The notes beneath the pieces were generated by a model. It made no database searches and was not told the DNA's origin. It saw nothing but the letters and a program-made list of their open reading frames with translations. Both the position numbers and the translations under genes were made by a program. From Hymenobacter yonginensis (GTDB lineage Bacteria > Bacteroidota > Bacteroidia > Cytophagales > Hymenobacteraceae): a stretch of 64,000 bases of DNA. Shown in pieces: positions 1 through 64,000 of the stretch. The stretch's first letter is position 1. Each line of letters begins with the position of its first letter. The stretch lies in assembly GCF_027625995.1 (NCBI RefSeq), contig NZ_CP115396.1:3410001-3474000 (forward strand), in the 5' to 3' direction.

Positions 1-241
1 AGAGCTTGTTGCTTTCCGGAAACACCAGCACGTCGGCGAAGGCCTCTTCCGGTTCCTCATACACCGCCCCGAAGCAGAAGCCGCGGCGGTTGGGGTCGCG
101 CTCCAAGTACACCGAACCGTAGAGGCGGCACGGCTCCAGCGAAGCTGCTACGGCCGGCGGCGCCACAAACGGCGCCCGCGGCTGCGGCGCGGCAAAGGGG
201 TTCAGCGCCAGCAGGCCGGAGAGTATCAGGGTGGAGAGCAT
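1..241 (-). CDS. small secreted protein, DUF6150-like, 3' end beyond window
   Basis: Reading leftward from ATG at 239-241, about 80 residues are visible before the window edge. The first ~18 residues (MLSTLILSGLLALNPFAA) look like a signal peptide, so the product is probably exported. After a proline/alanine linker comes CRLYGSVYLERDP and then FCFGAVYEEPEEAFADV. This alternation of short beta strands with acidic-Ala-Asp-Val/Leu turns recalls the small DUF6150/septoil-knot proteins of Bacteroidota. Family assignment is by memory of the pattern and is tentative; no catalytic function is known. It is the most distal gene of a minus-strand series that includes tpiA. Confidence 0.5.
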   Translation of the reverse strand, partial: MLSTLILSGLLALNPFAAPQPRAPFVAPPAVAASLEPCRLYGSVYLERDPNRRGFCFGAVYEEPEEAFADVLVFPESNKL

Positions 242-329
242 AGTGTAAGGTTAGGATTTGTCTTCCCGACAATTATCCGGCCGAAATAAGTCCGTTGATG
301 TTACGGACGGGCTGCGTGTCAAGCAATAA

Positions 330-371
330 CGAGGAATCCGGAGGCCCATTGTGAGCACCCCAGATTCCTCG
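330..371 (-). terminator. hairpin downstream of tpiA
   Basis: CGAGGAATC (330-338) is the exact reverse complement of GATTCCTCG (363-371), with about 24 bases between. It lies just after the tpiA stop on the minus strand. The outer sequence (attcctcg...cggaatgac) resembles the dispersed intergenic palindromes of this genome, so it may be both repeat and terminator; there is no strong T-run. Confidence 0.45.
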
Positions 372-389
372 CGCTGCTCGGAATGACAG

Positions 390-1154
390 TTAGAACGACT
401 TGATGATTTCGGTGAAGTCGCGCGACTTGAGGGCGGCGCCGCCGATGAGGCCGCCGTCTACGTCGGGCTGGCTGAACAGCTCGCGGGCGTTCTGGGCGTT
501 GGCCGAGCCGCCGTAGAGGATGGTGGTGCTCAGGGCCGCCTCGGCGTCATAGGCGCGTGCAATCTGCTCGCGGATGAAAGCGTGCACCTCCTGCGCCTGG
601 GCGCTGGTGGCCGTTTTGCCGGTCCCGATGGCCCAGATGGGCTCGTAGGCAATTACTACCTGGTCGAACTCTTCATTGCTGAGGTGGAACAGGCCGTCTT
701 TCAGCTGCTTGCTGATGTAGTCGAAGGTTTCGTCGGCTTCGCGGGTTTCCAGGCTTTCGCCCACGCAGAAGATGGGCTTGAGGCCAGCGGCCAGGGCAGC
801 TTTTAGCTTCTGGCTCAGCAGCTCGTCGTCCTCGCGGAAATACTGGCGGCGCTCCGAGTGGCCCAGAATCACGTACTCCGCACCCACCGACTGCAGCATC
901 TTGGCCGATACCTCACCGGTAAACGCGCCGCTTTCCTTCTGGTGGCAGTTTTGGGCACCCAAATGGAACTGGCCGCCCGTGGGCAGCTGCTTGCCGATGG
1001 AAGCCAGGAACGGAAACGGCGGGCAGATAACCACCTCCACCGCGGAGCCGGTTACTTCATCCTGCACCATGTTGGTGATTTCAGACACCAGCGCTAGGCC
1101 ATCCTGGAGGGTCATGTTCATTTTCCAGTTGCCGGCAACGAGGTTCTTGCGCAT
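390..1154 (-). CDS. tpiA: triosephosphate isomerase
   Basis: Interconverts dihydroxyacetone phosphate and glyceraldehyde 3-phosphate in glycolysis and gluconeogenesis; cytoplasmic dimer. The 254-residue length is normal. All active-site elements are visible: Asn9 and Lys11 in GNWKMN, His99 in LGHSERR, catalytic Glu171 at the start of the mobile loop YEPIWAIGTGK (170-180), phosphate-binding GGSAN (215-219) and Gly238-Gly239. ATG start with no Shine-Dalgarno, as usual in this phylum. It is followed by a hairpin at 330-371 and preceded, 56 bases upstream, by the TspO-like gene on the same strand, so the two could be co-transcribed. Identification is firm. Confidence 0.98.
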   Translation of the reverse strand: MRKNLVAGNWKMNMTLQDGLALVSEITNMVQDEVTGSAVEVVICPPFPFLASIGKQLPTGGQFHLGAQNCHQKESGAFTGEVSAKMLQSVGAEYVILGHSERRQYFREDDELLSQKLKAALAAGLKPIFCVGESLETREADETFDYISKQLKDGLFHLSNEEFDQVVIAYEPIWAIGTGKTATSAQAQEVHAFIREQIARAYDAEAALSTTILYGGSANAQNARELFSQPDVDGGLIGGAALKSRDFTEIIKSF

Positions 1155-1210
1155 AAGAAGAAGAAGACGAGTAGAAAGGGAAGTTGTTGAAGGGCCAAAT
1201 TACGGACAAT

Positions 1211-1996
1211 TCAGACGCCCAGCGCCCGGCGCCGGCGGCGCGAGGCCAGCACGAAGCTGCCCGCCGCCACCACCACGGCGCCCGCCAGCGCGGCCCAGGC
1301 CAACTCGGGGTACTCGGGCCGGCGCGCCACCCAGATGGCCAGCAGCGCCCACGCCCCTACCAGCGCCGGGGCCTCGTCGCGGAATTCGCGGCTCAATAGC
1401 AGCCCCAGGCCCACCACCACGGCCAGCAGCAGCAGCGTCAGGAGCACCGTGAGGTTTTCGGCGGTCTGCCAGCCCAGCTGCCGCAGACCAATGGTGATGT
1501 TGATGGTGGCGGCCACCGAAATCCAGCCCAGGTACAGGGCAAACGGCACGCTGGCCCAGCGCGGCGCGCTGTGCCCCAGCACCCGCCGCCGCGCCCGGCC
1601 ATACACCACAATCAAGGCAGCCAGAATCACGAGCATGGTGGCTACGCTGGGCAGAATGTGCTCAAAGGCAAACAGCACCACCCAGCCGGCCGTGGCCACA
1701 CTGGCCAGCGTGAGGGGCTTGGCTACAGCGTCGGGCAGGGTGAGCTGGCGCTGGGCCGGCAGCAGCTGCCACACGGCGTACACCGTCAGGGCCAGAAAAA
1801 TCAGGCCCCAGATGCTGAACGCGTAGCCGGCCGGCGTGAGCAGCGTCGGGTACTTGGCCGACACCTCGCCCATGTTCTGCCCGTTGAACGGAAAGGCGTT
1901 GGAGTAGTAGTTGAGGAAGATGTTGCCGAAGATGGCGGCGGCGGCCAGCCAGCGCCAATGGCGGCCGGCAGCGGCGGAGTGTGAGGGAGCAGACAT
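1211..1996 (-). CDS. TspO/MBR-like tryptophan-rich membrane protein
   Basis: A 261-residue integral membrane protein with about eight hydrophobic segments. The region around residues 25-75 (NIFLNYYSNAFPFNG, then LTPAGYAFSIWGLIFLAL) matches the long tryptophan-rich sensory protein family of Bacteroidota, distantly related to TspO, which binds porphyrins and other hydrophobic ligands. The C-terminus is a basic tail (RRRRRALGV). The exact ligand cannot be read from the sequence. The ATG at 1994-1996 follows closely after a GC-rich stretch without an obvious promoter. It lies head-to-tail with tpiA but no functional link is known. Confidence 0.75.
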   Translation of the reverse strand: MSAPSHSAAAGRHWRWLAAAAIFGNIFLNYYSNAFPFNGQNMGEVSAKYPTLLTPAGYAFSIWGLIFLALTVYAVWQLLPAQRQLTLPDAVAKPLTLASVATAGWVVLFAFEHILPSVATMLVILAALIVVYGRARRRVLGHSAPRWASVPFALYLGWISVAATINITIGLRQLGWQTAENLTVLLTLLLLAVVVGLGLLLSREFRDEAPALVGAWALLAIWVARRPEYPELAWAALAGAVVVAAGSFVLASRRRRRALGV

Positions 1997-2076
1997 ACAA
2001 GCAAAGAAAGCAGGCTTCCGTCTACGGCCACGCTACCGCAATGTTGACGCCGGCCCGCGCCACGCTCAGGGCCCGT

Positions 2077-2550
2077 TCAGGGCACGCGCAGCACGCTGGC
2101 CGAAAAGCGGGCCGGGGGCTGCTGCCACTCCTGCCACAGCTGCTGCCGGTGCGGCGCCTCGCCCAGCAGCCAGTTGAAAGCCGACTCGGCATCCAGGAAG
2201 AAATGTAGCGCAAACGGCGGCTTCAGGGCCGGCTCGTGCACCGGGGCGGTAGCCACCAGGTAGTTGTGCATATCCGTCGGGAGCACCAGGGCCAGGTGCT
2301 GCACGGGCGTGGTGGCCATGGCCGCAAACCACTCCTGCGCAATCCAGGTCTGCTCGGGCAGGCCCAGCGGCGGCACGCCCAGCATATCCACCAGCCAGTT
2401 GGTGACGTGCTTGCGACGGCTGAACGCCATCAGCCACTCCAGCGCCGGCCGGAAGCCCTGCACCTGCTGCCCAGCCCGCCACGCCACGCGCAGCAACCCG
2501 GTAGCGGCGTCATGCTGCACCCGCAGCATCGGATTTTCCATAATCATCAT
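2077..2550 (-). CDS. STAS/SpoIIAA-like hypothetical protein
   Basis: 157 residues, soluble, no signal peptide or membrane segment. An N-terminal beta-rich stretch is followed by GFRPALEWLMAF, a WLVDM strand, then WIAQEWF and LALVLP. This order of strand-helix-DMLG strand-helix is like the STAS-like/SpoIIAA-like small proteins frequent in Hymenobacter, where the conserved Asp precedes the alpha-helix. This is a fold-level guess; no function is proposed. Three in-frame ATGs (2550, 2547, 2541) are possible. An appropriately spaced promoter-like pair lies just upstream (2579-2608). Codon use matches the neighbours, supporting a real gene. Confidence 0.75.
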   Translation of the reverse strand: MMIMENPMLRVQHDAATGLLRVAWRAGQQVQGFRPALEWLMAFSRRKHVTNWLVDMLGVPPLGLPEQTWIAQEWFAAMATTPVQHLALVLPTDMHNYLVATAPVHEPALKPPFALHFFLDAESAFNWLLGEAPHRQQLWQEWQQPPARFSASVLRVP

Positions 2551-2578
2551 AGCCCGCTGCGCATCCGTTTATCCCTAT

Positions 2579-2608
2579 ATAAGATACTTGATTTGGCGCA
2601 TTTATCAA
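2579..2608 (-). promoter_or_regulatory. candidate Bacteroidota promoter for the STAS-like gene
   Basis: On the minus strand TTG (2606-2608) is followed by 19 bases and then TATCTTAT (2579-2586). The spacing and the TTG match the -33/-7 consensus TTG-N19-TAnnTTTG; the last bases of the -7 box deviate. It lies about 30 bases before the start at 2550. Confidence 0.45.
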
Positions 2609-2630
2609 GCAGCTATGGCCGTAAAAAGCA

Positions 2631-2665
2631 CCGCCCCCAACCGGCACGAAGCTGGTTGGGGGCGG
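2631..2665 (-). terminator. intrinsic terminator downstream of uvrA
   Basis: CCGCCCCCAACC (2631-2642) and GGTTGGGGGCGG (2654-2665) form a perfect 12-bp stem with an 11-base loop. Read on the minus strand it is followed closely by TTTTTA, so it terminates transcription arriving from uvrA. Confidence 0.8.
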
Positions 2666-2682
2666 TTGGAAGTTGAACGGTG

Positions 2683-2790
2683 TAGAGACGCAATATTTTG
2701 CGTCTCGTCGTTGAACGGTACCGTTAAACGATTAAAGTAACAACATCAGCAACAACGAGACTTCAACTATTGCGTCTCTACATCGTTCAG
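2683..2790. repeat. GAGACGC-type palindromic intergenic repeat
   Basis: Contains GAGACGCAA (2685-2693) facing TTGCGTCTC (2698-2706), then GTCGTTGAACGG, and at the far end GCGTCTCTACATCGTTCA (2772-2789). The outer parts are inverted copies of each other around an AT-richer centre. The same GAGACGC...GCGTCTC/CGTTGAACG motif recurs three times at 10044-10206, so this is a dispersed element, not a one-off hairpin. Confidence 0.75.
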
Positions 2791-2798
2791 CCAGCTTT

Positions 2799-5651
2799 CT
2801 ACAGCTTCTCGGCCAAGAAACGGGCGGTGTGGTTGGTGTCTTTGTGCTTCACCATTTCCTCGGGCGTGCCTTCAAACAGCAGGTGGCCGCCGTTGATGCC
2901 ACCCTCGGGGCCGAGGTCAATCACCCAGTCGGCGCACTTGATGATGTCCATGTTGTGCTCGATGATGAGCACCGAGTTGCCCTGCTCCACCAGCGCGTTG
3001 AGGGCCGTCATCAGCTTGTTGATGTCGTGGAAGTGCAGGCCGGTGCTAGGCTCGTCGAAGATGAACAGGATTTTATCGTTCTGCAGGGTGTTGCCCTTAG
3101 TCAGGAACGAGGCCAGCTTCACGCGCTGGGCCTCCCCGCCCGACAGCGTGTTGGCCGACTGCCCCAACCGAATGTAGCCCAGGCCCACATCATCGAGCGG
3201 CTTGAGGCGCTCCACGATTTTGGGCTGATCCTTGAAGAAGGTGATGCTGTCCTCGATGGTCATGTCGAGCACGTCGTTGATGGCCTTGTCCTGGAACTTC
3301 ACGTCCAGCACGTCCTGCTTGAACTTGCGGCCCTCGCAGGCTTCGCAGGTCAGGTAGATGTCGGCCATGAACTGCATTTCAATCTTCACCTGACCCTCGC
3401 CCTGGCACACCTCGCAGCGGCCCCCGTCAATATTGAAGGAGAAGTGCGAGGGTTTGAAGCCCCGGGCCTTGGCCAGCGGCTGATCGGCAAACAGGGTCCG
3501 GATGGCGTCGTAAGCCTTCACGTAGGTTACCGGGTTGGAGCGGCTGCTCTTGCCGATGGGGTTCTGGTCGACGAACTCGACGTGGGTTACCTGGCCGTTC
3601 ACGCCGGTGAGGCGGTCGAACTTGCCGGTAGCCTCGCCCGCGCCGCCGCCCAGCTGCTTGAGCAGGGCCGGGGCCAGAATCCGCCGAATCAGCGTGCTTT
3701 TGCCGGAACCTGATACGCCCGTTACCACCGTCATCACGTTCAGCGGGAACTTGACGCTCACGTTTTTGAGGTTGTTTTCGCGGGCGCCGGTCAACTCCAG
3801 GGCGTTGCGCCAGGGGCGGCGGGTTTTAGGCACTTCCACCGCCATGCGGCCGCTCAGGTACTGGCCGGTGTAAGTGTCGGAGATCAGCACCTCGGCATAC
3901 GTGCCCTGAAACTGCAGGATACCGCCACCCGAGCCGGCCTCGGGCCCGATGTCGATGATCTGGTCGGCCTGCTCCATCATCTTATCCTCGTGCTCCACCA
4001 CAATCACGGTGTTGCCGAGCTGCTGCAAGGAGCGCAGCACCCCAATCAGCTGCTCGGCATCCTTGGGGTGCAGACCAATCGAGGGCTCATCGAGAATGTA
4101 CATGGAGCCCACCAGCGCCGAACCCAGCGAGGTAGCCAACGAAATCCGCTGGCTTTCCCCGCCCGACAGCGTGCTGCTGAGGCGGTTGAGCGTGAGGTAG
4201 CCCAAACCCACGCGGTTCAGATACTCCAAGCGGTTGGTGACTTCCGTCACGAGGCGCTCGGCTACCTTGGCTTCGTGCTCGGGCAGGTCGAGGGTCTGGA
4301 AAAACTCCAGGGCCCGGCTCACCGGCAGCAGTACCAGATCGGTGATGCTCTGGCCCTGAATCTTGACGTACTGGGCGTCTTTGCGCAGGCGGGTGCCCCG
4401 GCAGTCAGGGCAAGTGGTGCGGCCCCGGTAGCGGCTCTGCAGCACCCGGTACTGGATTTTGTGGGTCTGCTCGCTCACCCACTTGAAGTAGGTATCGAGG
4501 CCGTCGAAGTACTTGTTGCCCTTCCAGAGCAGGGTGCGCTCGGCTTCGCTCAGCTCGTTGTAGGGCCGATGAATGGGGAAATCGAACCGGATGCCGTTTT
4601 TGAGCAGGGGCTTCAGCCACTCGCTCTGCTTGTCGGTGCGCCAGGGAGCAATGGCACCCTCGTACACCGTCAGGCTCTTATCCGGAATCACCAAATCCTC
4701 GTCAATGCCCAGCACCGAGCCAAACCCCTCGCAGGTCTGGCAGGCGCCGTAGGGGTTGTTGAAGGAGAAGAAGTTGACGCTCGGCTCCTCGAACACCACC
4801 CCATCCAGTTCGAACCGGTCGGAGAATTGCTTGGTGGTGGGTTCTGTGGCGGTGCTGGCCCGCTCGCTGACCAGCAAGCTGCCGTGGCCCTCGAAGAAGG
4901 CAGTTTGCACGGAATCGGCGAGGCGGAAGGTCAGGTCTTCGTCGCCGGGGATGATGACGGCGCGGTCAATCATGATGAAGACTTCGCCCGTTACTTCGGG
5001 CTGGCCTTCGGCAATCAGCTCTTCGATGAAGGCGGTTTCGCCGTTCACTACTACCCGGCTGTAGCCTTTCTGGAGCAGCAGATCCAGCTCCTTGCTCATG
5101 GGGCGGCCGTCCTGGGCGGGCTGCAGGGGGGCCAGCAGCATCACGCGGGTATCGGCGGGCAGGCGCATGAGGTAGTCCACCACGTCGGCCACGTTGTCCT
5201 TCTTCACCTGCTCGCCGCTGATGGGCGAGTAGGTGCGGCCCACCCGCGCAAACAGCAGCTTCAGGTAGTCGTAGATTTCGGTGCTGGTGCCCACCGTGGA
5301 GCGGTTGTTCTTGATGCTGACCTTCTGCTCGATGGCAATGGCCGGCGAGATGCCCCGGATGTAGTCCACGTCGGGCTTGTCCATCCGGCCCAGGAACTGG
5401 CGGGCGTAGCTGCTGAGGCTCTCCACATACATGCGCTGGCCCTCGGCATACAGCGTATCAAACGCCAACGAGGACTTGCCCGAGCCCGACAGGCCCGTCA
5501 CCACAATGAACTTGTTGCGCGGCAGGGCCACGCTCAGGTTCTTGAGGTTGTGGACGCGGGCGTTTTTGATGAGGATAAACTCGCGCGGGTCGAGCTGGTC
5601 AATGGGATCAGCCGCGGGGGCGGCTACTTGCAGAGCGGAATTGTCAGCCAT
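2799..5651 (-). CDS. uvrA: excinuclease ABC subunit A
   Basis: DNA-damage recognition ATPase of nucleotide excision repair; loads UvrB at lesions. 950 residues, normal for the family. Seen in order: first Walker [10 protein letters not shown] (about 53-61), first zinc module with CQTCEGFG and CPDCRGTR, signature LSGGESQR, Walker B with DEPSIGLHP, second Walker [10 protein letters not shown], second zinc module CEVCQGEG and CEACEG, signature LSGGEAQR and DEPSTGLH. All needed ATPase and zinc residues are present. ATG start at 5651; a -7 box lies 60 bases upstream (5711-5718) and a terminator at 2631-2665. Monocistronic. Together with mfd, mutS and ruvA this window carries several repair genes. 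Confidence 0.98.
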
Positions 5652-5710
5652 AGAACGGGTAAACAGCCGGGGCCCGGGGTTTGGTTTCCCTGGGCGCGGT
5701 TTAGGTCAGG

Positions 5711-5718
5711 CGAAGGTA
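5711..5718 (-). promoter_or_regulatory. -7 box upstream of uvrA
   Basis: On the minus strand the sequence is TACCTTCG, one base from the TAnnTTTG consensus, 60 bases before the uvrA ATG. No TTG is seen at the -33 position. Confidence 0.45.
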
Positions 5719-5813
5719 CGGGGGATTGAGGCGGGGCGGAACTAGTAAGGCAACAACAGCCGGCAGGCGGCCACAAATTCTTAACATTGCATTACGCCCT
5801 TTATCCTCTCCTG

Positions 5814-6785
5814 ATGTCCACTACAAGTCCGTTAGCTTCTCTCTATACCGTTTTACAAGCCGTTCGCACCAGTGCCGAACTCAACGCGCCACTACTCCGC
5901 AAGAATGAGGCAGCTACTCGCACCGTTCTGATTGACCCTATACTGCGGGTGCTTGGCTGGGATACAGCAAATGTGCTCATGGTAGAGCCTGAGAAAACTA
6001 TCAACTCATCTTGGCGTGCGGATTATGCTTTACATAACAGCGAGGGCAAGATTTCCTGTCTTATCGAGGCAAAATGCTTGAACTCCGATTTGCAACATAA
6101 GTCAGTAGTACAACAGGTACTAGGCTATGCCTTTGGATTTGGCATCACGAAAATAGTTTTGACAGATGGAATGAAGTGGCACTTCTATGATGATTTCAAA
6201 CCCGGTGATACCCCTCTTACAGCTGGCTTCGACATCAAAAAAGACACTTTAGCCACATGTGCGCTGCTATTGCTGACATGGCTGGATGCCGCCCATAGCG
6301 GACATGGCATCAACATACCTATTTCTTCCGCACCGAAAGCCGCTTTTGCTTCTCCAAGTATTGCCCACATCCCGGAGCAGCCAAAGCCTCAGAAAGAAGC
6401 AACTGACCAAACAGCCTTTATATGCCTGACTCACCTTACCACGCTTTCTGCCTTACCTGAGCAGAAACCCAGACAACTCCGACTGCCTGATGGCTCAGTG
6501 TTGGCCATTAAGACTTGGAAGGATATTCTGATAAAAACCAGCCTTTACGTTCTCCAACACCAGCCAACTGTTACTATACCCTATCCCGACAAAGCCGGTA
6601 AGAAGAAGTCTTTGTTCGGTTGGGAGAAACCCGCCGCCGGCATTGGTTACAAGGAAACCGCCCTGCACGGACGCCCCCTATTCATCTACACTAATTACAG
6701 CGCGCCTGACTGCGTGGCAAATACTTTGCACGCGCTGAAACTGCTGCCCGGCAAAGAGACCGAAGCAGTTGCTGTTGCTTTTTAG
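5814..6785 (+). CDS. orphan PD-(D/E)XK nuclease, HsdR N-terminal-like
   Basis: 323 residues from ATG 5814 (an ATG at 5787 is also open). The N-terminal ~130 residues resemble the HsdR_N nuclease domain of type I restriction enzymes: NEAATRTVLIDPIL (31-44), Asp70 in WRADYAL, Glu85 and Lys87 in LIEAKC, and Gln101 two helices on, giving the D...ExK core. There is no helicase, methyltransferase or specificity subunit beside it. The C-terminal ~110 residues (from LRLPDGSVLAIKTWKD) form a separate domain I do not recognise. G+C is visibly lower than in the flanking genes, suggesting acquisition. The stop is 6 bases from the convergent SGNH hydrolase. Nuclease activity is inferred; biological role (defence or repair) is unknown. 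Confidence 0.8.
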   Translation: MSTTSPLASLYTVLQAVRTSAELNAPLLRKNEAATRTVLIDPILRVLGWDTANVLMVEPEKTINSSWRADYALHNSEGKISCLIEAKCLNSDLQHKSVVQQVLGYAFGFGITKIVLTDGMKWHFYDDFKPGDTPLTAGFDIKKDTLATCALLLLTWLDAAHSGHGINIPISSAPKAAFASPSIAHIPEQPKPQKEATDQTAFICLTHLTTLSALPEQKPRQLRLPDGSVLAIKTWKDILIKTSLYVLQHQPTVTIPYPDKAGKKKSLFGWEKPAAGIGYKETALHGRPLFIYTNYSAPDCVANTLHALKLLPGKETEAVAVAF

Positions 6786-6791
6786 CAAGCC

Positions 6792-7490
6792 CTACTTCTT
6801 CAGCCCCTTCCCTACTACCCGCGTCCACACCCGGTAACCGGCAGGTGTCATGTGCAGGCTGTCTGATACGTAGAACTGCGGCTGCGGGCGGCCGTTGTGG
6901 CCCAGCAGCGGCGTGGCGGTATCCACGTAGCGCAGGTATTGCGGGTGGGCGGCCACGTACTCGCGGATGAGGCGGTTGGCTTCCTGCACTTTCGGGTAGA
7001 GCGCCCAGCGCGAGGGGCTGGGCTTGATGGCCAGAAATACCAGCGGCACCTTGGGCAGCTTCTGCTGCATCAGCTGCTCAAACGCCAGAAACGACTGAAA
7101 CACTTCCTGCGGCGTAGCGCCGGCCCCAATGTCGTTATCGCCCTCGTAGAGCACCACCTGCCGGGGCTGGTAAGCCACCACCAGCTTCTCGAAGAAGTAC
7201 AGCGCGTCTGGGAAGCGGGAGCCGCCGAAGCCGCGGTTGAGCACCGGGCGGCCCGGGAAGTCCTGGCGCAGCGTTTCCCACTTGCGGATGGATGAGCTGC
7301 CGTAGAACAGAATGGGCTTGCGCAGCGGCGGCGTGAGGCTGTCCTGGCGGGCGAAGGCGCGCAGCTCTTGCGTCCACTGGGCGGGGTTGAGGGGCGGCAC
7401 GGTGGCCGACTGGGCCACACCTTGGCCGGGAGCCGCCAGCAGCAGGCCGGCGGCAACGGCCAGCCAGCGCATCGAATTCAGCATAAACAT
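6792..7490 (-). CDS. SGNH/GDSL-family hydrolase, secreted
   Basis: 232 residues from ATG 7490. A signal peptide covers about residues 1-27 (hydrophobic WLAVAAGLLLAA). The SGNH blocks are visible: catalytic Ser in ILFYGSSSIRKW (60-71), block with Gly in FGGSRF, Asn119 in YEGDNDIG, and the Asp210/His213 dyad in SDSLHMTPAGY. Such enzymes are esterases or acetyl-hydrolases acting on lipids or glycans; the substrate is not readable. The open frame extends further upstream to 8108 but that part is antisense to the next gene and lacks a signal peptide, so the ATG before the signal peptide is preferred. Converges with the nuclease gene. Confidence 0.88.
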   Translation of the reverse strand: MFMLNSMRWLAVAAGLLLAAPGQGVAQSATVPPLNPAQWTQELRAFARQDSLTPPLRKPILFYGSSSIRKWETLRQDFPGRPVLNRGFGGSRFPDALYFFEKLVVAYQPRQVVLYEGDNDIGAGATPQEVFQSFLAFEQLMQQKLPKVPLVFLAIKPSPSRWALYPKVQEANRLIREYVAAHPQYLRYVDTATPLLGHNGRPQPQFYVSDSLHMTPAGYRVWTRVVGKGLKK

Positions 7491-7601
7491 ACAAGAAAGA
7501 GGAAGCCGCGTGGTAACTATGTATCCAGTAGTCGGCCGACACGTACCAAAGGCTGCATCTTCCACCTTTTGCGCCGGCCCGGCGAGCGGGCCGCCTGCCG
7601 T

Positions 7602-8102
7602 ATGCCCATCGAACTTTTCATTGGCGACGTGACGCTGGAACGGTTTCCCGGCAAGGGCGGCTGGACGTATGCGCCGCTGCCGGCCACGGTGGCGGCTCCC
7701 AGGTCGTGGTTCAACCAACTGCGGGTAAGCGGGCAGATTGACGACTTTGCACTCGAAAATGCCACGCTGATGCCGCTGGGTGGGGGCCGGCTGTTTCTGC
7801 CGGTGCGCGCCGCTATCCGCAAGCAAATCGGCAAGGAAGCCGGCGACGTGGTGCGCCTGCAGCTGCTGTGCGCCGACGAAGAGGCGCCCCTCACGGTAAC
7901 ATCCGCGGATTTCACGGAGTGCTTGGCCGAAGTGCCCGGGGCGCTGGCCTGCTACGCGCAGCTGCCCGCCGCCACCCGGCAAACCTGGGTGGCGTGGGTG
8001 GCCGCCGCCCCCACCGACGAGCAGAAAGTAGCCCGCATGGAAACCGCCTGTCAGCGCCTGGCCGCGCACGCCGGCCCGGGCCCCTGCGTGCCCCCAGCCT
8101 GA
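7602..8102 (+). CDS. DUF1905/YdeI (OmdA) domain protein
   Basis: 166 residues from ATG 7602. Residues 1-90 form a DUF1905-type small beta-barrel (ELFIGDVTLERFPGKGGW ... GGGRLFLPVRAAIRKQIG ... GDVVRLQL). The C-terminal ~60 residues carry the OmdA/YdeI helical motif: LPAATRQTWVAWVAAAP then EQKVARMETACQRL. Function of the family is unproven; YdeI is linked in the literature to envelope/antimicrobial-peptide resistance and OmpD. A paralogue with the same two-domain order lies at 61046-61528. It is divergent from the SGNH hydrolase with about 110 bases between starts, where a shared regulatory region would sit. Confidence 0.82.
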   Translation: MPIELFIGDVTLERFPGKGGWTYAPLPATVAAPRSWFNQLRVSGQIDDFALENATLMPLGGGRLFLPVRAAIRKQIGKEAGDVVRLQLLCADEEAPLTVTSADFTECLAEVPGALACYAQLPAATRQTWVAWVAAAPTDEQKVARMETACQRLAAHAGPGPCVPPA

Positions 8103-8231
8103 CGGCAAGCACCCTGAGCACTACGAATCCGGTGGATGGCAGCGGGTTGGGAGCAGGCCCCGGCGCAACTTCCGGGTGGCGGAGCGGGTATAGCCAACGT
8201 ATCTGTTACTTCCCACCAGCCTTTCTTCGCC

Positions 8232-8834
8232 ATGAAAACCACCGCCAATATCTTCCTCTTCCTGCTTACCGTGCTGGTAAGCGCCTGCTCGCCCTCGGTG
8301 GCCGTGCAGCAGCGCCCCGGCACCGACTTCTCGCAGTATAAAACCTACGACTGGGCCACCACGGAGGTAAAATCGGCCAGCTCGGCCAACCCGATTTACA
8401 AGAGCAGCCTCAACGACCAGCAGATTCAGAGCGCCATCAGCTCGGAGCTGGCCAAGCGCGGCATCCGGCAGGCCACGGGCCGCACCAAGCCCGATTTCTA
8501 CCTGACCTACCACCTCTACATTGAGGAGGCCGAGCGCACCGTAACCAACCCGCAGCCGGCCGGCTTCGCCTACCCCTACTCTTTCGCGTACCGGGGCCGC
8601 TTCCTGCCTATCAACTACGGCTACTTCTACTCGTCGCCGTACTACAACACCGGCACCCGCACCGAAACCTTCACCGAAGGCACCATGATTCTGGACTTCG
8701 TGGATGCGCGCAGCAACAACTTGGTGTGGCGCGGCTCGGTGGCCGACGCCGTGGGCAACCCCGGCCGCATCGGCGAGGAATTCTCTAAATCGGCCAAGGA
8801 TATTCTCGATAAGTTTCCGGTGGAGAAGCTGTAA
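8232..8834 (+). CDS. DUF4136 lipoprotein
   Basis: 200 residues from ATG 8232. The signal peptide ends in the lipobox LVSAC (Cys about 19), so the mature protein should be lipid-anchored in the outer membrane or periplasm. The mature part begins with DFSQYKTYDW, the hallmark start of DUF4136 domains, followed by ISSELAKRGIRQA, the KPDFYLTYHLY strand and the C-terminal ILDFVDARSNNLVWRGSV motif, also typical. The function of DUF4136 is unknown. A strong hairpin terminator follows 23 bases after the stop. Confidence 0.9.
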   Translation: MKTTANIFLFLLTVLVSACSPSVAVQQRPGTDFSQYKTYDWATTEVKSASSANPIYKSSLNDQQIQSAISSELAKRGIRQATGRTKPDFYLTYHLYIEEAERTVTNPQPAGFAYPYSFAYRGRFLPINYGYFYSSPYYNTGTRTETFTEGTMILDFVDARSNNLVWRGSVADAVGNPGRIGEEFSKSAKDILDKFPVEKL

Positions 8835-8857
8835 GCAGCTTGCTTCCGAATAACAAG

Positions 8858-8885
8858 CCAGAGCCGCAACCTGTCGCGGCTCTGG
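8858..8885 (+). terminator. terminator of the DUF4136 gene
   Basis: CCAGAGCCGC (8858-8867) pairs perfectly with GCGGCTCTGG (8876-8885) across an 8-base loop; followed by tgcgttt. It sits 23 bases after the stop codon. Confidence 0.7.
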
Positions 8886-8920
8886 TGCGTTTGGGCCGGG
8901 CCGGTTTGCGGATACTAAAG

Positions 8921-8967
8921 CTAAAAGCTAGTTCCCCTCCTTGGAAAGGAGGGGAACTAGCTTTTTA
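8921..8967. repeat. short form of the CCCCTCCTTGG palindromic element
   Basis: A near-perfect 22-bp hairpin: the left arm runs 8921-8942 and contains AGCTAGTTCCCCTCC; the right arm 8946-8967 is its reverse complement apart from one extra T; the loop is GGA. The same arm sequence borders the longer elements at 10296-10433 and 20420-20548, which hold extra internal sequence. This copy looks like the element reduced to its terminal hairpin. Confidence 0.85.
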
Positions 8968-9017
8968 GCCTTAGCTGGCTGCTCCCGCCACTCACCCTGC
9001 GCCGAGGCTGAACGGCG

Positions 9018-9025
9018 TAGCTTTG
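9018..9025 (+). promoter_or_regulatory. -7 box upstream of the ABC ATPase
   Basis: TAGCTTTG matches the TAnnTTTG consensus exactly, 43 bases before the ATG at 9069. No TTG at the expected -33 position. Confidence 0.6.
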
Positions 9026-9068
9026 CGGGGCGGGCGAAGGTTGCCCGCTTACAAGTGAGCGGGCATCT

Positions 9069-10046
9069 ATGAGCTTATTGCAGGTTGCGGGGATTTCGGT
9101 GCAGGAAAGCAGCCACACGGCGCTGCAGGACATCAGCTTTGCGCTGCCGGAGGGGCGGCGGCTGGCCATTGCGGGCGAAACCGGGGCCGGCAAAAGCACT
9201 TTGCTGCAGGTGGTGGCCGGGCTGGTGCAGCCCACGGCCGGCACCATCACGTTCGATGGGCGGCGCGTGCGCGGGCCCCACGACGTGCTGATTCCGGGGC
9301 ATCCGGGCGTGGCGTATCTGTCGCAGCACTTGGAGCTGCCGCACTCGCTGCGGGTGGAGCAGGTGCTGCGCTACGCCAGCCAGCGGCCGGCCGCCGAAGC
9401 CCAGGCCCTCTACGAGCTCTGCCGCATCGGGCACCTGCTGGCGCGCCGCACCGACCAACTGTCGGGTGGCGAGCGGCAGCGCGTGGCGCTGGCCCGGCTG
9501 CTGCTGGGCGCCCCGCGCCTGCTGCTGCTCGACGAACCCTTCTCCAACCTCGACCGCGCCCACAAGCAGCAGCTCAAGGCTGTGCTGGAGGATATCGGGG
9601 CCGAGCTGGACCTGACCAGCATCCTCGTCTCGCACGACCCCACCGACACGCTGGCCTGGGCCGAGGAGCTGCTGGTGCTGCAGGCGGGCCGGCTGGTGCA
9701 GCAGGGCGCGCCCCAGCAGGTGTATCAGCAGCCCGCCAACGAATACACCGCCGGCCTGTTCGGCGACTACAACCTGCTGACCGGGGCGCTGGCCGCGGCG
9801 CTAGCGCAGCAGGCCGGCCTGAAGCCCCGCCGCAAGCCGCTGCTGGTGCGGCCCGAGGCCCTGCAGCTCAATCCGGAGGGCCCGGGCCTGGCCGGCACCG
9901 TGCGGGCCGTGCGCTTCATGGGCAGCTATTCCGAAGTGGACGTGGCCCTTAAAAGTGGCTGCCTGACCGTGAAAACAGCCGCCCCCACCGTAGCGCCCGG
10001 CGAGGCCGTAACAGTGGGCGCCGCGGCGGCGTGGTATCTGGGGTAG
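9069..10046 (+). CDS. ABC transporter ATP-binding protein with C-terminal TOBE-like domain
   Basis: 325 residues. ATPase motifs are complete: Walker [10 protein letters not shown] (36-44), Q-loop Gln86 in LSQHLEL, signature LSGGERQ (131-137), Walker B LLLLDE (151-156), switch His189 in LVSHD. After residue ~235 comes a TOBE-like beta domain (RPEALQL ... [17 protein letters not shown]), typical of the PotA/MalK/FbpC importers of polyamines, sugars, iron or molybdate. No permease or binding protein gene adjoins it, so the substrate cannot be inferred; it must work with a permease encoded elsewhere or be an orphan. The stop codon TAG (10044-10046) is also the first three bases of a GAGACGC repeat. 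Confidence 0.92.
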
Positions 10047-10206
10047 AGACGCGAATACGCGTCTCGTCGTTGAACGGCCCGGGGCCGTACTTGCCCGGGC
10101 GGCACCACTGTAGAGACGCGTATTCGCGTCTTGTCGTTGAACGACCGGTGTGGGGCCGTGCTGCCCAGGCGGCGCGGACGAAGAGACGCGAATACGCGTC
10201 TCTACA
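10044..10206. repeat. three tandemly arranged GAGACGC palindromes
   Basis: Three copies of a 20-bp palindrome of the form GAGACGCGwATwCGCGTCTy begin at about 10046, 10113 and 10183, spaced 66-70 bases. The first two are followed by GTCGTTGAACG; the third is followed by TACAC. Spacers are GC-rich and contain related stretches (GGGGCCGT, GCCC). The middle copy is inverted at its centre (TATT versus AATA). Related element at 2683-2790. Confidence 0.8.
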
Positions 10207-10217
10207 CTGGTACTAGA

Positions 10218-10260
10218 CCCGCAACGGCCGCTCCTGGGCAGGAGCGGCCGTTGCGGGTTT
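10218..10260 (+). terminator. strong terminator downstream of the ABC ATPase
   Basis: Left arm 10218-10236 (CCCGCAACGGCCGCTCCTG) is the exact reverse complement of 10239-10257, followed by TTT. The 19-bp stem sits 170 bases after the stop codon, beyond the GAGACGC repeats. Confidence 0.75.
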
Positions 10261-10295
10261 GCCTGGAGAAGGGCGCACGTCAGATTAGAGTTAGA

Positions 10296-10433
10296 AGCTA
10301 GTTCCCCTCCTTGGAAAGGAGGGGCTAGGGGTGGTTGATGAACGCTAGAACGATTACTAGAATTTATTTCTAAACACCGTTCAACGCTTGTCAACCACCC
10401 CTAACCCCTCCTTTCCAAGGAGGGGAACTAGCT
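10296..10433. repeat. 138-bp nested palindromic element (long form)
   Basis: Terminal arms of about 38 bases are inverted repeats of each other and each contains its own hairpin CCCCTCCTT-GGA-AAGGAGGGG, followed inward by CTAGGGGTGGTTGA on the left and its complement on the right. The central ~60 bases are AT-richer and unique. The element at 20420-20548 has the same architecture with a different centre. No coding capacity; MITE-like or REP-like. Fills the gap between the ABC terminator and the next minus-strand gene. Confidence 0.85.
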
Positions 10434-10448
10434 TTTTAGCTTGTCGCG

Positions 10449-11135
10449 CTAGCTGATAGCTTTGGCTGGCTGCTCGGTGCGCTGGGCGGTGTTGATGGTT
10501 TGGCGGGCCGACTGGTAGGCGGTGTAGAAGCGGGGCTCGGGGCGCTGGTAGCGCACCAGGTACTTATCGAGGCGGTTGCGGAGCAGGGCTACGGCGGCGC
10601 GCAGGTCGGTGGCGAGGGCCTGGGTGTGGGCTTTGCCGTCGGCGGAGGCGAGGCGGGGGGCCGACTGGCCGGCCTGGAAGGCGGTGAGGGCGGCGACCAG
10701 CTCGGTGAGCTCCTGCTGCGTGACGCCCTGGTTCTGGAGGGCGGCGAAGTGGGCGGTGGCCTGCTCGTGGATGTTTTTACTGATGCGGGCCAGGTCGTTG
10801 TCGGGGGCGCGGCGGAGCTGGCGCTCGGTGTAGTCGGCGTCGGTGTGGAGGCGGATGTCCTGCTGCTCGTCGGCGTGGGCGAGCAGGGCGGCGGCTACTT
10901 CGGCGGCGCGCTGGGCCAGGTGCTCCTTGGTGGCCTTCTTCACGGCCCCGGCGCTGCGGGGGGCGGCGGCGCTTTGCTGGGTGGCGGCGGTGGGGTCCAG
11001 GTCCTGGACCAGGGCGGCCAACTCGGCGCGGGCGGTGCCCAGGGCTTTGTTGGCGGCATAGACCTCGGCATACTGGTCGAGGACGGCGAGGGTGGCCTGC
11101 ATCATAGTGAGGCGGGCGCGTTGTTTATCGGTCAT
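10449..11135 (-). CDS. hypothetical helical, coiled-coil protein
   Basis: 228 residues from ATG 11135 (an upstream in-frame ATG at 11186 gives 245). Not recognised. The sequence is almost all helix-forming, with long Ala/Gln/Leu/Glu stretches (AAEVAAALLAHADEQQD; LRAAVALLRNRLDKYL) that suggest a helical bundle or coiled coil. No signal peptide and no membrane segment. A short C-terminal part, YQRPEPRFYTAYQSARQ, breaks the pattern. Codon use is like that of the neighbours. Its upstream region is the 21-bp minisatellite (11220-11450) and its downstream boundary is a palindromic element, so it stands alone between repeats. Confidence 0.7.
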   Translation of the reverse strand: MTDKQRARLTMMQATLAVLDQYAEVYAANKALGTARAELAALVQDLDPTAATQQSAAAPRSAGAVKKATKEHLAQRAAEVAAALLAHADEQQDIRLHTDADYTERQLRRAPDNDLARISKNIHEQATAHFAALQNQGVTQQELTELVAALTAFQAGQSAPRLASADGKAHTQALATDLRAAVALLRNRLDKYLVRYQRPEPRFYTAYQSARQTINTAQRTEQPAKAIS

Positions 11136-11219
11136 AAGAGCATAAGTGTTAAGTACCTGCGGAAGATAAGCGGTGGCCGGGAGCATCTGCCAAGCTGAAC
11201 GGCAACTTTTTTTGCCGAA

Positions 11220-11450
11220 GTGGCAACGCCCGCTGCCGCCCTGACAACGCCCCCCGCCCCGGTGGCAACGCCCGCTGCCCGCGTGACACCTGGCGCTGAC
11301 CGGGTGGCAAGGCCCTCGGCCCCCGTGACAAGGCCCCCTGACCCGGTGGCACCGCCCGCTGCCCCCGTGACAAGGGCCGCTGCCCCGGTGACAACGCCCG
11401 GTGGCGGGCTGACAAGCCGGGCTAACCGGGTGGCATCCGCTGGTAACGGG
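11220..11450. repeat. 21-bp period GC-rich minisatellite, 11 units
   Basis: Eleven contiguous units of exactly 21 bases start at 11220, 11241, 11262 and so on. Each begins GTGGCAA or GTGACAA (or CTGACAA) and continues GCCC/GCTGCCCC-like. In the first eight units GTGGC and GTGAC/CTGAC starts alternate strictly, giving a 42-base higher-order period. Units are diverged by several substitutions but keep length. Both strands read through without stops in one frame because 21 is a multiple of three; I regard it as non-coding. It lies between the divergent coiled-coil gene and the toxin-antitoxin pair. Confidence 0.85.
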
Positions 11451-11589
11451 GGCGCGACGCCCTCAGCCCGCCGCCGCAGAGGCTGTAGCAGCGGCGGGAG
11501 TGGGTGTGGTGGGCGTGAGAGGTGTACCTGAAGCAAGTATTGAGAACTATTTTCTCAATATTCCGCACATTTGAGAAAGCCCTAGACTT

Positions 11590-11811
11590 ATGGACTACTA
11601 CGCACAGATTTCTATCAACCCTGAGGTACGCTTCGGGCGGCCGTGCATTACGGGCACGCGCATCAGCGTGGCCGATGTGCTGGGCTGGCTGGGCAGCGGC
11701 CAGACAATACCGGAGATTCTGGAGGACTTCCCGGAGCTGACTCAGGCGCAGATTCAGGCCTGCCTGCTCTACGCCGCCGACCGGGAGCGGCATCTGCGCA
11801 TTGCCGGATGA
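11590..11811 (+). CDS. DUF433 antitoxin (VapB-like)
   Basis: 73 residues. The whole protein is a DUF433 domain: INPEVRFGRPCITGTRISV (9-27) is the diagnostic motif, followed by VLGWLGSGQTIPEILEDFPELT, a winged-helix type DNA-binding unit. DUF433 proteins are usually antitoxins and autorepressors for a partner PIN-like DUF5615 toxin, which is exactly the next gene: its ATG (11808) overlaps this stop codon by four bases. Cytoplasmic. The pair is therefore probably one operon with co-translation. GC content is like the host genome, in contrast to the AT-rich genes that follow. Confidence 0.9.
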   Translation: MDYYAQISINPEVRFGRPCITGTRISVADVLGWLGSGQTIPEILEDFPELTQAQIQACLLYAADRERHLRIAG

Positions 11812-12155
11812 AGCTGCTGCTGGACGAAAACATTTCCTACCGGGTAGTGGCCCTGCTGGCCGAGGCTTTCCCCGGCTCGGAGCAGGTGCGGCGACTGGGC
11901 CTGCTGGGCAAAACCGACCGCCTCATTTGGGATTATGCCCGTCAGCATGAGTTCGTTATCGTCACCCACGACGACGATTTTGTGGAGCTGAGCACGCTTT
12001 ACGGTGCTCCGCCGAAGGTTCTGTTGCTCCGGGCCGGCAACCTGCCCACCGCCGCCCTGGCCGCGTTGCTGCAGCAGCATCAGGCTACGATAGAAGCTGA
12101 ACTGGCCTCTGGCACTGATACGTATTGCCTGACACTGTATGGGGAGCTACGGTAA
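11808..12155 (+). CDS. DUF5615 PIN-like toxin/nuclease
   Basis: 115 residues. PIN-fold Mut7-C/DUF5615 family: N-terminal KLLLDENIS with Asp6 and Glu7, Asp37 in GKTDRLIWDYA, and the acidic cluster Asp55-Asp57 in VTHDDDFVEL. These are the metal-binding positions expected for an RNase toxin. Overlaps the upstream DUF433 antitoxin by ATGA at 11808-11811. RNA cleavage is inferred from the family; the target is unknown. About 100 bases after the stop, base composition switches to AT-rich. Confidence 0.88.
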   Translation: MKLLLDENISYRVVALLAEAFPGSEQVRRLGLLGKTDRLIWDYARQHEFVIVTHDDDFVELSTLYGAPPKVLLLRAGNLPTAALAALLQQHQATIEAELASGTDTYCLTLYGELR

Positions 12156-12261
12156 TCGTGGCCCTAGCGGTGCAGCCCCATTTTGCTATGCATTTTTTAA
12201 AGCAAGTGTTGCGTTCGTAAACTTGCAATCCTAACTCCCAACATTCTGACTAACTATTAAC

Positions 12262-13065
12262 ATGCAGAAGAAATATTATATTGTAATTGGATCTTTGATT
12301 TTACTGCTTCTTATATCTTGGTTTGAATACCTTAAGACAGTTTATAAAGTAGGTATTCAGTCCACATTAATTAATGTGGGGTTTAATGTCCTGATGGCTA
12401 TTTTAACAGGTTTAATTATTGGTATATATTTTGACATTTCTTCGAGAAAAGAAATATTCAATGATATGTTGAGAAATTTTAATATATCAAAAGAAGTTAT
12501 AAATGCAGGTATAGTAAAATATTATAGTAATTTTTCCGATTTTGATCTTAGAAATTCGGTAGCCAATTGTAGTGATGTTATTATTTATCTTACATATGGC
12601 CAAACAGTATTTAACAATATACGAGACTCATTAACTTCTGTTGCAGGAAAAAAGAACGCTACGATTACTTTGTTTATGTTTCATGAAGACAATCCATTTA
12701 TAGATGGACTCGGCAATCATTGGGGCGCTAATGATCAAAGCTATGCAGCTGCACGCATCAAGCAAAGAGTTGTAGATTCTCAACAAACTTTGTTTACGTA
12801 TTTCTCAGATATGAAAGCAAGGAAAAAGCTAAAGGCGAAAGTTAAAATATATATAATGAAAAGGCATCCTGTTTTCTATTCCTTTTATCGAATGGACGAT
12901 TACATATTATTTTGCCCATCCAAAATATCGGTTGATAAATCAGTAAAGCCTATTGCAATATATGTTAAAGATACATTGGATAAGGGAAGTATTTATAAAA
13001 AGTGTATGGAAGAGATAAAAAGCATTATTGATGATCCTACTTCGTACGAACTAAAGCAATTCTAA
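12262..13065 (+). CDS. two-TM membrane protein of an AT-rich island, unrecognised
   Basis: 267 residues. Two hydrophobic segments near the N-terminus (about 7-22, YIVIGSLILLLLISW, and 33-53, with VLMAILTGLIIGIYF), then a cytoplasmic domain of ~210 residues. I do not recognise the domain; it contains NCSDVIIYLTYGQTVFNNI, ITLFMFHEDNPFI and VKIYIMKRHPVFYSFYRMDDYILF, an alternating beta-alpha pattern such as a Rossmann- or phospholipase-D-like sensor/effector fold. Codons are strongly A/T-ended, unlike all flanking genes. The next gene starts one base after this stop, so the two are almost certainly one operon. Short 2TM-plus-soluble-domain proteins are common in anti-phage systems; that role is inference. 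Confidence 0.85.
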   Translation: MQKKYYIVIGSLILLLLISWFEYLKTVYKVGIQSTLINVGFNVLMAILTGLIIGIYFDISSRKEIFNDMLRNFNISKEVINAGIVKYYSNFSDFDLRNSVANCSDVIIYLTYGQTVFNNIRDSLTSVAGKKNATITLFMFHEDNPFIDGLGNHWGANDQSYAAARIKQRVVDSQQTLFTYFSDMKARKKLKAKVKIYIMKRHPVFYSFYRMDDYILFCPSKISVDKSVKPIAIYVKDTLDKGSIYKKCMEEIKSIIDDPTSYELKQF

Positions 13066-13066
13066 C

Positions 13067-13627
13067 ATGGCTCAGCAAAAGAACATTTGCTTTATAGATT
13101 TTGAAACGACTGGAATAGATATTTACAAAGACGAGCCAATAGAAATTGGAGCTTTAGTTGTAGATGGTGAATTAAATATTATAAATAAATTCTACTCTAG
13201 AATATCCTTGCCTAATAATGCAATAATAGATAATAGTGCTTTTGATATACATGGAATTAAATATTCAGATCTTTACGAATCTCCATCTCAAGAAAATGTT
13301 ATTAATTTATTTTTCGAGTCTATGGGAACTGATTATTGCTTCGCTTCATGGAACATAAGCTTTGATGTTGGATTTTTTAAAAAAATATGTTATTACAATA
13401 ATATGATAGATACATTTAATAAAATAAATTACAGGCATATAGACGTGCAGTCTATTTCTCAGGTTGCAAACAGATTAAATATTTTTAACAAAGAAGTGAA
13501 CTCTTTATCTGAATGTGTTAATTATTTTTCCTTAAAAAGAAAAAAATATCACAATGCATATGAAGATGCTTTGCTTTGCAAAGAGGTTTATGAGAATATT
13601 ATAAATAAAATACAAGCAATGATATAG
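13067..13627 (+). CDS. DEDDh-family 3'-5' exonuclease
   Basis: 186 residues, about the length of a stand-alone DnaQ-like exonuclease. Motifs: Asp11 and Glu13 in FIDFETTG, Asp100 in SWNISFDVGFF, and His162/Asp167 in YHNAYEDALL, i.e. the complete DEDDh catalytic set. Predicted to degrade DNA or RNA from the 3' end with two metal ions. It lacks polymerase or helicase domains. Starts one base after the stop of the 2TM membrane protein and shares its AT-rich composition, so they form a two-gene unit probably acquired horizontally. A perfect inverted repeat spanning the stop acts as terminator for it and for the convergent mfd. Confidence 0.92.
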   Translation: MAQQKNICFIDFETTGIDIYKDEPIEIGALVVDGELNIINKFYSRISLPNNAIIDNSAFDIHGIKYSDLYESPSQENVINLFFESMGTDYCFASWNISFDVGFFKKICYYNNMIDTFNKINYRHIDVQSISQVANRLNIFNKEVNSLSECVNYFSLKRKKYHNAYEDALLCKEVYENIINKIQAMI

Positions 13628-13662
13628 AAGGCAGAGGAGCACAAATACCCCCGCCTTCTATA
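13623..13662. terminator. inverted repeat between exonuclease gene and mfd
   Basis: TATAGAAGGC (13623-13632) and GCCTTCTATA (13653-13662) are a perfect 10-bp inverted repeat with a 20-base loop. The left arm includes the exonuclease stop codon TAG; the right arm is 7 bases from the mfd stop. Probably a bidirectional terminator, or a duplicated boundary of the AT-rich insertion. Confidence 0.6.
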
Positions 13663-13669
13663 CTATTGC

Positions 13670-16600
13670 TTACACCCCCACCGTTTCCTCACTCACCAGC
13701 TCGCTCAGGATCCGCTTGGCGGCCTGGACGCTTTTCACGTCTTCGAAGGAGATGATGAGCTGTTCTTTGCGCTCCTTCATGGAGGCGGAGCGCGGGTGGG
13801 TCTGCACGTAGCTGAGGATGTTGCCGAAGGTGGCGCCCTGGAAGTAGGGCTCGTTGTTGGTGGCCGGGATGAAGCCTTTGAGCAGGTTCTTCTTGAGCGT
13901 GAGCTTTTCGAAGCCGGTCTGGCAGGCCAGCCAGCGCAGGCGCACGATGTCGGCGAGCTGCTCCACCTCCTGGGGCAGCGGCCCGAAGCGGTCCACGATG
14001 CCGGTGAGCAGCTTGCGTAGCTCCTCGGCGTTTTTGGCCCTATCGAGCTTGCTGTAGAGCTGCAGGCGCTCCGACACGCTGCTCACGTAGCGGTCCGGAA
14101 TGAGCACCTGCAAGTCGGTTTCGATGTTGCACTCCTTGGGACGGCCGGTGCCGGCGGCTTCCTGCAGGCGCTGGGTGGGGTCGCCGAGGAACAGGTCGCG
14201 GAACTCGGTTTCCTTGAGCTCCTGCACGGCTTCGTCGAGAATCTGGTGGTAGGTTTCAAAGCCTAGGTCGTTGATGAAGCCCGACTGCTCGCCGCCCAGC
14301 AGGTTGCCCGCGCCCCGGATGTCCAGGTCGCGCATGGCCACGTTGAAGCCCGCGCCCAGGTCCGAGAATTCCTCCAGGGTGCTCAGGCGCTTGCGGGCGT
14401 CGGAGGGCAGGCCGGCCACCGGGGGCGTGAGCAGGTAGCAGTAGGCCTTTTTGTTGGAGCGGCCCACGCGGCCCCGCATCTGGTGCAGGTCGGAGAGGCC
14501 GTGCATGTGGGCGCGGTTGATGAGGATGGTGTTGGCGTTGGCAATGTCGAGGCCCGATTCGATGAGGGTGGTGGCCACCAGCACGTCGTAGTCGCCGTCC
14601 ACGAACTTCATCATACGCTTTTCCAGCAGGTCGCCGTCCATCTGGCCGTGCACGTAGGTCACGCGGGCATCGGGCACGAGGCGCAGAATCATGCTGGCCT
14701 GCTCCTCAATGTCCTTCACGCGGTTGTGCACGAAAAATACCTGCCCGCCCCGCTTCAGCTCCCGCGAAATGGTGTCGCGGATCAGCAGCTCATCGAACAC
14801 GTGCAGCTCCGTCTGCACCGGCTGGCGGTTGGGCGGGGGCGTGGCAATCACGCTCAAGTCGCGGGCTCCCATCAGCGAGAAGTGCAGGGTGCGCGGAATA
14901 GGCGTGGCCGAGAGCGTGAGCGTGTCCACGTTCACCTTGATTTCCTTGAGCTTGTCCTTGGTTTTCACCCCGAACTTCTGCTCCTCGTCAATCACCAAGA
15001 GACCCAGGTCCTTGAACTGCACGTCCTTGTTGGTGAGGCGGTGAGTGCCGATGAGGATGTCGGTTTTGCCGTCGGCCACCCGGCCCAGGGTTTCCTTGAT
15101 CTGCTTGGTGGTTTTGAAGCGGTTCACGTACTCCACCGTCACGGGCAAGTTGCCGAGCCGCTCGCGGAAGGTTTTGTAGTGCTGCATGGCCAGGATGGTG
15201 GTGGGCACCAGCACGGCCACCTGCTTGCCGTCGGCCACGGCCTTGAAGGCGGCCCGGATGGCTACTTCCGTCTTGCCGAAACCCACGTCGCCGCACACGA
15301 GGCGGTCCATGGGGTGGGGCACCTCCATGTCGCGCTTCACGTCCTCGGTGGCCTTGGCCTGGTCGGGGGTGTCCTCGTAGATAAAGCTCGATTCCAGCTC
15401 GGCCTGCATAAAGGAGTCGTGGGCGAAGGCGTGGCCGGGCGCGGTTTTGCGCTTGGCGTACAGCCGGATCAGCTCGGCTGCAATGTCCTTCACCTTTTTC
15501 TTGACCGATTTCTTCTTGTTTTCCCACTCCGGCGAGCCCAGCTTGCTCATGGTGGGCGGCGTGCCCTCGGCCCCGCTGTACTTGGCAATCTTGTGCAGGG
15601 CGTGGATGCTGACGGTCAGCACGTCGTCGTCGCGGTACACCAGCCGGATGGCCTCCTGCAGCCTGTCGTTGATTTCTACCTGGGTGAGGCCGGCGAAGCG
15701 GGCAATGCCGTAGTCCTGGTGTACCACGTAGTCGCCGGGTACCAGGGTGCGCAGCTCTTTTAGCGTGAGGGCCTTTTTCTTGGAGAACTTGCGGGTTTCC
15801 TGGGCCCGGTAGAACCGCTCGAACAGCTGGTGGTCGGTGTAGATAGCCAGGCGCAGCGTCTCGTCGATGAACCCTTCGCGCAGCCCCAGCAGCAGGTGCT
15901 GAAACTGCACGTTGTTGTCCAGCTCGTCGAAGATGGTGCGCAGGCGGTCGGCCTGGCGTACCTGCTCGGCGGCAATGATGTTGGTGTAGCCCTTGGCCTG
16001 GTTGTCGTGCAGGTTCTTCACGATGCGGTTGAAGTCCTTGCCGAAGCTGGGCTGGGGCTTGGCGCTGAACTGGAACTCCTCCGCGCCGGCCTTGAAGTGG
16101 AACCGCTTGCCGAACTCCACTACCGCAAACCCTTCCAGCAGCTTGCGTAGCGTCTTGGCCGACTCAAACAACTCGGCCGGCTTGCTCACCACCTGGGTGC
16201 CGCCCGCCACCGCCAGCAGCTCCTGGAAGCCCGCCTCGGCCTTGTCGAAGTACTCATCCACCACGTCCAGCGTCTGGCGCACGTCCTTGGCCCACACGGC
16301 GGTGTTTTTCGGGATAAACTCCAGAAACGCCTCCCGCGTCTCCTGTAGCAGCTTGGTCTGCACGTTCGGGATGATGCTCACCTGCTGCCGCTTCTCCACC
16401 GACAGCTGGCTTTCCGGGTCAAACGTGCGAATCGTCTCCACCTCATCCCCGAACAGCTCGATGCGGTAGGGCAGCTCGTTGGCGTAGGAGAAGATGTCCA
16501 CGATGCCCCCGCGCACGGCAAACTGGCCGGCCTCGTACACAAAGTCGCTCCGCTCGAAGTCGTACTCCGCCAGCATGTCGCTCACGAAGTTCACGTCCAG

Positions 16601-17194
16601 CTTGTCGCCCACCTTCACCAGAAAGGTGTTGGCCACGAGGCTTTTCTTGTTGATAACCTTCTCGAACAGGGCCTCGGGGTATGTCACGATGAGCACACCG
16701 GCGGTTTCTTTGGCGCTGGCCTTTCCGCGCTTCTTGCCCTGGCCGTCGGTTTCTGCCGCGTCGGCCGCGTCGTCGGCGGCCTGTTCGGCGGTGGTTTTGG
16801 GGCCGCGGTGCGAGTTCAGCTTGTTCAGCACCTCGGCCCGCATCAGCACGTTGGCGTTTTCCGTCTCGTCGAAGCTGTAAGGGCGCTTGTAGGAGGTGGG
16901 GAACAGGAGAGGCTCCTCGTCGGGAAGCAGGTGCTGCAGGTCGGCCAGGAAGTAGGCGGCCTCGTCCCGGTCGTGGAGGATGAACAGGTGGTGCTGATCG
17001 GGATACTCCTGGTGGACGGCGGCGGCCAGCACGGCATCCTGGGAGCCTACGAGGCCGCGCAGGTGCAGGCGCACGGGCGCTTCGGCCTTGTCGGCGGGCC
17101 GCAGGGAGCGACGGGTGGCGGGGTTCAGGCGCGCGCCCAGCGTCATGCCGGTGGGGTCGAGGGCGTAGAGCTTCAGTAAATCGGTGACCTTCAA
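13670..17194 (-). CDS. mfd: transcription-repair coupling factor
   Basis: Displaces stalled RNA polymerase at lesions and recruits UvrA. 1174 residues, normal. In order: UvrB-like N-terminal module (SYKRPYSFDETEN), a charged insert around residues 125-160 rich in Ala/Asp/Lys, the RNA-polymerase-interaction domain PGDYVVHQDYGIARF (about 486), helicase with Walker A GDVGFGKTE (about 632), DEEQ box (about 733), motif III LSATPIPRTL, motif V/VI with MRGRVGRSNKKAY, and the C-terminal D7 regulatory domain. The start is a TTG at 17194 with MKVTDLLKLY; a perfect -7 box ends 24 bases upstream, which supports it over the internal ATG at residue 17. Confidence 0.97.
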   Translation of the reverse strand: MKVTDLLKLYALDPTGMTLGARLNPATRRSLRPADKAEAPVRLHLRGLVGSQDAVLAAAVHQEYPDQHHLFILHDRDEAAYFLADLQHLLPDEEPLLFPTSYKRPYSFDETENANVLMRAEVLNKLNSHRGPKTTAEQAADDAADAAETDGQGKKRGKASAKETAGVLIVTYPEALFEKVINKKSLVANTFLVKVGDKLDVNFVSDMLAEYDFERSDFVYEAGQFAVRGGIVDIFSYANELPYRIELFGDEVETIRTFDPESQLSVEKRQQVSIIPNVQTKLLQETREAFLEFIPKNTAVWAKDVRQTLDVVDEYFDKAEAGFQELLAVAGGTQVVSKPAELFESAKTLRKLLEGFAVVEFGKRFHFKAGAEEFQFSAKPQPSFGKDFNRIVKNLHDNQAKGYTNIIAAEQVRQADRLRTIFDELDNNVQFQHLLLGLREGFIDETLRLAIYTDHQLFERFYRAQETRKFSKKKALTLKELRTLVPGDYVVHQDYGIARFAGLTQVEINDRLQEAIRLVYRDDDVLTVSIHALHKIAKYSGAEGTPPTMSKLGSPEWENKKKSVKKKVKDIAAELIRLYAKRKTAPGHAFAHDSFMQAELESSFIYEDTPDQAKATEDVKRDMEVPHPMDRLVCGDVGFGKTEVAIRAAFKAVADGKQVAVLVPTTILAMQHYKTFRERLGNLPVTVEYVNRFKTTKQIKETLGRVADGKTDILIGTHRLTNKDVQFKDLGLLVIDEEQKFGVKTKDKLKEIKVNVDTLTLSATPIPRTLHFSLMGARDLSVIATPPPNRQPVQTELHVFDELLIRDTISRELKRGGQVFFVHNRVKDIEEQASMILRLVPDARVTYVHGQMDGDLLEKRMMKFVDGDYDVLVATTLIESGLDIANANTILINRAHMHGLSDLHQMRGRVGRSNKKAYCYLLTPPVAGLPSDARKRLSTLEEFSDLGAGFNVAMRDLDIRGAGNLLGGEQSGFINDLGFETYHQILDEAVQELKETEFRDLFLGDPTQRLQEAAGTGRPKECNIETDLQVLIPDRYVSSVSERLQLYSKLDRAKNAEELRKLLTGIVDRFGPLPQEVEQLADIVRLRWLACQTGFEKLTLKKNLLKGFIPATNNEPYFQGATFGNILSYVQTHPRSASMKERKEQLIISFEDVKSVQAAKRILSELVSEETVGV

Positions 17195-17218
17195 AACGAG
17201 TATCGGCTAGGGAGGAGG

Positions 17219-17226
17219 CAAAGGTA
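17219..17226 (-). promoter_or_regulatory. -7 box upstream of mfd
   Basis: TACCTTTG on the minus strand, a perfect TAnnTTTG, 24 bases before the TTG start. No clear -33 TTG. Confidence 0.6.
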
Positions 17227-17394
17227 GAAGCCCGGCCGAATGAAAATCCGGTCGGGCGAGGCAGGCTGACAGGCGCCAACAGGGCGCGGTACTCAATACC
17301 ACCGGGCGGCCCCGAAAGTTTCCGTCCGACTTGCGCCCGGTTGCCGTATCTTCCGGGTTCATGCAGCTAATGTAGCCCGGGGGGGCATAGGGCA

Positions 17395-17607
17395 ATGGCA
17401 GATACGCACAACCAACCAGGCAGCGACGAGTGGGACAACCTGCTGCATCACCTCCGACAGGTGCGCCAGCAGGTGCAGGAACAGGGCCCGTTGCCCGAGC
17501 AGGCCAAGGCCGAAGCCACCGACGCCTTCCGGCGCGGCCTGGCCTTGCTGGAAACGCAGGTCCAGGACATCCGCGGCCACCTGAAAGGCAGTTCCGGCAA
17601 GTGGTAG
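17395..17607 (+). CDS. small hydrophilic helical hypothetical protein
   Basis: 70 residues, not recognised. Charged and Gln-rich, predicted as two helices: WDNLLHHLRQVRQQVQEQ and KAEATDAFRRGLALLETQ, ending in LKGSSGKW. No cysteines, no signal peptide. Amino-acid composition and third-position GC look like a real gene, and the antisense frame gives a less plausible protein. Lies alone between mfd (divergent) and the membrane hydrolase. No function proposed. Confidence 0.55.
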   Translation: MADTHNQPGSDEWDNLLHHLRQVRQQVQEQGPLPEQAKAEATDAFRRGLALLETQVQDIRGHLKGSSGKW

Positions 17608-17834
17608 GCCGGGCCATACCTCTTACAGTATAGGGCTACGAACTGGTATCCGTGCTTCTGAGAGCAGGGCACCTACTTTATAGCCGGAAGCTACCCGATA
17701 CTCTTTCCGGCACTGTAGCCCAAGGCCGCAACCTGTTATGCTTCCTGCCGCTTTCCAGGCACTGTGGAAGACGGGCGGGCGCGGCTATTGTTGCACCTTT
17801 GCGGGCAGTTTTCGCCCTTTATACTCTATCTTCT

Positions 17835-18575
17835 TTGCGCGGTTCTTCTCACCTGGCCATTGGCCTGATTACCGGCGTTGCCGTCGCGGGCCTGGTGCCC
17901 GGCATCCCCTTCTCCCCAGCCGGTATTGCGCTGGCCGGCTTCTCGGCCCTCGCCCCCGACCTCGACCACCCCAGCTCCCGCCTCAGCAAGCGCCTGGGCT
18001 TCGCGCAGGCCTATGTGCGCTGGGCCTTTGTGGTGGTGGCGCTGCTGCTGGCCGCCTACACCCACTTCATGCTCCCCATCGGCCCCGACCGGCGCATGGG
18101 CTTCACAGCGGCCCTGGCGTTCGGCCTCATCGGCGCGGCTATGCAGGGCGACTCTACGCGCCGGCTGGCGCTGCTGTTCACGGGCCTGTGCACGGTGGTG
18201 GCGGGGCTGTACACCGGTTTTCTGTGGCTGAGCATGCTGGGCTGCTTCGTGGCCATTGCGCCCTTCACCAGCCACCGCTCCTGGACGCACACCATCTGGG
18301 CCGCCGCCCTCTGGACCTACATCGGCCACCTGGCCAACCAGAGCCTGGGCTGGCACGGCGTGGCGCTGTTTGCCGGCGGCGGCTACGTCTCGCACCTGCT
18401 GGCCGACACCCTCACCAAAGCCGGCGTGAAGTGGCTGATGCCGCTGCTGGACACGTCGTTCAAGATTCCGCTGATCCGCACCGGTTCGCCCAGTGGCAAT
18501 ATGCTGGAAGTAACTATTTGTGTAGGATACGCCATGCTGGTGCTGGGCCTGGTAGCCGGCAGAATTGAATTTTAG
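17835..18575 (+). CDS. YdjM-like membrane metal-dependent hydrolase
   Basis: About 246 residues if it starts at TTG 17835 (MRGSSHLAIG); the frame is open back to 17652 but that part does not resemble the family. Polytopic membrane protein with about seven hydrophobic segments. Family motifs: N-terminal SSHLAIGLITG, DLDHPSSRLSKR (acidic-Asp-His with the serine pair) and the later SHRSWTHTIWAA, plus GYVSHLLADTLTKAGVKWL. These His/Asp clusters define the YdjM (DUF457) group of predicted metal-dependent hydrolases, where E. coli YdjM is under LexA control. Substrate unknown. A strong terminator follows 26 bases after the stop. Confidence 0.85.
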   Translation: MRGSSHLAIGLITGVAVAGLVPGIPFSPAGIALAGFSALAPDLDHPSSRLSKRLGFAQAYVRWAFVVVALLLAAYTHFMLPIGPDRRMGFTAALAFGLIGAAMQGDSTRRLALLFTGLCTVVAGLYTGFLWLSMLGCFVAIAPFTSHRSWTHTIWAAALWTYIGHLANQSLGWHGVALFAGGGYVSHLLADTLTKAGVKWLMPLLDTSFKIPLIRTGSPSGNMLEVTICVGYAMLVLGLVAGRIEF

Positions 18576-18600
18576 GTATAAAATCATGTGCATACATACG

Positions 18601-18627
18601 TGCAGGTAGTTTCACTGCCTGCATTTT
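18601..18627 (+). terminator. terminator of the YdjM-like gene
   Basis: TGCAGGTAG (18601-18609) pairs with CTGCCTGCA (18615-18623), nine pairs with one G-T wobble and a 5-base loop, followed by TTTTACT. Confidence 0.85.
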
Positions 18628-19184
18628 ACTGTCTAGGCCGGCGGCAGAAACTGCTGTGCGCTGCCCCCTGCCCTATTCACTTCGGCTCTGTAAATAGAGG
18701 ACACTTATTATCAGCAACATACACCCTAATAGTCGGGTTATAGCACGTAGTTGGTTCATACAGCCTTCATATAACGCCACGTACTATGCGGCTGGCAGAG
18801 CGCTTTGCCGTATGCATTACCCGGCCGGCTGAATACTGCCAGACGTGCCGGGTATAATTTCGGCGGGTAATGGCCGGTTTTGTTAGATTAGCGCCGAAAT
18901 GCACTTTGCATATATGATCATACGTTCAGGGATACGCCTATGTAAAATATATTTTATTTAATATTACAGTCGCTTTTCCGGTTCGCTGCCCCCGTCAGGC
19001 AGCACCGGCGGCCAATACTTGGCTTCTGTGGAAACAGCGACGTGGTAGGGGAGCAGCCGGCAGATCAGGCAATAGCGGATGGTGTTCAGGTAGCTTTAAC
19101 TGGTATTTTGTCTGGTTTGGCTTGCAATCCTGGGCAGGCACCGAATATAGTCTATCATGCAGGCAGCTAAAACAATAGGTATCG
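18628..19184. other. gene-free stretch
   Basis: About 560 bases with no supportable coding region on either strand. Base composition is mixed, with an AT-rich block near 18930-18970 (gtaaaatatattttatttaatatt). A CCGGCC (about 18822) and GGCCGG (about 18872) pair frames 50 bases that could fold. It may hold a small RNA or a long 5' region for the following NYN gene, but I see no recognised RNA family. Confidence 0.4.
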
Positions 19185-19192
19185 TATCTTTG
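19185..19192 (+). promoter_or_regulatory. -7 box upstream of the NYN-domain gene
   Basis: TATCTTTG is a perfect match to TAnnTTTG, 100 bases upstream of the ATG at 19292, implying a leader of about 90 bases that contains a C-rich run (cccccctaccccccacacacacc). Confidence 0.55.
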
Positions 19193-19291
19193 GCATCAGA
19201 CTATGCCAGCAATGGCTATGACTGAAAACAAATTAACTGCCCCCCTACCCCCCACACACACCTTTTTTACTTACCCTTCAACCCTTCTTGT

Positions 19292-20299
19292 ATGAACCAG
19301 ATTAATAGCCCTCTGATCAGGGTCGGCGTCTTTTATGACGGCAATTATTTTTTGAAGATCAGTGATTACTACTACTTCCAGCATGAGCGTAAGGCCCGGA
19401 TTAGCCTGGAAGGTCTGCACGAGTTTATTCGCCATCAGGTAGCAGAGGAAGAAGACGTGGACGTACGTCTGAGCCGCATCATCGACGCCCACTTCTTCCG
19501 CGGCCGGTTATCGGCCACGGAAGCACGCGACAAGGACCGCCTCTTCCACGACCGGCTGCTCGACGATATTCTGATGAATATGAGCATTGCTACGCACTAC
19601 ATGCCCCTGAAAACGCGCGACGGCCGTCTGCAGGAAAAAGGCATCGACGTGTGGCTGAGCCTAGAGGCGCTGGAGCTGGCCCTGCACAAAAGCTACGACG
19701 TAGTGGTGCTGATTGCCGGCGACTCCGACTACGTGCCGCTCATCAAGAAGCTCAATACCATTGGCACGCGGGTAATGCTGCTCAACTGGGACTTCAAATA
19801 CGTGGATTTCAAGGGCGAAGCCCGCGTGACGCGCGCCTCGCAGCACCTGCTGGAGCAGGCCACCTACCCGGTACAGATGCACGAAATCATCGACCAGGGC
19901 CTGGCCGATGCCGACGAGCTGATCGAAACCATGTTTGTGAACACGCCCGAGCCCGCGCCTTACCCGGCGGCGGCCAAGCCAGTGCGCCCCACCGGCCCCA
20001 CGGCTGCCGGCCCGGTAGGCACCGTAGGAATCAGCACCATCAAGAACCTGAAAAACGGGTTCGGTTTCGTGGTGATGCCGCCGAACAACCTGTTCTTCAG
20101 CTACGCCGACATGGCCGAAGGCGACTTCAACGAGCTGCGTGAAGGCGACTGGGTGGAATTCACGGTGGGCCGCAACCACCGCGACGAGGACTGCGCCCGC
20201 AACGTACGCAAAGTAGCCGCTCCCGCTATGGAAGAAGGCGACGAGTACGACGAGGAGGAAACCGAGCACGAGTCGGCCGATTCGTCGGAGCACCTGTAG
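19292..20299 (+). CDS. NYN-domain (PIN-like) nuclease with C-terminal cold-shock-like domain
   Basis: 335 residues. N-terminal NYN domain (about 10-195): Asp16 in VGVFYDGNYF, a helical insert, then the second acidic pair Asp144/Asp146 in LIAGDSDYVPLIKKL and RVMLLNWDF. NYN proteins are predicted metal-dependent RNases. A Pro/Ala linker (about 215-245) leads to a small beta-barrel region, ISTIKNLKNGFGFVVMP ... FFSYADM ... LREGDWVEFTVGRN, which reads like a cold-shock/S1-type RNA-binding domain with the FGFV and FFSY RNP-like motifs. The tail is acidic (EEGDEYDEEETEHE). This supports an RNA-processing enzyme; the target is unknown. Monocistronic, with a strong terminator. Confidence 0.88.
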   Translation: MNQINSPLIRVGVFYDGNYFLKISDYYYFQHERKARISLEGLHEFIRHQVAEEEDVDVRLSRIIDAHFFRGRLSATEARDKDRLFHDRLLDDILMNMSIATHYMPLKTRDGRLQEKGIDVWLSLEALELALHKSYDVVVLIAGDSDYVPLIKKLNTIGTRVMLLNWDFKYVDFKGEARVTRASQHLLEQATYPVQMHEIIDQGLADADELIETMFVNTPEPAPYPAAAKPVRPTGPTAAGPVGTVGISTIKNLKNGFGFVVMPPNNLFFSYADMAEGDFNELREGDWVEFTVGRNHRDEDCARNVRKVAAPAMEEGDEYDEEETEHESADSSEHL

Positions 20300-20334
20300 G
20301 CCCTACGCTTCTCGGTGCCCATACAGGCAACCCC

Positions 20335-20374
20335 AAAAAACGCCAGCCGCTCCATCGAGCGGCTGGCGTTTTTT
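20335..20374 (+). terminator. strong terminator of the NYN gene
   Basis: AAAAAA then CGCCAGCCGCTC (20341-20352), loop CATC, GAGCGGCTGGCG (20357-20368) and TTTTTT. Perfect 12-bp GC stem, extendable to 18 with A-T pairs; can work in both directions. Confidence 0.95.
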
Positions 20375-20419
20375 ATTGGATTAAGCAGTTGCCCCAAGCT
20401 GTGGACTATGATCCTAGTT

Positions 20420-20548
20420 CTAGTTCCCCTCCTTGGAAAGGAGGGGTTAGGGATGGTTGATGGACGCCAGAACGATGACTAGCTCTAGTATTGTTCTAGC
20501 GCGCGTCAACCACCCCTAGCCCCTCCTTTCCAAGGAGGGGAATTAGCT
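20420..20548. repeat. 129-bp nested palindromic element (long form)
   Basis: Second long copy of the element at 10296-10433: left arm CTAGTTCCCCTCCTTGG... continuing GTTAGGGATGGTTGA, right arm TCAACCACCCCTAGC... ending GGGGAATTAGCT. The centre differs from the first copy but both contain short ctag motifs. Lies between two convergent genes. Confidence 0.85.
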
Positions 20549-20602
20549 TTTAATCCTAACCCTTATTCTCCGCAACTTGGGTACATTATCAATCAATACT
20601 CC

Positions 20603-21085
20603 CTACTCCTGCGGCTCGGCATCCGGGAACAGGAGGCGGTGGAAGTCGCGCTTGTCGGCGGGGTAGCGGTTGAAGGTGCCCATGCCGCGAGCTACCACTA
20701 AGCCCCCGTCGCGGGCGGGGCACTCGATGGTGGCGCTGCTGACGAGCAGGGTTTTGCCAGCGTGCTCCACCCGGGCCCGGGCCACCAGCGTATCGTGCAG
20801 CCGCACGGGGTGCAGGTAGTTGATCTTGAACTCCACCGTCGAGACCAGCTCGTCGGCCGTGAAGGCCAGCGACAGGGCCGCCGCCCCCAGCGCCGCATCC
20901 ATCAGCCCGGCCAGCACCCCGCCGTGGCAGGTCCCCGGCGACGACAGATGCTCGTTGCGGATGGTCATGTGGTACTCGGCGTCGCCGGGGCTGTGCACGG
21001 TCAGGGTCATGCCGTTGGTGCGGCCGTAGGTGTTGATCTGGTTGTAGATGGCCACGAGCGTGGCCACGTCGGGAAGCTGTTCCAT
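20603..21085 (-). CDS. PaaI-family hotdog thioesterase
   Basis: 160 residues from ATG 21085 (MEQLPDVATL); the frame extends to 21142 without family similarity. Hotdog-fold acyl-CoA thioesterase of the PaaI/YiiD type: central helix motif CHGGVLAGLMDAALGAAA (with the conserved His-Gly-Gly and Asp), the strand STVEFKINYLHPV, and RVEHAGKTLLVSSATI. The catalytic Asp in GLMDAALG is present. Substrate cannot be inferred. The GNAT gene lies 87 bases upstream on the same strand, so co-transcription is possible. Confidence 0.9.
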   Translation of the reverse strand: MEQLPDVATLVAIYNQINTYGRTNGMTLTVHSPGDAEYHMTIRNEHLSSPGTCHGGVLAGLMDAALGAAALSLAFTADELVSTVEFKINYLHPVRLHDTLVARARVEHAGKTLLVSSATIECPARDGGLVVARGMGTFNRYPADKRDFHRLLFPDAEPQE

Positions 21086-21171
21086 AGAGACGGTGGCAAG
21101 TAGGCCGACCGGGCAACTCACGCCCGGCGGCACAGCAGGCAATATACAACGCGGCCCTGTGGGCCGCTCGC

Positions 21172-21624
21172 TCAGCGCGTGGGTGCCGCCAGCTCTTTGT
21201 GCATCAAAAAATGCGCGACGGTGTCAAACAGCGTGTGCGAGGGCGCCTGCACCGTGTAGCCGAGCCGGATGTAGAAGGGTACGGCCGCCTCGCGGGCGTG
21301 CAGCACCAGCCGGCCGTAGCCGCGCTGCCGGGCGGCCGCTTCCAGATGCCCCAACAGTTGCCGGCCCACGCCCCGGCCCTGCCACGCGGGAACCACGGCC
21401 ATAAACCGGACTTGCCCCGTGCCGGGGCCGGCGGCCTGCAGCATGGCCACGCCGGTAGCATGGCCGCTGTCGTCCAGGGCCAGGGCGTGCACGGTGGTGG
21501 GCAGGCCGTCTTCAGGCACGCGCTCCGAGCCTTCGGGCTGCTGCCAGGGCTGGCGCAGCACTTCGTAGCGAAGGCGGTAGTAGGCCGCCCATTCGGTGGG
21601 ATTCTGGGGAGTTTGCAGGGGCAT
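21172..21624 (-). CDS. GNAT-family N-acetyltransferase
   Basis: 150 residues from ATG 21624 (MPLQTPQNPTEWAAYYRLRYEVLRQPW). This N-terminal pattern and GQVRFMAVVPAWQGRGVGRQLLGHLE, which contains the acetyl-CoA P-loop-like Q/R-x-x-G-x-G/A (QGRGVG), identify a GNAT enzyme of the ElaA/YitI-like small type. The C-terminal strand ends AVPFYIRLGYTVQAPS, the usual motif. Substrate unknown. Probably upstream partner of the thioesterase gene. Confidence 0.92.
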   Translation of the reverse strand: MPLQTPQNPTEWAAYYRLRYEVLRQPWQQPEGSERVPEDGLPTTVHALALDDSGHATGVAMLQAAGPGTGQVRFMAVVPAWQGRGVGRQLLGHLEAAARQRGYGRLVLHAREAAVPFYIRLGYTVQAPSHTLFDTVAHFLMHKELAAPTR

Positions 21625-21698
21625 GGCGGCGGAGGTATGCGGGTGGGCCGGCGCAAGGATACTCAAAAACAGGAGCCCGGCAATAAGCCCCGCCTTCC

Positions 21699-21706
21699 TA
21701 CCTTTA
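21699..21706 (+). promoter_or_regulatory. -7 box upstream of yajQ
   Basis: TACCTTTA differs from TAnnTTTG only in the last base; 66 bases before the ATG at 21772. Confidence 0.4.
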
Positions 21707-21771
21707 CGGCCCGCGCCAACCGCCGCGCCGGTTTGGCGTACTGCCTTTCATTTCCTCCTTTTCTTCTTCCC

Positions 21772-22269
21772 ATGGCCTCCTTCGATATCGTCAGCAAAGT
21801 AGATCCGCAAACCCTGGAAAACGCCGTGAATACGGCGCAGAAAGAACTGCAGACCCGGTATGACCTCCGCGACACGAAAGGCGGCATCGAGCTCAACAAA
21901 AAAGAGAACACCATCCAGCTCAGCTCCGAAAACTCCATGCGCGTGAAGGCGCTGGAAGACATTCTGCTGGGCCGCGTGGTGAAGCAGGGCATCGATGGCA
22001 CGGCCCTCGACTTCTCGGCCGAAGAGCAGGCCAGCGGCCAGCTCATCAAGAAAACCATCAAGGTGCGCGCCGGCCTCGACAAAGAAGTGGGCCGCAAAAT
22101 CAGCAAGGCTATCAAGGATGCCAAGCTGAAGGTAGACGTGCAGATGCAGGACGACCAGATGCGCGTGACGGCCAAGAAAATCGACGAGCTGCAGGGCGTT
22201 ATTGCGCTGCTGCGCCAGCGCTCCGCCGACATCGGCCAGCCCCTGCAGTTCGTGAACATGAAAAGCTAG
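21772..22269 (+). CDS. yajQ: YajQ-family nucleotide-binding protein
   Basis: 165 residues, the typical size (E. coli YajQ 163). MASFDIVSKVDPQTLENAVN is the standard N-terminus; the duplicated ferredoxin-like halves follow, including KENTIQLSSENSMR and GLDKEVGRKISKAIKDAKLKV, and the end AVIALLRQRSADIGQPLQFVN is also characteristic. Family members bind cyclic-di-GMP or nucleic acids in some species; function here unknown. The longer open frame upstream is antisense to the GNAT gene and is rejected. Confidence 0.96.
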   Translation: MASFDIVSKVDPQTLENAVNTAQKELQTRYDLRDTKGGIELNKKENTIQLSSENSMRVKALEDILLGRVVKQGIDGTALDFSAEEQASGQLIKKTIKVRAGLDKEVGRKISKAIKDAKLKVDVQMQDDQMRVTAKKIDELQGVIALLRQRSADIGQPLQFVNMKS

Positions 22270-22377
22270 AATGGCTTAGTGGCGGCCTTGCCCGGTGGCG
22301 GCTCCGTGGCCCGATACCGGCCCATGTAACTGCCAGTTCCCCATTCAACCAATAAGCAGTTCAACCTTTTTGACTTT

Positions 22378-23148
22378 ATGCACTTCGACTTTTCGGTTTT
22401 TTCCAACCCGCAGACCTGGGTCAGCCTGCTTACGCTGACGTTCATGGAAATCGTGCTGGGCATCGACAACATCATCTTCATTTCCATTATCGTCAACCGC
22501 CTGCCGCGCGAGCAGCAGCAGCGGGGCCGCAGCATCGGGCTGCTGCTCGCGCTGCTGTGCCGCATCGGGCTGCTGCTGAGCATCAGCTGGATTGTGGGCC
22601 TGAAAGCGGCGCTGTTTACCCTTGATCTGCCCTGGATGACGGAGCCGTTCGGAGTGACCGGGCGCGACCTAATCCTGCTGGGCGGCGGTCTGTTCCTGAT
22701 CGGCAAGAGCACCACCGAAATTCACACCAAGCTGCAGGGCGAGGAAGAAGAAACCGAAGCCGGCAAGGCCGGAGCGTCGTTTGGGAGCATCATCTTCCAG
22801 ATTATCCTTATCGACATCGTGTTCAGCTTCGACTCCATCCTGACGGCCGTGGGCCTTGTGGATAACGTGCTGATCATGATTCTGGCCGTGATTCTGTCGA
22901 TGGGCGTAATGCTGGCCTTCTCGGGCGTGGTGGCCGATTTCGTGAACCGCAACCCCACCATCAAGATGCTGGCCCTTTCCTTCCTGATTATGATTGGGGT
23001 GATGCTGGTGATGGAGGCCTTCCACAAGGAAATCGAGAAAGGCTACATCTACTTCGCCATGTTCTTCTCGCTGATTGTAGAAGTGCTCAACATGCGCCTG
23101 CGCAAGAAAACCGAGCCAGTCCACCTGCGCGACTCGCAGTACGACTAA
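22378..23148 (+). CDS. TerC-family integral membrane protein
   Basis: 256 residues with seven to nine membrane segments. The TerC signature is clear: LTFMEIVLGIDNIIFISII near residue 20-38 and the repeated IILIDIVFSFDSILTAVGLVD, with paired Asp residues that in family members probably bind Mn2+ or Ca2+. Known members are Mn2+ exporters (Alx/MeeF/MeeY) that load exoenzymes. A charged loop (GEEEETEAGKAG) separates the two repeats. Terminator 20 bases after the stop. No riboswitch of the yybP type is evident in the 108-base upstream gap. Confidence 0.95.
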   Translation: MHFDFSVFSNPQTWVSLLTLTFMEIVLGIDNIIFISIIVNRLPREQQQRGRSIGLLLALLCRIGLLLSISWIVGLKAALFTLDLPWMTEPFGVTGRDLILLGGGLFLIGKSTTEIHTKLQGEEEETEAGKAGASFGSIIFQIILIDIVFSFDSILTAVGLVDNVLIMILAVILSMGVMLAFSGVVADFVNRNPTIKMLALSFLIMIGVMLVMEAFHKEIEKGYIYFAMFFSLIVEVLNMRLRKKTEPVHLRDSQYD

Positions 23149-23167
23149 CGACAGAGCAGCCTTATGC

Positions 23168-23204
23168 AAAAGCGCCCGCAACTGTAGTTGCGGGCGCTTT
23201 TTTT
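23168..23204. terminator. bidirectional terminator between terC and the DnaJ-like gene
   Basis: AAAAGCGCCCGCAACT (23168-23183) and AGTTGCGGGCGCTTTT (23186-23201) are exact inverted repeats; T-run to 23204 on plus and AAAA complement on minus. Serves the convergent genes. Confidence 0.95.
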
Positions 23205-23225
23205 ATGGGCAGTAGCCAGAGGGTG

Positions 23226-23996
23226 TCACGTTGTCAAAGCCAGCAGCAGCGCAATCAGGCCAACTACACTAGCCACTATACTCAGGTTGACAACGGCTCC
23301 GGCCGACAGCTGCGGCCACTGCGCCGTGGCGGCCAGCAAGGCCAGCAGGCCCACGAAAAAGACCATGCTGCCCATTTCCGGTTCCAGCGGGAGCATCCTT
23401 CCATCGGGCAGGCGAGCCTCGTGCACAAACCGAAACAGCCAGGATACGCGCAGCTGAAATGCCGGCACATCATTCGGCACCTCCAGCGGAGTTACGAACG
23501 AGCCATTTGACGTGCTGATGCTGTAGCGCAACATGGTGTCGGGGCTGCGCTGCACCGCTATGGCGTCGAAGGTGGCCGTGACGGTGCGGCGGGGGCCGTA
23601 AAAGTCGAGCAGTACCAGCAACGGCAGCACCAGCAGTAGTTGGCACCAGCGGCGGGCCGGTGCAACATAAGGGCCGTAGTCGAAGCGCTGGGTTTTCAGG
23701 ATAGTGCGCCACTGGCCCCGCCGGAACTCTACGGGCGGCGGGCGGCGGCTTGCCTCGGGCGAAACCGCCGGAGCCGTGGGCCGGTGGTGGGCCCGGGCCA
23801 GGGCCGCGTCATATGCCGCGCGGCGGGCAGGGTCGCTGAGCGTCTCGTAGGCCTCATTAATGGCTAAGTAGCGACGGTGCTGCGCGGGGTCGGGGGTACG
23901 GTCGGGGTGGGTGCTCAGCACAAGACGGCGGTAGGCCCGCCGAATGTCTTCGGGCGACGCCTGCGTACTTAGCTCTAATACGGCGTAGTAGCTCAC
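23226..23996 (-). CDS. J-domain protein, membrane anchored
   Basis: 256 residues. Residues 1-65 are a J domain: YYAVLELSTQASPEDIRRAYR, the HPD tripeptide in STHPDRTPD, and NEAYETLSDPARRAAYD. The J domain recruits DnaK. It lacks the Gly/Phe and zinc regions of DnaJ. After a Pro-rich linker come a hydrophobic segment (WCQLLLVLPLLVLLDF, about 118-133), a beta-rich part and two C-terminal hydrophobic segments, so it probably brings DnaK to the membrane. Starts with GTG at 23996 overlapping the stop of the upstream gene (GTGA), implying translational coupling. Confidence 0.88.
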   Translation of the reverse strand: MSYYAVLELSTQASPEDIRRAYRRLVLSTHPDRTPDPAQHRRYLAINEAYETLSDPARRAAYDAALARAHHRPTAPAVSPEASRRPPPVEFRRGQWRTILKTQRFDYGPYVAPARRWCQLLLVLPLLVLLDFYGPRRTVTATFDAIAVQRSPDTMLRYSISTSNGSFVTPLEVPNDVPAFQLRVSWLFRFVHEARLPDGRMLPLEPEMGSMVFFVGLLALLAATAQWPQLSAGAVVNLSIVASVVGLIALLLALTT

Positions 23997-24427
23997 TGGC
24001 TAGCGCTCAGTTCGGCCACAGCAGCGGCCTGGTCCTGCACGCGGCGGGTAGCCAGCTCCAGCAGGCGGCGGTTCAGCTCGGAACGGTGCTGGCGGTAGTA
24101 ACTCAACTCGGCCGCCGTAAACAGACCACATATCAACCCGATGACGGTGTAGCGCAGCTTGGTGTTGCGGGTAAGCAGCTCCGCCAGCAGCCGGGCCTGC
24201 TCTGTAGCAGACGCAGCGGCCAGGGCAATGTGGTGGTCGCGCACGAAATCGGCCACGGTGGCCAGCAGCACGTCGTTCTGCAGCTTCAGCAGCGGGCGCA
24301 GGGTGTGGTGGAGGAAGTCGGCGGCGGTAGCGTCGCCGGAGGCGGGCAGCACCTGCGGCAGCTGGGGGCGCAGAGCCAGCAGGGCCGCATCGGGCCGGGT
24401 TGGTGGGGAAGCAGAATCAGGCAGCAT
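23993..24427 (-). CDS. hypothetical protein coupled to J-domain gene
   Basis: 144 residues from ATG 24427 (MLPDSASPPTRP); an ATG at 24463 is also open. Not recognised. A Pro-rich N-terminus is followed by a helical region (LHHTLRPLLKLQNDVLLATVADFVRDHH), one probable membrane segment (YTVIGLICGLFTAAELSYY, about 93-112) and a helical tail LNRRLLELATRRVQ. Its stop overlaps the GTG of the J-domain protein, so the two are translated together and may form a membrane complex with DnaK. Upstream is the terminator of the M36 protease. Confidence 0.65.
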   Translation of the reverse strand: MLPDSASPPTRPDAALLALRPQLPQVLPASGDATAADFLHHTLRPLLKLQNDVLLATVADFVRDHHIALAAASATEQARLLAELLTRNTKLRYTVIGLICGLFTAAELSYYRQHRSELNRRLLELATRRVQDQAAAVAELSASQ

Positions 24428-24465
24428 CGGGGGCAAAAAGCAAAGAGGAAAAGAGAGCAACAAAA

Positions 24466-24494
24466 AACCCGCCCGACTGGCTGTCGGGCGGGTT
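24466..24494 (-). terminator. terminator of the M36 protease gene
   Basis: AACCCGCCCGAC (24466-24477) pairs with GTCGGGCGGGTT (24483-24494), loop 5 bases; on the minus strand followed by TTTTTTG. About 60 bases after the stop at 24553. Confidence 0.95.
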
Positions 24495-24552
24495 CTTCAG
24501 CTGATGCGGCAGGCCGCGCAAACCACCGCCACGGCGGCGCTTGCGGGTGCTC

Positions 24553-27237
24553 TTAGTGCTGCACCGATACTTTCTTGGTGATGGTGCCTTCGGAAGTGGT
24601 AACACGCACTACGTACACGCCATTGGCCAGTTCGGCCGTGTTCACCTGCACACCGTTCTGCTGCAGCGAGGCGGCCGAAACCGACTGCGTGCGTACCACC
24701 TGGCCCATCAGGGTCAGCAGCTGCACCGATACGGCGGATTTGCTGCTCACCTGCGTGCGCACCAATACCTGGTCGCGGGCGGGGTTGGGGTACACTTCCA
24801 GCATCTGCTCGCTCAGGCGCTTGCTGGTGCTGAGCACCGTGGGCAGCGAGAAGCCGGCCGTATTGTCGGTGGCGCTGGTCGAGAGGCCCTGTACAGCGTT
24901 GAAGCCCATGCCCCGACGAGCGAACGTACGCCAGATCAGGTCAGAGTTGGCGGCACCGTTCAGCACGGAGTCAGCCTTCAGGATGGCGTTGCGGCCGTCG
25001 AGGAAGCCCGGGCCGCAAGGCTGCAGTTTGAGGCCTTCCATCACGAGACGCATAGCAATGTTGTTGCCACCGGTGCTGGCCGTCAGGTCGGCGTTGTAGC
25101 CGTAGCGGCCGATCAATGCCCAGTTCAGGTCCCACAGTGCGGTGCACCACACGTAGCCGATGGCGTGCTGCTGGCCAGTCGCGGCGCCATAGCCCGCCGT
25201 GCCAATCAGCGCGTACGTCGCCGGGTTGATGCTCATGTCGGTGCTGTAGCGGGTAGGGCGAATGCCAGGGCCCGTGGTTGGCTCCGACGAGGCATACGTA
25301 CCGATGCCGCGGCCTGTAGTGCCTACGTCACCTACCTTGGTGGTCAGCCACAGGCCGAAGTAGTCGCTCCAGCCCTCACCCATCTGCTCCGCATTGGTGA
25401 GGCAGTTGGAATTGAGGCGGCCACCGGTGAGGCGGTTGGAGATGCCGTGGCCGTATTCGTGGGCAATGATGCCGTTGTCGAAGTCACCGTCGCGGCGCGG
25501 CGTGGAGCCAGCCGTGATGGTAACGGTCTGGCCGGCATCAAGCGCAGCCTTCAGGCGCATGCCTTCCACATTGCTTACAAACACCGAAGGAATGCGAATG
25601 CCCACCGAATCCGGGGCAGTGCCGGCCATGGTCAGCAGCGCCGTTGCGCCGGCAATGCTATCCATCACCACCACCATTTTAGCGCCGGCGTTCTGGGCGT
25701 TCTTGATTTTGACCGAGAAGTTGCACTTACCGCGCCGGATCAAGGCAATGTTGCCGTTGATGGCGGCAGCATTCACGAACGTGGGGTTGCAGCCACGCGT
25801 CGGTTGGGCCGAGCCGTCGTCTACGGCTACCAAGTTACCCGTAATGGGCGATGCAAACTGCTCGATCCGACGACCGTTTGAACCTTCTTGGGCCGTCAGC
25901 GGGCCGGCCAACGTAGAGGGAGCCGTCACGCGCACCTGCACATCGCCCGTCCACTCGTACATCTGCATCCGAGGAGCAAATCCATCGTTGGGCGTCGAGA
26001 AATTGGCGTTGTTACGGTTGGGCGTGGGCAGGCCTGCACCGTCCTGGGCCTGGGCCTGTACCGGGTCGTTGCCGCCTGGCGTAGGCACACCGCCGGTGCT
26101 GGTGTAGTTCTTCACCTGGAAGTTACCGGCCGCTTCCGTGAAGCCTTTGGTGGCCATCACATCGTGCACGATGTTGCTCCAGTAGAACAGGTTGGTTACT
26201 GCGGCCTCTTTGTAAGCATCGGGCTGCAGCGTCTGATCGAAGGGGAAGTCGAAAATCTGGGTGGCGCCACCTTCCGGGCTGGTGCCTTTCTTGTAGACGT
26301 TGGTGTTGTCGCGGTCCAGGTAGGCATACACGTTGTTGCCTTTGGCGTTGGTGGAGTCAGCACCGGCCACGCCGTTCACATCGTGCCAGCCAAACGGCGA
26401 AAATGTCGTGTTGGCAGGGTTCACCAGCAGCTGACGGGAGCCGTGGATGGGGCTTTCGATGGTGAGCGGAATAACGTTGTAGGAGTTGGGGGCCGTTACC
26501 TTACTGGCCGTGGCGGCCGGAGTCAGCACCTGCTGCCAGTTGCGCGAGGCCAGCGTCTTCTGCGTCATCTCGGCAAACGAAACCGGCTCCGAGATGCTAT
26601 AGTCGTCTTTGGCCAGCAGAACGCCGGTCTGGGCGTCTACACGCACGTTCCAGTAATGCTCGCCATCCAGCGGAGCCAGCGTTACGTCCCAGGCCAGGGT
26701 CAGCTCGCCGTTGGCCGTGGGCTGGTACATCAGCTTCACCGGAATCTTCTCCAGCGAGATACCGGCGTTATTGAACGTCATGCCTTCGGCCGGCTGGCCG
26801 GCGGTTACCACGTTCAGCGACCGGGGAGCGGGCATGTTCAGGGCGCGGGCGGCGGCGGCCACGGCCTGCGCCGGCGTGAGGCCAGGCGCCGTGGTGCGGG
26901 CCTTGGCGGCAGTGCCCGCCACGAAGTTCTGGTGCAGCGCCACCACCTTACCGTTGTCGGCAACCGTGACGTTGGCTACGGCACCTGCTACCTCAATGCC
27001 CTGGTAGCGCTGGCGCAGATACACGTGGGTGAGGCCGGTGCTGGCGTCGGTGAAGTTGCTGGTTACGGCCGGGCTGGCCAGATCCTGCTCGCTCAGGCCC
27101 TGGCGGGCGGCAGTGGTGCTCAGGGCAGCCAGCGCCCGGTTGAGAGGCGCCTGTTGGGCGGCCGCCAGAGCCGGAATGGCCAGCATAGCAGCAACCGCCA
27201 ACGCGCGGGTGCTTGGCAAAGTAAACGTTTGTTTCAT
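24553..27237 (-). CDS. M36 (fungalysin-type) metalloprotease with PA insert and T9SS sorting domain
   Basis: 894 residues from ATG 27237. Signal peptide 1-25 (ending ALAAAQQ). Pro-region with FTP/PepSY-like repeats (THVYLRQRYQGIEVAGA and GLTPAQAVAAAARAL). A protease-associated domain of about 100 residues (470-570) precedes the catalytic HEYGH (593-597) in GIIAHEYGHGISNRL; the third zinc ligand is in MGEGWSDYFGLW. The last ~85 residues (LEVYPNPARDQVLVRT to the basic end KKVSVQH) form a type IX sorting domain, so the enzyme is secreted or surface-attached through SprA and partners. Role probably extracellular protein degradation. Leader contains hairpin 27287-27308. Confidence 0.95.
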   Translation of the reverse strand: MKQTFTLPSTRALAVAAMLAIPALAAAQQAPLNRALAALSTTAARQGLSEQDLASPAVTSNFTDASTGLTHVYLRQRYQGIEVAGAVANVTVADNGKVVALHQNFVAGTAAKARTTAPGLTPAQAVAAAARALNMPAPRSLNVVTAGQPAEGMTFNNAGISLEKIPVKLMYQPTANGELTLAWDVTLAPLDGEHYWNVRVDAQTGVLLAKDDYSISEPVSFAEMTQKTLASRNWQQVLTPAATASKVTAPNSYNVIPLTIESPIHGSRQLLVNPANTTFSPFGWHDVNGVAGADSTNAKGNNVYAYLDRDNTNVYKKGTSPEGGATQIFDFPFDQTLQPDAYKEAAVTNLFYWSNIVHDVMATKGFTEAAGNFQVKNYTSTGGVPTPGGNDPVQAQAQDGAGLPTPNRNNANFSTPNDGFAPRMQMYEWTGDVQVRVTAPSTLAGPLTAQEGSNGRRIEQFASPITGNLVAVDDGSAQPTRGCNPTFVNAAAINGNIALIRRGKCNFSVKIKNAQNAGAKMVVVMDSIAGATALLTMAGTAPDSVGIRIPSVFVSNVEGMRLKAALDAGQTVTITAGSTPRRDGDFDNGIIAHEYGHGISNRLTGGRLNSNCLTNAEQMGEGWSDYFGLWLTTKVGDVGTTGRGIGTYASSEPTTGPGIRPTRYSTDMSINPATYALIGTAGYGAATGQQHAIGYVWCTALWDLNWALIGRYGYNADLTASTGGNNIAMRLVMEGLKLQPCGPGFLDGRNAILKADSVLNGAANSDLIWRTFARRGMGFNAVQGLSTSATDNTAGFSLPTVLSTSKRLSEQMLEVYPNPARDQVLVRTQVSSKSAVSVQLLTLMGQVVRTQSVSAASLQQNGVQVNTAELANGVYVVRVTTSEGTITKKVSVQH

Positions 27238-27286
27238 CCGGTTAGGAAAGTAGAAATGAGGGATGGGCAGGGTATTCAAATGAAAA

Positions 27287-27308
27287 AGTCATCGAAAAAT
27301 CGATGACT
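27287..27308 (-). terminator. hairpin with T-run between trmH-like gene and M36 protease
   Basis: AGTCATCGA (27287-27295), loop AAAA, TCGATGACT (27300-27308). On the minus strand it is followed by TTTTTC. It could end the upstream methyltransferase transcript, or, because a -7 box lies just before it, act in the leader of the protease mRNA. Confidence 0.65.
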
Positions 27309-27313
27309 CGTTT

Positions 27314-27321
27314 CAAATCTA
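27314..27321 (-). promoter_or_regulatory. -7 box upstream of M36 protease
   Basis: TAGATTTG on the minus strand matches TAnnTTTG exactly. A transcript from here would begin almost at the hairpin 27287-27308, 77 bases before the ATG. Confidence 0.4.
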
Positions 27322-27407
27322 CACAGTAAATCCGGTTTTTTTTATCGATCTGCTGCTACCCCCAAATTATACTTCCCGTGGCTAGGCTGATGCCCTCCCC
27401 CCGGCAA

Positions 27408-27959
27408 TTATCTATCATATTGCATATTAGCCATATTCATCCGGCTGATAAACTCCCACAGCACCACCCCGGCCGCTACGCTCACGTTCAGGCTGTGCTT
27501 GGTGCCGAACTGCGGGATTTCCACGGCGGCGTCGCACAAAGCCAGCACCTCATCCTCCACCCCGAACACCTCGTTGCCCATAACCAAGGCGTAGGGCTGG
27601 CCGGGGGCTACCGCAAATTCGGGCAGGGGCACGCTGCCGGTGGTCTGCTCCACGGCAATCAGTTGGTAACCGGCGGCCTTCAGCTGCTGCAGCGCCTCCA
27701 GGGTAGTAGGGGCGTATTCCCAGGCCACCGACTCGGTGGAGCCCAAGGCCGTTTTGGTGATTTCGCGCTGGGGCGGGCGGCCCGTAATGCCGCACAACCA
27801 GATTTTTTCCACCGCAAAGGCATCGGCCGTGCGGAAGGCCGCGCCCACGTTGTGGAGGCTGCGCACGTTATCGAGCACTAGGGTGAGGGGGAATTTTCGC
27901 GTATTTTTGAAGTCTGCCACCGTCAGCCGGTTCAGCTCTTCCATCGAGAGTTTGCGCAT
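27408..27959 (-). CDS. TrmH/SpoU-family RNA methyltransferase
   Basis: 183 residues from ATG 27959. SPOUT-class methyltransferase: motif 1 LVLDNVRSLHNVGAAFRTADAF (residues about 30-51, Asn and Arg for RNA and SAM), motif 2 ALVMGNEVFGVEDEVL, motif 3 IPQFGTKHSLNVSVAAGVVLWE with the trefoil-knot Ser-Leu-Asn-Val. Predicted to methylate a ribose 2'-OH in tRNA or rRNA; the precise site cannot be assigned. It lacks an extra RNA-binding domain. The frame is open to 28040, but a perfect -7 box (27965-27972) lies within that extension and directly before ATG 27959, so the mRNA has almost no leader. Confidence 0.93.
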   Translation of the reverse strand: MRKLSMEELNRLTVADFKNTRKFPLTLVLDNVRSLHNVGAAFRTADAFAVEKIWLCGITGRPPQREITKTALGSTESVAWEYAPTTLEALQQLKAAGYQLIAVEQTTGSVPLPEFAVAPGQPYALVMGNEVFGVEDEVLALCDAAVEIPQFGTKHSLNVSVAAGVVLWEFISRMNMANMQYDR

Positions 27960-27964
27960 GCCCG

Positions 27965-27972
27965 CAAAGGTA
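27965..27972 (-). promoter_or_regulatory. -7 box immediately upstream of trmH-like gene
   Basis: TACCTTTG on the minus strand, ending 6 bases before the ATG at 27959. Transcription would start at or near the start codon. Confidence 0.6.
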
Positions 27973-28034
27973 GGAACGCCCGGCCGGGTGGCGGCTGTTA
28001 GGGCTGTGTCACTCGGTATTGTTGTCAAAAATAA

Positions 28035-28130
28035 CGTCATGCTGAGCGAAGCCGAAGCATCTCGCGTGCTGACGTTATAACACTATTCTGACGTCAGCAC
28101 GCGAGATGCTTCGCTCTGCTCAGCATGACG
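28035..28130. repeat. 96-bp long inverted repeat
   Basis: Arms of about 40 bases, 28035-28075 (starting CGTCATGCTGAGCGAAGC) and 28091-28130 (ending CTCAGCATGACG), are inverted copies with few mismatches, separated by 15 bases. Fragments related to the arms occur at 38690-38722 and 57726-57772. Non-coding dispersed palindrome between the divergent trmH-like and mutS genes. Confidence 0.85.
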
Positions 28131-28194
28131 TGCTGGTATACCGAACAGCTATGCTGCCCCCTGCACGCCCCCATATTCCCGAATCCCGTTTTCC

Positions 28195-30999
28195 GTGAGA
28201 ACCAAAGCCGCCGACCCCAATAAAAAGCCCATCCGCACGCACGGCACGCTGGGGCCCGCCCCCGTGGTGGATACGCCGCTCATGCGCCAGTACTACGAGC
28301 TCAAGCAGGCCCATCCCGGGGCCGTGCTCCTGTTCCGGGTGGGCGACTTCTACGAAACCTTCGGCGAGGATGCCGTTACGGCTTCGCGCATTCTGGATAT
28401 CACGCTCACCAAGCGGGGCGCGGGTACGGCTTCCGAAACCCCGCTGGCTGGCTTCCCCCACCACGCCCTCGACAACTACCTGCCCAAGCTGGTGCGTGCC
28501 GGCCAGCGTGTGGCCATTTGCGACCAGCTCGAAGACCCCAAGCTGGCCAAGGGCCTCGTCAAGCGCGGCATCACGGAGCTCGTCACGCCCGGCGTGAGCC
28601 TGCACGACAACGTGCTGGAGCGCCGCTCCAACAACTACCTCTGCGCCGTGCATTTCGGCAAGCACGAGGCCGGCGTGAGCTTCCTCGACATTAGCACCGG
28701 CGAGTTTCTGGTGGCCCAGGGCACCATCGACTACCTAGGCAAGCTGCTGCAGAACTTCCAGCCCGCCGAGGTGCTGTTCTGCAAAAAAAGCCGCCGCGAG
28801 TTCGAGGACCACTTTGGGCCCGACTATTGCCACTTTGCGCTGGAAGAATGGGTGTTCGGCCACGACTACGGCCACGACCTGCTCACTCGTCACTTCAACA
28901 CTACCTCGCTCAAAGGCTTCGGCATTGATGGGCTGCGGGAGGGCATCACGGCGGCCGGCTGCATCCTGCACTACCTGGCCGAAACCAAGCATACCGACGT
29001 GGGCCACATCGGCAGCATCGGGCGGCTGGAGGAAGATAAGTACGTGTGGCTTGACCGGTTTACGGTGCGCAACCTGGAGCTGGTGCAGGCCCAGCACCCC
29101 GGCGGCGTACCCCTCATCGACATCCTCGACCAGACCGTGACGCCCATGGGTGCGCGCCTGTTGCGTAAGTGGGTGGTGCTGCCCCTCAAGGAGCCCGCCC
29201 AGATTCAGCGCCGCCTCGATACGGTGGAGGCCCTGCTCCAGACGCCCGAGCTGCTGGAAAACCTGCTGCTGCACCTACGCCAGATCAACGACCTGGAGCG
29301 GCTGATTTCCAAGGTGGCCGTGCGCCGCATCAACCCCCGCGAGCTGCTGCAGCTAGCCCGCGCTTTGGAAGCCATCAGCCCCATCCGGGAGCAGCTGGCC
29401 GCCTCCGGCATCCGGGCGTTGCAGAAGCTGGCCGACCAGCTCAACCCCTGCACCGCGCTGCGTGAGGAAATCCGGGCTAAAATCAAGGAGGACGCGCCCA
29501 TCCTCACCAACCAGGGCGGTGTGCTCAACGACAAGGTGGATGCCGAACTGGACGAGCTGCGGGCCATGGCTTTTTCGGGCAAGGATTACCTGTTTCAGCT
29601 CCAGCAGCGCGCCATTCAGGAAACCGGTATTTCGTCCTTGAAAGTGGCCTACAACAAGGTATTCGGCTACTACCTCGAAGTCACGAACTCGCACAAAGAC
29701 AAAGTGCCGACCACTTGGATCCGGAAGCAGACGCTGGTGAATGCTGAGCGCTACATTACGGAGGAGCTGAAAACCTACGAGGAGAAAATTCTGCACGCCG
29801 AGGAGCGGCTGTTCGTCATTGAGCAGCGCATCTACAACGAGCTGGTCCTCACGGCCGCCGAATACGTGGCCCAGGTGCAGCAGAACGCCCGCGCCATCGG
29901 CGTGGCCGACTGCCTGGCCTCCTTCGCCGCCACCGCCCGCCAGCACCGCTACGTGAAACCAGTGGTGGACGACAGCACCCTGCTCGACATCAAGGCCGGC
30001 CGCCACCCCGTGATTGAGCGCCAGCTTCCCCCCGGCGAGCAGTACATTCCCAATGACATCTGCCTCAACCAGGACGACCAGCAGATTGTGGTGATTACGG
30101 GCCCCAACATGGCCGGTAAATCGGCCCTGCTGCGCCAGACGGCCCTGATTGTGCTGCTGGCCCAGATCGGCTCCTTCGTGCCCGCCGACGCGGCCCATGT
30201 GGGTGTCATCGACAAAATCTTCACCCGCGTAGGCGCTTCCGACAACCTGAGCAAAGGCGAAAGCACCTTCATGGTGGAAATGACCGAAACCGCCTCCATC
30301 CTCAACAACCTCTCCGACCGCAGCCTGGTGCTGATGGACGAAATCGGGCGTGGCACCAGCACCTACGACGGCATCAGCATTGCCTGGGCCATTGTGGAGC
30401 ACCTGCACAACAACCCGCGCTTCACGGCCAAAACCCTGTTTGCCACCCACTACCACGAGCTCAACCAGCTCGCCGACGACTGCCCGCGCGTCCGCAACTA
30501 CAACGTGGCCGTGAAGGAAGCCGACGGCCGCATCCTGTTCCTGCGCAAGCTGCGCGAAGGCGGCTCCGAGCACAGCTTCGGCATTCACGTGGCCCGCATG
30601 GCCGGCATGCCCGCCTCGGTAGTGCTGCGCGCCAGCGAAATCATGCACCACCTGGAGCAGGAGCGCACCTCCACCGGCGTCGATACTGACGCCGCCACCG
30701 AATTCGATGATGTATTGGCCGGTCTGGAAAGTGAGCCGACTGGCGGGAAAGTAGTGCATCTGAACGGAGCCGTACCAGTTGCCACGCCCGAACCGGCCCG
30801 TCGGGGCCCCAAAGCCCAGCCCGCCGCGGCCGTGCACAACGCCCCGCGGCCTAGCCTCCAGCTCAGCATGTTCGAGCCCGCCGACCCGGCCCTGGAGAAA
30901 GTGCGCGAGCTGCTGGAGCGCCTCGACGTGAATACGCTCACCCCCATCGAGGCCCTGCTGAAGCTGAATGAGCTGAAGCTGGCCGCCAGCGGGAAGTAA
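28195..30999 (+). CDS. mutS: DNA mismatch repair protein MutS
   Basis: 934 residues, slightly longer than usual because of a linker near 820-880. Mismatch-recognition motif GDFYETFGEDA (about 50-60; the Phe-x-Glu of FYETF). Core and clamp domains follow. ATPase: Walker A GPNMAGKSALLRQ, ST motif with SKGESTFMVEM, Walker B LVLMDEIGRGTSTYDG, and the His switch in FATHYHEL. The C-terminal helix-turn-helix is LERLDVNTLTPIEALLKLNEL. Recognises base mismatches and recruits MutL. GTG start at 28195 assigned because the frame closes shortly upstream and MRTKAADPNKKP resembles the basic N-termini of relatives. Monocistronic. Confidence 0.97.
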   Translation: MRTKAADPNKKPIRTHGTLGPAPVVDTPLMRQYYELKQAHPGAVLLFRVGDFYETFGEDAVTASRILDITLTKRGAGTASETPLAGFPHHALDNYLPKLVRAGQRVAICDQLEDPKLAKGLVKRGITELVTPGVSLHDNVLERRSNNYLCAVHFGKHEAGVSFLDISTGEFLVAQGTIDYLGKLLQNFQPAEVLFCKKSRREFEDHFGPDYCHFALEEWVFGHDYGHDLLTRHFNTTSLKGFGIDGLREGITAAGCILHYLAETKHTDVGHIGSIGRLEEDKYVWLDRFTVRNLELVQAQHPGGVPLIDILDQTVTPMGARLLRKWVVLPLKEPAQIQRRLDTVEALLQTPELLENLLLHLRQINDLERLISKVAVRRINPRELLQLARALEAISPIREQLAASGIRALQKLADQLNPCTALREEIRAKIKEDAPILTNQGGVLNDKVDAELDELRAMAFSGKDYLFQLQQRAIQETGISSLKVAYNKVFGYYLEVTNSHKDKVPTTWIRKQTLVNAERYITEELKTYEEKILHAEERLFVIEQRIYNELVLTAAEYVAQVQQNARAIGVADCLASFAATARQHRYVKPVVDDSTLLDIKAGRHPVIERQLPPGEQYIPNDICLNQDDQQIVVITGPNMAGKSALLRQTALIVLLAQIGSFVPADAAHVGVIDKIFTRVGASDNLSKGESTFMVEMTETASILNNLSDRSLVLMDEIGRGTSTYDGISIAWAIVEHLHNNPRFTAKTLFATHYHELNQLADDCPRVRNYNVAVKEADGRILFLRKLREGGSEHSFGIHVARMAGMPASVVLRASEIMHHLEQERTSTGVDTDAATEFDDVLAGLESEPTGGKVVHLNGAVPVATPEPARRGPKAQPAAAVHNAPRPSLQLSMFEPADPALEKVRELLERLDVNTLTPIEALLKLNELKLAASGK

Positions 31000-31024
31000 G
31001 TTTTTGCTATAGCTGACTCATTTT

Positions 31025-31089
31025 TTCGCCCCGCCCACTCCGGTTTTTCTCTGTTCGCAGGGAAATACACCGGCATCGGGCAGGGCGAA
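31025..31089 (+). terminator. weak possible terminator of mutS
   Basis: TTCGCCCCGCCC (31025-31036) and GGGCAGGGCGAA (31078-31089) pair with one mismatch across a 41-base loop, 25 bases after the mutS stop. The rest of the gap to tRNA-Gly (31090-31210) contains T-runs but no other structure I can support. Confidence 0.3.
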
Positions 31090-31210
31090 ATGCGTCTGGC
31101 CGCGGCACTGGCAAGAGAACGGGGGGATTTTTATTGAAATTTTTCTCCCTGAAAATCAGCTGACAAAGCCTTTTTCTGAGTCGAGTAGCCACTTTTTTTA
31201 GAGCGTGTGC

Positions 31211-31240
31211 TTGACTTCAGGGATTCTTCTTCTACCTTTG
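31211..31240 (+). promoter_or_regulatory. consensus promoter of tRNA-Gly
   Basis: TTG (31211-31213), 19 bases, then TACCTTTG (31233-31240): the full Bacteroidota consensus. It lies 36 bases before the tRNA, and is the best promoter in the window. Confidence 0.85.
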
Positions 31241-31276
31241 TCACATCAAAACGCCACTACGGCGCCAAGATCAAAA

Positions 31277-31349
31277 GCGAGAGTAGCTCAGTTGGTAGAG
31301 CGCGACCTTGCCAAGGTCGAGGTCGCGAGTTCGAACCTCGTCTCCCGCT
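31277..31349 (+). tRNA. tRNA-Gly(GCC)
   Basis: 73-nt cloverleaf: acceptor GCGAGAG / CTCCCGC, D-arm GCTC-AGTTGGTA-GAGC, anticodon arm CGACC-TTGCCAA-GGTCG with anticodon GCC at 31310-31312, variable AGGTC, T-arm GCGAG-TTCGAAC-CTCGT, discriminator T. CCA is not encoded. The acceptor has an A4-C69 mismatch where a G-C pair would be expected (GCGGGAG is the usual form). Preceded by a consensus promoter and followed by a terminator. Confidence 0.95.
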
Positions 31350-31350
31350 C

Positions 31351-31384
31351 AAAAAGGATGTTTCTTCGGAAGCATCCTTTTTTT
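31351..31384 (+). terminator. terminator of tRNA-Gly
   Basis: AAAAAGGATG-TTTC, loop TTCG, GAAG-CATCCTTTTTTT. Stem with a UUCG tetraloop and a long T-run directly after the tRNA. Confidence 0.9.
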
Positions 31385-31455
31385 GTTTTATGCCGGTGCG
31401 GTTGCCGCCTGGAAAACTCGGTTTTGTATCTTCAGCAGCCAACTGCTACCCGGAT

Positions 31456-31944
31456 ATGAAACCCAGAGTCACAGACGCCGCATTTGCCGGAATCGTTGCC
31501 GAGTGCCTGTCAGTGGCGCAGGTACTGGGGCGGCTGGGACTGGTGCCCGCTGGTGGCAACTACAAAACCGTGCACGCCCGCATCCGGCGGCTGGGACTGG
31601 CCACCGGGCATTTCACCGGGAAAGCCTGGAACCAGGGCGAGCGACACCGGAATTTCGGTAGGCAGTATAGTTTAACAGAAATTCTGGTTGCGGATTCTCC
31701 TTACGCTTTCACGCATGGCTTGCGCAACCGGCTCCTGAAGCAAGGATACAAGGCACACCGCTGTGAACGATGTGGTCTGGAGGAATGGCTGGCTGAACCG
31801 ATTCCGCTGGAACTGCACCACCTCAACGGTGTAAACAATGACCACCGATTGGAAAATTTGCAGTTACTTTGCCCTAATTGCCACGCGCAGACAGGTAGCT
31901 ACCGCGGCAAGAATCAACTAAAACACTCAGCCAGAGTGGTGTAA
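31456..31944 (+). CDS. HNH endonuclease, 3' end overlapping tRNA-Leu
   Basis: 162 residues from ATG 31456. The N-terminal half has a small DNA-binding module (LSVAQVLGRLGLVPAGGNYK, ARIRRLGLATGHFTG), like HNH enzymes of phages and mobile introns. The C-terminal half is the HNH/zinc unit: Cys103/Cys106 in HRCERCG, His121-His122 in ELHHLNG, Asn134 and Cys139/Cys142-His143 in NLQLLCPNCHAQTG. Predicted to nick or cut DNA. The last five codons and the stop (31930-31944) are the first 15 bases of tRNA-Leu, so the gene is flush against, and partly inside, a tRNA gene. Probably a mobile or homing-type gene; no intron, integrase or phage gene lies beside it. Confidence 0.88.
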   Translation: MKPRVTDAAFAGIVAECLSVAQVLGRLGLVPAGGNYKTVHARIRRLGLATGHFTGKAWNQGERHRNFGRQYSLTEILVADSPYAFTHGLRNRLLKQGYKAHRCERCGLEEWLAEPIPLELHHLNGVNNDHRLENLQLLCPNCHAQTGSYRGKNQLKHSARVV

Positions 31945-32012
31945 TGGTAGCCACGAGGGACTTAAAATCCCTTGTCTTCACGGACGTACGGGTTCGAGTC
32001 CCGTCTCTGGTA
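31930..32012 (+). tRNA. tRNA-Leu(TAA)
   Basis: 83-nt class II tRNA: acceptor GCCAGAG / CTCTGGT, discriminator A, D-arm stem GTG/CAC, anticodon arm AGGGA-CTTAAAA-TCCCT with anticodon TAA at 31963-31965, long variable arm TGTCTTCACGGACGT, T-arm ACGGG-TTCGAGT-CCCGT. CCA is not encoded. No separate promoter is obvious; it may be transcribed with the HNH gene or from within it. The terminator follows after 6 bases. Confidence 0.95.
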
Positions 32013-32018
32013 CAATGC

Positions 32019-32062
32019 AAGAGCTGCCTTTTCGGAATGTTCCGAAAAGGCAGCTCTTTTTG
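32019..32062 (+). terminator. terminator of tRNA-Leu
   Basis: AAGAGCTGCCTTTTCGGAA (32019-32037) and TTCCGAAAAGGCAGCTCTT (32040-32058) are perfect inverted repeats of 19 bases, followed by TTT. Lies between the tRNA and the convergent exosortase pair. Confidence 0.92.
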
Positions 32063-32074
32063 ATTGCTAGGCTA

Positions 32075-32593
32075 CTACTGCCGGGAGGACGGCCTGTACC
32101 ACCGCAGCAGGGAAACCAGAATAACGATGGGCAGCGGCGAAACGAGAAAATCGATGAGGCGGCGCCCGAGCTGATACACCCAGGGAACGTTGCCGGTGAG
32201 GCGGCCGGCCAGCAGCAGCAGGATGTAGGCAGCAATTACGCCGCCGTAGAGCTTCAGCACTAGCGGCAGGCGGTAGGTGGGCAGCAGCAGGCGCAACAGC
32301 AGCAGCGACAGACTCAGATAGAGCAGCGCGTAGGTGGCTACCACCGGCAGACTGCGCTTTACTACTTCACCGCTGATGCTCTGCTGCAGGCGGGCCAGCT
32401 GCTCGGAAAAGCCCAGCGCGGTGGCGGCTTTCTGCCAGACAGGGCCCAGAAAGGCGAATATCGTCTCATCGTATATGCCACACAGGAACAGCAGCACAAT
32501 AAGCACCGCCACCGCTACCAGGCGCAGGGCTCGATGCGCTGTGCGGGGCGGGCGGGTGGCGGCTAGGGCGGTGGTACCAACGGGTGCAGCCAT
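32075..32593 (-). CDS. exosortase X-associated membrane protein
   Basis: 172 residues from ATG 32593, two bases after the exosortase stop. An Ala/Arg-rich N-terminus, then a membrane segment (RLVAVAVLIVLLFLCGIYDETIF, about 23-45), a soluble stretch (FLGPVWQKAATALGFSEQLARL) and three further membrane segments. The context and layout match the small membrane protein that regularly accompanies XrtX in Cytophagales; the identification rests mainly on position and topology. Function unknown, presumably assists the exosortase. The longer frame to 32806 is antisense/shifted over xrtX and is rejected. Confidence 0.75.
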   Translation of the reverse strand: MAAPVGTTALAATRPPRTAHRALRLVAVAVLIVLLFLCGIYDETIFAFLGPVWQKAATALGFSEQLARLQQSISGEVVKRSLPVVATYALLYLSLSLLLLRLLLPTYRLPLVLKLYGGVIAAYILLLLAGRLTGNVPWVYQLGRRLIDFLVSPLPIVILVSLLRWYRPSSRQ

Positions 32594-32595
32594 TC

Positions 32596-33153
32596 CTAAT
32601 ATGCGGGAGAAGGGGCTGCTACCACGGCCAGACGGCGCGCCCACCACATCCAGAGCAGAAAGATGCAGCCATACACGATGAACGTGAACGTGTAATGGTG
32701 GTTGAAATCGACGGAGCGGTGGGCATACAGATGGTTGAGCGCCAGCGCGGACACCCGCAGCACGTTCAGCGCATAGATCAGCAGGATACCCGTTGGGATG
32801 AACCACAGCTTGCGCACTACCGGCCCCGGATAGGCCAGCACAAACCCGGTGAACAGCGCGTACAGCACCAGCCCGTTGCAGGGGTTGCCGACAAACACGG
32901 CCGGTTTCTGCTCAATCAGCAGCAGCTGCGGGCTGCTGGCGTTGAGGCTGGCCGGAAAACCCAGCACCTGCAGCAGCCAGGTGGAAGCCTGCGCAATGTT
33001 TCTGGACAAGGCCGGGTCTAGCTGGTTGGCGTCGCGGAGCCATTGTTCATAGCCAAAAAACCAGATCAAGTACATGCCAACGGCCAGCACCAAAAAGCGC
33101 CGCAGCGAGTGTACAGATACAGCGTTGGAGGGAGAGGTAGAAACGGTGTCCAT
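32596..33153 (-). CDS. exosortase X (XrtX-like)
   Basis: 185 residues with about six membrane segments. The exosortase catalytic triad is visible: Cys92 in VGNPCNGLVLYALF, Arg133 in LNVLRVSALALN, and His152/His153 in DFNHHYTFTFIVYG. Exosortases are transpeptidases that cut C-terminal sorting tails and attach cargo, usually linked to exopolysaccharide production. The small size fits the Bacteroidota XrtX/XrtF type. Followed at once by the associated membrane protein gene. No gene with an evident PEP-CTERM-like tail is in the window, so its cargo must be elsewhere. Confidence 0.88.
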   Translation of the reverse strand: MDTVSTSPSNAVSVHSLRRFLVLAVGMYLIWFFGYEQWLRDANQLDPALSRNIAQASTWLLQVLGFPASLNASSPQLLLIEQKPAVFVGNPCNGLVLYALFTGFVLAYPGPVVRKLWFIPTGILLIYALNVLRVSALALNHLYAHRSVDFNHHYTFTFIVYGCIFLLWMWWARRLAVVAAPSPAY

Positions 33154-33377
33154 GCAGTGAAAATAGCAGTTTGTTCCGCAATCTGCCGGAGCAGGTACGG
33201 CGGAGTGGCTCGGTAGCGGGCAACAGAAGCGTTGCTTAGGGATACGTAGATGCCGAGGGCACTGGCTTTAGGGCCGACACCTTTCCCCGAAGTTTTCTAT
33301 GCTTGGGGCCGGCCAGCCTGATGAGCAGGAAGCACAGCGGCATTTGGCGCGTATGTACAGATGCTACCCACTTTCTT

Positions 33378-33385
33378 TACCTTTA
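33378..33385 (+). promoter_or_regulatory. -7 box upstream of the MoxR gene
   Basis: TACCTTTA, one base off consensus, 24 bases before ATG 33409; it lies inside the upstream extension of the open frame and argues that translation begins at 33409. Confidence 0.4.
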
Positions 33386-33408
33386 ACCTCACTCCTATTC
33401 TTCCGCGT

Positions 33409-34401
33409 ATGATGCCGTCGTCTTCCAGCCCAAGCACTGCTCCTCCCGATTATCAGCAGAAAATCAAGCAGGTATTCGCGGAGATGGGCAAGGTGGTGGT
33501 GGGCCAGCAGTACATGATCGGCCGGCTGCTGATCGGGCTGTTCACCGGGGGTCACATCCTGCTGGAAGGCGTACCGGGTTTGGCCAAAACCCTCACCATC
33601 AGCACCCTGTCGAAGGTGCTGCATCTGCATTTCCAGCGCGTGCAGTTCACGCCCGACCTGCTGCCTTCCGACCTAGTGGGCACCATGATCTACAACCAGA
33701 ATCAGTCGGTATTTGAAGTGAAGAAGGGGCCGATTTTCGCCAACCTGGTGCTGGCCGATGAGGTGAACCGCTCCCCGGCCAAGGTGCAGAGCGCCCTGCT
33801 GGAGGCCATGCAGGAAAAGCAGGTCACTATCGGCGAAACCACGTACCCGCTGGATCTGCCGTTTCTGGTGCTGGCCACCCAGAACCCGGTGGAGCAGGAA
33901 GGCACCTACCCGCTGCCCGAGGCCCAGGTAGACCGGTTTATGATGAAGGTGTTTGTGGACTACCTCAAGAAAACCGACGAGCTGGAGGTGATGCGCCGCA
34001 TGGCCAACATGAGCTACGTGGGCGAGGTGAGCCCTATTCTGACCAAGGAAGACATCTTCGGCATCCGGCAGCAGATTAACCAAGTGCAGATTTCCGAAAC
34101 GCTGGAGAAGTACATCATCGAGCTGGTGTTTGCCACGCGCCGCCCAGCCGACTACGACCTGCCTGAGTTTCAGCAGTACGTGCAGTTTGGGGTGAGCCCG
34201 CGCGCCAGCATTGCGCTACACCGCGCCGCTAAGGCCGTGGCTTACTTCGATGAGCGCGACTATGTGCTGCCCGAAGACATTAAGGATGTAGCCAGCGACG
34301 TGCTCAATCACCGCATCCTGCTCACGTATGAGGCCGAGGCCGACGGCATCCGGACCCAGGACCTGATTGAGGCCATCCTGCGCAAAGTACCCATCAGCTA
34401 A
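33409..34401 (+). CDS. MoxR-family AAA+ ATPase
   Basis: 330 residues from ATG 33409 (the frame opens at 33361). AAA+ core: Walker A GVPGLAKT (54-61), FTPDLLPSDLVGT, Walker B NLVLADEVNRSP (Asp117-Glu118), sensor 1 FLVLATQNPVEQEGTYPLPEAQ and arginine-finger region DRF, then the C-terminal lid with YVQFGVSPRASIALHRAAKA. MoxR proteins are chaperone-like ATPases working with von Willebrand factor-A proteins in metal insertion, envelope stress or, in Bacteroidota, aerotolerance (Bat) operons. The usual DUF58 and VWA partners do not follow here, so it is an orphan copy or its partners are elsewhere. Confidence 0.92.
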   Translation: MMPSSSSPSTAPPDYQQKIKQVFAEMGKVVVGQQYMIGRLLIGLFTGGHILLEGVPGLAKTLTISTLSKVLHLHFQRVQFTPDLLPSDLVGTMIYNQNQSVFEVKKGPIFANLVLADEVNRSPAKVQSALLEAMQEKQVTIGETTYPLDLPFLVLATQNPVEQEGTYPLPEAQVDRFMMKVFVDYLKKTDELEVMRRMANMSYVGEVSPILTKEDIFGIRQQINQVQISETLEKYIIELVFATRRPADYDLPEFQQYVQFGVSPRASIALHRAAKAVAYFDERDYVLPEDIKDVASDVLNHRILLTYEAEADGIRTQDLIEAILRKVPIS

Positions 34402-34415
34402 GCCTCAGGCGGGCC

Positions 34416-34667
34416 TCAGATGCGTGATACCACGTTTTGAGTAGCCACAGGAGCGGGCGGCGTGGCCGCCGGTACCGCCACGGCGCCCGGCGGTAGCGCC
34501 CGTGCCGCGCCAGGCGCATGCAGGCCGCCGGCCAGGCGGGCAATCAGGAGCAGGCAAAACAAGGCGCCGCACATTACCCAGGTCCAGTCATCTGGTTGAG
34601 GAGCGGCAATGGCAGGCAGCGTGCGGGCAGTGGATGGTTCGGAAACAGGGCGGACCAGCATATCCAT
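34416..34667 (-). CDS. small single-TM hypothetical protein
   Basis: 83 residues, not recognised. One probable membrane segment (WVMCGALFCLLLIARLAGGL, about 30-49) between a polar N-terminus and an Ala/Pro-rich tail (PPGAVAVPAATPPAPVATQ). Converges with the MoxR gene, 14 bases between stops. Coding status is moderate: the composition is plausible but there is no family support. Confidence 0.5.
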   Translation of the reverse strand: MDMLVRPVSEPSTARTLPAIAAPQPDDWTWVMCGALFCLLLIARLAGGLHAPGAARALPPGAVAVPAATPPAPVATQNVVSRI

Positions 34668-34797
34668 AAATCCGGATGAGAGTGAAACAGCTGAAGAAGC
34701 TTCAGTTTTCGCGTAGCAAACAAGTGGCCGATGCCCTCAGCGGGCACCTCCAGTAGGTGGTATTCTGCCAGACAGTGTTTCCGGCTGAAAGGCTTCT

Positions 34798-34825
34798 GCG
34801 TGGCCAGCTTTTTTTATGGCCACGC
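34798..34825. terminator. hairpin downstream of the anti-sigma gene
   Basis: GCGTGGCCA (34798-34806) and TGGCCACGC (34817-34825) enclose the loop gcttttttta. Lies after the anti-sigma stop on the minus strand (34858). Confidence 0.55.
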
Positions 34826-34857
34826 CGCTTTTCGATTAACTCAGCTCCCTGCGCAGC

Positions 34858-35610
34858 TCAGAAGCTGGGCTGGCCCGTAGTCCGGACGCGGCGGGGGCTG
34901 ACCAAATGCCGCATCCACTGCCCCACCGCCGACAAACGCCGCCGGATGCTGCGGCCCTTTTCGGCCCGGCGGTGCGTGGGCTGCCGGAATTCAGTGTGAA
35001 AACCGCGCGGGCTTTCTGCTTTGGTCGCGTCAGTGGTTGGCTCTGTACCTGCCACTACCGGATCGGCCGACGCCGTGCGGCTGCGAGGCGCCGTACTCAG
35101 GGCGGCATTGCTATCGGCTTCCGGTACGGGCAATATAATGTCGTGCGCTTCGGCGGCAGCGGCCAGCGTGGTAGATTGGTAGGTTAGCTGATCTACCGGT
35201 GCTGCCCGCTCAGCCAGATTGCTGGGCACAGCCCGGAGCTGCCGCCTGGGGCGGGCAGCCACAGCCGAGGAGGAGCCGGCTGGGGTTGAGGCTAGCGCGG
35301 TAGGGGCCAAAACGTCCGGCAAAGAGGTTGGCTGCACAGTCTGCACCGGCGCCACTTGCGCCGCGGCTGGTTTGGCCGCCGGCAGAGTAGCGGCAGGCCG
35401 GGGCAGCAGCCACCCCGCGGCCACACCCGCCAGTGCAATGGCCGGCAGCAGCAGCTTCAGCGGCATCAACGACTTAGCAGTGCCGGGCAGACCTCCAATC
35501 CGGCCTTCGACGCCTTGCCAGACGCGGCTGGCGGGCGGCAACTCAAACTCGCTGAATGCTTCACGCAGGTGCTGGTCCAGCAGCTCTTCTTCGGGGTCGT
35601 CGTAGCTCAT
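34858..35610 (-). CDS. membrane anti-sigma-like protein
   Basis: 250 residues. The cytoplasmic N-terminal ~48 residues (DQHLREAFSEFELPPASRVWQGVEGRIGG) have the helix-PPxxVW pattern common to sigma-regulatory proteins of Bacteroidota. One membrane segment follows (about 51-69, LKLLLPAIALAGVAAGWLL), then a low-complexity Ala/Pro/Thr periplasmic part and a basic C-terminus (KGRSIRRRLSAVGQW). No zinc-binding HxxxCxxC motif. Its ATG overlaps the sigma-factor stop by four bases, indicating translational coupling; by analogy it holds the sigma factor at the membrane. Role inferred from position and topology. Confidence 0.8.
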   Translation of the reverse strand: MSYDDPEEELLDQHLREAFSEFELPPASRVWQGVEGRIGGLPGTAKSLMPLKLLLPAIALAGVAAGWLLPRPAATLPAAKPAAAQVAPVQTVQPTSLPDVLAPTALASTPAGSSSAVAARPRRQLRAVPSNLAERAAPVDQLTYQSTTLAAAAEAHDIILPVPEADSNAALSTAPRSRTASADPVVAGTEPTTDATKAESPRGFHTEFRQPTHRRAEKGRSIRRRLSAVGQWMRHLVSPRRVRTTGQPSF

Positions 35611-36161
35611 AATCGCAGGAAGGTGTGGTGGTGCTGGTAGAGGTGCTGTAGCTGTTTGCGGGCTTTGCTGAGCTGGGCTTTGGAGGTGCTTTCCTGGATG
35701 CCCAGCAGCTCACTGATTTCACTGTGCGAGTACCCATCCACGGCGTAGAGCAGCAGAATCATTTTGCAGCCGTCGGGCAGCTGCTCGATCAGGGCCAGCA
35801 CCTCGGCTACGTTCAGGCGGTCGAGGGCGGCGGCAGCAATGGCGGGCTCGGGCAGTTCCACGGGCTCGGCCTGGCAGCGGCGGCGCAGCTTGCCGCTCTG
35901 CCAGTGGTTGATAGCCGTCGTGACGACCACGCGCCGGATCCAGCCTTCCAGCGAGCCTTCGGCCCGAAAGTCGCCCAAGTGCGCGAAGACCTTCACGAAG
36001 GCATCCTGCAGAATGTCCTCGGCTTCGGCCAGGCAGGTGGCATACCGGCGCGCCACCCCCAGCATACGCGCGGCGTAGCGGGCGTAGAGGGCACGCTGCG
36101 CCGCCGGTTCGCGGCGTTGGCAACGGGCCAGCAGGGCGTCGAGGTCAGGAGAAGCCGGCAT
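35607..36161 (-). CDS. ECF RNA polymerase sigma factor
   Basis: 184 residues from ATG 36161 (MPASPDLDALLARCQRREP). Region 2: LYARYAARMLGVARRY ... AEDILQDAFVKVFAHLGDFR, with the conserved DxxQDxFVKVF; GSLEGWIRRVVVTTAINHWQ completes sigma-2.4. Region 4: IEQLPDGCKMILLLYAVDGYSHSEISELLGIQESTSKAQLSKARKQL, the standard helix-turn-helix for -35 recognition. Co-encoded with a membrane anti-sigma protein (4-base overlap), so it probably responds to envelope signals; the regulon is not evident. The frame extends to 36242 but the extension is Pro/Cys-rich and not family-like. Confidence 0.95.
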   Translation of the reverse strand: MPASPDLDALLARCQRREPAAQRALYARYAARMLGVARRYATCLAEAEDILQDAFVKVFAHLGDFRAEGSLEGWIRRVVVTTAINHWQSGKLRRRCQAEPVELPEPAIAAAALDRLNVAEVLALIEQLPDGCKMILLLYAVDGYSHSEISELLGIQESTSKAQLSKARKQLQHLYQHHHTFLRL

Positions 36162-36412
36162 GCAGAACGAAAAGCGCCCGGGCGGTGGTGGGGTCGCACA
36201 GCAGGGCAGACAGGAAAGACCAGTAAAAGGCTGCCGGCGCAAACTCGGTTAGGGCACAGGCAGAATATCTGTCAATTTAACTATCTGTCTTTCAGTTTTA
36301 TAAAACACACGATAACTACTATATTTTCTATGATATGCCCAGCCCAAAGCAGCGGCGCCACACAGCAACGAAGTGCTGCTGCGCCTTAGTAGACGGGTGC
36401 GAACAGACGTAG

Positions 36413-36420
36413 TAGCTTTG
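36413..36420 (+). promoter_or_regulatory. -7 box upstream of the methyltransferase gene
   Basis: TAGCTTTG, perfect TAnnTTTG, 21 bases before the GTG at 36442. It lies inside the longer open frame from 36373 and therefore supports the GTG start. Confidence 0.6.
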
Positions 36421-36441
36421 CAGCTCATTCATCCGTTGCCT

Positions 36442-37266
36442 GTGTCCCGTCTTACCAAAACCCTGCGCGGGCTGGCCAGCCTGGCGCGCAACCCCTGGCT
36501 GCTCAACCACGTGCTGGCCGCCGATACCGCCGGCTGGCAGCAGCGCGCCCGGGCCCACGGGCAGCGCGGCCTCACGGCCCAGGGGCTGCCGACCGTGCCG
36601 CTCACGCACTTCCTCTCCCCCACCGCTACGCACACCGTGCGGCCGTTTGCGTTTCGCGAAGGCGGCTCCCTGCCCACCGACCTGCTGCTGCTGCGCGCCC
36701 TGGCCGGGCAGGTACCAAGCTGCCGCTACTTCGAGATTGGGACGTGGCGCGGCGAAAGTGCCGCTAACGTGGCCGAGGTAGCGGCCTCGGTGCACACCCT
36801 GAACCTGTCGGCGGCGGAGATGCGCGAGCTGGGGCTTAGTGAGCGGTACATCGACCTGCACGGCTTCTTCTCGCGGCCGCTGCCCAACGTGCAGCACCTG
36901 CACGGCAACTCCGCCACCTTCGATCTGGCGGCGCTGAGGCAGCAGTTTGATGTGGTGTTCATCGACGGCGACCACCGCTACGAGGCCGTGCGTACCGACA
37001 CGCGCCGCGTGTTCGAGCACCTGGTGGGGCCGGAAACCGTGGTGGTGTGGCACGACGCCAGCCGCCAGCCAGGCGAGCCGCGCTGGGAAGTACTGGCCGG
37101 CATCCTCGACGGCCTGCCCGCCTCCGCCGCCGGCCAGCTGGTACAGGTGGAAAACACGCTCTGCGCGCTGTACTCGCCGCACCCGCTGCCCACCCACACC
37201 CCCGACCCGCTGCGCGACCCGGAACAGTGGTTTGAGGTAACGCTGCAGCCTGTAGCGGGCCGCTAG
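36442..37266 (+). CDS. class I SAM-dependent methyltransferase
   Basis: 274 residues from GTG 36442 (MSRLTKTLRGLASLARNPW). Rossmann methyltransferase of the Methyltransf_24 type: SAM-binding motif I CRYFEIGTWRGESAANVAEV (about 98-117), acidic strand, then VVFIDGDHRYEAVRTDTRRV with the ID-GDHxY motif typical of sugar or cephalosporin-hydroxylase-like methyltransferases, and VVVWHDASR. Associated in Bacteroidota with surface polysaccharide clusters, which agrees with the convergent flippase (4-base overlap of the ends) and the glycosyltransferase beyond. Substrate not known. Confidence 0.88.
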   Translation: MSRLTKTLRGLASLARNPWLLNHVLAADTAGWQQRARAHGQRGLTAQGLPTVPLTHFLSPTATHTVRPFAFREGGSLPTDLLLLRALAGQVPSCRYFEIGTWRGESAANVAEVAASVHTLNLSAAEMRELGLSERYIDLHGFFSRPLPNVQHLHGNSATFDLAALRQQFDVVFIDGDHRYEAVRTDTRRVFEHLVGPETVVVWHDASRQPGEPRWEVLAGILDGLPASAAGQLVQVENTLCALYSPHPLPTHTPDPLRDPEQWFEVTLQPVAGR

Positions 37267-38522
37267 CGCGCCCGCAGCAGCTCGCGCAGGTACACCACGT
37301 CGGCGGGGCCGGGCAGCCACTGGGCCCAGCCGGCGCCGGTAGCCTGCCGGAATTGCACCAGCAGGTAGGCCGTGGAAGCCACGTACGATAAGGACGTGGC
37401 CATGGCGGCCCCCGCAATGCCCAGCCGCGGAATCAGCAGCCAGCAGGCCGGCACCGTCACGGCCAGTCCCACCACGGTAGCCCAGTTGTTGACGCGGTAG
37501 CGGCCCAGGCCGGCGAAGTAGCTGCTGCAGGCCACGTTCAGGGCCACAGCTACCACGCCCGGCACCAGCCACCCGATAACCGGCCGCGCCGCCCCAAACT
37601 CCGGCCCAAACACGCCCGCCAGCAGCGCCGACGGCAGTAGCGCCAGCACCACCACGGCGGCGGCCGTGGCCAGCACCGCCAGCCGCGCCACCCGCAGCGC
37701 CGGCGCCAGCTGGGCCTGCTTGTCGTCGGCGTGTACTAGGTCAACGTACTGGATGAGGGCGGCACTGCGTGGAATCAGCCAGATGGCTTCGGCCAGCGCC
37801 ACGCCCACGCTCAGCACACCCACGGCCCGGGCATCAGCAAAGTGCGCCACGAAATAGTAGCTGAGGCGGTAGTTGGCGAAAGCCAGGATGTTGGACAGGT
37901 GCGCCCCGCGGCTGTGGTGGCTGAGTTCCAAGGTGGTTTCGCGCAGCCCGCGGCCTCCCTCCCACCGGTCAGGCAGGCGGCGCAACAGCCCGAAACTGAC
38001 CAGCAGCGGCAGCGCGTAGGCGGCGTACGCGGCATAGTAGTAAGCCGGCACCGCACGCCAGCCCAGGCCGGCAAACGCCAGCAGCAGCAGCCCCGCCAGC
38101 AGCGCCACCTGCGCAATGTTGAGGGCGTTGTAGGCGGCTTCCTGCTTGCGCCCCAGCAGCAGCGAGATATTAATGGACAGAAACGCCTGCAGCAGCGCCA
38201 GCCCCCACAGGTGCCCCAGGTAGCTCAGCGGCCCCGGCCGCAGCACACCGGCCAGCAGCGTGCCCGCCGTGCACACCACCACCGCCCAACCGTAAGCCGG
38301 CACCAGCAGATGCCACACGTTGCGGCGCGGCGCCAGAAAAATCAGTGACGAGCCGCCCAGCAGCCCGATGAACAGCAGCAGCGCCGCGCAGTCCGTCACG
38401 AACAAGCTCACGCTGCCCCGCCCCGCCGCGCCCAGGTAGCGCGCCGTCAGCCACACCACCGCAAAGCTCAGCAGCGACGACGACAACCGGGTAGCAAACG
38501 TGTGGAAGATGCGGCGGATCAA
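37263..38522 (-). CDS. Wzx-like polysaccharide flippase
   Basis: 419 residues if translation starts at TTG 38522 (MIRRIFHTFATRLSSS). Twelve or so membrane segments across the whole protein; FAVVWLTARYLGAAGRGSVSLF at the N-terminus and VAFAEA-type ALAEAIWLIPRSAALIQYVDL in the middle are typical of the MATE/MOP polysaccharide exporter superfamily. Flips lipid-linked oligosaccharide units. The frame is open to 38732, but that part consists of a heptanucleotide repeat and a dispersed palindrome fragment, and a perfect -7 box (38561-38568) is within it, so the TTG is preferred. Stop overlaps that of the methyltransferase; upstream lies a glycosyltransferase on the same strand. Confidence 0.88.
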   Translation of the reverse strand: MIRRIFHTFATRLSSSLLSFAVVWLTARYLGAAGRGSVSLFVTDCAALLLFIGLLGGSSLIFLAPRRNVWHLLVPAYGWAVVVCTAGTLLAGVLRPGPLSYLGHLWGLALLQAFLSINISLLLGRKQEAAYNALNIAQVALLAGLLLLAFAGLGWRAVPAYYYAAYAAYALPLLVSFGLLRRLPDRWEGGRGLRETTLELSHHSRGAHLSNILAFANYRLSYYFVAHFADARAVGVLSVGVALAEAIWLIPRSAALIQYVDLVHADDKQAQLAPALRVARLAVLATAAAVVVLALLPSALLAGVFGPEFGAARPVIGWLVPGVVAVALNVACSSYFAGLGRYRVNNWATVVGLAVTVPACWLLIPRLGIAGAAMATSLSYVASTAYLLVQFRQATGAGWAQWLPGPADVVYLRELLRAR

Positions 38523-38527
38523 TTTTG

Positions 38528-38568
38528 GGTGACAGGTGACAGGTGACAGGTGACAGGTGACAAAGGTA
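38528..38568 (-). repeat. five-copy heptanucleotide repeat plus -7 box in the flippase leader
   Basis: GGTGACA is repeated five times without error (38528-38562). Adjoining it, CAAAGGTA (38561-38568) is TACCTTTG on the minus strand, a perfect -7 box. The leader of the flippase mRNA would consist of these heptamers, ending 6 bases before the proposed TTG start. Copy-number change would alter leader length, not the reading frame, if the TTG is right. Confidence 0.75.
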
Positions 38569-38689
38569 GCTGACCCCAGTTGCGGAGAAGGCTCCGGTCC
38601 GGCGGCTATTTCAGCCGTCGGGCCGGTCATCGAAAGCGCATGAGGCACGGCTTGTTGAATGCGGCCACCCGACCCAGTACAGACATCAG

Positions 38690-38722
38690 TACGCGAGATG
38701 CTTCGCTGCGCTCTGCATGACG
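38690..38722. repeat. fragment of the 28-kb type palindrome
   Basis: cagtACGCGAGATGCTTCGCTGCGCTCTGCATGACGTTC shares ACGCGAGATGCTTCGCT...GCATGACG with the arm of the inverted repeat at 28035-28130. Single arm only. Confidence 0.6.
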
Positions 38723-38766
38723 TTCTTATCATCCCCTTTTCACTTCATCACCTTTCACCTCATCCC

Positions 38767-39948
38767 CTAATCACCCAAAACCACATCATACCAAGTCGCG
38801 AACTGCTGGCCGACGGCTTGCTGGCTGAAGTGCTGCTCGGCGTGGCGGTGCAGGGCGGCGGCGTCGAACTGCTGGGGATGTTCGAGGACGTTGGTGAGGG
38901 CCTGTGTGAGGGAGTCTTCGTCGGCGGGAGCTACCAGGAAGCCGCGGGTGCCGTCGGGGGGCAGCAGCTCGGGCACGCCGCCAACGTGGGTGGCCACGGC
39001 CGGCAGCCCGCTGGCCTGGGCCTCGATGAGCACGCAGGGCAGGTTTTCGTAGTTGCTGAACAGCACGAAACAGGCGGCACGGCGCATTTCGGCGGCCACG
39101 GCTTCGGTAGGGAGCTTGCCCAGAAACGTCACGGTGCCATCCTGCAGCAAGCCCAGGTCGGCGGCCAGCTGGCGGAGCTGGGTTTCGGCGGGACCGTAGC
39201 CGGCAATGCGCAGCGTCAGGCCGGGGCGGGCGGGGCGCAGGCGGGCCACCACGCGCAGCAGGCCGCTCAGGTTTTTGGCCTGCTCGTTGAAGGCGGCCAC
39301 GTGCAGCAGCCCCTGCCGCGCCACAGGCGGCTCGGCCGGCCGGAATAGCACCGTATCCACCACGTTCGGAATCACCACCGTGCAGGCATTACGGATACCC
39401 AATTGCCCCAGCGCCCCGCCTAGGTTCTTCGACACGGTGTGTAGCCCCGCCGCGGCCCGCACCACCTGCTGCGTCAGGCGCCGCCGCAACGCCCCGATGC
39501 GGTGCGCGTTCTGGGGCAGATACAGCGTCCAGTGCTCGGTAATGACGTACGGAATGCGGCGCGTCAGCTGCAGCCACCACGCAAACAGGCCGGTGCGCAG
39601 CAGCACATGCACGTGCACCAGCTGCGGCGGCGCGCCCCAGTGCCGCACCAGCTGCCGGTAGCCGCGCCCCAGGCACCAGAAGTACAGGGCCAGCTTCAGC
39701 ACTTTGTCCAGCGCAGCCAGGCCAGTGGGGCGGGCGCGATAGTAGTAGCGCAGCGTGGGCACAGGGCCGGTCAGGTCGGCGTCGCACTCGGTGAGGGCGC
39801 CAAGCGGGCCGCGGGCTACGGCGGCAAACAGCACGGCCACCTGGGCGTGGGGAGCAATGGCCGCTACGTGCCGGCCCACGAAGTCGCCATCCTGGTCGTC
39901 GTAGCGGTTGGGGTACCACTTGGGCAGCATCAGTACGCGAAGCTTCAT
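38767..39948 (-). CDS. glycosyltransferase family 4
   Basis: 393 residues from ATG 39948 (MKLRVLMLPKWYPNRYD). GT-B fold: N-terminal domain with GDFVGRHVAAIAPHAQVAVLF and HVHVLLRTG; C-terminal GT4 (glycosyl transferases group 1) domain with LRIAGYGPAETQLRQL, VTFLGKLPTEAVA, and the donor-binding EX7E motif in SNYENLPCVLIEAQASGLP followed by VATHVGGVPELL. Uses a nucleotide-sugar to extend a surface glycan. Lies 245 bases upstream of the flippase on the same strand, with the methyltransferase beyond, forming a small polysaccharide group; the gap has its own promoter for the flippase. Confidence 0.94.
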   Translation of the reverse strand: MKLRVLMLPKWYPNRYDDQDGDFVGRHVAAIAPHAQVAVLFAAVARGPLGALTECDADLTGPVPTLRYYYRARPTGLAALDKVLKLALYFWCLGRGYRQLVRHWGAPPQLVHVHVLLRTGLFAWWLQLTRRIPYVITEHWTLYLPQNAHRIGALRRRLTQQVVRAAAGLHTVSKNLGGALGQLGIRNACTVVIPNVVDTVLFRPAEPPVARQGLLHVAAFNEQAKNLSGLLRVVARLRPARPGLTLRIAGYGPAETQLRQLAADLGLLQDGTVTFLGKLPTEAVAAEMRRAACFVLFSNYENLPCVLIEAQASGLPAVATHVGGVPELLPPDGTRGFLVAPADEDSLTQALTNVLEHPQQFDAAALHRHAEQHFSQQAVGQQFATWYDVVLGD

Positions 39949-40020
39949 CGGGGCGCAAGCTACAGGTTTCGGCGTTGATTCAGGCTGTGATGTTGCGGCC
40001 GCAGCGCAGGCCATAAACGC

Positions 40021-40055
40021 AAAAAAAGCCTGCTCCACTACGGAGCAGGCTTTTT
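40021..40055. terminator. terminator between T9SS protein gene and glycosyltransferase
   Basis: AAAAAAAGCCTGCTCC, loop actac, GGAGCAGGCTTTTT. On the minus strand it directly follows the stop of the beta-helix T9SS gene (40073). Confidence 0.95.
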
Positions 40056-40072
40056 CGCAAGTTGTGGCGAGA

Positions 40073-41839
40073 CTACTTGGCTACCACGAAGCGTACCGAC
40101 TGCGTGCCGGCTTCGGTGGTAACGGCGGCCACGTACAGGCCGGCGTTCAGCGAGGCAGGCAGCTGCACCACCTGGGTGCCGGCCGCGAGCTTGGCGGCGT
40201 TGGTCACTAGGGCCACCTCGCGGCCCGTTGCGTCGAGCACGCGCACCGTTACGGCGCCGGCTTTCTTCAGCTCAAACGAGAGGCGGGCGGCGCCTTCCGT
40301 GGGGTTGGGCGCCACGCTCAGGCCCTGCAGCTGCTCAGCGGCGGCTTTGTTGGCCAGCACCTGGCCGGGCACGTTGTAGCAGGTGTTCTGGGGGTTGAAG
40401 TTGGTCCAACCCGTAGCCCAGTTGCCGGCAGGCGTGTTAGGCGCCCCGAAGGCGCCCCGGAAGCTCACCACGTCGAAGGTGCTGTTGGGGCCGCCGTTGC
40501 CGGCGCCGGTCAGCTTGGCGTTGGTGAAGGCGCCGCCCGAGTTCAGGATGGAGGCCGCCGGAAGGGCGAAGCTAGGAACGCACTGCGCGTTGTTGCTGCA
40601 GTTGCCTTCGAAGTTGAAGTTGTCGCCGTTCAGGCCCAGGCCGGCTACTGCGCGGGTGGTGTCGTTGCCGGCAGCCACAATGGGGTTGATGTTGAAGCCG
40701 GCAAGTGGCGTTACGCCGGTACCGTACGTGGAGCGACCAGCCCGGTTAGCCAGGGTGGTGGAGAAGGCCGTCGTCGAAATAACGTTGTTCGACAGCACCA
40801 GCGAGCCGCCTTGGGCATTGCTCTGGGTGTAGTTGGCCGAGTTGCTGTTCAGCTCTACACCGAAGCGGCGTCCGGCAAATACCGAGTTGAAGATGCTCTG
40901 GGCCGAGTTCCGACGGATCAGGGCGCTGGCGCTGTTGTTGAACGGCGAGGCCGGCGTGGTCGAGGTCGGGAGCAGGATGGTCATGTTGGTGAACACGGCC
41001 GAAGTCTGCGGGCCGTTGGCCGTGCCGGTAGCGTCGTTGTCGCTCTCAAAGCCATTGGACACGCCGCCCGAGGCATTGTCGCCGCGACCGGGATTGCGCA
41101 ACCCTAAACCGTACTGCACGCGGCCCGAGAAGCCGTTGTCGGTGTCGAAGTCGTCATCGGTACCAGCCAGGGAAATCAGGTACTTGGCATTCACGGTGCC
41201 GCCAAACCACTCAAACGAGTCGTCGCCGGAGCCAGTCACCTGAATGTGGTCGATGGTGGTGCCATAGCCCACGCCACCCAGCGTCAGGCCGTTGATTTCG
41301 TTGTTGGGCTGAAATGCTACGCCGGGATATTCGATGCGCACATACTGCAGCGTTCCGGAGTTGTCGGCTGGGTCGGTGCCGCCAAACGTAGCATTCACGC
41401 CGCCCTCAATCGTGGGGTTGCCCGACAGGTTTACGGGCGCACGGCCGCAGAGGATAATGCCACCCCAGTCGCCGGGAGCCCGGGAGCCGGCCGGCTGGTT
41501 GGACGTAAACACAATGGGCTGAGTGGGCGTGCCCACGGCATTCAGCCGCGCGCCCTGCCGGATAACCAGAGCGCCTTGGTTGGCCAGGTCGCCTTTGATG
41601 ATGGTGCCCGCCTCAATAGTGAGCGTCGCGCCGCTGTTGACATATACGCAGCCGTTGAGCACGTAAATGTTGTTGCGGGTCCAGGTGGTGTTCTGCGTAA
41701 TCTGAAAGCCGGTTTGCTTGTCGGGCGTGCCCGTACCTACCAGTATCACATTGGAAGCCGTAGTGGGGCACTGCGCCTGCGATGCGAGCGGAACAAGGGT
41801 GGCCAGGGCCAGCAAGACCGGAAGTACAACTTTTTTCAT
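40073..41839 (-). CDS. secreted beta-helix protein with T9SS sorting domain
   Basis: 588 residues from ATG 41839. Signal peptide 1-22 (MKKVVLPVLLALATLVPLASQA). The body is Gly/Asn/Thr-rich with NNIYVLNGCVYVNSGATLTIEAGTIIKG, VIRQGARLNAVGTPTQPIVFTSN and GDWGGIILCGRAP, repeats typical of right-handed beta-helix surface proteins of Bacteroidota. The last ~75 residues, LSVAPNPTEGAARLSFEL to VRFVVAK, are a type IX sorting domain, so export goes through SprA and the product is attached or released at the surface. The upstream TonB receptor gene is on the same strand; such pairs recur in the phylum and suggest a surface ligand-capture role. Function otherwise unknown. Confidence 0.9.
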   Translation of the reverse strand: MKKVVLPVLLALATLVPLASQAQCPTTASNVILVGTGTPDKQTGFQITQNTTWTRNNIYVLNGCVYVNSGATLTIEAGTIIKGDLANQGALVIRQGARLNAVGTPTQPIVFTSNQPAGSRAPGDWGGIILCGRAPVNLSGNPTIEGGVNATFGGTDPADNSGTLQYVRIEYPGVAFQPNNEINGLTLGGVGYGTTIDHIQVTGSGDDSFEWFGGTVNAKYLISLAGTDDDFDTDNGFSGRVQYGLGLRNPGRGDNASGGVSNGFESDNDATGTANGPQTSAVFTNMTILLPTSTTPASPFNNSASALIRRNSAQSIFNSVFAGRRFGVELNSNSANYTQSNAQGGSLVLSNNVISTTAFSTTLANRAGRSTYGTGVTPLAGFNINPIVAAGNDTTRAVAGLGLNGDNFNFEGNCSNNAQCVPSFALPAASILNSGGAFTNAKLTGAGNGGPNSTFDVVSFRGAFGAPNTPAGNWATGWTNFNPQNTCYNVPGQVLANKAAAEQLQGLSVAPNPTEGAARLSFELKKAGAVTVRVLDATGREVALVTNAAKLAAGTQVVQLPASLNAGLYVAAVTTEAGTQSVRFVVAK

Positions 41840-41987
41840 GGTAGAGAAGAAAAAAAGAGAGTGAAGACAAACGCAATAGAGGCCGCGCTTTGCGCCTGAC
41901 AAAGGTCGCCTCCGAGTTTCTGGGCTAGGTTACCGCTGGGTAGCCTCTGTGTTAAGTTACTGTTGCCCCCGGGGCCTCTAAAAGCCG

Positions 41988-42030
41988 GCTGCCCCGGCTG
42001 CTTCCGTTTAGAGGAGGCAACCGGGGCAGC
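41988..42030 (-). terminator. terminator of the TonB receptor gene
   Basis: GCTGCCCCGGCTGC (41988-42001) and GCAACCGGGGCAGC (42017-42030), 14 bp with one wobble; on the minus strand followed by CGGCTTTTAG. Four bases after the stop. Confidence 0.85.
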
Positions 42031-42033
42031 TGT

Positions 42034-44868
42034 TTAGAAGCGGTAGGTAAGGCCGAGGGTGGAATAGCTCCCGCGCCGGTAGCTGGCGAAGGATGCTTGT
42101 TTTTCTATCCCGTTTATCCGGCCGTTGCGGTCCAGGTCGTAGTACATCCGGGTTTGTTGGTTGAGCAGGTTCTGGATGCCCGCCCGCAGCTCCAGGTGCG
42201 AGCCGATGCCTTTGGTCACCGACATGTCGATGATGTGGCGGGGCAGATCAAACACCGAGTAGTTCAGGTTCCGGTCGCCCACAAACGCAATGCGCGGCCC
42301 GATTACGTTGTACTGCACCGACACCTGCCATTTGCCTTCGTCGTCCTGGTAGAAGGTGCCCAGGTTTACCACGTAAGGCGACTGCCCCTGCAGCGGGCGG
42401 TCTTCCAGCGCGAAATCCTTGTTGTCAGCCAGCGTGGTATCGAGCTGTACGCGGCTCTTGATCAGCGAGGCATTCATCACAAACGAGAGACGCTGCAGGT
42501 ACTTGTTTTCCGACAGATCCAGCAGCGACTTGCGCAGCTCAATCTCGGCACCCACATCGTAGGCGCGGGTGGCATTCTGGTAGGTCAGCAGCAGGTCAGT
42601 GCCGGTCGTCGAGCGGGTTACCTGCTCGATGGCATCCAGGAAGCGCTTGCCAAACACACCCACCGAAATCATCTCCGAGCGGCTGGGGTAGAATTCGTAG
42701 CGCAGGTCGGCGTTGTAAATCTTAGCCGTGCGCAGGTCTTTGTTGCCCTGGATGAAGAAGTTGTTGCTGACGTCGTAGTAGGTGTAGTTGGCAATTTCGC
42801 GGAACTCCGGACGGTTCACCGAAATGCTGGCCCCGGCCCGCAGCAGGCTGCGGTCGTTGAAGTTGAACGTGGTATTGAGCGAGGGCAGCACGAACGTGCG
42901 AATCTCCTCGTAGCTGTCGCCGCCACCCGGCTGCAGGCGCCGGCGGTTGTACTCCACCCGCACACCACCCGTCACGTTGAAGCGGTCCGTGAGTGGCGCC
43001 ACGGCTCCCACGTAGCCCGCCACCAGCCGGTTGTTGCCGGTGTAGCGGTCCTGTGGCTGCGTAGCTTCGCGCAGCACAAAGCCCCCGTTGGCATTAATGT
43101 TCTGCGGGCTGAAGATGGTCGTCAGTGGCAACTCTTCCAGCGAGGAGTCGAAGTTGCGCGACCGGTCGTAGTTGAAGTAGCGGCTGTCGTAGCGGCGCTC
43201 CTTTTCCTCCATGTAGTAGCCCACGCGCAGCTTGTACTGGTTGGCGCTCAGCGTATCGCGGCCGTTGATGCGGTGCTCATACTGCGCGCTCGTCATGTAG
43301 GTATTCTCCTTCATGGTGGAGTAGAAGCGCGAGCTGGTAGTAGGGTCGCGGTTCACGACCACCCTGTACGGGGCCGGATTCGCATCGCCAGGGCGGTTGG
43401 CATCCAGCTCCCGCTCCTGAATGTTCTGGCGGTAGTCTGGCTCGTTGCGGTTCACGTAGTTGTAGCCGGCCGCCCAGATGAGGGTGCCCGCGCCGGTAGC
43501 GCCTAGCGTGTGCGTGCCGCCCAGCTGCCCCGAGTAGATGGAGCGGCTCTGGTAGTGCAGCGCGTAGTTGTTGCGCTCCAGCAGCGGGTCCGAAATAACC
43601 CCGCGGCGGTTTATCACCTCATCGGTGCCGTATTGGTTGAAGAAGTTGCGCAGCTCCAGCTTGTGGTTGTTGTTGAGCCGGACCTGGTAGTTGTGGATGA
43701 TGCCCAGGCGTGCGGCCGATACGCTGCGCGTGTCCACATAGTCGAAGAACTTTCCGGGCAGCACGTCCGGAGCCGCAGGATTGTAGGCCGTGAAGCGCTG
43801 ACGGGTGGCATTGTATTGCTCCTGCGTGTTGGAGTACGATACCGACGTCACGTTGCTCACGTACACGCTGCCAATCTCAAACTTGCGGTTCACCCCCAGC
43901 GACACCCGCAGGTCGGGCCGCGACGTCACGAGGCGCGGTACAAACTCGTTGCGCAGGTCGTTGCGTAGCGCCGAAGTCTGCTCGTTGTTGCTGGGTACTG
44001 CCGACTGCAGACCACTCAGCACGCCGGGCATGCTGCGCTGCCCATTATCGGTGCCCAGGAAGTCGGTGCCGCTGTGGTTGCTCTGCAGGAAGCCACCTTG
44101 AAACGTGTTGGTGCTGCGGGCCCAGCTGGAAACCGTGAGGCTGGTGGAATTTTCCAGTACGGCATTCTTGGTGTACACCTTCACCACGCCGCCCCCGAAT
44201 TCGCCCGGCAGCTCCGGCGAGCCGGACTTGAAGATCAGCACCCGGTCAATCACCGAGCTGGGCAGGATGTCAAACGAGAACGAACGAGTGTCGACCTCGG
44301 CCGAAGGCGTGAGGGCGTCGTTGAGCAGTACTGTGTTGTAGCGCTCGGCCAGGCCCCGGATAACGATGAAGTTATTGCTCTGCACCGTCACGCCCGGAAT
44401 GCGTTTTACCACTTCAGCCGCGTCGCGGTCCAGGGTCTTCACAATCTGGTCGTTGCTCATGCCGCTCACCACCACCTCGCTTTTCTTGAGGTCCTGGATC
44501 ATGGCTACCTCGGTGCCAGTCTGCTTCTGGCCGGTTACGGTTACCTCGCCCAGAGCCGTGGCGTTTTCTTCCATGGCGCCGTTGAGCGTGGTGGGCTGGC
44601 CGGCCCGTACTACCACCGCCGGAAACGTCAGCGGCTTATAGCCGATATAGGTCATGGTGATGTTGTAGGTACCGGCATCCAGCTTCAGCTCGTAATGGCC
44701 CTCCACATCTACCGGTGCGGCCTGCGTAGTGCCCGTCACGAGCACCGTGGCCCCGATGACGCCTTCGCCGGTCTTTTTATCGGTGACTTTGCCAACCAGG
44801 GACCCTTGCTGCGCCAGCGCCAGGGTGCTGAACAACAAGCTGAAAATCAGTACTAAAAAACGGGGCAT
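42034..44868 (-). CDS. TonB-dependent outer-membrane receptor with carboxypeptidase-like N-domain
   Basis: 944 residues from ATG 44868 (MPRFLVLIFSLLFSTLALAQ, signal peptide). Residues ~20-100 form a CarboxypepD_reg-like beta-sandwich (GSLVGKVTDKKTGEGVIGATV); the plug follows (DRDAAEVVKRIPGVTVQSN, NFIVIRGLAERYNTVLLNDA, GEFGGGVVKVYTKN) and then a large 22-strand barrel ending in LGLTYRF with C-terminal Phe. Imports a ligand across the outer membrane using TonB energy; ligand unknown. No SusD partner is next to it; instead the downstream gene encodes a T9SS beta-helix protein. A perfect -7 box (44892-44899) falls between the two possible ATGs (44889, 44868) and the gene body, which rules in the second. 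Confidence 0.95.
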   Translation of the reverse strand: MPRFLVLIFSLLFSTLALAQQGSLVGKVTDKKTGEGVIGATVLVTGTTQAAPVDVEGHYELKLDAGTYNITMTYIGYKPLTFPAVVVRAGQPTTLNGAMEENATALGEVTVTGQKQTGTEVAMIQDLKKSEVVVSGMSNDQIVKTLDRDAAEVVKRIPGVTVQSNNFIVIRGLAERYNTVLLNDALTPSAEVDTRSFSFDILPSSVIDRVLIFKSGSPELPGEFGGGVVKVYTKNAVLENSTSLTVSSWARSTNTFQGGFLQSNHSGTDFLGTDNGQRSMPGVLSGLQSAVPSNNEQTSALRNDLRNEFVPRLVTSRPDLRVSLGVNRKFEIGSVYVSNVTSVSYSNTQEQYNATRQRFTAYNPAAPDVLPGKFFDYVDTRSVSAARLGIIHNYQVRLNNNHKLELRNFFNQYGTDEVINRRGVISDPLLERNNYALHYQSRSIYSGQLGGTHTLGATGAGTLIWAAGYNYVNRNEPDYRQNIQERELDANRPGDANPAPYRVVVNRDPTTSSRFYSTMKENTYMTSAQYEHRINGRDTLSANQYKLRVGYYMEEKERRYDSRYFNYDRSRNFDSSLEELPLTTIFSPQNINANGGFVLREATQPQDRYTGNNRLVAGYVGAVAPLTDRFNVTGGVRVEYNRRRLQPGGGDSYEEIRTFVLPSLNTTFNFNDRSLLRAGASISVNRPEFREIANYTYYDVSNNFFIQGNKDLRTAKIYNADLRYEFYPSRSEMISVGVFGKRFLDAIEQVTRSTTGTDLLLTYQNATRAYDVGAEIELRKSLLDLSENKYLQRLSFVMNASLIKSRVQLDTTLADNKDFALEDRPLQGQSPYVVNLGTFYQDDEGKWQVSVQYNVIGPRIAFVGDRNLNYSVFDLPRHIIDMSVTKGIGSHLELRAGIQNLLNQQTRMYYDLDRNGRINGIEKQASFASYRRGSYSTLGLTYRF

Positions 44869-44891
44869 ACAGGTAGTTTTCGTTTGCACTG

Positions 44892-44899
44892 CAAAGCTA
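44892..44899 (-). promoter_or_regulatory. -7 box upstream of the TonB receptor
   Basis: TAGCTTTG on the minus strand, perfect consensus. Predicted transcription start is about 44885, after the ATG at 44889 and before the ATG at 44868. Confidence 0.6.
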
Positions 44900-44984
44900 C
44901 CGGGGGCCTGTTATGCTAATATTGCGTGGGCGTTATGCTTATGTTATGTGAAAGGTAAGTATCTCACATTCTGAAACAAACCGC

Positions 44985-44992
44985 TACTTTTG
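44985..44992 (+). promoter_or_regulatory. -7 box upstream of the YicC gene
   Basis: TACTTTTG, perfect TAnnTTTG, 23 bases before ATG 45016. No -33 TTG at the right distance. Confidence 0.6.
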
Positions 44993-45015
44993 CGGCCGTT
45001 TTACCCCGTTCGTCT

Positions 45016-45915
45016 ATGCTCCAGTCCATGACCGGCTACGGCGTCGCGCACCGCGACACCGACCGCTACTCCGCCACCGTCGAAGTTAAATCACTGAATT
45101 CCAAGTCACTGGATCTGACGCTGCGGTTGCCGCGCTTTCTCCAGGAAAAGGAGCTGGAAATCCGGAACCTGGTAGCCAAGAGCCTGGTGCGCGGAAAAGT
45201 GAACCTGAATTTCGATTTTTTGCGGGTGCGCGCCGCCGGTACGCAGAGTGCCGTCGTGAACCAGGCCGTGCTACAGCTGGCTTATGAGGAGCTCACGCAG
45301 CTGAGCGCCCGCACCGGCGCTTCGCTGGAGCAGCTCACGGCCATTGCCAAGGCGCTGCCTGGCGCCCTACGCATGCCAACGGAAGCAGCCGCAGCCCCCA
45401 CCGAGGAGGAAGACGAAGTGACGTGGGACGAGCTGCAGCCGCTGGTGCTGGAAGCGTTGGAGCGCGCCAACGAGTTCCGCCGCGCCGAAGGCCAGACACT
45501 CACCACCGAAATCCTGAGCTACCTCGACAGCATCCGCATCCAGCTGGCCGAGATTGAGCGCCACGACCCGCACCGCGTGGAGCAGGTACGCGAGCGGCTC
45601 CGCTCCCACCTCGCCGACCTGGCCACCAGCGAGCAGTTCAACGCCTCGCGCTTTGAGCAGGAGCTGATTTACTATATCGAGAAGCTGGATATCGCCGAGG
45701 AAAAAGTGCGGTTGGTCAGCCATCTGCACTACTTCACCGAAACGGTCTATCTGCCGGAGCCCACCGGCAAGAAATTAGCGTTTATTTCGCAGGAAATCGG
45801 ACGGGAAATCAACACCATCGGTTCCAAGGCCAATGACTTTATCGTACAACATTTGGTTGTGGGAATGAAGGAGGAGCTGGAGAAGATCAAGGAGCAAATC
45901 AACAACATTCTGTAG
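45016..45915 (+). CDS. YicC/YloC-family endoribonuclease
   Basis: 299 residues, normal size. N-terminal domain begins MLQSMTGYGVAHRD and contains VEVKSLNSKSLDLTLRLPRF, the diagnostic start of the family; the C-terminal DUF1732 domain has FRRAEGQTLTTEILSYLDSI, RLRSHLADL and EPTGKKLAFISQEIGREINTIGSK to the end. Members are RNases implicated in sRNA turnover (E. coli YicC with RyhB) and stationary-phase fitness. Divergent from the TonB receptor gene with 147 bases between the starts. No terminator is obvious after it. Confidence 0.95.
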   Translation: MLQSMTGYGVAHRDTDRYSATVEVKSLNSKSLDLTLRLPRFLQEKELEIRNLVAKSLVRGKVNLNFDFLRVRAAGTQSAVVNQAVLQLAYEELTQLSARTGASLEQLTAIAKALPGALRMPTEAAAAPTEEEDEVTWDELQPLVLEALERANEFRRAEGQTLTTEILSYLDSIRIQLAEIERHDPHRVEQVRERLRSHLADLATSEQFNASRFEQELIYYIEKLDIAEEKVRLVSHLHYFTETVYLPEPTGKKLAFISQEIGREINTIGSKANDFIVQHLVVGMKEELEKIKEQINNIL

Positions 45916-46234
45916 GCGGGCGCTACCGGCGTGGCCTGATTGTTTTGAACTTTGGCAATAAAATCCTGCATAGGACAATTGCTATAAACAACTGATATTT
46001 TCAGGCGGTCTGAATTTATTTTTTCTCGTTTTCACACTGCCTTTTACCTCAATAATTACCCTGATTAGCCCATAGCGGCCCTTTTAGCCAAACTGTGTTA
46101 ATCCGGGATAATTATTTTCTCACAAATCATTTGCTTGTCAGGGTTTCCTGCGTAAATTGTGTTATCCGAACAGACTACCTGATGATCAGTCTGTCGTAAA
46201 AACCCTAAGTTGATTTTCATCTTTTTTCAGCCCC
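45916..46234. other. AT-rich gene-free gap with small hairpin
   Basis: About 320 bases, AT-richer than the genes. It holds a 7-bp inverted repeat ACAGACT (46170-46176) / AGTCTGT (46188-46194) 41 bases before the next ATG, which could lie in the leader of that gene. No coding region or recognised RNA family. Confidence 0.4.
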
Positions 46235-46786
46235 ATGTATATGAAAAAAGTAATACTCTTGCCTGTTTCTCTGTGCCTGATGCTGCTGCTGACGGCCTTT
46301 CGCCCCTTTGCTGAGGTTGAACTGATTAAGAAGCGCGTGCTGAGCGAGCGGGTCGAAATCCTGATTCCGAAAGGATTTGAGGTGATGAGCGAGCAGCAGA
46401 TGGACTTTAACTACGCTAAAGCCCAGAGCCGCCCGAGCGTTATCTACACCAACAGCAAGGAAGCCAGCATCTCCTTCACCTACACCGACAATACTGCCGA
46501 TCAGGACATGATTGACATGTATGCCGACAACTTCTACAAGACCTACTCCAAGCAGTTCAAGGAGGCCAAGTGGTTTGCCAACGGCGTGAAAGAAGTAAGC
46601 GGCCGCAAAGTGGGCTACCTCGAGCTGATGAAGCCTGAGCTGGGCCACGAGGTATATCAGCTGATCTTCTTCACCGACGTGGAAGGCAAGCTGCTCATGT
46701 GCACCTTCACCTGCGCCGACCGTCAGAAGCCGGAGTGGGAAACGGTAGCCAAGCAGATTATGAGCTCGTTCAAAACGAACGGCTAA
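46235..46786 (+). CDS. secreted hypothetical protein
   Basis: 183 residues, not recognised. Signal peptide 1-26 (KKVILLPVSLCLMLLLTAF; an ATG at 46241 would also serve). The mature part is a mixed alpha/beta domain of ~155 residues: VEILIPKGFEVMSEQQM, ISFTYTDNTADQDMIDMYADNF, HEVYQLIFFTDVEGKLLMCTF, ending WETVAKQIMSSFKTN. The order strand-helix-strand and the WETVAKQI...S helix look like small periplasmic stress or lipid-binding-type proteins such as DcrB/PsbP-like folds, but this is a guess. Terminated by a strong hairpin. Confidence 0.8.
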   Translation: MYMKKVILLPVSLCLMLLLTAFRPFAEVELIKKRVLSERVEILIPKGFEVMSEQQMDFNYAKAQSRPSVIYTNSKEASISFTYTDNTADQDMIDMYADNFYKTYSKQFKEAKWFANGVKEVSGRKVGYLELMKPELGHEVYQLIFFTDVEGKLLMCTFTCADRQKPEWETVAKQIMSSFKTNG

Positions 46787-46811
46787 GCCCTCACTGCTTT
46801 CCAGCAGCTGA

Positions 46812-46854
46812 AACTCCTGCAACCAATGGCCCGGCGCCAATGGTTGCAGGAGTT
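46812..46854 (+). terminator. terminator of the secreted hypothetical gene
   Basis: AACTCCTGCAACCA (46812-46825) and TGGTTGCAGGAGTT (46841-46854) are perfect inverted repeats, followed by TTCTTTTG. Confidence 0.9.
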
Positions 46855-46916
46855 TTCTTTTGTGGCCTGTTGAGTGTGGAAAACTAACTACAGTGGCGGA
46901 CTGCAGCTGCCAATAG

Positions 46917-48290
46917 CTACTGCGCAGATCTGCCGCCCAGCTCATCCAGAAACTCACGGAGCAGTCCGAAGAGGTTGGGGAAGGCGGTGAGCGGCAGAGT
47001 GGCGGCCTGGTCCTGCACGTCGTGGTAGGCGGTGGGGCCGCCGCGGGTGTAGAGGAAGAAGGCGGGAACGCCGCGCTCGGAGAAGGGGAAGTGGTCGGAG
47101 TTAGCGGCCGGGCCGCGGGCAGCCAGCGCGGGCAGGGCCTGGCGGCGGGCGTTGAGAACCTGCAGCCGGGCAAACGGCGTGGGCAGGGTGCGGCCATTCA
47201 CTACGGTAGCGCCCTCCGAGCCGGTGCCCACCAGATCGAGGTTCAGCAGAAAGCGGATGCGGGCCAGCGGTACCAGCGGATGCTCCACGAAATAGCGCGA
47301 GCCCAGCAGCCCGGCCTCCTCGGCCCCGAAGGCCAGAAACACCACCGAATAGGCCGGCCGGTTTTCGGGGCGGCTGTAGTGGGCGGCCAGCTCCAGGAGC
47401 ATAGCCGTGCCGCTGGCGTTGTCGTTGGCGCCCGGGAAATAGGTGCGGGCGCCCATGCGGCCCAGGTGGTCGTAGTGCGCCGTAACAACCAGAAACGAGT
47501 CGGGCTGCAGGCGGCCGGGCACGAAGCCCACGATGTTCTGGGTGGGATACTGTGGCTTGAGCTCGGCATCTACGCGCGCCTCCACCGTCGCGGCAAGGCT
47601 GCCAGGTCCTCGATATTCCGCTTGGCGCCACACTGAATCCAGCACCTGCAGCCGCATCTGCGGGGCCTGCTCGTCAGCCAATGATGCCGTGAGCTTCGGG
47701 ACCAGGGTCAGACGCAGGGCAGCAGAATCGAGGTGCTGGCGGAGAGGCTGGGGCAGCTGGGGCAGGCGGCGCTCGTCGGCGGCGCGCAGCACGTAGCCAC
47801 CTGAGTACCAGCGGCGGCGCAGGAGTTGCTGTTGGGCGGCGGTATCCGTGAAAACCAGGGTATCGAGGCGGACGATGGGTACGGTGGAGAAAGGGCCGCC
47901 CACGTGCCCGCTGCCGGAATTGGGGGCGGCAATAAACTCTGTACCGGCGCGCAACGGCCGCGAATGGCCGAGCACCGGAAAGCGCAGCATGCCCAGACTC
48001 AACTCCAGCTTCAGCGCCCCCGGAAACGTGTTAATATCGAGGGTGAAGGGTTGCGTGTAGTCGGGGGCCAGCGGCTGCAGACCCAACTCCCGGAAACGCC
48101 GGCGCAGGTAGTCGGCGGCCTTCTGCTCGCCCTGGCTCACGTAGCCGCGGCCATGCATGGCGGGGGCCGTCAGGGTTTCGATGGTGCGCCGCACGCGGGG
48201 CATGTCCTGCGCCACGGCCGTTCCTGAAGACAGCGCCAGCACGAGGCCTGCCAGCGCCATATTGCGACGGTTCTTCGGAGAGTAGGTCAT
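46917..48290 (-). CDS. M28-family zinc aminopeptidase, secreted
   Basis: 457 residues. Signal peptide 1-27 (MALAGLVLALSSGTAVAQ). After a ~220-residue non-catalytic part comes the di-zinc peptidase: AHYDHLGRMG (His/Asp, about 271), PGANDNASGTAMLLELA (bridging Asp), FGAEEAGLLGSRYFV (catalytic Glu and zinc Glu), LLNLDLVGTGS (Asp) and PANSDHFPFSERGVPAFFLYTRGG with the final His in TAYHDVQD. All metal ligands are present. Acts on peptides in the periplasm or outside. No T9SS tail. VanZ gene lies 24 bases upstream on the same strand, so gcvH, vanZ and this gene may be one operon. Confidence 0.94.
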   Translation of the reverse strand: MTYSPKNRRNMALAGLVLALSSGTAVAQDMPRVRRTIETLTAPAMHGRGYVSQGEQKAADYLRRRFRELGLQPLAPDYTQPFTLDINTFPGALKLELSLGMLRFPVLGHSRPLRAGTEFIAAPNSGSGHVGGPFSTVPIVRLDTLVFTDTAAQQQLLRRRWYSGGYVLRAADERRLPQLPQPLRQHLDSAALRLTLVPKLTASLADEQAPQMRLQVLDSVWRQAEYRGPGSLAATVEARVDAELKPQYPTQNIVGFVPGRLQPDSFLVVTAHYDHLGRMGARTYFPGANDNASGTAMLLELAAHYSRPENRPAYSVVFLAFGAEEAGLLGSRYFVEHPLVPLARIRFLLNLDLVGTGSEGATVVNGRTLPTPFARLQVLNARRQALPALAARGPAANSDHFPFSERGVPAFFLYTRGGPTAYHDVQDQAATLPLTAFPNLFGLLREFLDELGGRSAQ

Positions 48291-48314
48291 CAGCCAAACA
48301 GAAGAAAGGGCGGG

Positions 48315-48743
48315 CTACTGCCACCAGCGGCGGATGGCGTAGGCCAGCCCCAGGCCCAGGGCCGCTCCCAGCGCGTCGCTGATGGCGTCGGACCACTCGC
48401 CGTGGCGGCCCAGGGCCATGGTCATCTGCAGCAGCTCAATCAGCAGGCCAAAGGCCACGCAGCCCAGCAGCACTACCGTATAGGCATGCCGCCGCAGCGC
48501 CGGCCACCGGGTCTGGCGCCGCGCCGAAAACACCACCAGCGCCGCCAGCACCACGAATACGCCCGCGTGAGCCGCCGTATCGAAGGATATCAGCTCCCAG
48601 GGCGGTACCACCGGCATGTCGGCGGAGGGTGTGAGGGTGAGCACCAACACCAGCGCCGCCCAGGCCAGCGGCAGGCCCACAAGGGGCCGGCGGCGAGGCC
48701 TGGGCGGCGCGGATTGTTGGGTCAGACCGGGAAGGCTAGGCAC
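48315..48743 (-). CDS. VanZ-family membrane protein
   Basis: 142 residues starting at GTG 48743, which overlaps the end of gcvH by 8 bases. Four membrane segments; VanZ-like motifs are [46 protein letters not shown] and the last helix [18 protein letters not shown] with the conserved Asp residues. Named after the teicoplanin-resistance protein, but most members are of unknown function. The gcvH-vanZ adjacency next to sprA is a pattern I recall from other Bacteroidota. Confidence 0.92.
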
Positions 48744-49116
48744 CTACCAGCTCGCCATATACTTCGGCCGACAGCAGCGCGTCCAGTTCCGAAGGGTTGG
48801 CAATTGACATTTTAACCATCCAGCCGTCGCCGTAAGGGTCGGAGTTGACGGTTTCGGGGCTGCCGTCGAGCTGGCTGTTGATTTCCAGTACGGTGCCGGT
48901 GATGGGGCTGAACAGGTCGGAAACGGTTTTCACGGCTTCCACGGTGCCGAAGACCTCGTTCTGGGCAACTTCCTTGTCGAGCGTATCGATGTCAACATAC
49001 ACGATGTCGCCGAGCTCTTTCTGGGCGTGGTCGGTGATGCCGATGTAGGCAACGTCGCCTTCCACACGAATCCATTCGTGCTCTTTCGTGTACTTCAGGT
49101 CAGCGGGCAGATTCAT
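48736..49116 (-). CDS. gcvH: glycine cleavage system H protein
   Basis: 126 residues from ATG 49116 ([20 protein letters not shown]). Carries the lipoylated lysine, Lys63 in [13 protein letters not shown], and shuttles the methylamine group from P to T protein in glycine cleavage; in many bacteria it also takes part in lipoate transfer. Complete and of normal length. The open frame extends to 49269 but the extension is a palindromic repeat. A perfect -7 box lies 55 bases upstream (49171-49178). Other gcv genes are not in the window. Overlaps vanZ. Confidence 0.97.
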
Positions 49117-49170
49117 AACAGTGCGGGGGTTGGGAAGAAGAGGAAGAAGCCGGGCAGCGCCGCGGCTGCT

Positions 49171-49178
49171 CAAAAGTA
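49171..49178 (-). promoter_or_regulatory. -7 box upstream of gcvH
   Basis: TACTTTTG on the minus strand, perfect consensus, 55 bases before the ATG at 49116. Confidence 0.6.
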
Positions 49179-49182
49179 GCAG

Positions 49183-49275
49183 TTTAATGGCTGAATTGTT
49201 TAATGGCTGAATGGCTAGTCGTTCAGGAGTTTTTTGAACAACCAACCATTCAGCCATTAAACAATTCAACCATTT
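49183..49275. repeat. 93-bp palindrome between sprA and gcvH
   Basis: Arms of about 40 bases: 49183-49223 (AATGGCTGAATTGTTTAATGG...) and 49235-49275 (...CCATTAAACAATTCAACCAT), imperfect inverted copies with C/T differences, around an 11-base centre aggagtttttt. The unit AATGGCTGAA occurs twice in the left arm. It spans the 3' end region of sprA and probably serves as its terminator. Confidence 0.8.
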
Positions 49276-49278
49276 ATA

Positions 49279-52200
49279 CTACTGCGACAGGCTGTAGCGA
49301 AGCTGCAGGCCGCCCTCGGTGGTGGAGTTCTTGAACGAGTTCTGCACTTGCGGGTCCGTGACGGTGCGGGCGAAGAAGAACTGCAGGTTCAGGCGCTGGT
49401 TGAGCACGTAGTCGATGGTGGGGCGCAGCTGCATCTGGCGGGTGCCGTTGGTGGTGAGGCCGCGGGACCGGCCCACGGAGGGCGCAGTGCCGGTGGGGTT
49501 GTCGGGGTCCACCACGTCTTCGATGCTGCGCTGAATGGTGGTGTTGTCGCGGATACTCAGGTCGAGGCGGGCGGTCAGCTCGTTGCGCAGGATGCGCTGC
49601 TCGCCGCCGACGCGGAAGGGCAGCTTGAAGCGGTTGGTGGCGTAGCCGAAGCCAATCACCAGCTCCTGGGTGTGCAGCTCCGTGACCTGGGCGTTGGTGG
49701 TGTTGAGGCCGATGGCCCGCTCGGTGCGCAGCTCCACGCGGCCCGTAATCTTCTCCAGCGTCTGGAAGTTCACGCCAATCAGCGGCGAGAGGCGCTCCGC
49801 AATGCTCACCTGCCCGATGATGTAGTACGGAATGTACTGACCCGAGGCGTTGGTGATGGTGCTCAGACCCTCCGGCTCGGCAGCGTAGCCCGAAGCTGTG
49901 GTGTAGCCGGCCACCGTGTACACCGACGAGTAGGCGTGAGTAAGCGAGATGGAGCGGAAGTAGCGCTTCACGAAGGGCAGCTCGGCCAGACCGTTGTAAT
50001 CGACGCGCCAGTTGGGGATGGGCAGCAGCTCGAACGGCTTGAACTTCTCGGCCTTGTAGCCATCCGACGACTTGCCGCGGTAGGCATCCAGGAAGGCCGG
50101 AATCAGCACGTCCTGCGAGTTGTAGCCGTATGTGCCCGTGCCGGTAGTGTTGGCCGTGGCCAGCCGCTGCTGCACAATACCCCGGTTGTTCACAAACCGG
50201 TCGAACGCCTTGGAATCCTCGCCCTCATTGAACCGGTCGCCGAACAGGGTGCGGATGCTGATGAAAGAGGTGCTGAACGTGCCAGAGCCCAGATTCTGAC
50301 GCGGGGCCAGGTTGCCGGTGGGCTGCAGCGTGATTTCGTCGATTTCGTTGCGGTAAAACACCTCGCGGTTGCGGGCCAGCTGGCGGCGGCCCTCCAGCTG
50401 AATATTGAAGTCGCGGAAGGGCTCCAGCGAGGTGCGCAAGATCAGGTTTTCGGTGAGCAGCGAGCTAATGGGCGTGTTCAGGAACTGGCTCTGGTCGGTG
50501 TACCAGCCGCGGCTGGCGGCCCGCTCGTACAGGGCATCCAGGTCGTACTGCTTGCCCAGCAGGAAGGGCACGCCCGGCGCGTCGAAGTCGGAGTTCATGC
50601 CGAAGAAGCGGGTGCGCGGCAGGTAGCCGGGCAGCAGCGTGCCGTTGGAGCGGGTGTAGGTGAAGTTCAGCGAGCGGGCCGTCATCAGGGACCGAAGCAC
50701 GGCCTTGAGGAAGCGCAGCTCGGGGCCTTTAGCCGTGTCGGCTGGGGCCTCGGTCTGGGCGGCGGTGGCGGCGCGGTCGAGGGCCGTGGGCAGACCGGGG
50801 CGGCGCTTGCCGGGGCTGGCGTCGTTGGCGCCGGGGGCCGGGGCGTTGTTGATGATGTTGAGGAAGCGCACCTTGTTGTAGAGCTTCACCAGATCAATCT
50901 TGCCGTTGGCGCTCAGCTCGCCGTTGTTCTGGATGGTGTTGCCTAGGTCAAGCTTGGCGGTGGTGGTGTCGGTGGGATCGGGCGAGCCGTTGGGCAGGAA
51001 CCGCACCGGGGCCGGGGCCCGCAGCGCCGTGGAAGCCGCCTGCCAAGTGTAGTTGGCGGCGTAGCGCGCATCCGCCGACAGCCAGTCGGTGAGCGGGAAC
51101 TTGTCGAGGGGCAGGCGGTAGGTCAGGGCCACCGTCTGGTTGAAGTTGGTGGTGCGGCCGCCGCGGCGGAACAGGTTTTCGCGCAGCTGCCGGCGGTTCT
51201 CCTGGGCCTCCGGCGAGTCCCCGATGGTGCGGCCCTGGCCTTCGTCAATCACCGCGCGGTTGTTGGCGGTGTAGTCGATGGTCAGCGCCTTGGTGAGGGC
51301 CCACTGCAGGTCGTAGATCCGGTTGAAGTAGAACGACTTCTGGAACACGCCCGGAATGCCATTGGTGGTAGGCAGCGTGCCCGGCTCCAGCACGCGCTGC
51401 AGAAACCGCTCGTTGTAGCGCCGGTCGATGTCGGCCCGGAACGAGAAGCGGGTGGGCAGCGGCGTGAAGTTCACGTCCTGGAAAATCTTCAGGTACGGGT
51501 TGTCTAAGGCCTTAATCTTGGCCAGCGGGGTGTAGGTTTTGGGCGTGAGCTGGTAGAGGTAGGCCAGCGCGCCGGTGTAGGTGCGGGTGTAGTCCCGGTC
51601 GGTGCGGATGTCGGTGTGGGTACGCTCGGTGATGGAGTAGCTGGCCGCGAAGTTCTCGATGTCGTAGGGCATCGGCTTCTTCTCGGGGTTGGTGCGCTCC
51701 TTGCGCACGTTCAGCACCGAAATGCTGCGGCTGGTGGTCTGGTCGATGACTTCCTTGCGGTACTCGGCCTGCTTCTCCGTATCAATGGAGTTGTCGGGAT
51801 TCCTGAATTTGTTCAACGACTGTTCCAGGCGGGTATCGGGGTCGAGCGGGTCGTACTCGGGGGCGCGGGTTTCATTGCCGGCCTGCACCAGCACTGGAAT
51901 CCGCAGGCCCAGCTTTTCGGGGAACAGCTTGTCGGCGGCCACCGTGGCATTCACGTCGCCGCGGGTGATGCTTTCCAGGGAGCGTTGCTGCAGCTTGTCC
52001 TGCAGGCCGCCAAAGCCCACCGAGGTGTAGCTGCCGGTGGCCGTGATGTTGGCCAAGTCGGCGAGCTTGGTGTTGAAGCGGGCGGTGGCGGCCCAGCCGT
52101 TCTGCTTGTCGAAGTCGAACACCCGAAACTCATCGGCCCAGAGGCAGAAGGATTTGGTGTTGCCGTCGTTAGTGGGGTTGAACAGGCCGATCATGGCACC

Positions 52201-55200
52201 CTGCACCGAACTCAGGTCGGGGTTGCCATACACGGTAATACTGGTGCCGTTGGCGAAGGTTTTGGTGTAGGGGCCGGTGTAGCTGGCCGTGCCTTGATTT
52301 ACGGCCAAGTTGCGCTCAGCCTTCACATCAATGAAAGTCTGCAGTGAGAGCTGGATTTCGTTGGCTGCGGGCCAGATTTCGGCCTGGGTAGTAGCGGTGC
52401 GCGGCGTAATCTGCAGCGGCAGGCGATACTCGTAGTAGTTCTGGTTGTAGTCGGTGCCGAGGCGCACGAAGGCCTGCACCTGGCCGTCGCGCACGGTGGC
52501 ATCGTCGCTTTCAGCGTGCAGGAACAGCCGCAGCTGCTTGTAGCGCAGCAGGCTTAGGTTGATGTTTTTGTAGGCGGCCTGCCCGAAACCGTCGCGGAGC
52601 TGGTCTACGCACAGGCGCAGGCTCTGCTCGTTCTGCTGGCGGTTCACGGTGCCGGAGCCATACTCCTTGTCGCGCTGAATGTTGGGCGGCAGCACGTACG
52701 GAATGGCCCCCTTTGAGCCGTCCACTGCCGGGCCGTTTTCCTCCAGGCTCACGGTGCTGATGTTGAACGAGCGGGCGGCGTCGCCGCAGTTCAGGCAGGG
52801 CTGGCTGGTTTCCGAAATCGGCTGCAGGTAGCGGCGCCACTGGTTGGCAATGAACTGGGGCTGCACCATACGCAGCACCACCGGCTGCTGCCAGTTCGTG
52901 AGGTACATGCGCAGGAAGCGGATACTCTTGAACCCGAACGGCTGCCCGTCGGCGCTGCGCACGGCGCTGTACTGGCGGATCGGAATGCGGAACTGGTACC
53001 AGTTCACCGCGTCGCCGTTCACCTGCTTGGTGATGCGGTCCACCACGTAGTTGTTGCCCACGGCAATGTCGCCGGGGTTGGCGCCCAATTCCAGCTGGTA
53101 CTCGTAGTAGCGCTCGGTTTCCGAGATGACGTTGTCGCGGTTCAGGTCTTCCTTGTCGGGGAAAGCCGTGGACGAAAGCTGACTGTTTTCCTGCGAGTTG
53201 CCTTCCAGGCCGTTATACTGCTTATAGCGGCCCAGCAGCTTCACGTCGTTCTGGTCGTAGAATGGGTCGAGGTGGTGGCGGAAGTTGTCGCCGGAGGGGT
53301 CGGCGTAAGCTTTGTTGAAGAAGGCCGTTTCCTCGGTGTCGGTCAGGCCGTCGAGGCCCACGTCCTGGCGGGCGCGGCCGCCGGGGGCGTTGCTGAAGGC
53401 GTCGGTCAGGAACTGCTGGCGCGTTACGCGGCCCCAGGCAGTCGGGCGCGTGTCTGTCGCCACGTTGGCATCCTCAGTGGGCAGGCCGTTCTCGAACTCG
53501 TACTGGTTGTTGTCGCGTAGTACGTCCTCGCTCACGTTGCCGAGGTTGATGACCAGGCGTCCGCCGGTGGTGTTATTGACGGGCGGGTTTTCGCTGTCGT
53601 TGATTACCCCTCGCTCCCCCCGAATAAATGGGTCCATCAGCCAGAACTCCAGGTACTCCACGTTGGCGTTGTCGAAGTCGGTGTCGAAGGTGATTTCGCG
53701 CGAAATGGCGCCGAAGGTCTGCGGTGCCAGGCCAGCTGGCAGGGTTTTGCCGTCGGCCCCAATGGCGGGGTTGTAGTTATATGGGCCACGCTCCGAAGGA
53801 TAGTAGGCCATGTCCAGCGAGTACTCGAAGCCGTTGCCAGTGGTGCCCAGGTCGCGGTTCGGGAAGATTTCGTTGCGCGTGATACCGCGGGTATAGTGGT
53901 TCCGCAACTCGGCCGCTCCAATGTTGCTTGGCTTGCTGGGGCCGTCGGTGTAGTAGGTCTGGTCGATGGAGTACCAGGCCAGCTTGGCGCGGCGGTAGGC
54001 CGAGGTGATGTCGTTGGCGTCGAAGTTGGGGAAGGTGCGGGGCGTGGAGCCCAGGCGCCAGGCCACCGCCGAGTTCAGGCCGCCTAAGGTGTAGGGCGTG
54101 CGCGCATTCTCGAAGTCGTCGAGGTAGCTCACGCCGTTCTCGCCGTTGCCCAGCTGCGACTTGCCCGGCAGCAGCTGCGCAAACTCGCCACTAAAGGCCA
54201 CCGACGACGGCTCCTTGGTGGAGATGAACGGCAGCATGTCCAGGTACTTGGTGAGGGCGCGCGAGTCGCGGCGCATGTTCACGTCGAAGCCGTAGATGGT
54301 GTTGTTGCCCGGCTCGTCGCCGATGTTCACGCGGTTGATGCCCGGCGCCTGGTTTTCGCGCAGGTGCAGCACCGTGGCCCCAAAGTTCACGTCTTGGTTG
54401 AGGCGGTAGTCGAAGCGGGCCCCGAGCAGGCGGCGCGGTTGCACCTGCACCAGCGCATTCTTCTCAAACTCCACCCGCAGCTCGTTTGCCGAGTTGAGGT
54501 AGGCCGGGTTCAGGATTTTCACCTTGGCCTGGTCGTAGAACACCTGGTAGTCGCGGCCTTCTTCCAGCAGCACCGAGCCGGCGCGCACCCGCACCGAGCC
54601 CACCGCAATGCCCAAGCCGGGCAGCGTAATCTCGTCGGTGGCGGTGGCTTGGAACCGGCCGCGCAGCACAAACTTGTCTTTCTCGGTCACCTGCTGGGCG
54701 TCGCTCTGCACCTGGTTGTAGAGGGCGTCGTAGACGTACTTGCGGGCCAACAGCCGCTCGTTGGCGGGGTCCGAGCCGGGCGTCACGCCCAGCGTATCAA
54801 ACTGGCTGCGCAGGTAGTTGCCGAAGGGCTCCACCACCGGAAATATCACCTTGCCCAGCTCCGGGTCGATGGTGATGCCGGGGAAGAAGTCGAAGTTGCC
54901 GTCGGCGTTCTGGTCGTTGTTGGGGTTGACGTTGTCGAGGTTGAGCACCTCAATCAGCGGACGGTTCTGAATGCGGGCGCCTTCCTTCAGCGAAATCAAG
55001 TCCACACCCGTCACGTCGTCCTTGTAGATGATCTGGAGCTGGAAATTGTCCCGGTTGAGCTGCGAGGCGTTCAGCGGGTACACGTTCTTCATCATCAGGT
55101 CCCAGGTCGGCAGGTTCCGGGTGAGCAGGTTGGTGTTCTGCGGGTTCTGGCTGGGGTCGGCGAGGCCCACGGCGGGGTTGGTGGCCTTCAGCAGCTTCAG

Positions 55201-56802
55201 AAACACCACTTCGTCCTGGCTGCGGTTGCCGTAGTCGTTCACCACCTCCCCTACTTTGTAGGTGCGGCCGTTGTAGAGGTACTCGTAGCTGACGCCCAGT
55301 ACCTGCTCGGGCAGCAGCTGGGTGTTGAGGCTCAGGTAGCCCAGCTGGGCATTGAAGGTGTACTCGCGCGGGTCGAGCTTGCGGGCCCGCACGTGCTCGA
55401 AGTCCACGTTTTTCACCAGCGGCTGGCCGGCCACGTTGCCACCGCTCAGGTAGTTGTCCACGGTCAGCTCGCCGCGGGCCTGGGCGTTGGGGGTCAGCAG
55501 CTGCTGGAGCTGGTTGTTGGTGTTGTTGGCGGCGGCGGTGGGCAGGGTGCCGGGCAGCAGCAGCGGGCTGCGGTACACGCGGCTGGCTTCGCCCAGGTCC
55601 ATGAGCGGCACCACGTTGCGCAGGTTGTCGCTCTGGCGGTTGTCGTTGGTGACCCACACTTCTAGGTAGCGGATTTCGATGCCGCTCTGCACGGTGGGCA
55701 GGTTGCGCAGGGCCAGGTTGTACCGGTCGCGGAAGAACTGGCTCAGGAAGAAGTGCCGGTCTTTTTCGTACTGGCTGGCCTTAATTTCAAACTGCCGGCT
55801 CTGGCCGCCATTCTGCACGCGCACTTCGTCGGCCTGGCCGCGCAGGGTGCTGGCCACGGCCGTCACGCTCATGCGCCCAAACTGCAGCTGGGTTTTAACC
55901 CCGAACAGGTTCTGCCCGCCCACAATCAGCGAGTTGTTGAGCGGCAAACTCACGTTGCCGAGGTCCACCTTCCGGATGATGTCGGTGTCGAAGCCCGTGT
56001 AGTCGAGCTTCATATTGTTCTCGAAGTCGAAGGCGGCCTTGGTGTCGTAGTTGAAGTTCAGGCGCAGCTTCTCCCCGATCTGGCCCGTCAGGTTGAGGTT
56101 CATGTTCTGGTCGAACTGAAACTCGCCGATGCGCTGCTGCCGGAGCGTGAGCGTGGGGTTCTGGTTGCGGTTGAAACGCGCGCCCATCCGGATGGTCACG
56201 GCGCCGGCCGGCCGGATATCCACGTAGGAGCCACCGAAGATGCGGTCGGCCATGGGACCGAGGTAGATCTTGGGAATCAGGCGGCGCGAGGCGGCCGAGC
56301 CGGAGTCGCCAACGACGCCGCCCGCCGAACGATTTCGGAAATAGTCTCGTACAGCCTGTTGTTGTTGCCAGCGCGAGTACTCTTTGAAGGTAAGGCGGCT
56401 GGGGTCGCGGAAGTCCACGTCCTCTCCTATCCGTTCCTCCACATCAAAATACTGCAGGCTGTCGTCGGGCGTGATGACCTGCTGCACGTTGCCGGGCAGG
56501 GGCAGCACCAGCGGCGAGCGGCGGCGTTGCGGCGAAAACGGCGTGCCCACCCTATCGGAGGGGGCCACGCGGGGCCGGCGGCTGGAACGGTAGCGGCTGG
56601 TGTCGGGCAGGGCCGTGCGCGGCGTATCGGGCCCGGGCATCAGCCAGGGCCGGGCTACGTTGGTTTCAGGGAGCCACGACCAGAGCTGGCGCAGCGAAAA
56701 AGCGGCCGACCCGGCAGTTTCGGCCTGCGACCACCAAGCACCCAGCAACGACGCAAAAACAACAGCAACGGAGGCAGTGAGGGACTTCTTACCGGAGTTC
56801 AA
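49279..56802 (-). CDS. sprA: T9SS outer-membrane translocon SprA
   Basis: 2507 residues, the usual giant size. Forms the ~36-strand barrel through which type IX substrates cross the outer membrane; needed for gliding in motile species. N-terminal signal sequence (KKSLTASVAVVFASLLGAWWSQA), then TFKEYSRWQQQQAVRDYFRNR and RLIPKIYLGPMADRIFGGSYVDI, which match the SprA/Sov family start. The rest is repetitive beta strand (e.g. QVRVTEKDKFVLRGRF, GESQLGNGENGVSYLDDFE), ending in LRYSLSQ. Start is TTG 56802, right after an in-frame stop, so no longer form is possible. A -7-like box TTTATTTG is at 56809-56816. Neighbours ruvA and gcvH match the usual sprA locus. Confidence 0.96.
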   Translation of the reverse strand: MNSGKKSLTASVAVVFASLLGAWWSQAETAGSAAFSLRQLWSWLPETNVARPWLMPGPDTPRTALPDTSRYRSSRRPRVAPSDRVGTPFSPQRRRSPLVLPLPGNVQQVITPDDSLQYFDVEERIGEDVDFRDPSRLTFKEYSRWQQQQAVRDYFRNRSAGGVVGDSGSAASRRLIPKIYLGPMADRIFGGSYVDIRPAGAVTIRMGARFNRNQNPTLTLRQQRIGEFQFDQNMNLNLTGQIGEKLRLNFNYDTKAAFDFENNMKLDYTGFDTDIIRKVDLGNVSLPLNNSLIVGGQNLFGVKTQLQFGRMSVTAVASTLRGQADEVRVQNGGQSRQFEIKASQYEKDRHFFLSQFFRDRYNLALRNLPTVQSGIEIRYLEVWVTNDNRQSDNLRNVVPLMDLGEASRVYRSPLLLPGTLPTAAANNTNNQLQQLLTPNAQARGELTVDNYLSGGNVAGQPLVKNVDFEHVRARKLDPREYTFNAQLGYLSLNTQLLPEQVLGVSYEYLYNGRTYKVGEVVNDYGNRSQDEVVFLKLLKATNPAVGLADPSQNPQNTNLLTRNLPTWDLMMKNVYPLNASQLNRDNFQLQIIYKDDVTGVDLISLKEGARIQNRPLIEVLNLDNVNPNNDQNADGNFDFFPGITIDPELGKVIFPVVEPFGNYLRSQFDTLGVTPGSDPANERLLARKYVYDALYNQVQSDAQQVTEKDKFVLRGRFQATATDEITLPGLGIAVGSVRVRAGSVLLEEGRDYQVFYDQAKVKILNPAYLNSANELRVEFEKNALVQVQPRRLLGARFDYRLNQDVNFGATVLHLRENQAPGINRVNIGDEPGNNTIYGFDVNMRRDSRALTKYLDMLPFISTKEPSSVAFSGEFAQLLPGKSQLGNGENGVSYLDDFENARTPYTLGGLNSAVAWRLGSTPRTFPNFDANDITSAYRRAKLAWYSIDQTYYTDGPSKPSNIGAAELRNHYTRGITRNEIFPNRDLGTTGNGFEYSLDMAYYPSERGPYNYNPAIGADGKTLPAGLAPQTFGAISREITFDTDFDNANVEYLEFWLMDPFIRGERGVINDSENPPVNNTTGGRLVINLGNVSEDVLRDNNQYEFENGLPTEDANVATDTRPTAWGRVTRQQFLTDAFSNAPGGRARQDVGLDGLTDTEETAFFNKAYADPSGDNFRHHLDPFYDQNDVKLLGRYKQYNGLEGNSQENSQLSSTAFPDKEDLNRDNVISETERYYEYQLELGANPGDIAVGNNYVVDRITKQVNGDAVNWYQFRIPIRQYSAVRSADGQPFGFKSIRFLRMYLTNWQQPVVLRMVQPQFIANQWRRYLQPISETSQPCLNCGDAARSFNISTVSLEENGPAVDGSKGAIPYVLPPNIQRDKEYGSGTVNRQQNEQSLRLCVDQLRDGFGQAAYKNINLSLLRYKQLRLFLHAESDDATVRDGQVQAFVRLGTDYNQNYYEYRLPLQITPRTATTQAEIWPAANEIQLSLQTFIDVKAERNLAVNQGTASYTGPYTKTFANGTSITVYGNPDLSSVQGAMIGLFNPTNDGNTKSFCLWADEFRVFDFDKQNGWAATARFNTKLADLANITATGSYTSVGFGGLQDKLQQRSLESITRGDVNATVAADKLFPEKLGLRIPVLVQAGNETRAPEYDPLDPDTRLEQSLNKFRNPDNSIDTEKQAEYRKEVIDQTTSRSISVLNVRKERTNPEKKPMPYDIENFAASYSITERTHTDIRTDRDYTRTYTGALAYLYQLTPKTYTPLAKIKALDNPYLKIFQDVNFTPLPTRFSFRADIDRRYNERFLQRVLEPGTLPTTNGIPGVFQKSFYFNRIYDLQWALTKALTIDYTANNRAVIDEGQGRTIGDSPEAQENRRQLRENLFRRGGRTTNFNQTVALTYRLPLDKFPLTDWLSADARYAANYTWQAASTALRAPAPVRFLPNGSPDPTDTTTAKLDLGNTIQNNGELSANGKIDLVKLYNKVRFLNIINNAPAPGANDASPGKRRPGLPTALDRAATAAQTEAPADTAKGPELRFLKAVLRSLMTARSLNFTYTRSNGTLLPGYLPRTRFFGMNSDFDAPGVPFLLGKQYDLDALYERAASRGWYTDQSQFLNTPISSLLTENLILRTSLEPFRDFNIQLEGRRQLARNREVFYRNEIDEITLQPTGNLAPRQNLGSGTFSTSFISIRTLFGDRFNEGEDSKAFDRFVNNRGIVQQRLATANTTGTGTYGYNSQDVLIPAFLDAYRGKSSDGYKAEKFKPFELLPIPNWRVDYNGLAELPFVKRYFRSISLTHAYSSVYTVAGYTTASGYAAEPEGLSTITNASGQYIPYYIIGQVSIAERLSPLIGVNFQTLEKITGRVELRTERAIGLNTTNAQVTELHTQELVIGFGYATNRFKLPFRVGGEQRILRNELTARLDLSIRDNTTIQRSIEDVVDPDNPTGTAPSVGRSRGLTTNGTRQMQLRPTIDYVLNQRLNLQFFFARTVTDPQVQNSFKNSTTEGGLQLRYSLSQ

Positions 56803-56837
56803 GTGCTACAAATAAAAAAGGATGCAGGTGGCGCTTA

Positions 56838-56962
56838 GTCGTGAGTATCGAGTAGTAAGTATGGAGTAGCTAGTGCAGGCAGAGCAGACTGCCCGCCGGG
56901 CTCACTACTTCCCACTCCACACCGACTACTCTATACTCACTACTATCTACTCAATACTTAAT
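56838..56962. repeat. degenerate GAGTAG/CTACTC palindrome between ruvA and sprA
   Basis: Left part repeats gagTAtcgAGTAGTAAGTATGGAGTAG; right part is its inverse, CTACTCtataCTCACTACTATCTACTCAATACT, with a GC-rich centre (agcagactgcccgccgggct). Arms imperfect. Dispersed repeat type not seen elsewhere in the window. Confidence 0.65.
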
Positions 56963-57563
56963 TGGACTTAAGAGCAAACTTAATCAATTCCTCCACGCTC
57001 AGATCGTTGCCGTAGCGCTTCTGGATCTGGTCGAGGTTTTTCTCGGCGGCAGCCCGGGCGAAGCCCAGGGTCACTAAAGCCGACAACGCCTCACTGCGGC
57101 TGGTATTGTGTGCGCGGGCCAGCGGTACGGTATCCACGCCGGCTTTGGCCAGCAGTTCGTCTTTGCGCAGCTTGTCGCGCAGCTCCAGAATCACGCGCTG
57201 CGCCGTTTTGGGGCCCACGCCCTTGATGCTCTGGATGGCGCGCACGTCCTCGTTCACGATGGCTTGGCGGATTTCGCCCACGCTCATGCTGCTCACCATC
57301 ACGATGCCCGTGCCCGGCCCGATGCCTGACACCGAAATCAGCTGCATAAACAGCGCCTTCTCGCTGGGGTCGAGGAAGCCGTAGAGTGTGTGGGCGTCTT
57401 CCTTGATGTGCTGGAAGGTGTAAAGCTTGGCCTTGTCGCCCTCGGCGGGCAGCTTGCTGAACGTGCTGAGCGAAATCCGCACTTCGTAGCCAATGCCGCT
57501 CACGTCGAGAATGGCCTGAGCGTGGTCTTTATAAGCGAGCTTTCCTTCGATGTAGGCAATCAT
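56958..57563 (-). CDS. ruvA: Holliday junction DNA helicase subunit RuvA
   Basis: 201 residues, normal. Tetramer that binds four-way junctions and loads RuvB. OB-fold domain I (MIAYIEGKLAYKDHAQAILD ... YEVRISLSTF), helix-hairpin-helix domain II with VSGIGPGTGIVMVSSMSV and IKGVGPKTAQRVILELRDKL, then a linker and domain III SEALSALVTLGFARAAAEKNLDQI. ATG at 57563. On the same strand as sprA and maeB; an interval of 155 bases to sprA holds a palindromic repeat, so sprA likely has its own promoter. Confidence 0.98.
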   Translation of the reverse strand: MIAYIEGKLAYKDHAQAILDVSGIGYEVRISLSTFSKLPAEGDKAKLYTFQHIKEDAHTLYGFLDPSEKALFMQLISVSGIGPGTGIVMVSSMSVGEIRQAIVNEDVRAIQSIKGVGPKTAQRVILELRDKLRKDELLAKAGVDTVPLARAHNTSRSEALSALVTLGFARAAAEKNLDQIQKRYGNDLSVEELIKFALKSN

Positions 57564-57725
57564 ATGTGGAGCGTAGAAGCGGAGAAACTTAAGTGGTAGG
57601 GCAACACCAGCGGCCGGGTTTTCTATCCCGCAACCGGTGGCATTATTGGCGGAATAAATTACGCCTTGCGACGCCCTGCAGGAAGGGGAAAAACTGGCGG
57701 CAAGTGCGAAGCCCGGCAGGACAAA

Positions 57726-57772
57726 AGAACGTCATGCCGGCTCGCTCTGGCAAGTTCAGCATGACGTTCTAC
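57726..57772 (-). terminator. palindrome/terminator downstream of maeB
   Basis: AGAACGTCATGC and GCATGACGTTCT are inverted 12-bp copies around 23 bases; on the minus strand followed by TTTTG. The GTCATGC sequence ties it to the dispersed palindrome family of 28035-28130. Confidence 0.6.
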
Positions 57773-57834
57773 AGACCTTAAGCAATCTGTTGCTATTCTT
57801 TTACTTATCTGGCTTCAGCACGCCAACGGCCCGG

Positions 57835-60114
57835 CTACAAACCGCGGTTGGTCTGGCTTTGCTGGGCGTCGACGACGGCAATGGAGGCCATGTTCACGAT
57901 TTCGCGTACCGACGCACCCAGCTGCAAAATGTGCACCGGCTTGCGCATGCCCATCAGCACCGGCCCGATTACCTCGGCGCCCCCGATTTCCTGGAGCACT
58001 TTGTAGGCAATGTTGCCGCTAATCACGTTCGGGAAGATGAGCGTGTTGGCGCCGCCTTTGGCTGCCAGCTCCGAGAACGGGTACTGCTCGCGCAACAGGT
58101 CGGGGTTGAGGGCCGTGTTGGCCTGCATCTCGCCGTCCAGAATCAGCTCGGGGTAGCGCTTTTTGGCCAGCTCGGTGGCGCGCCGGGCCTTGTCGGGCAG
58201 CTCGCCGGGGTTGGAGCCGAAGTTGGAGTAGCTGATAACCGCCACCCGCGGCTCGGCGTCGAAGAAGCGCACGGCCTCGGCCGTGAGGCCGATGATGTCC
58301 ACCATTTCCTCGGCCGTGGGGTCGATGTTGACGGTGGTATCGGCGAAGAAGAACGGGCCTTTGCGGTGCTGGATGATGTACATGGAGGCCACGCGCTTTA
58401 CGCCTTCCTCCACCCCAATCACCTGCAGCGAAGGCACAATGCTCTTGCCGTAGTCTTTGGTGAGGCCGGTAATGAAGGCGTCGGCCTCGCCGGTTTCCAG
58501 CATCATCGAGCCGTAGTAGTTCCGCTCGCGCAGCAGGCGGCGGCCTTCGTAGAGCGTGATGCCCCGGCGCTGCCGCTTCTGGTAAAGCAGGTTGGCATAC
58601 TCCTCACGCTTGGCGTCTTCCTCCAAAATGTCGATAATCTGGCAGCCGTGCAGGTCGAGGTTGTTAGCCTGAGCAATGGTTTCCAGCTTTTTGCGGTTGC
58701 CGAGCAGGACGGGCACCGCAATGCCCTCATCAAACAGAATCTGGGCCGCTTTGAGGATTTTGTAGTTGTCGGCTTCGGCAAACACCACGCGCTTGGGGTT
58801 TGCACGGGCCGCCGACGTGATGCGGTTCATCAGCTTCTGGTTCACGCCGAGGCGGCCGCGCAGCTCGTCTTCGTAGGCGGTCCAGTCCTCGATGTTGCGG
58901 CGGGCCGAGCCGCTTTCCATGGCGGCGCGGGCCACAGCCGGGCTTACCGTCGTGATGAGGCGCGGGTCGAGGGGCTTGGGGATGAGGTAGGTGCGGCCGA
59001 ACGCCAGCGTGTTGTCGCCGTAGGCGCGGTTCACCATATCCGGCACGGGCTCCTTGGCCAGGTCGGAGAGGGCGCGCACGGCGGCCAGCTTCATGGCCTC
59101 GTTGATTTCGGTGGCCCGCACGTCCAGCGCCCCGCGGAAGATGTAGGGGAAGCCGAGTACGTTGTTGACCTGGTTGGGATGGTCGGAGCGGCCGGTGGCC
59201 ATAATCAGGTCGGGGCGGGTAGCCAGGGCCAGCTCGTAGGCAATTTCGGGCGTGGGGTTAGCCAGCGCAAACACGATGGGGTTGTCGGCCATCTTCAGCA
59301 GCAGCTCGGCGGGCAGCACGTTGGCCGCCGAAAGGCCCAGGAACACGTCGGCACCTTCCATGGCCTCGGCCAGCGTGCTGACGGGCCGCTGGGTAGCGAA
59401 GTGCATCTGCAGCGGGGCCAGGTCGGTGCGGCTGGCATTGATGACGCCGTCTTTGTCAAACACCACCACGTTTTCCAGCCGCAGGCCCAGCGCCAGGTAC
59501 AGGCGCAGGCAGCTGATGGCCGCCGCGCCCGCGCCGCTCACCACCAGCTTGATGTCCTCGATGCGCTTGCCCACCACTTCCAGGCCGTTGAGCAGCGCCG
59601 CCGACGAAATGATGGCCGTGCCGTGCTGGTCGTCGTGCATGAGCGGTATGTTCATCTTGTCGCGCAGCTCCGTTTCGATGCGGAAGCACTCCGGGGCCTT
59701 GATGTCCTCCAGGTTGATGCCGCCGAACGTGGGCTCCAAGGCCTTCACGATGCGGATGAACTCGTCGGGGTCGGTGGCGTCGATTTCGATGTCGAAGCAG
59801 TCGATGCCCGCGAATTTCTTGAACAGTACGCCCTTGCCCTCCATCACCGGCTTGCTGGCCGCCGGCCCGATATTGCCGAGGCCCAGCACGGCCGTACCGT
59901 TGCTGATAACGGCCACCAGGTTGCCTTTGGCGGTGTATTTATAGACGTCGTCGGGGTTGGCGGCAATGGCCAAGCAGGGCTCGGCTACGCCCGGCGAGTA
60001 GGCCAGCGCCAGGTCCAGCTGGGTGCTGACGGGCTTGGTGGGCACTACCTCAATCTTGCCGGCGGGGCTTTGGGAATGGTAGTCGAGAGCGTCCTGCTTG
60101 TTGATTTTGAGCAT
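57835..60114 (-). CDS. maeB: NADP-dependent malic enzyme with phosphotransacetylase-like domain
   Basis: 759 residues, the size of the MaeB multimodular type. Decarboxylates malate to pyruvate with reduction of NADP. N-terminal malic domain: [39 protein letters not shown], and the divalent-metal motif [14 protein letters not shown](P)-binding [14 protein letters not shown] (about 194-207). From residue ~430 ([21 protein letters not shown]) to the end is a phosphotransacetylase-like domain, probably regulatory (acetyl-CoA), as in E. coli MaeB. All motifs intact. Gap of ~270 bases to ruvA contains only a palindrome. ATG start. Confidence 0.97.
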
Positions 60115-60212
60115 GAGTCGGATTCCAGGGTGAAACGCCGCCGCCGAAGCCGCAGCATAGGCAAGTTGGGGCCAAATCCGCCGGAATCAAAGTTTACACA
60201 GCTCGTCTGTCG

Positions 60213-60281
60213 TTGCGGCGCTGGAGGAATCTAGGTAAACTGGTTTGCGCACCTGTTCCTCGAATTCCTCCAGCGCCGCAA
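60213..60281. repeat. 18-bp perfect inverted repeat downstream of lipoprotein gene
   Basis: TTGCGGCGCTGGAGGAAT (60213-60230) and ATTCCTCCAGCGCCGCAA (60264-60281) are exact inverted copies 33 bases apart. It ends 8 bases before the lipoprotein stop (minus strand), so it could act as terminator or as a dispersed-repeat relic. Confidence 0.75.
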
Positions 60282-60288
60282 TCAACGC

Positions 60289-60900
60289 TTACCGCAGCGG
60301 CACTTCCGTGAAGGTACCATAGACGCGCAAATCGCCGGAGCGGCGGTTATCGACGCCAGTGGTCAGGAACGTGAACGGGTCTTTGCTGTCGGCCGCTTCC
60401 ACGGTGTAGCTGCCGCTGATGAGCTGGCGGTTTGCATCGTAGCTGCTGATGATAAAGGAGCCCGTGAGGCGGTGCGTGTTGCCGGTTACCAGATTGCCGA
60501 TGGCGGCACTGCTGGGGGTAGGCCGCAGGTAGCGGACCTGTACGTCGCCCGCGCCGGGGTCGGGCTGCGAGGCCAGCGCGTAGGTACCGGCCAAGCCAGA
60601 CTTCTGGCGGCTTTTGGCAATCGTGAATTCAATCTGGTCGACGGGGTTTGCCTGGCTGTTGCTAAAGGTCACCACGAGCCGGTCGGCAAGCTGCTGGCCG
60701 CTGGGCTTGTCGGCGAGGTGGTTGATGCCGCGCGTTTCGTCGGGATTGGTGTAATGAAACGTCATGTTGAGGGTGGCCGCCTGCGCCGGCGCGGCGGGCT
60801 GGGGCTGGTCGTCCTGGTCTTTGTGGCAGGCAACGGTAAAGAGCGTAGCAGAAGTAAGGAGCGTAAGAAGAAAGCGCTTCGTCAGCATAACCGGGCGCAT
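60289..60900 (-). CDS. hypothetical lipoprotein
   Basis: 203 residues from ATG 60900 (MRPVMLTKRF); ATGs at 60927 and 60888 are alternatives. The signal peptide ends with the lipobox-like TLFTVAC, so Cys near residue 21 should be lipidated. The mature part is a beta-rich domain: LNMTFHYTNPDETRGINH, RLVVTFSNSQANPVDQIEFTI, NTHRLTGSFIISSYDANRQ and LISGSYTVEAADSKDPFTF, similar in style to the small immunoglobulin-like calycin lipoproteins of Bacteroidota. Family not recognised, function unknown. Divergent from the YdeI/OmdA gene. Confidence 0.78.
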   Translation of the reverse strand: MRPVMLTKRFLLTLLTSATLFTVACHKDQDDQPQPAAPAQAATLNMTFHYTNPDETRGINHLADKPSGQQLADRLVVTFSNSQANPVDQIEFTIAKSRQKSGLAGTYALASQPDPGAGDVQVRYLRPTPSSAAIGNLVTGNTHRLTGSFIISSYDANRQLISGSYTVEAADSKDPFTFLTTGVDNRRSGDLRVYGTFTEVPLR

Positions 60901-61045
60901 AAATGGATGTGGCTGGCCGGATTCCAAGAGTTGTGCCAGACTTTGCGAAAATAGTTCCGAAGTGCAACGTTTTTTTCAGTTGGTGTACTCAGCGGACCTG
61001 AAATGACATTGCTGTTCGCACCACTCCGTTGGTTATTTTGCCTGC

Positions 61046-61528
61046 ATGGAACCAACGCACACCTTTCAGGCGCAGCTGGAGCCCGGCGGCCCCAGCTTCA
61101 TGCCCACCCAGATAGTGGTAGTGCCGCCGCTGATGCTGGAGGCGCTGGGTGGCAAGGCCACGAAGCGCGTGACGGGCACCGTGAATGGCCACGCCGTGCG
61201 GCTGGCGCTGCTCCCGCTGCCTGGCGGCGGCCGCTACCTGATGCTCAGCAAAGACCTGTGTCGCGCCGCTGGCATCCAACTGGGCCAGCATCTCACGCTC
61301 AGCCTCGCCCCCGACCCGCAACCCGACTACGTGGAGCTGCCCGCCGAACTGGCCGAAGCCCTAGAAGCCTGGCCCGAAGCGGAAGCCAGCTTCGCCAGGC
61401 ACTCGGGCAGCATGCGCCGCGCCATGGCCCGCCACGTAGCCAGCGCCAAGCAGGCCGAAACCCGCGCCCGGCGCGCCGTGGAGCTCACCGAGCGGCTGGC
61501 CCTGAACGGGCACCCGTTCCGGAAGTAA
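61046..61528 (+). CDS. DUF1905/YdeI (OmdA) domain protein, second copy
   Basis: 160 residues. Same two-domain plan as the gene at 7602: a DUF1905-like barrel, HTFQAQLEPGGPSFMPTQIVVVPP, ATKRVTGTVNGHAVRLALLP and GGGRYLMLSKDLCRAAGI, then the OmdA-type helical C-terminus MRRAMARHVASAKQAETRARRAVEL. Sequence similarity to the first copy is low by eye but the architecture is shared. Function unproven. It converges on the large plug-domain gene with 13 bases between stops. Confidence 0.85.
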   Translation: MEPTHTFQAQLEPGGPSFMPTQIVVVPPLMLEALGGKATKRVTGTVNGHAVRLALLPLPGGGRYLMLSKDLCRAAGIQLGQHLTLSLAPDPQPDYVELPAELAEALEAWPEAEASFARHSGSMRRAMARHVASAKQAETRARRAVELTERLALNGHPFRK

Positions 61529-61541
61529 CGCTTCTGCCTTC

Positions 61542-64000
61542 TTATCGGGCCGAAACCGTGAGCGAGGCACTGCCCAGCGCTGGCTGGCCAGTGGCGCTGA
61601 TTCCTTCGGCGCTGACGCGGAACGTGCCGCCCTGGTCGGCGGTGTAGAAGGTGAAGCGCGCTGTGCCCGAGGCCGGTACCTGCAGGCGCGGCAGCCAGTA
61701 TAAGGCAGTAGCACGCGGGTCGGGCAGGGCAGCGCTCGGTGCCTTCTCGTAGCGGGGTGCGTAGAACTCGCGGGCCCGATAGTAGGCTGGCAGCTGGCGC
61801 ACTGCCACGCCGGCAGCAGGCTCCTTGCTGTAGTCGTAGTTGAAGTTGCCGCGCTTGGTGAATACGGCAATAACTCCTCCTGCTGCCCGGCTACCATAAA
61901 TGGCTGCCGAGGCTCCTTTCAGCACTTCAATGCGCTCTACCGTGACGGGGGCAACCCCCATCAGGCCTTCCGCATCAGAAATCGGCATACCATCAAGCAG
62001 ATAGAGCGGCTGGCTGCTGCCAGCGATACTGGAAGCCCCCCGGATCAGAACATTGTAAGACGAGTTGGAGCGGGTTATCTGCAAGCCGGATACACGACCC
62101 TGTAATAGTTGGAAGATGTCGGAAAAAGATGCAGTCGATGGAATATCACTCAGCTTCAGCACGTAGTCAGCGTTATTGTGCAGTGAAAAGACAGACTGTT
62201 CCGGCGGGGTAGCGCGGCTCTTCACCGTGACGTTGCGTAACAGAATGCTACGGGTGGAATCGGGCAGGTACTGCCGCTCCAGAACCTGCTGGCGGCGGCT
62301 ACGCTGGCTGTAGGCAGCCAGCTCGGGCGCGGCGGCAGGCAATACCTGCAACGGCAGCGGCAACGGTGTGGCGGGCAGCGGCCACAGCTCATCAAGTTGA
62401 ATCAGCACATCGGTGCTACCTTTCTCGGTGCGGGCCTGCAGGAGCACCTTGGCGGAGTCCTGCCCGGAAAATCCCTGGTACAGAAACCGGCCTGCATCAT
62501 TGGCCTGACTGACATTAACGCTTTTGTTGGCCTGCTGATACAGAGTCAGGGTGCCATTGGGTATGGGCTTGCCGTTGGTGCGTACCAACCGGCCGCCCAG
62601 CGTCAGGGTTTGTTCGGGCAGAAAGCGGTAGGCGGCTGCCGGCGACGCATCAGAGGCCAGCAGCTCACGCCATACAAAGCGGCTCCAGCCCTGCGTGAGC
62701 AGCAGGTGGTCGAGGGCAAGCCGCGTTTCGGGCGTGGGGTTGCGGAAGTAGTAGCCGGGATTTTCCACGTAGCCTTTAAGCTCCGAAGTCAGCAACAGGT
62801 GCGACTCAATGGTGCCAGTGGCAGGCAGACCGGCCTCATTTGCCACGGCCACCGATAGTTCGGCGCCAGTGGGCAGGCCGGCGGCATTATGTACTTCTAC
62901 CTCCAGCGTCACAGCCTCACGTGCGCCATAGCGGGGCCGGTCAGGGCGCACAGTTACGCGCAGGGCATTCGGATCAGGCACAAAGGCCAGCCGCTCAGCA
63001 CGGGCAATCTGCTGCTCATCAAACAACGTGAGGTGCAGTACGCCAGCCGGCAGCTTGTCCTTAGACAAGGTGGCCGAAAATATTTCGTCGCCATTAATCT
63101 GGCCCTGGCCGGCATATACCAGTACCCCACGCACGTGGGCCAGCAGCCGTAGCGCCTGGGTCCTGGCTGCCGCCCCAGCCGCCGCCCGATGCCGGATCAA
63201 CACCCGTAGGGTATTGCCGATTTCACGTACGTTCATCACCCAGCCAGCGGGTTGCACTGCTGGCAGCGGATAGTCTGCCGCAGTGCCAGTAGGCAGCAAC
63301 ACACGGGCATGGTAGCGGCGGCAAGCAGTAGGACTGAAGCTAAAAGCACTCATCCCCAGTGCCGATGTGCTGAAGCTGCCCTGGACCTGGTTCTGGTCGT
63401 CGAGGATTTCGCCCCTCACGGCCAGGCCGGCACCGGTGGCATCCACTGCCTTTACTCCAACCACTGTGGATAGGCCCGCCACGTAATCGCCACCTTCCGG
63501 GAAAAACTGCACGTCGGGCCGAGACGAAGCCACCGGGCGAGCCACACCACGCCGGGCAGGCACCGCTGTGCCAGCTGAAGCACTGGCCGCGTCAGGTGCG
63601 GCTGGTGCTGTCTGCCACACGGGCACGCGGCGCGAGAAAAACAGCTGCTCACCAGCGTTGCGCATCCAATGGGTGTAGGCACGCACCGTGTAGACACCTT
63701 GCGCCAGGGTATCGGGCAGAGCCAGGTCGCCGTGCGCAAGGCCGCCGCGCAACGCCAACGTGCGGCGCAACAGCACCCGCCGCCCTGAAGGGCTCACCAC
63801 ATCCACATACAGCACCCGGCTCAACGAGTCAAGCTGATGTGAGTTGGCATTGGCCACATACGCCTTGAACCACACGGTTTCACCGGCCACGTAAGCCGCC
63901 TGGTTGAGATGCAGGTAACTGATTTCGGGTTGTGCTTCGGTGTAGAAGTCTTTAAGTCGAGTAGCTAAACGCTGTATGGCCGGATCAGGATTCTGGAAAG
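61542..64000 (-). CDS. TonB plug-domain protein with macroglobulin-like domains, N-terminus beyond window
   Basis: 819 residues visible; the reading frame is open to the right edge, reading FQNPDPAIQRLATRLKDFYT and then the MG2-like AGETVWFKAYVANA. Repeated beta-sandwich domains follow (VDVVSPSGRRVLLRRTLAL, APGVYTVRAYTHW-like, AGFLYQ). Near the C-terminus is a TonB-receptor plug: LSDIPSTASFSDIFQLLQGR, VLIRGASSIAGSSQPLYLLDGMP, GVAPVTVERIEVLKGASAAIYG, AAGGVIAVFTKRG. Only ~100 residues come after it, ending in an Ig-like FRVSAEGISATGQPALGSA. No barrel strands exist, so it cannot be a transporter itself. Such chimeras exist in Bacteroidota; role unknown, perhaps adhesion or interaction with a TonB system. 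Confidence 0.85.
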   Translation of the reverse strand, partial: FQNPDPAIQRLATRLKDFYTEAQPEISYLHLNQAAYVAGETVWFKAYVANANSHQLDSLSRVLYVDVVSPSGRRVLLRRTLALRGGLAHGDLALPDTLAQGVYTVRAYTHWMRNAGEQLFFSRRVPVWQTAPAAPDAASASAGTAVPARRGVARPVASSRPDVQFFPEGGDYVAGLSTVVGVKAVDATGAGLAVRGEILDDQNQVQGSFSTSALGMSAFSFSPTACRRYHARVLLPTGTAADYPLPAVQPAGWVMNVREIGNTLRVLIRHRAAAGAAARTQALRLLAHVRGVLVYAGQGQINGDEIFSATLSKDKLPAGVLHLTLFDEQQIARAERLAFVPDPNALRVTVRPDRPRYGAREAVTLEVEVHNAAGLPTGAELSVAVANEAGLPATGTIESHLLLTSELKGYVENPGYYFRNPTPETRLALDHLLLTQGWSRFVWRELLASDASPAAAYRFLPEQTLTLGGRLVRTNGKPIPNGTLTLYQQANKSVNVSQANDAGRFLYQGFSGQDSAKVLLQARTEKGSTDVLIQLDELWPLPATPLPLPLQVLPAAAPELAAYSQRSRRQQVLERQYLPDSTRSILLRNVTVKSRATPPEQSVFSLHNNADYVLKLSDIPSTASFSDIFQLLQGRVSGLQITRSNSSYNVLIRGASSIAGSSQPLYLLDGMPISDAEGLMGVAPVTVERIEVLKGASAAIYGSRAAGGVIAVFTKRGNFNYDYSKEPAAGVAVRQLPAYYRAREFYAPRYEKAPSAALPDPRATALYWLPRLQVPASGTARFTFYTADQGGTFRVSAEGISATGQPALGSASLTVSAR

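Follow-up and report, generated by a model that had tools for sequence, protein, structure and literature searches.

The window analysed here is a 64,000-nucleotide stretch of the Hymenobacter yonginensis genome (contig NZ_CP115396.1, positions 3,410,001 to 3,474,000). It contains a pair of AT-rich genes, flanked on one side by DUF433 and DUF5615 genes and on the other by a gene that we named by eye as mfd-like. The features of the region, in window coordinates, are as follows.

11590..11811, + strand: left neighbour with a DUF433 domain, antitoxin-like and G+C-rich (Pfam E 3.3e-25, GC3 0.78)
11808..12155, + strand: left neighbour with a DUF5615 domain, PIN-like (Pfam E 3.9e-34, GC3 0.72)
12262..13065, + strand: gene 1, a 267-aa protein with two N-terminal membrane helices and a soluble domain (ORF, hydropathy)
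12277..12333, + strand: membrane segment 1 of gene 1, residues 6-24 (Kyte-Doolittle 19-mer, mean 2.04)
12376..12432, + strand: membrane segment 2 of gene 1, residues 39-57 (Kyte-Doolittle 19-mer, mean 2.13)
12511..13062, + strand: soluble domain of gene 1 with a predicted PLD fold, residues 84-267, HxKxxxxD absent
13067..13627, + strand: gene 2, a predicted 186-aa stand-alone DEDDh exonuclease (ORF, Pfam RNase_T, catalytic residues)
13097..13105, + strand: D11 and E13 codons of gene 2, Exo I motif DFE (alignment of six members)
13364..13366, + strand: D100 codon of gene 2, Exo II (alignment of six members)
13550..13567, + strand: H162 to D167 codons of gene 2, Exo III, HNAYED (alignment of six members)
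13614..13671, + strand: single hairpin, probable terminator between convergent genes (repeat search, RNA folding)
13670..17194, - strand: right neighbour, mfd-like gene (named by eye), conserved edge of a variable slot (ORF, 3'-end matches)

A sequence-only reading had described two genes one base apart, rich in A/T-ended codons, with about 30% G+C between flanks of more than 60%. The ORF list confirms the arrangement, with both genes on the forward strand and a single nucleotide between them; spacing this tight suggests coupled production of the two proteins. The composition holds as well: the G+C content of the pair is 28.8%, whereas sliding 1366-bp windows have a median of 62.4%, and the lowest values of the whole 64 kb come from the windows that start at 12151-12401, over the pair. 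GC3 is 0.26 in gene 1 and 0.22 in gene 2, against 0.90 in the mfd-like gene. With GC3 values of 0.78 and 0.72, the DUF433 and DUF5615 neighbours lie outside the AT-rich unit.

The perfect inverted repeat that the same reading had placed around the unit was not borne out. A single imperfect repeat of 24 nt lies at the 3' end, with arms at 13614-13637 and 13648-13671, 83% complementarity, a 10-nt loop and a perfect 10-bp core read from the sequence; a repeat search of 12100-13760 found no matching arm on the 5' side. As RNA, the hairpin folds at -25.2 kcal/mol (z -8.6), overlapping the exonuclease stop codon and extending to the mfd stop codon. Of five close relatives, G001, G007 and G008 carry different hairpins at the same place, beside other cargo. 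The hairpin is most likely a terminator between convergent genes. A role as the end of a mobile element was rejected, given its single copy, its position at the 3' end only and the other hairpins beside other cargo.

Gene 1 has its best hydrophobic 19-mers at residues 6-24 and 39-57, in agreement with the two N-terminal membrane segments noted earlier. The charge distribution, positive at the N-terminus and again past helix 2, points to a cytoplasmic soluble domain. No known housekeeping family, nor any other, could be assigned to the protein in Pfam, NCBIfam, PADLOC or PHROGs (best E 0.015), and the other gene-1 members gave sub-threshold matches only against Pfam. Comparison with solved structures by sequence alone remained at chance level, and a search of BFVD returned nothing at E≤0.001. 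None of the libraries used thus has a name for this membrane protein family.

The description of the soluble domain as unrecognised stands for family matches by sequence, but not for its predicted fold. In two AlphaFold models, built on the same four sequences, the soluble part adopts a phospholipase-D (PLD)-like fold. Its nearest match is 2f5t, titled as the sugar binding domain of TrmB, although Foldseek TM-scores were low, at about 0.3. The C-terminal domains of TrmB and TrmBL2 belong to archaeal DNA-binding regulators that, unlike gene 1, lack membrane helices, with 8-16% identity over the aligned part. The catalytic motif HxKxxxxD is missing in all six gene-1 members; three of them show HxK alone at residue 224, the D being absent. 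From the strand pattern and the numbering of the Nuc enzyme, we take the positions of the canonical PLD residues to be F205, S207 and D212 of gene 1. Since the modelled fold lacks HxKxxxxD in every member, the domain probably acts in binding or as a scaffold.

Gene 2 matches Pfam RNase_T at E 1.4e-23 (84.7 bits, cut-off 24), and no NCBIfam model passed its cut-off among the 25 listed. As had been proposed, it is a stand-alone protein with all five catalytic residues: D11, E13, D100, H162 and D167 are invariant in the six aligned members. A profile of these members matched the PolC exonuclease 2p1j best among structures (3.6e-17), with Pol III epsilon, DnaQ and Cas-associated DEDDh chains next in the ranking; its best structural relatives are enzymes of replication proofreading and RNA turnover. 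We therefore annotate gene 2 as a putative DEDDh exonuclease (RNase_T/DnaQ-like), for which 3'-5' polarity is predicted.

Few genomes carry the pair, and its two genes are closely linked. Gene 1 was found in 3 of 149 relatives (G075, G046 and G014) at 43-48% identity, with the exonuclease gene next to it in each. A first scan of genome contigs with a single gene-1 sequence confirmed none of 21 candidates, and a scan with a four-row alignment added H. artigasi as a carrier (63% identity). In a sample of 395 genomes from the phylum, six matched at E≤0.01 and only G362 was kept, a genome of the same class and a different family, with gene 1 at E 8.9e-27 and the exonuclease next to it. The other five matches (E 0.0016-0.0058) were dropped: four were fragments with stops, and one was a 41-residue match in a 485-aa frame. 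Later samples gave no new member (1/246, 0/241, 1/299 and 1/395), every positive being G362 again.

Whether the two genes co-occur in other genomes had been raised beforehand, and they do. The exonuclease gene lies next to gene 1, in the same order, in all six gene-1 loci (the window, the four other Hymenobacter loci and G362), with a stop/start overlap in three of them and gaps of 1 nt in the window, 2 in G362 and 5 in H. artigasi. In the reverse direction, the exonuclease profile at E≤1e-20 matched 2 of 99 relatives, G014 and G046, both of which carry gene 1; G075 was outside this sample. Pairwise identities of the two proteins covary (r 0.85), although the 15 pairs share members and are hence not independent. 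No tblastn match to gene 1 was found in plasmids or phages at E 1e-5, none to the G362 gene-1 protein in plasmids at 1e-3, and two scans of viral contigs yielded no confirmed relative.

The distant copy in G362 lies in what PADLOC labels identify as a phosphorothioation defence locus. The genes run SspB (DUF4007, E 9.2e-107), SspC (E 0), SspD (E 1.7e-85), gene 1 and exonuclease. With the ATG taken as its start codon, gene 1 begins 17 nt beyond the end of sspD. Convergent to this run are two short genes without a PADLOC match, a PbeC-like ATPase (2.9e-26), a PbeA-like helicase (E 0) and a cysteine desulfurase (SspA 3.1e-149, DndA 8.2e-145). The window pair has no adjacent sspBCD, its neighbours being DUF433/DUF5615 and mfd. 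In the four pair-bearing Hymenobacter genomes searched for SspD, matches were weak in two (40.6 and 38.7 bits) and absent in two, against 185 bits in G362, while the same family matched in 7 of 14 control genomes. The association with SspABCD systems is thus seen in one of six copies, whereas the Hymenobacter pairs have no adjacent Ssp genes and the four genomes searched no convincing SspD. As to recurrence in distant genomes near defence genes, which had been suggested as a check, one distant copy is in a defence locus, but the other copies are all from Hymenobacter, and the four outside the window have no recognised defence gene directly adjacent among the genes scanned. In the main text of the SspFGH paper (PMC8092258), neither 'exonuclease' nor 'transmembrane' is mentioned.

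In Hymenobacter, the pair of the window occupies a variable slot beside mfd. The mfd 3' end was matched in 55 of 59 relatives, and in close relatives the matching DNA stops at the mfd stop codon. In the five closest (96-97% identical at the mfd 3' end), the match resumes at window 11473-11851, and the interval up to about 13670 is filled with different DNA in each, of 32-37% G+C; this cargo is recognisably of defence type in four of the five. Across 30 mfd loci of relatives, 14 are AT-rich, with a 1500-bp flank of at most 36% G+C, a cut-off picked after the data had been seen. All 14 are among the 21 loci with an mfd end at least 84% identical, and none is among the other nine. The slot of this Hymenobacter clade (window 11473-13670; L048-L052 and L059-L067) thus appears as a site where AT-rich cargo differs from one close relative to the next.

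Cargo was scanned in 13 of the 14 AT-rich slots, G010 being left out and G011 represented by one of its three genes. Conflict-type families were present in eight, and five had no clear conflict family. The matches comprise AAA_15 in G001 (frames split), HEC-03A and B in G003 (2.9e-28 and 6.4e-135), NACHT in G007 (3.7e-7), AAA_15 with a sub-threshold OLD-type TOPRIM in G008, GmrSD_N and RiboL-PSP HEPN in G031, AAA_15 with an OLD match in G024, AAA_15 with PDC-M31A/B in G032 and AAA_15 with an OLD-type TOPRIM in G027. G017 carries a HATPase domain with no PADLOC match, and no family was matched by the cargo of G014, G018 and G028 or by the single scanned G011 gene. The mfd slot of G014 is filled by this other cargo, and the pair is carried elsewhere in that genome.

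Several further observations concern this slot. Unrecognised cargo genes include L051:16102-17532 (477 aa), L062:3569-5947 (793 aa) and L066:148-1467 (440 aa), and an unrecognised three-gene set lies at L067:3908-5872. In 3 of 59 relatives (G002, G004 and G036), a second, partial mfd 3' end is present about 1-2 kb away on the slot side, in the same orientation, as if the cargo brought a copy of the gene end; a search of the window for such a copy beyond the pair gave none. In G001 (L048), the DUF433 end and the DUF5615 start are kept, and DUF5615 breaks off where different cargo begins. G+C-rich tandem-like repeats are located at window 11220-11435, at the left edge of the slot, with similar ones there in several relatives. 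A dispersed repeat of about 140-158 nt occurs at window 10285-10442 and 20420-20553, with a partial copy at 8915-8969, and also in relatives (e.g. L051 and L006); it folds into a long hairpin with almost perfect pairing (-108 kcal/mol as RNA) and looks like a small non-autonomous element.

The other Hymenobacter copies are inserted elsewhere. In G075, G046 and G014, the pair adjoins a methylmalonyl-CoA-mutase-like gene (named by eye), with the G014 contig ending there. The flank of this gene is also variable, with at most 42% G+C downstream in 11 of 29 usable loci; L074, where the contig ends, was left out of these counts. Three of four cargo proteins scanned at this site matched AAA-type PADLOC models, and part of the cargo is not defence-like in appearance. 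In G075, G046, G014 and relatives (L068-L097), the mutase-gene flank forms a second site of variable content that is often AT-rich; AAA ATPases occur there, along with ORFs that resemble Fic and HNH by eye. The H. artigasi copy is flanked by ABC-transporter and barstar-like ORFs, both named by eye. The low G+C content, the presence in 3 of 149 relatives, the different sites and the variable-cargo slots make the horizontal acquisition proposed earlier well supported.

When PADLOC was run, as a control, on six ordinary genes next to the window slot, three matched at E≤1e-5 (1.3e-26, 5.9e-10 and 6.1e-6). Taken alone, one PADLOC match of an ATPase or helicase thus counts for little, and the argument for defence is carried by the two-gene matches (HEC-03A/B and PDC-M31A/B) and the SspBCD run. 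The association with defence loci thus consists of one copy in an SspBCD-Pbe-like locus and of variable slots rich in conflict genes, where single PADLOC matches are weakly specific.

PADLOC includes models of Kiwa, and none of them was among the matches at E≤1 (one family for gene 1, six for gene 2). Kiwa, as outlined in PMC12904381, consists of an inner-membrane protein, KwaA, that senses infection and brings KwaB to the injection site, where KwaB binds DNA without cleaving it. The proposed likeness is that of two components, a membrane protein and a DNA-acting partner; the pair differs in that its partner is a predicted DEDDh exonuclease and its membrane protein has two helices and a PLD-like domain. 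SNIPE is described in PMC13190303 as a cytoplasmic nuclease that is anchored in the membrane and attacks phage DNA on entry, with self-damage prevented by location, as we propose for the pair. It combines DUF4041 and a GIY-YIG nuclease in a single protein (PMC13190303), whereas here there are two proteins, neither with DUF4041 or GIY-YIG in a Pfam scan at E≤1. Together with Zorya, these systems provide precedents for a membrane sensor with a DNA-acting partner. The diDNases of PMC11706625 resemble gene 2 in being DEDD nucleases that stand alone, and they are encoded in genomic islands close to defence genes. They differ as NrnC homologues of Actinomycetes and Clostridia, with no membrane partner in the passages that describe them and the word 'transmembrane' absent from the main text (PMC11706625). 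The main text of PMC10853773 makes no mention of 'DEDD', '2TM' or 'PLD'. Among the matches listed from the open-access literature, there was no published pair of a membrane protein with a DEDDh exonuclease, no phosphorothioate-linked one and no account of the mfd slot. By analogy, the pair may function like known membrane-plus-nuclease systems, although it matches none of those tested in sequence.

Considering these data, defence is the likely general function of the pair, and the division of labour first proposed, with one protein sensing and the other degrading nucleic acid, is plausible. The particular mechanism that we favour, at a little less than an even chance, is that of a membrane anchor or sensor which recruits or licenses an exonuclease against incoming nucleic acid. 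The pair would be a compact two-protein immune module acquired by horizontal transfer. Gene 1 would yield an inner-membrane protein anchored by its two helices, whose cytoplasmic PLD-like domain, lacking the catalytic motif, would bind a ligand, which could be nucleic acid, a nucleotide or a cue from phage or membrane. The product of gene 2, made in tight translational coupling, would be the 3'-5' exonuclease, which gene 1 would recruit or license at the membrane. Incoming phage or plasmid nucleic acid would then be trimmed, with the chromosome spared through location. What is observed is the constant pairing, gene order and close spacing, the hydrophobic segments, the missing HxKxxxxD, the DEDDh residues, the sporadic distribution and the location in variable and defence loci, with the PLD-like fold coming from models; topology, physical interaction, substrate, polarity, trigger and anti-phage effect are inferred. 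Against this reading stand the facts that only the G362 pair lies beside an established defence system, that PADLOC matches are weakly specific, that five of 13 mfd-slot cargos and part of the mutase-site cargo show no clear sign of defence, that the exonuclease is structurally closest to proofreading and RNA-turnover enzymes, and that the TM-scores are low and both models share their input sequences.

The main rival, which we regard as unlikely, is that gene 1 is a ligand-controlled effector that disrupts the membrane and stops or kills the infected cell, with the PLD-like pocket as ligand sensor and the exonuclease either removing an oligonucleotide ligand (silencing) or making one from phage nucleic acid (arming). 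The architecture of gene 1, with two short membrane helices ahead of a domain that is modelled as nearest to a ligand-binding regulator fold (2f5t, TrmB), would suit such a role, as would sugar binding by the equivalent TrmB domain and the fact that dinucleotides are substrates of small DEDD nucleases, as PMC11706625 reports. The two-gene unit, however, contains no nucleotide cyclase or other signal maker, and pore formation and toxicity are purely hypothetical for gene 1. It is unlikely that the pair is a non-defence cassette (toxin-antitoxin-like, or for stress or DNA uptake and repair) that merely shares slots with defence genes. The housekeeping relatives of the exonuclease, the unrecognised genes in the slots, the cargo without a defence look at the mutase site and the directly adjoining DUF433/DUF5615 genes are consistent with this reading, but one copy lies within an SspBCD locus, OLD-, NACHT-, GmrSD-, HEPN- and HEC-03-type genes recur in the mfd slot, and the distribution of the pair is sporadic.

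Phosphorothioate links resist exonucleases. The position of the G362 copy directly behind sspBCD would fit an accessory role in which the exonuclease degrades unmodified DNA and is halted by Ssp-made links in host DNA; with SspD weak or absent in the four pair-bearing Hymenobacter genomes, this phosphorothioate-dependent role is disfavoured, and we consider it very improbable. A combined possibility, which we judge quite improbable, is that the exonuclease cuts the ends of phage nucleic acid to small products that gate the dead-PLD membrane protein, the two forming one sensing device, and that the cassette was co-opted by the phosphorothioate system as an extra effector. If so, nuclease and executioner would be linked through a degradation product rather than a cyclase-made signal.

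If the favoured reading of a membrane protein that recruits or licenses an exonuclease is true, a very small membrane-plus-exonuclease system would join Kiwa, Zorya and SNIPE, in which self and non-self are told apart by location, and a family of dead PLD-fold membrane proteins would gain a possible immune role. The mfd slot of Hymenobacter, in turn, looks like a landing site that can be used repeatedly, and it could be mined for more defence genes not yet recognised.
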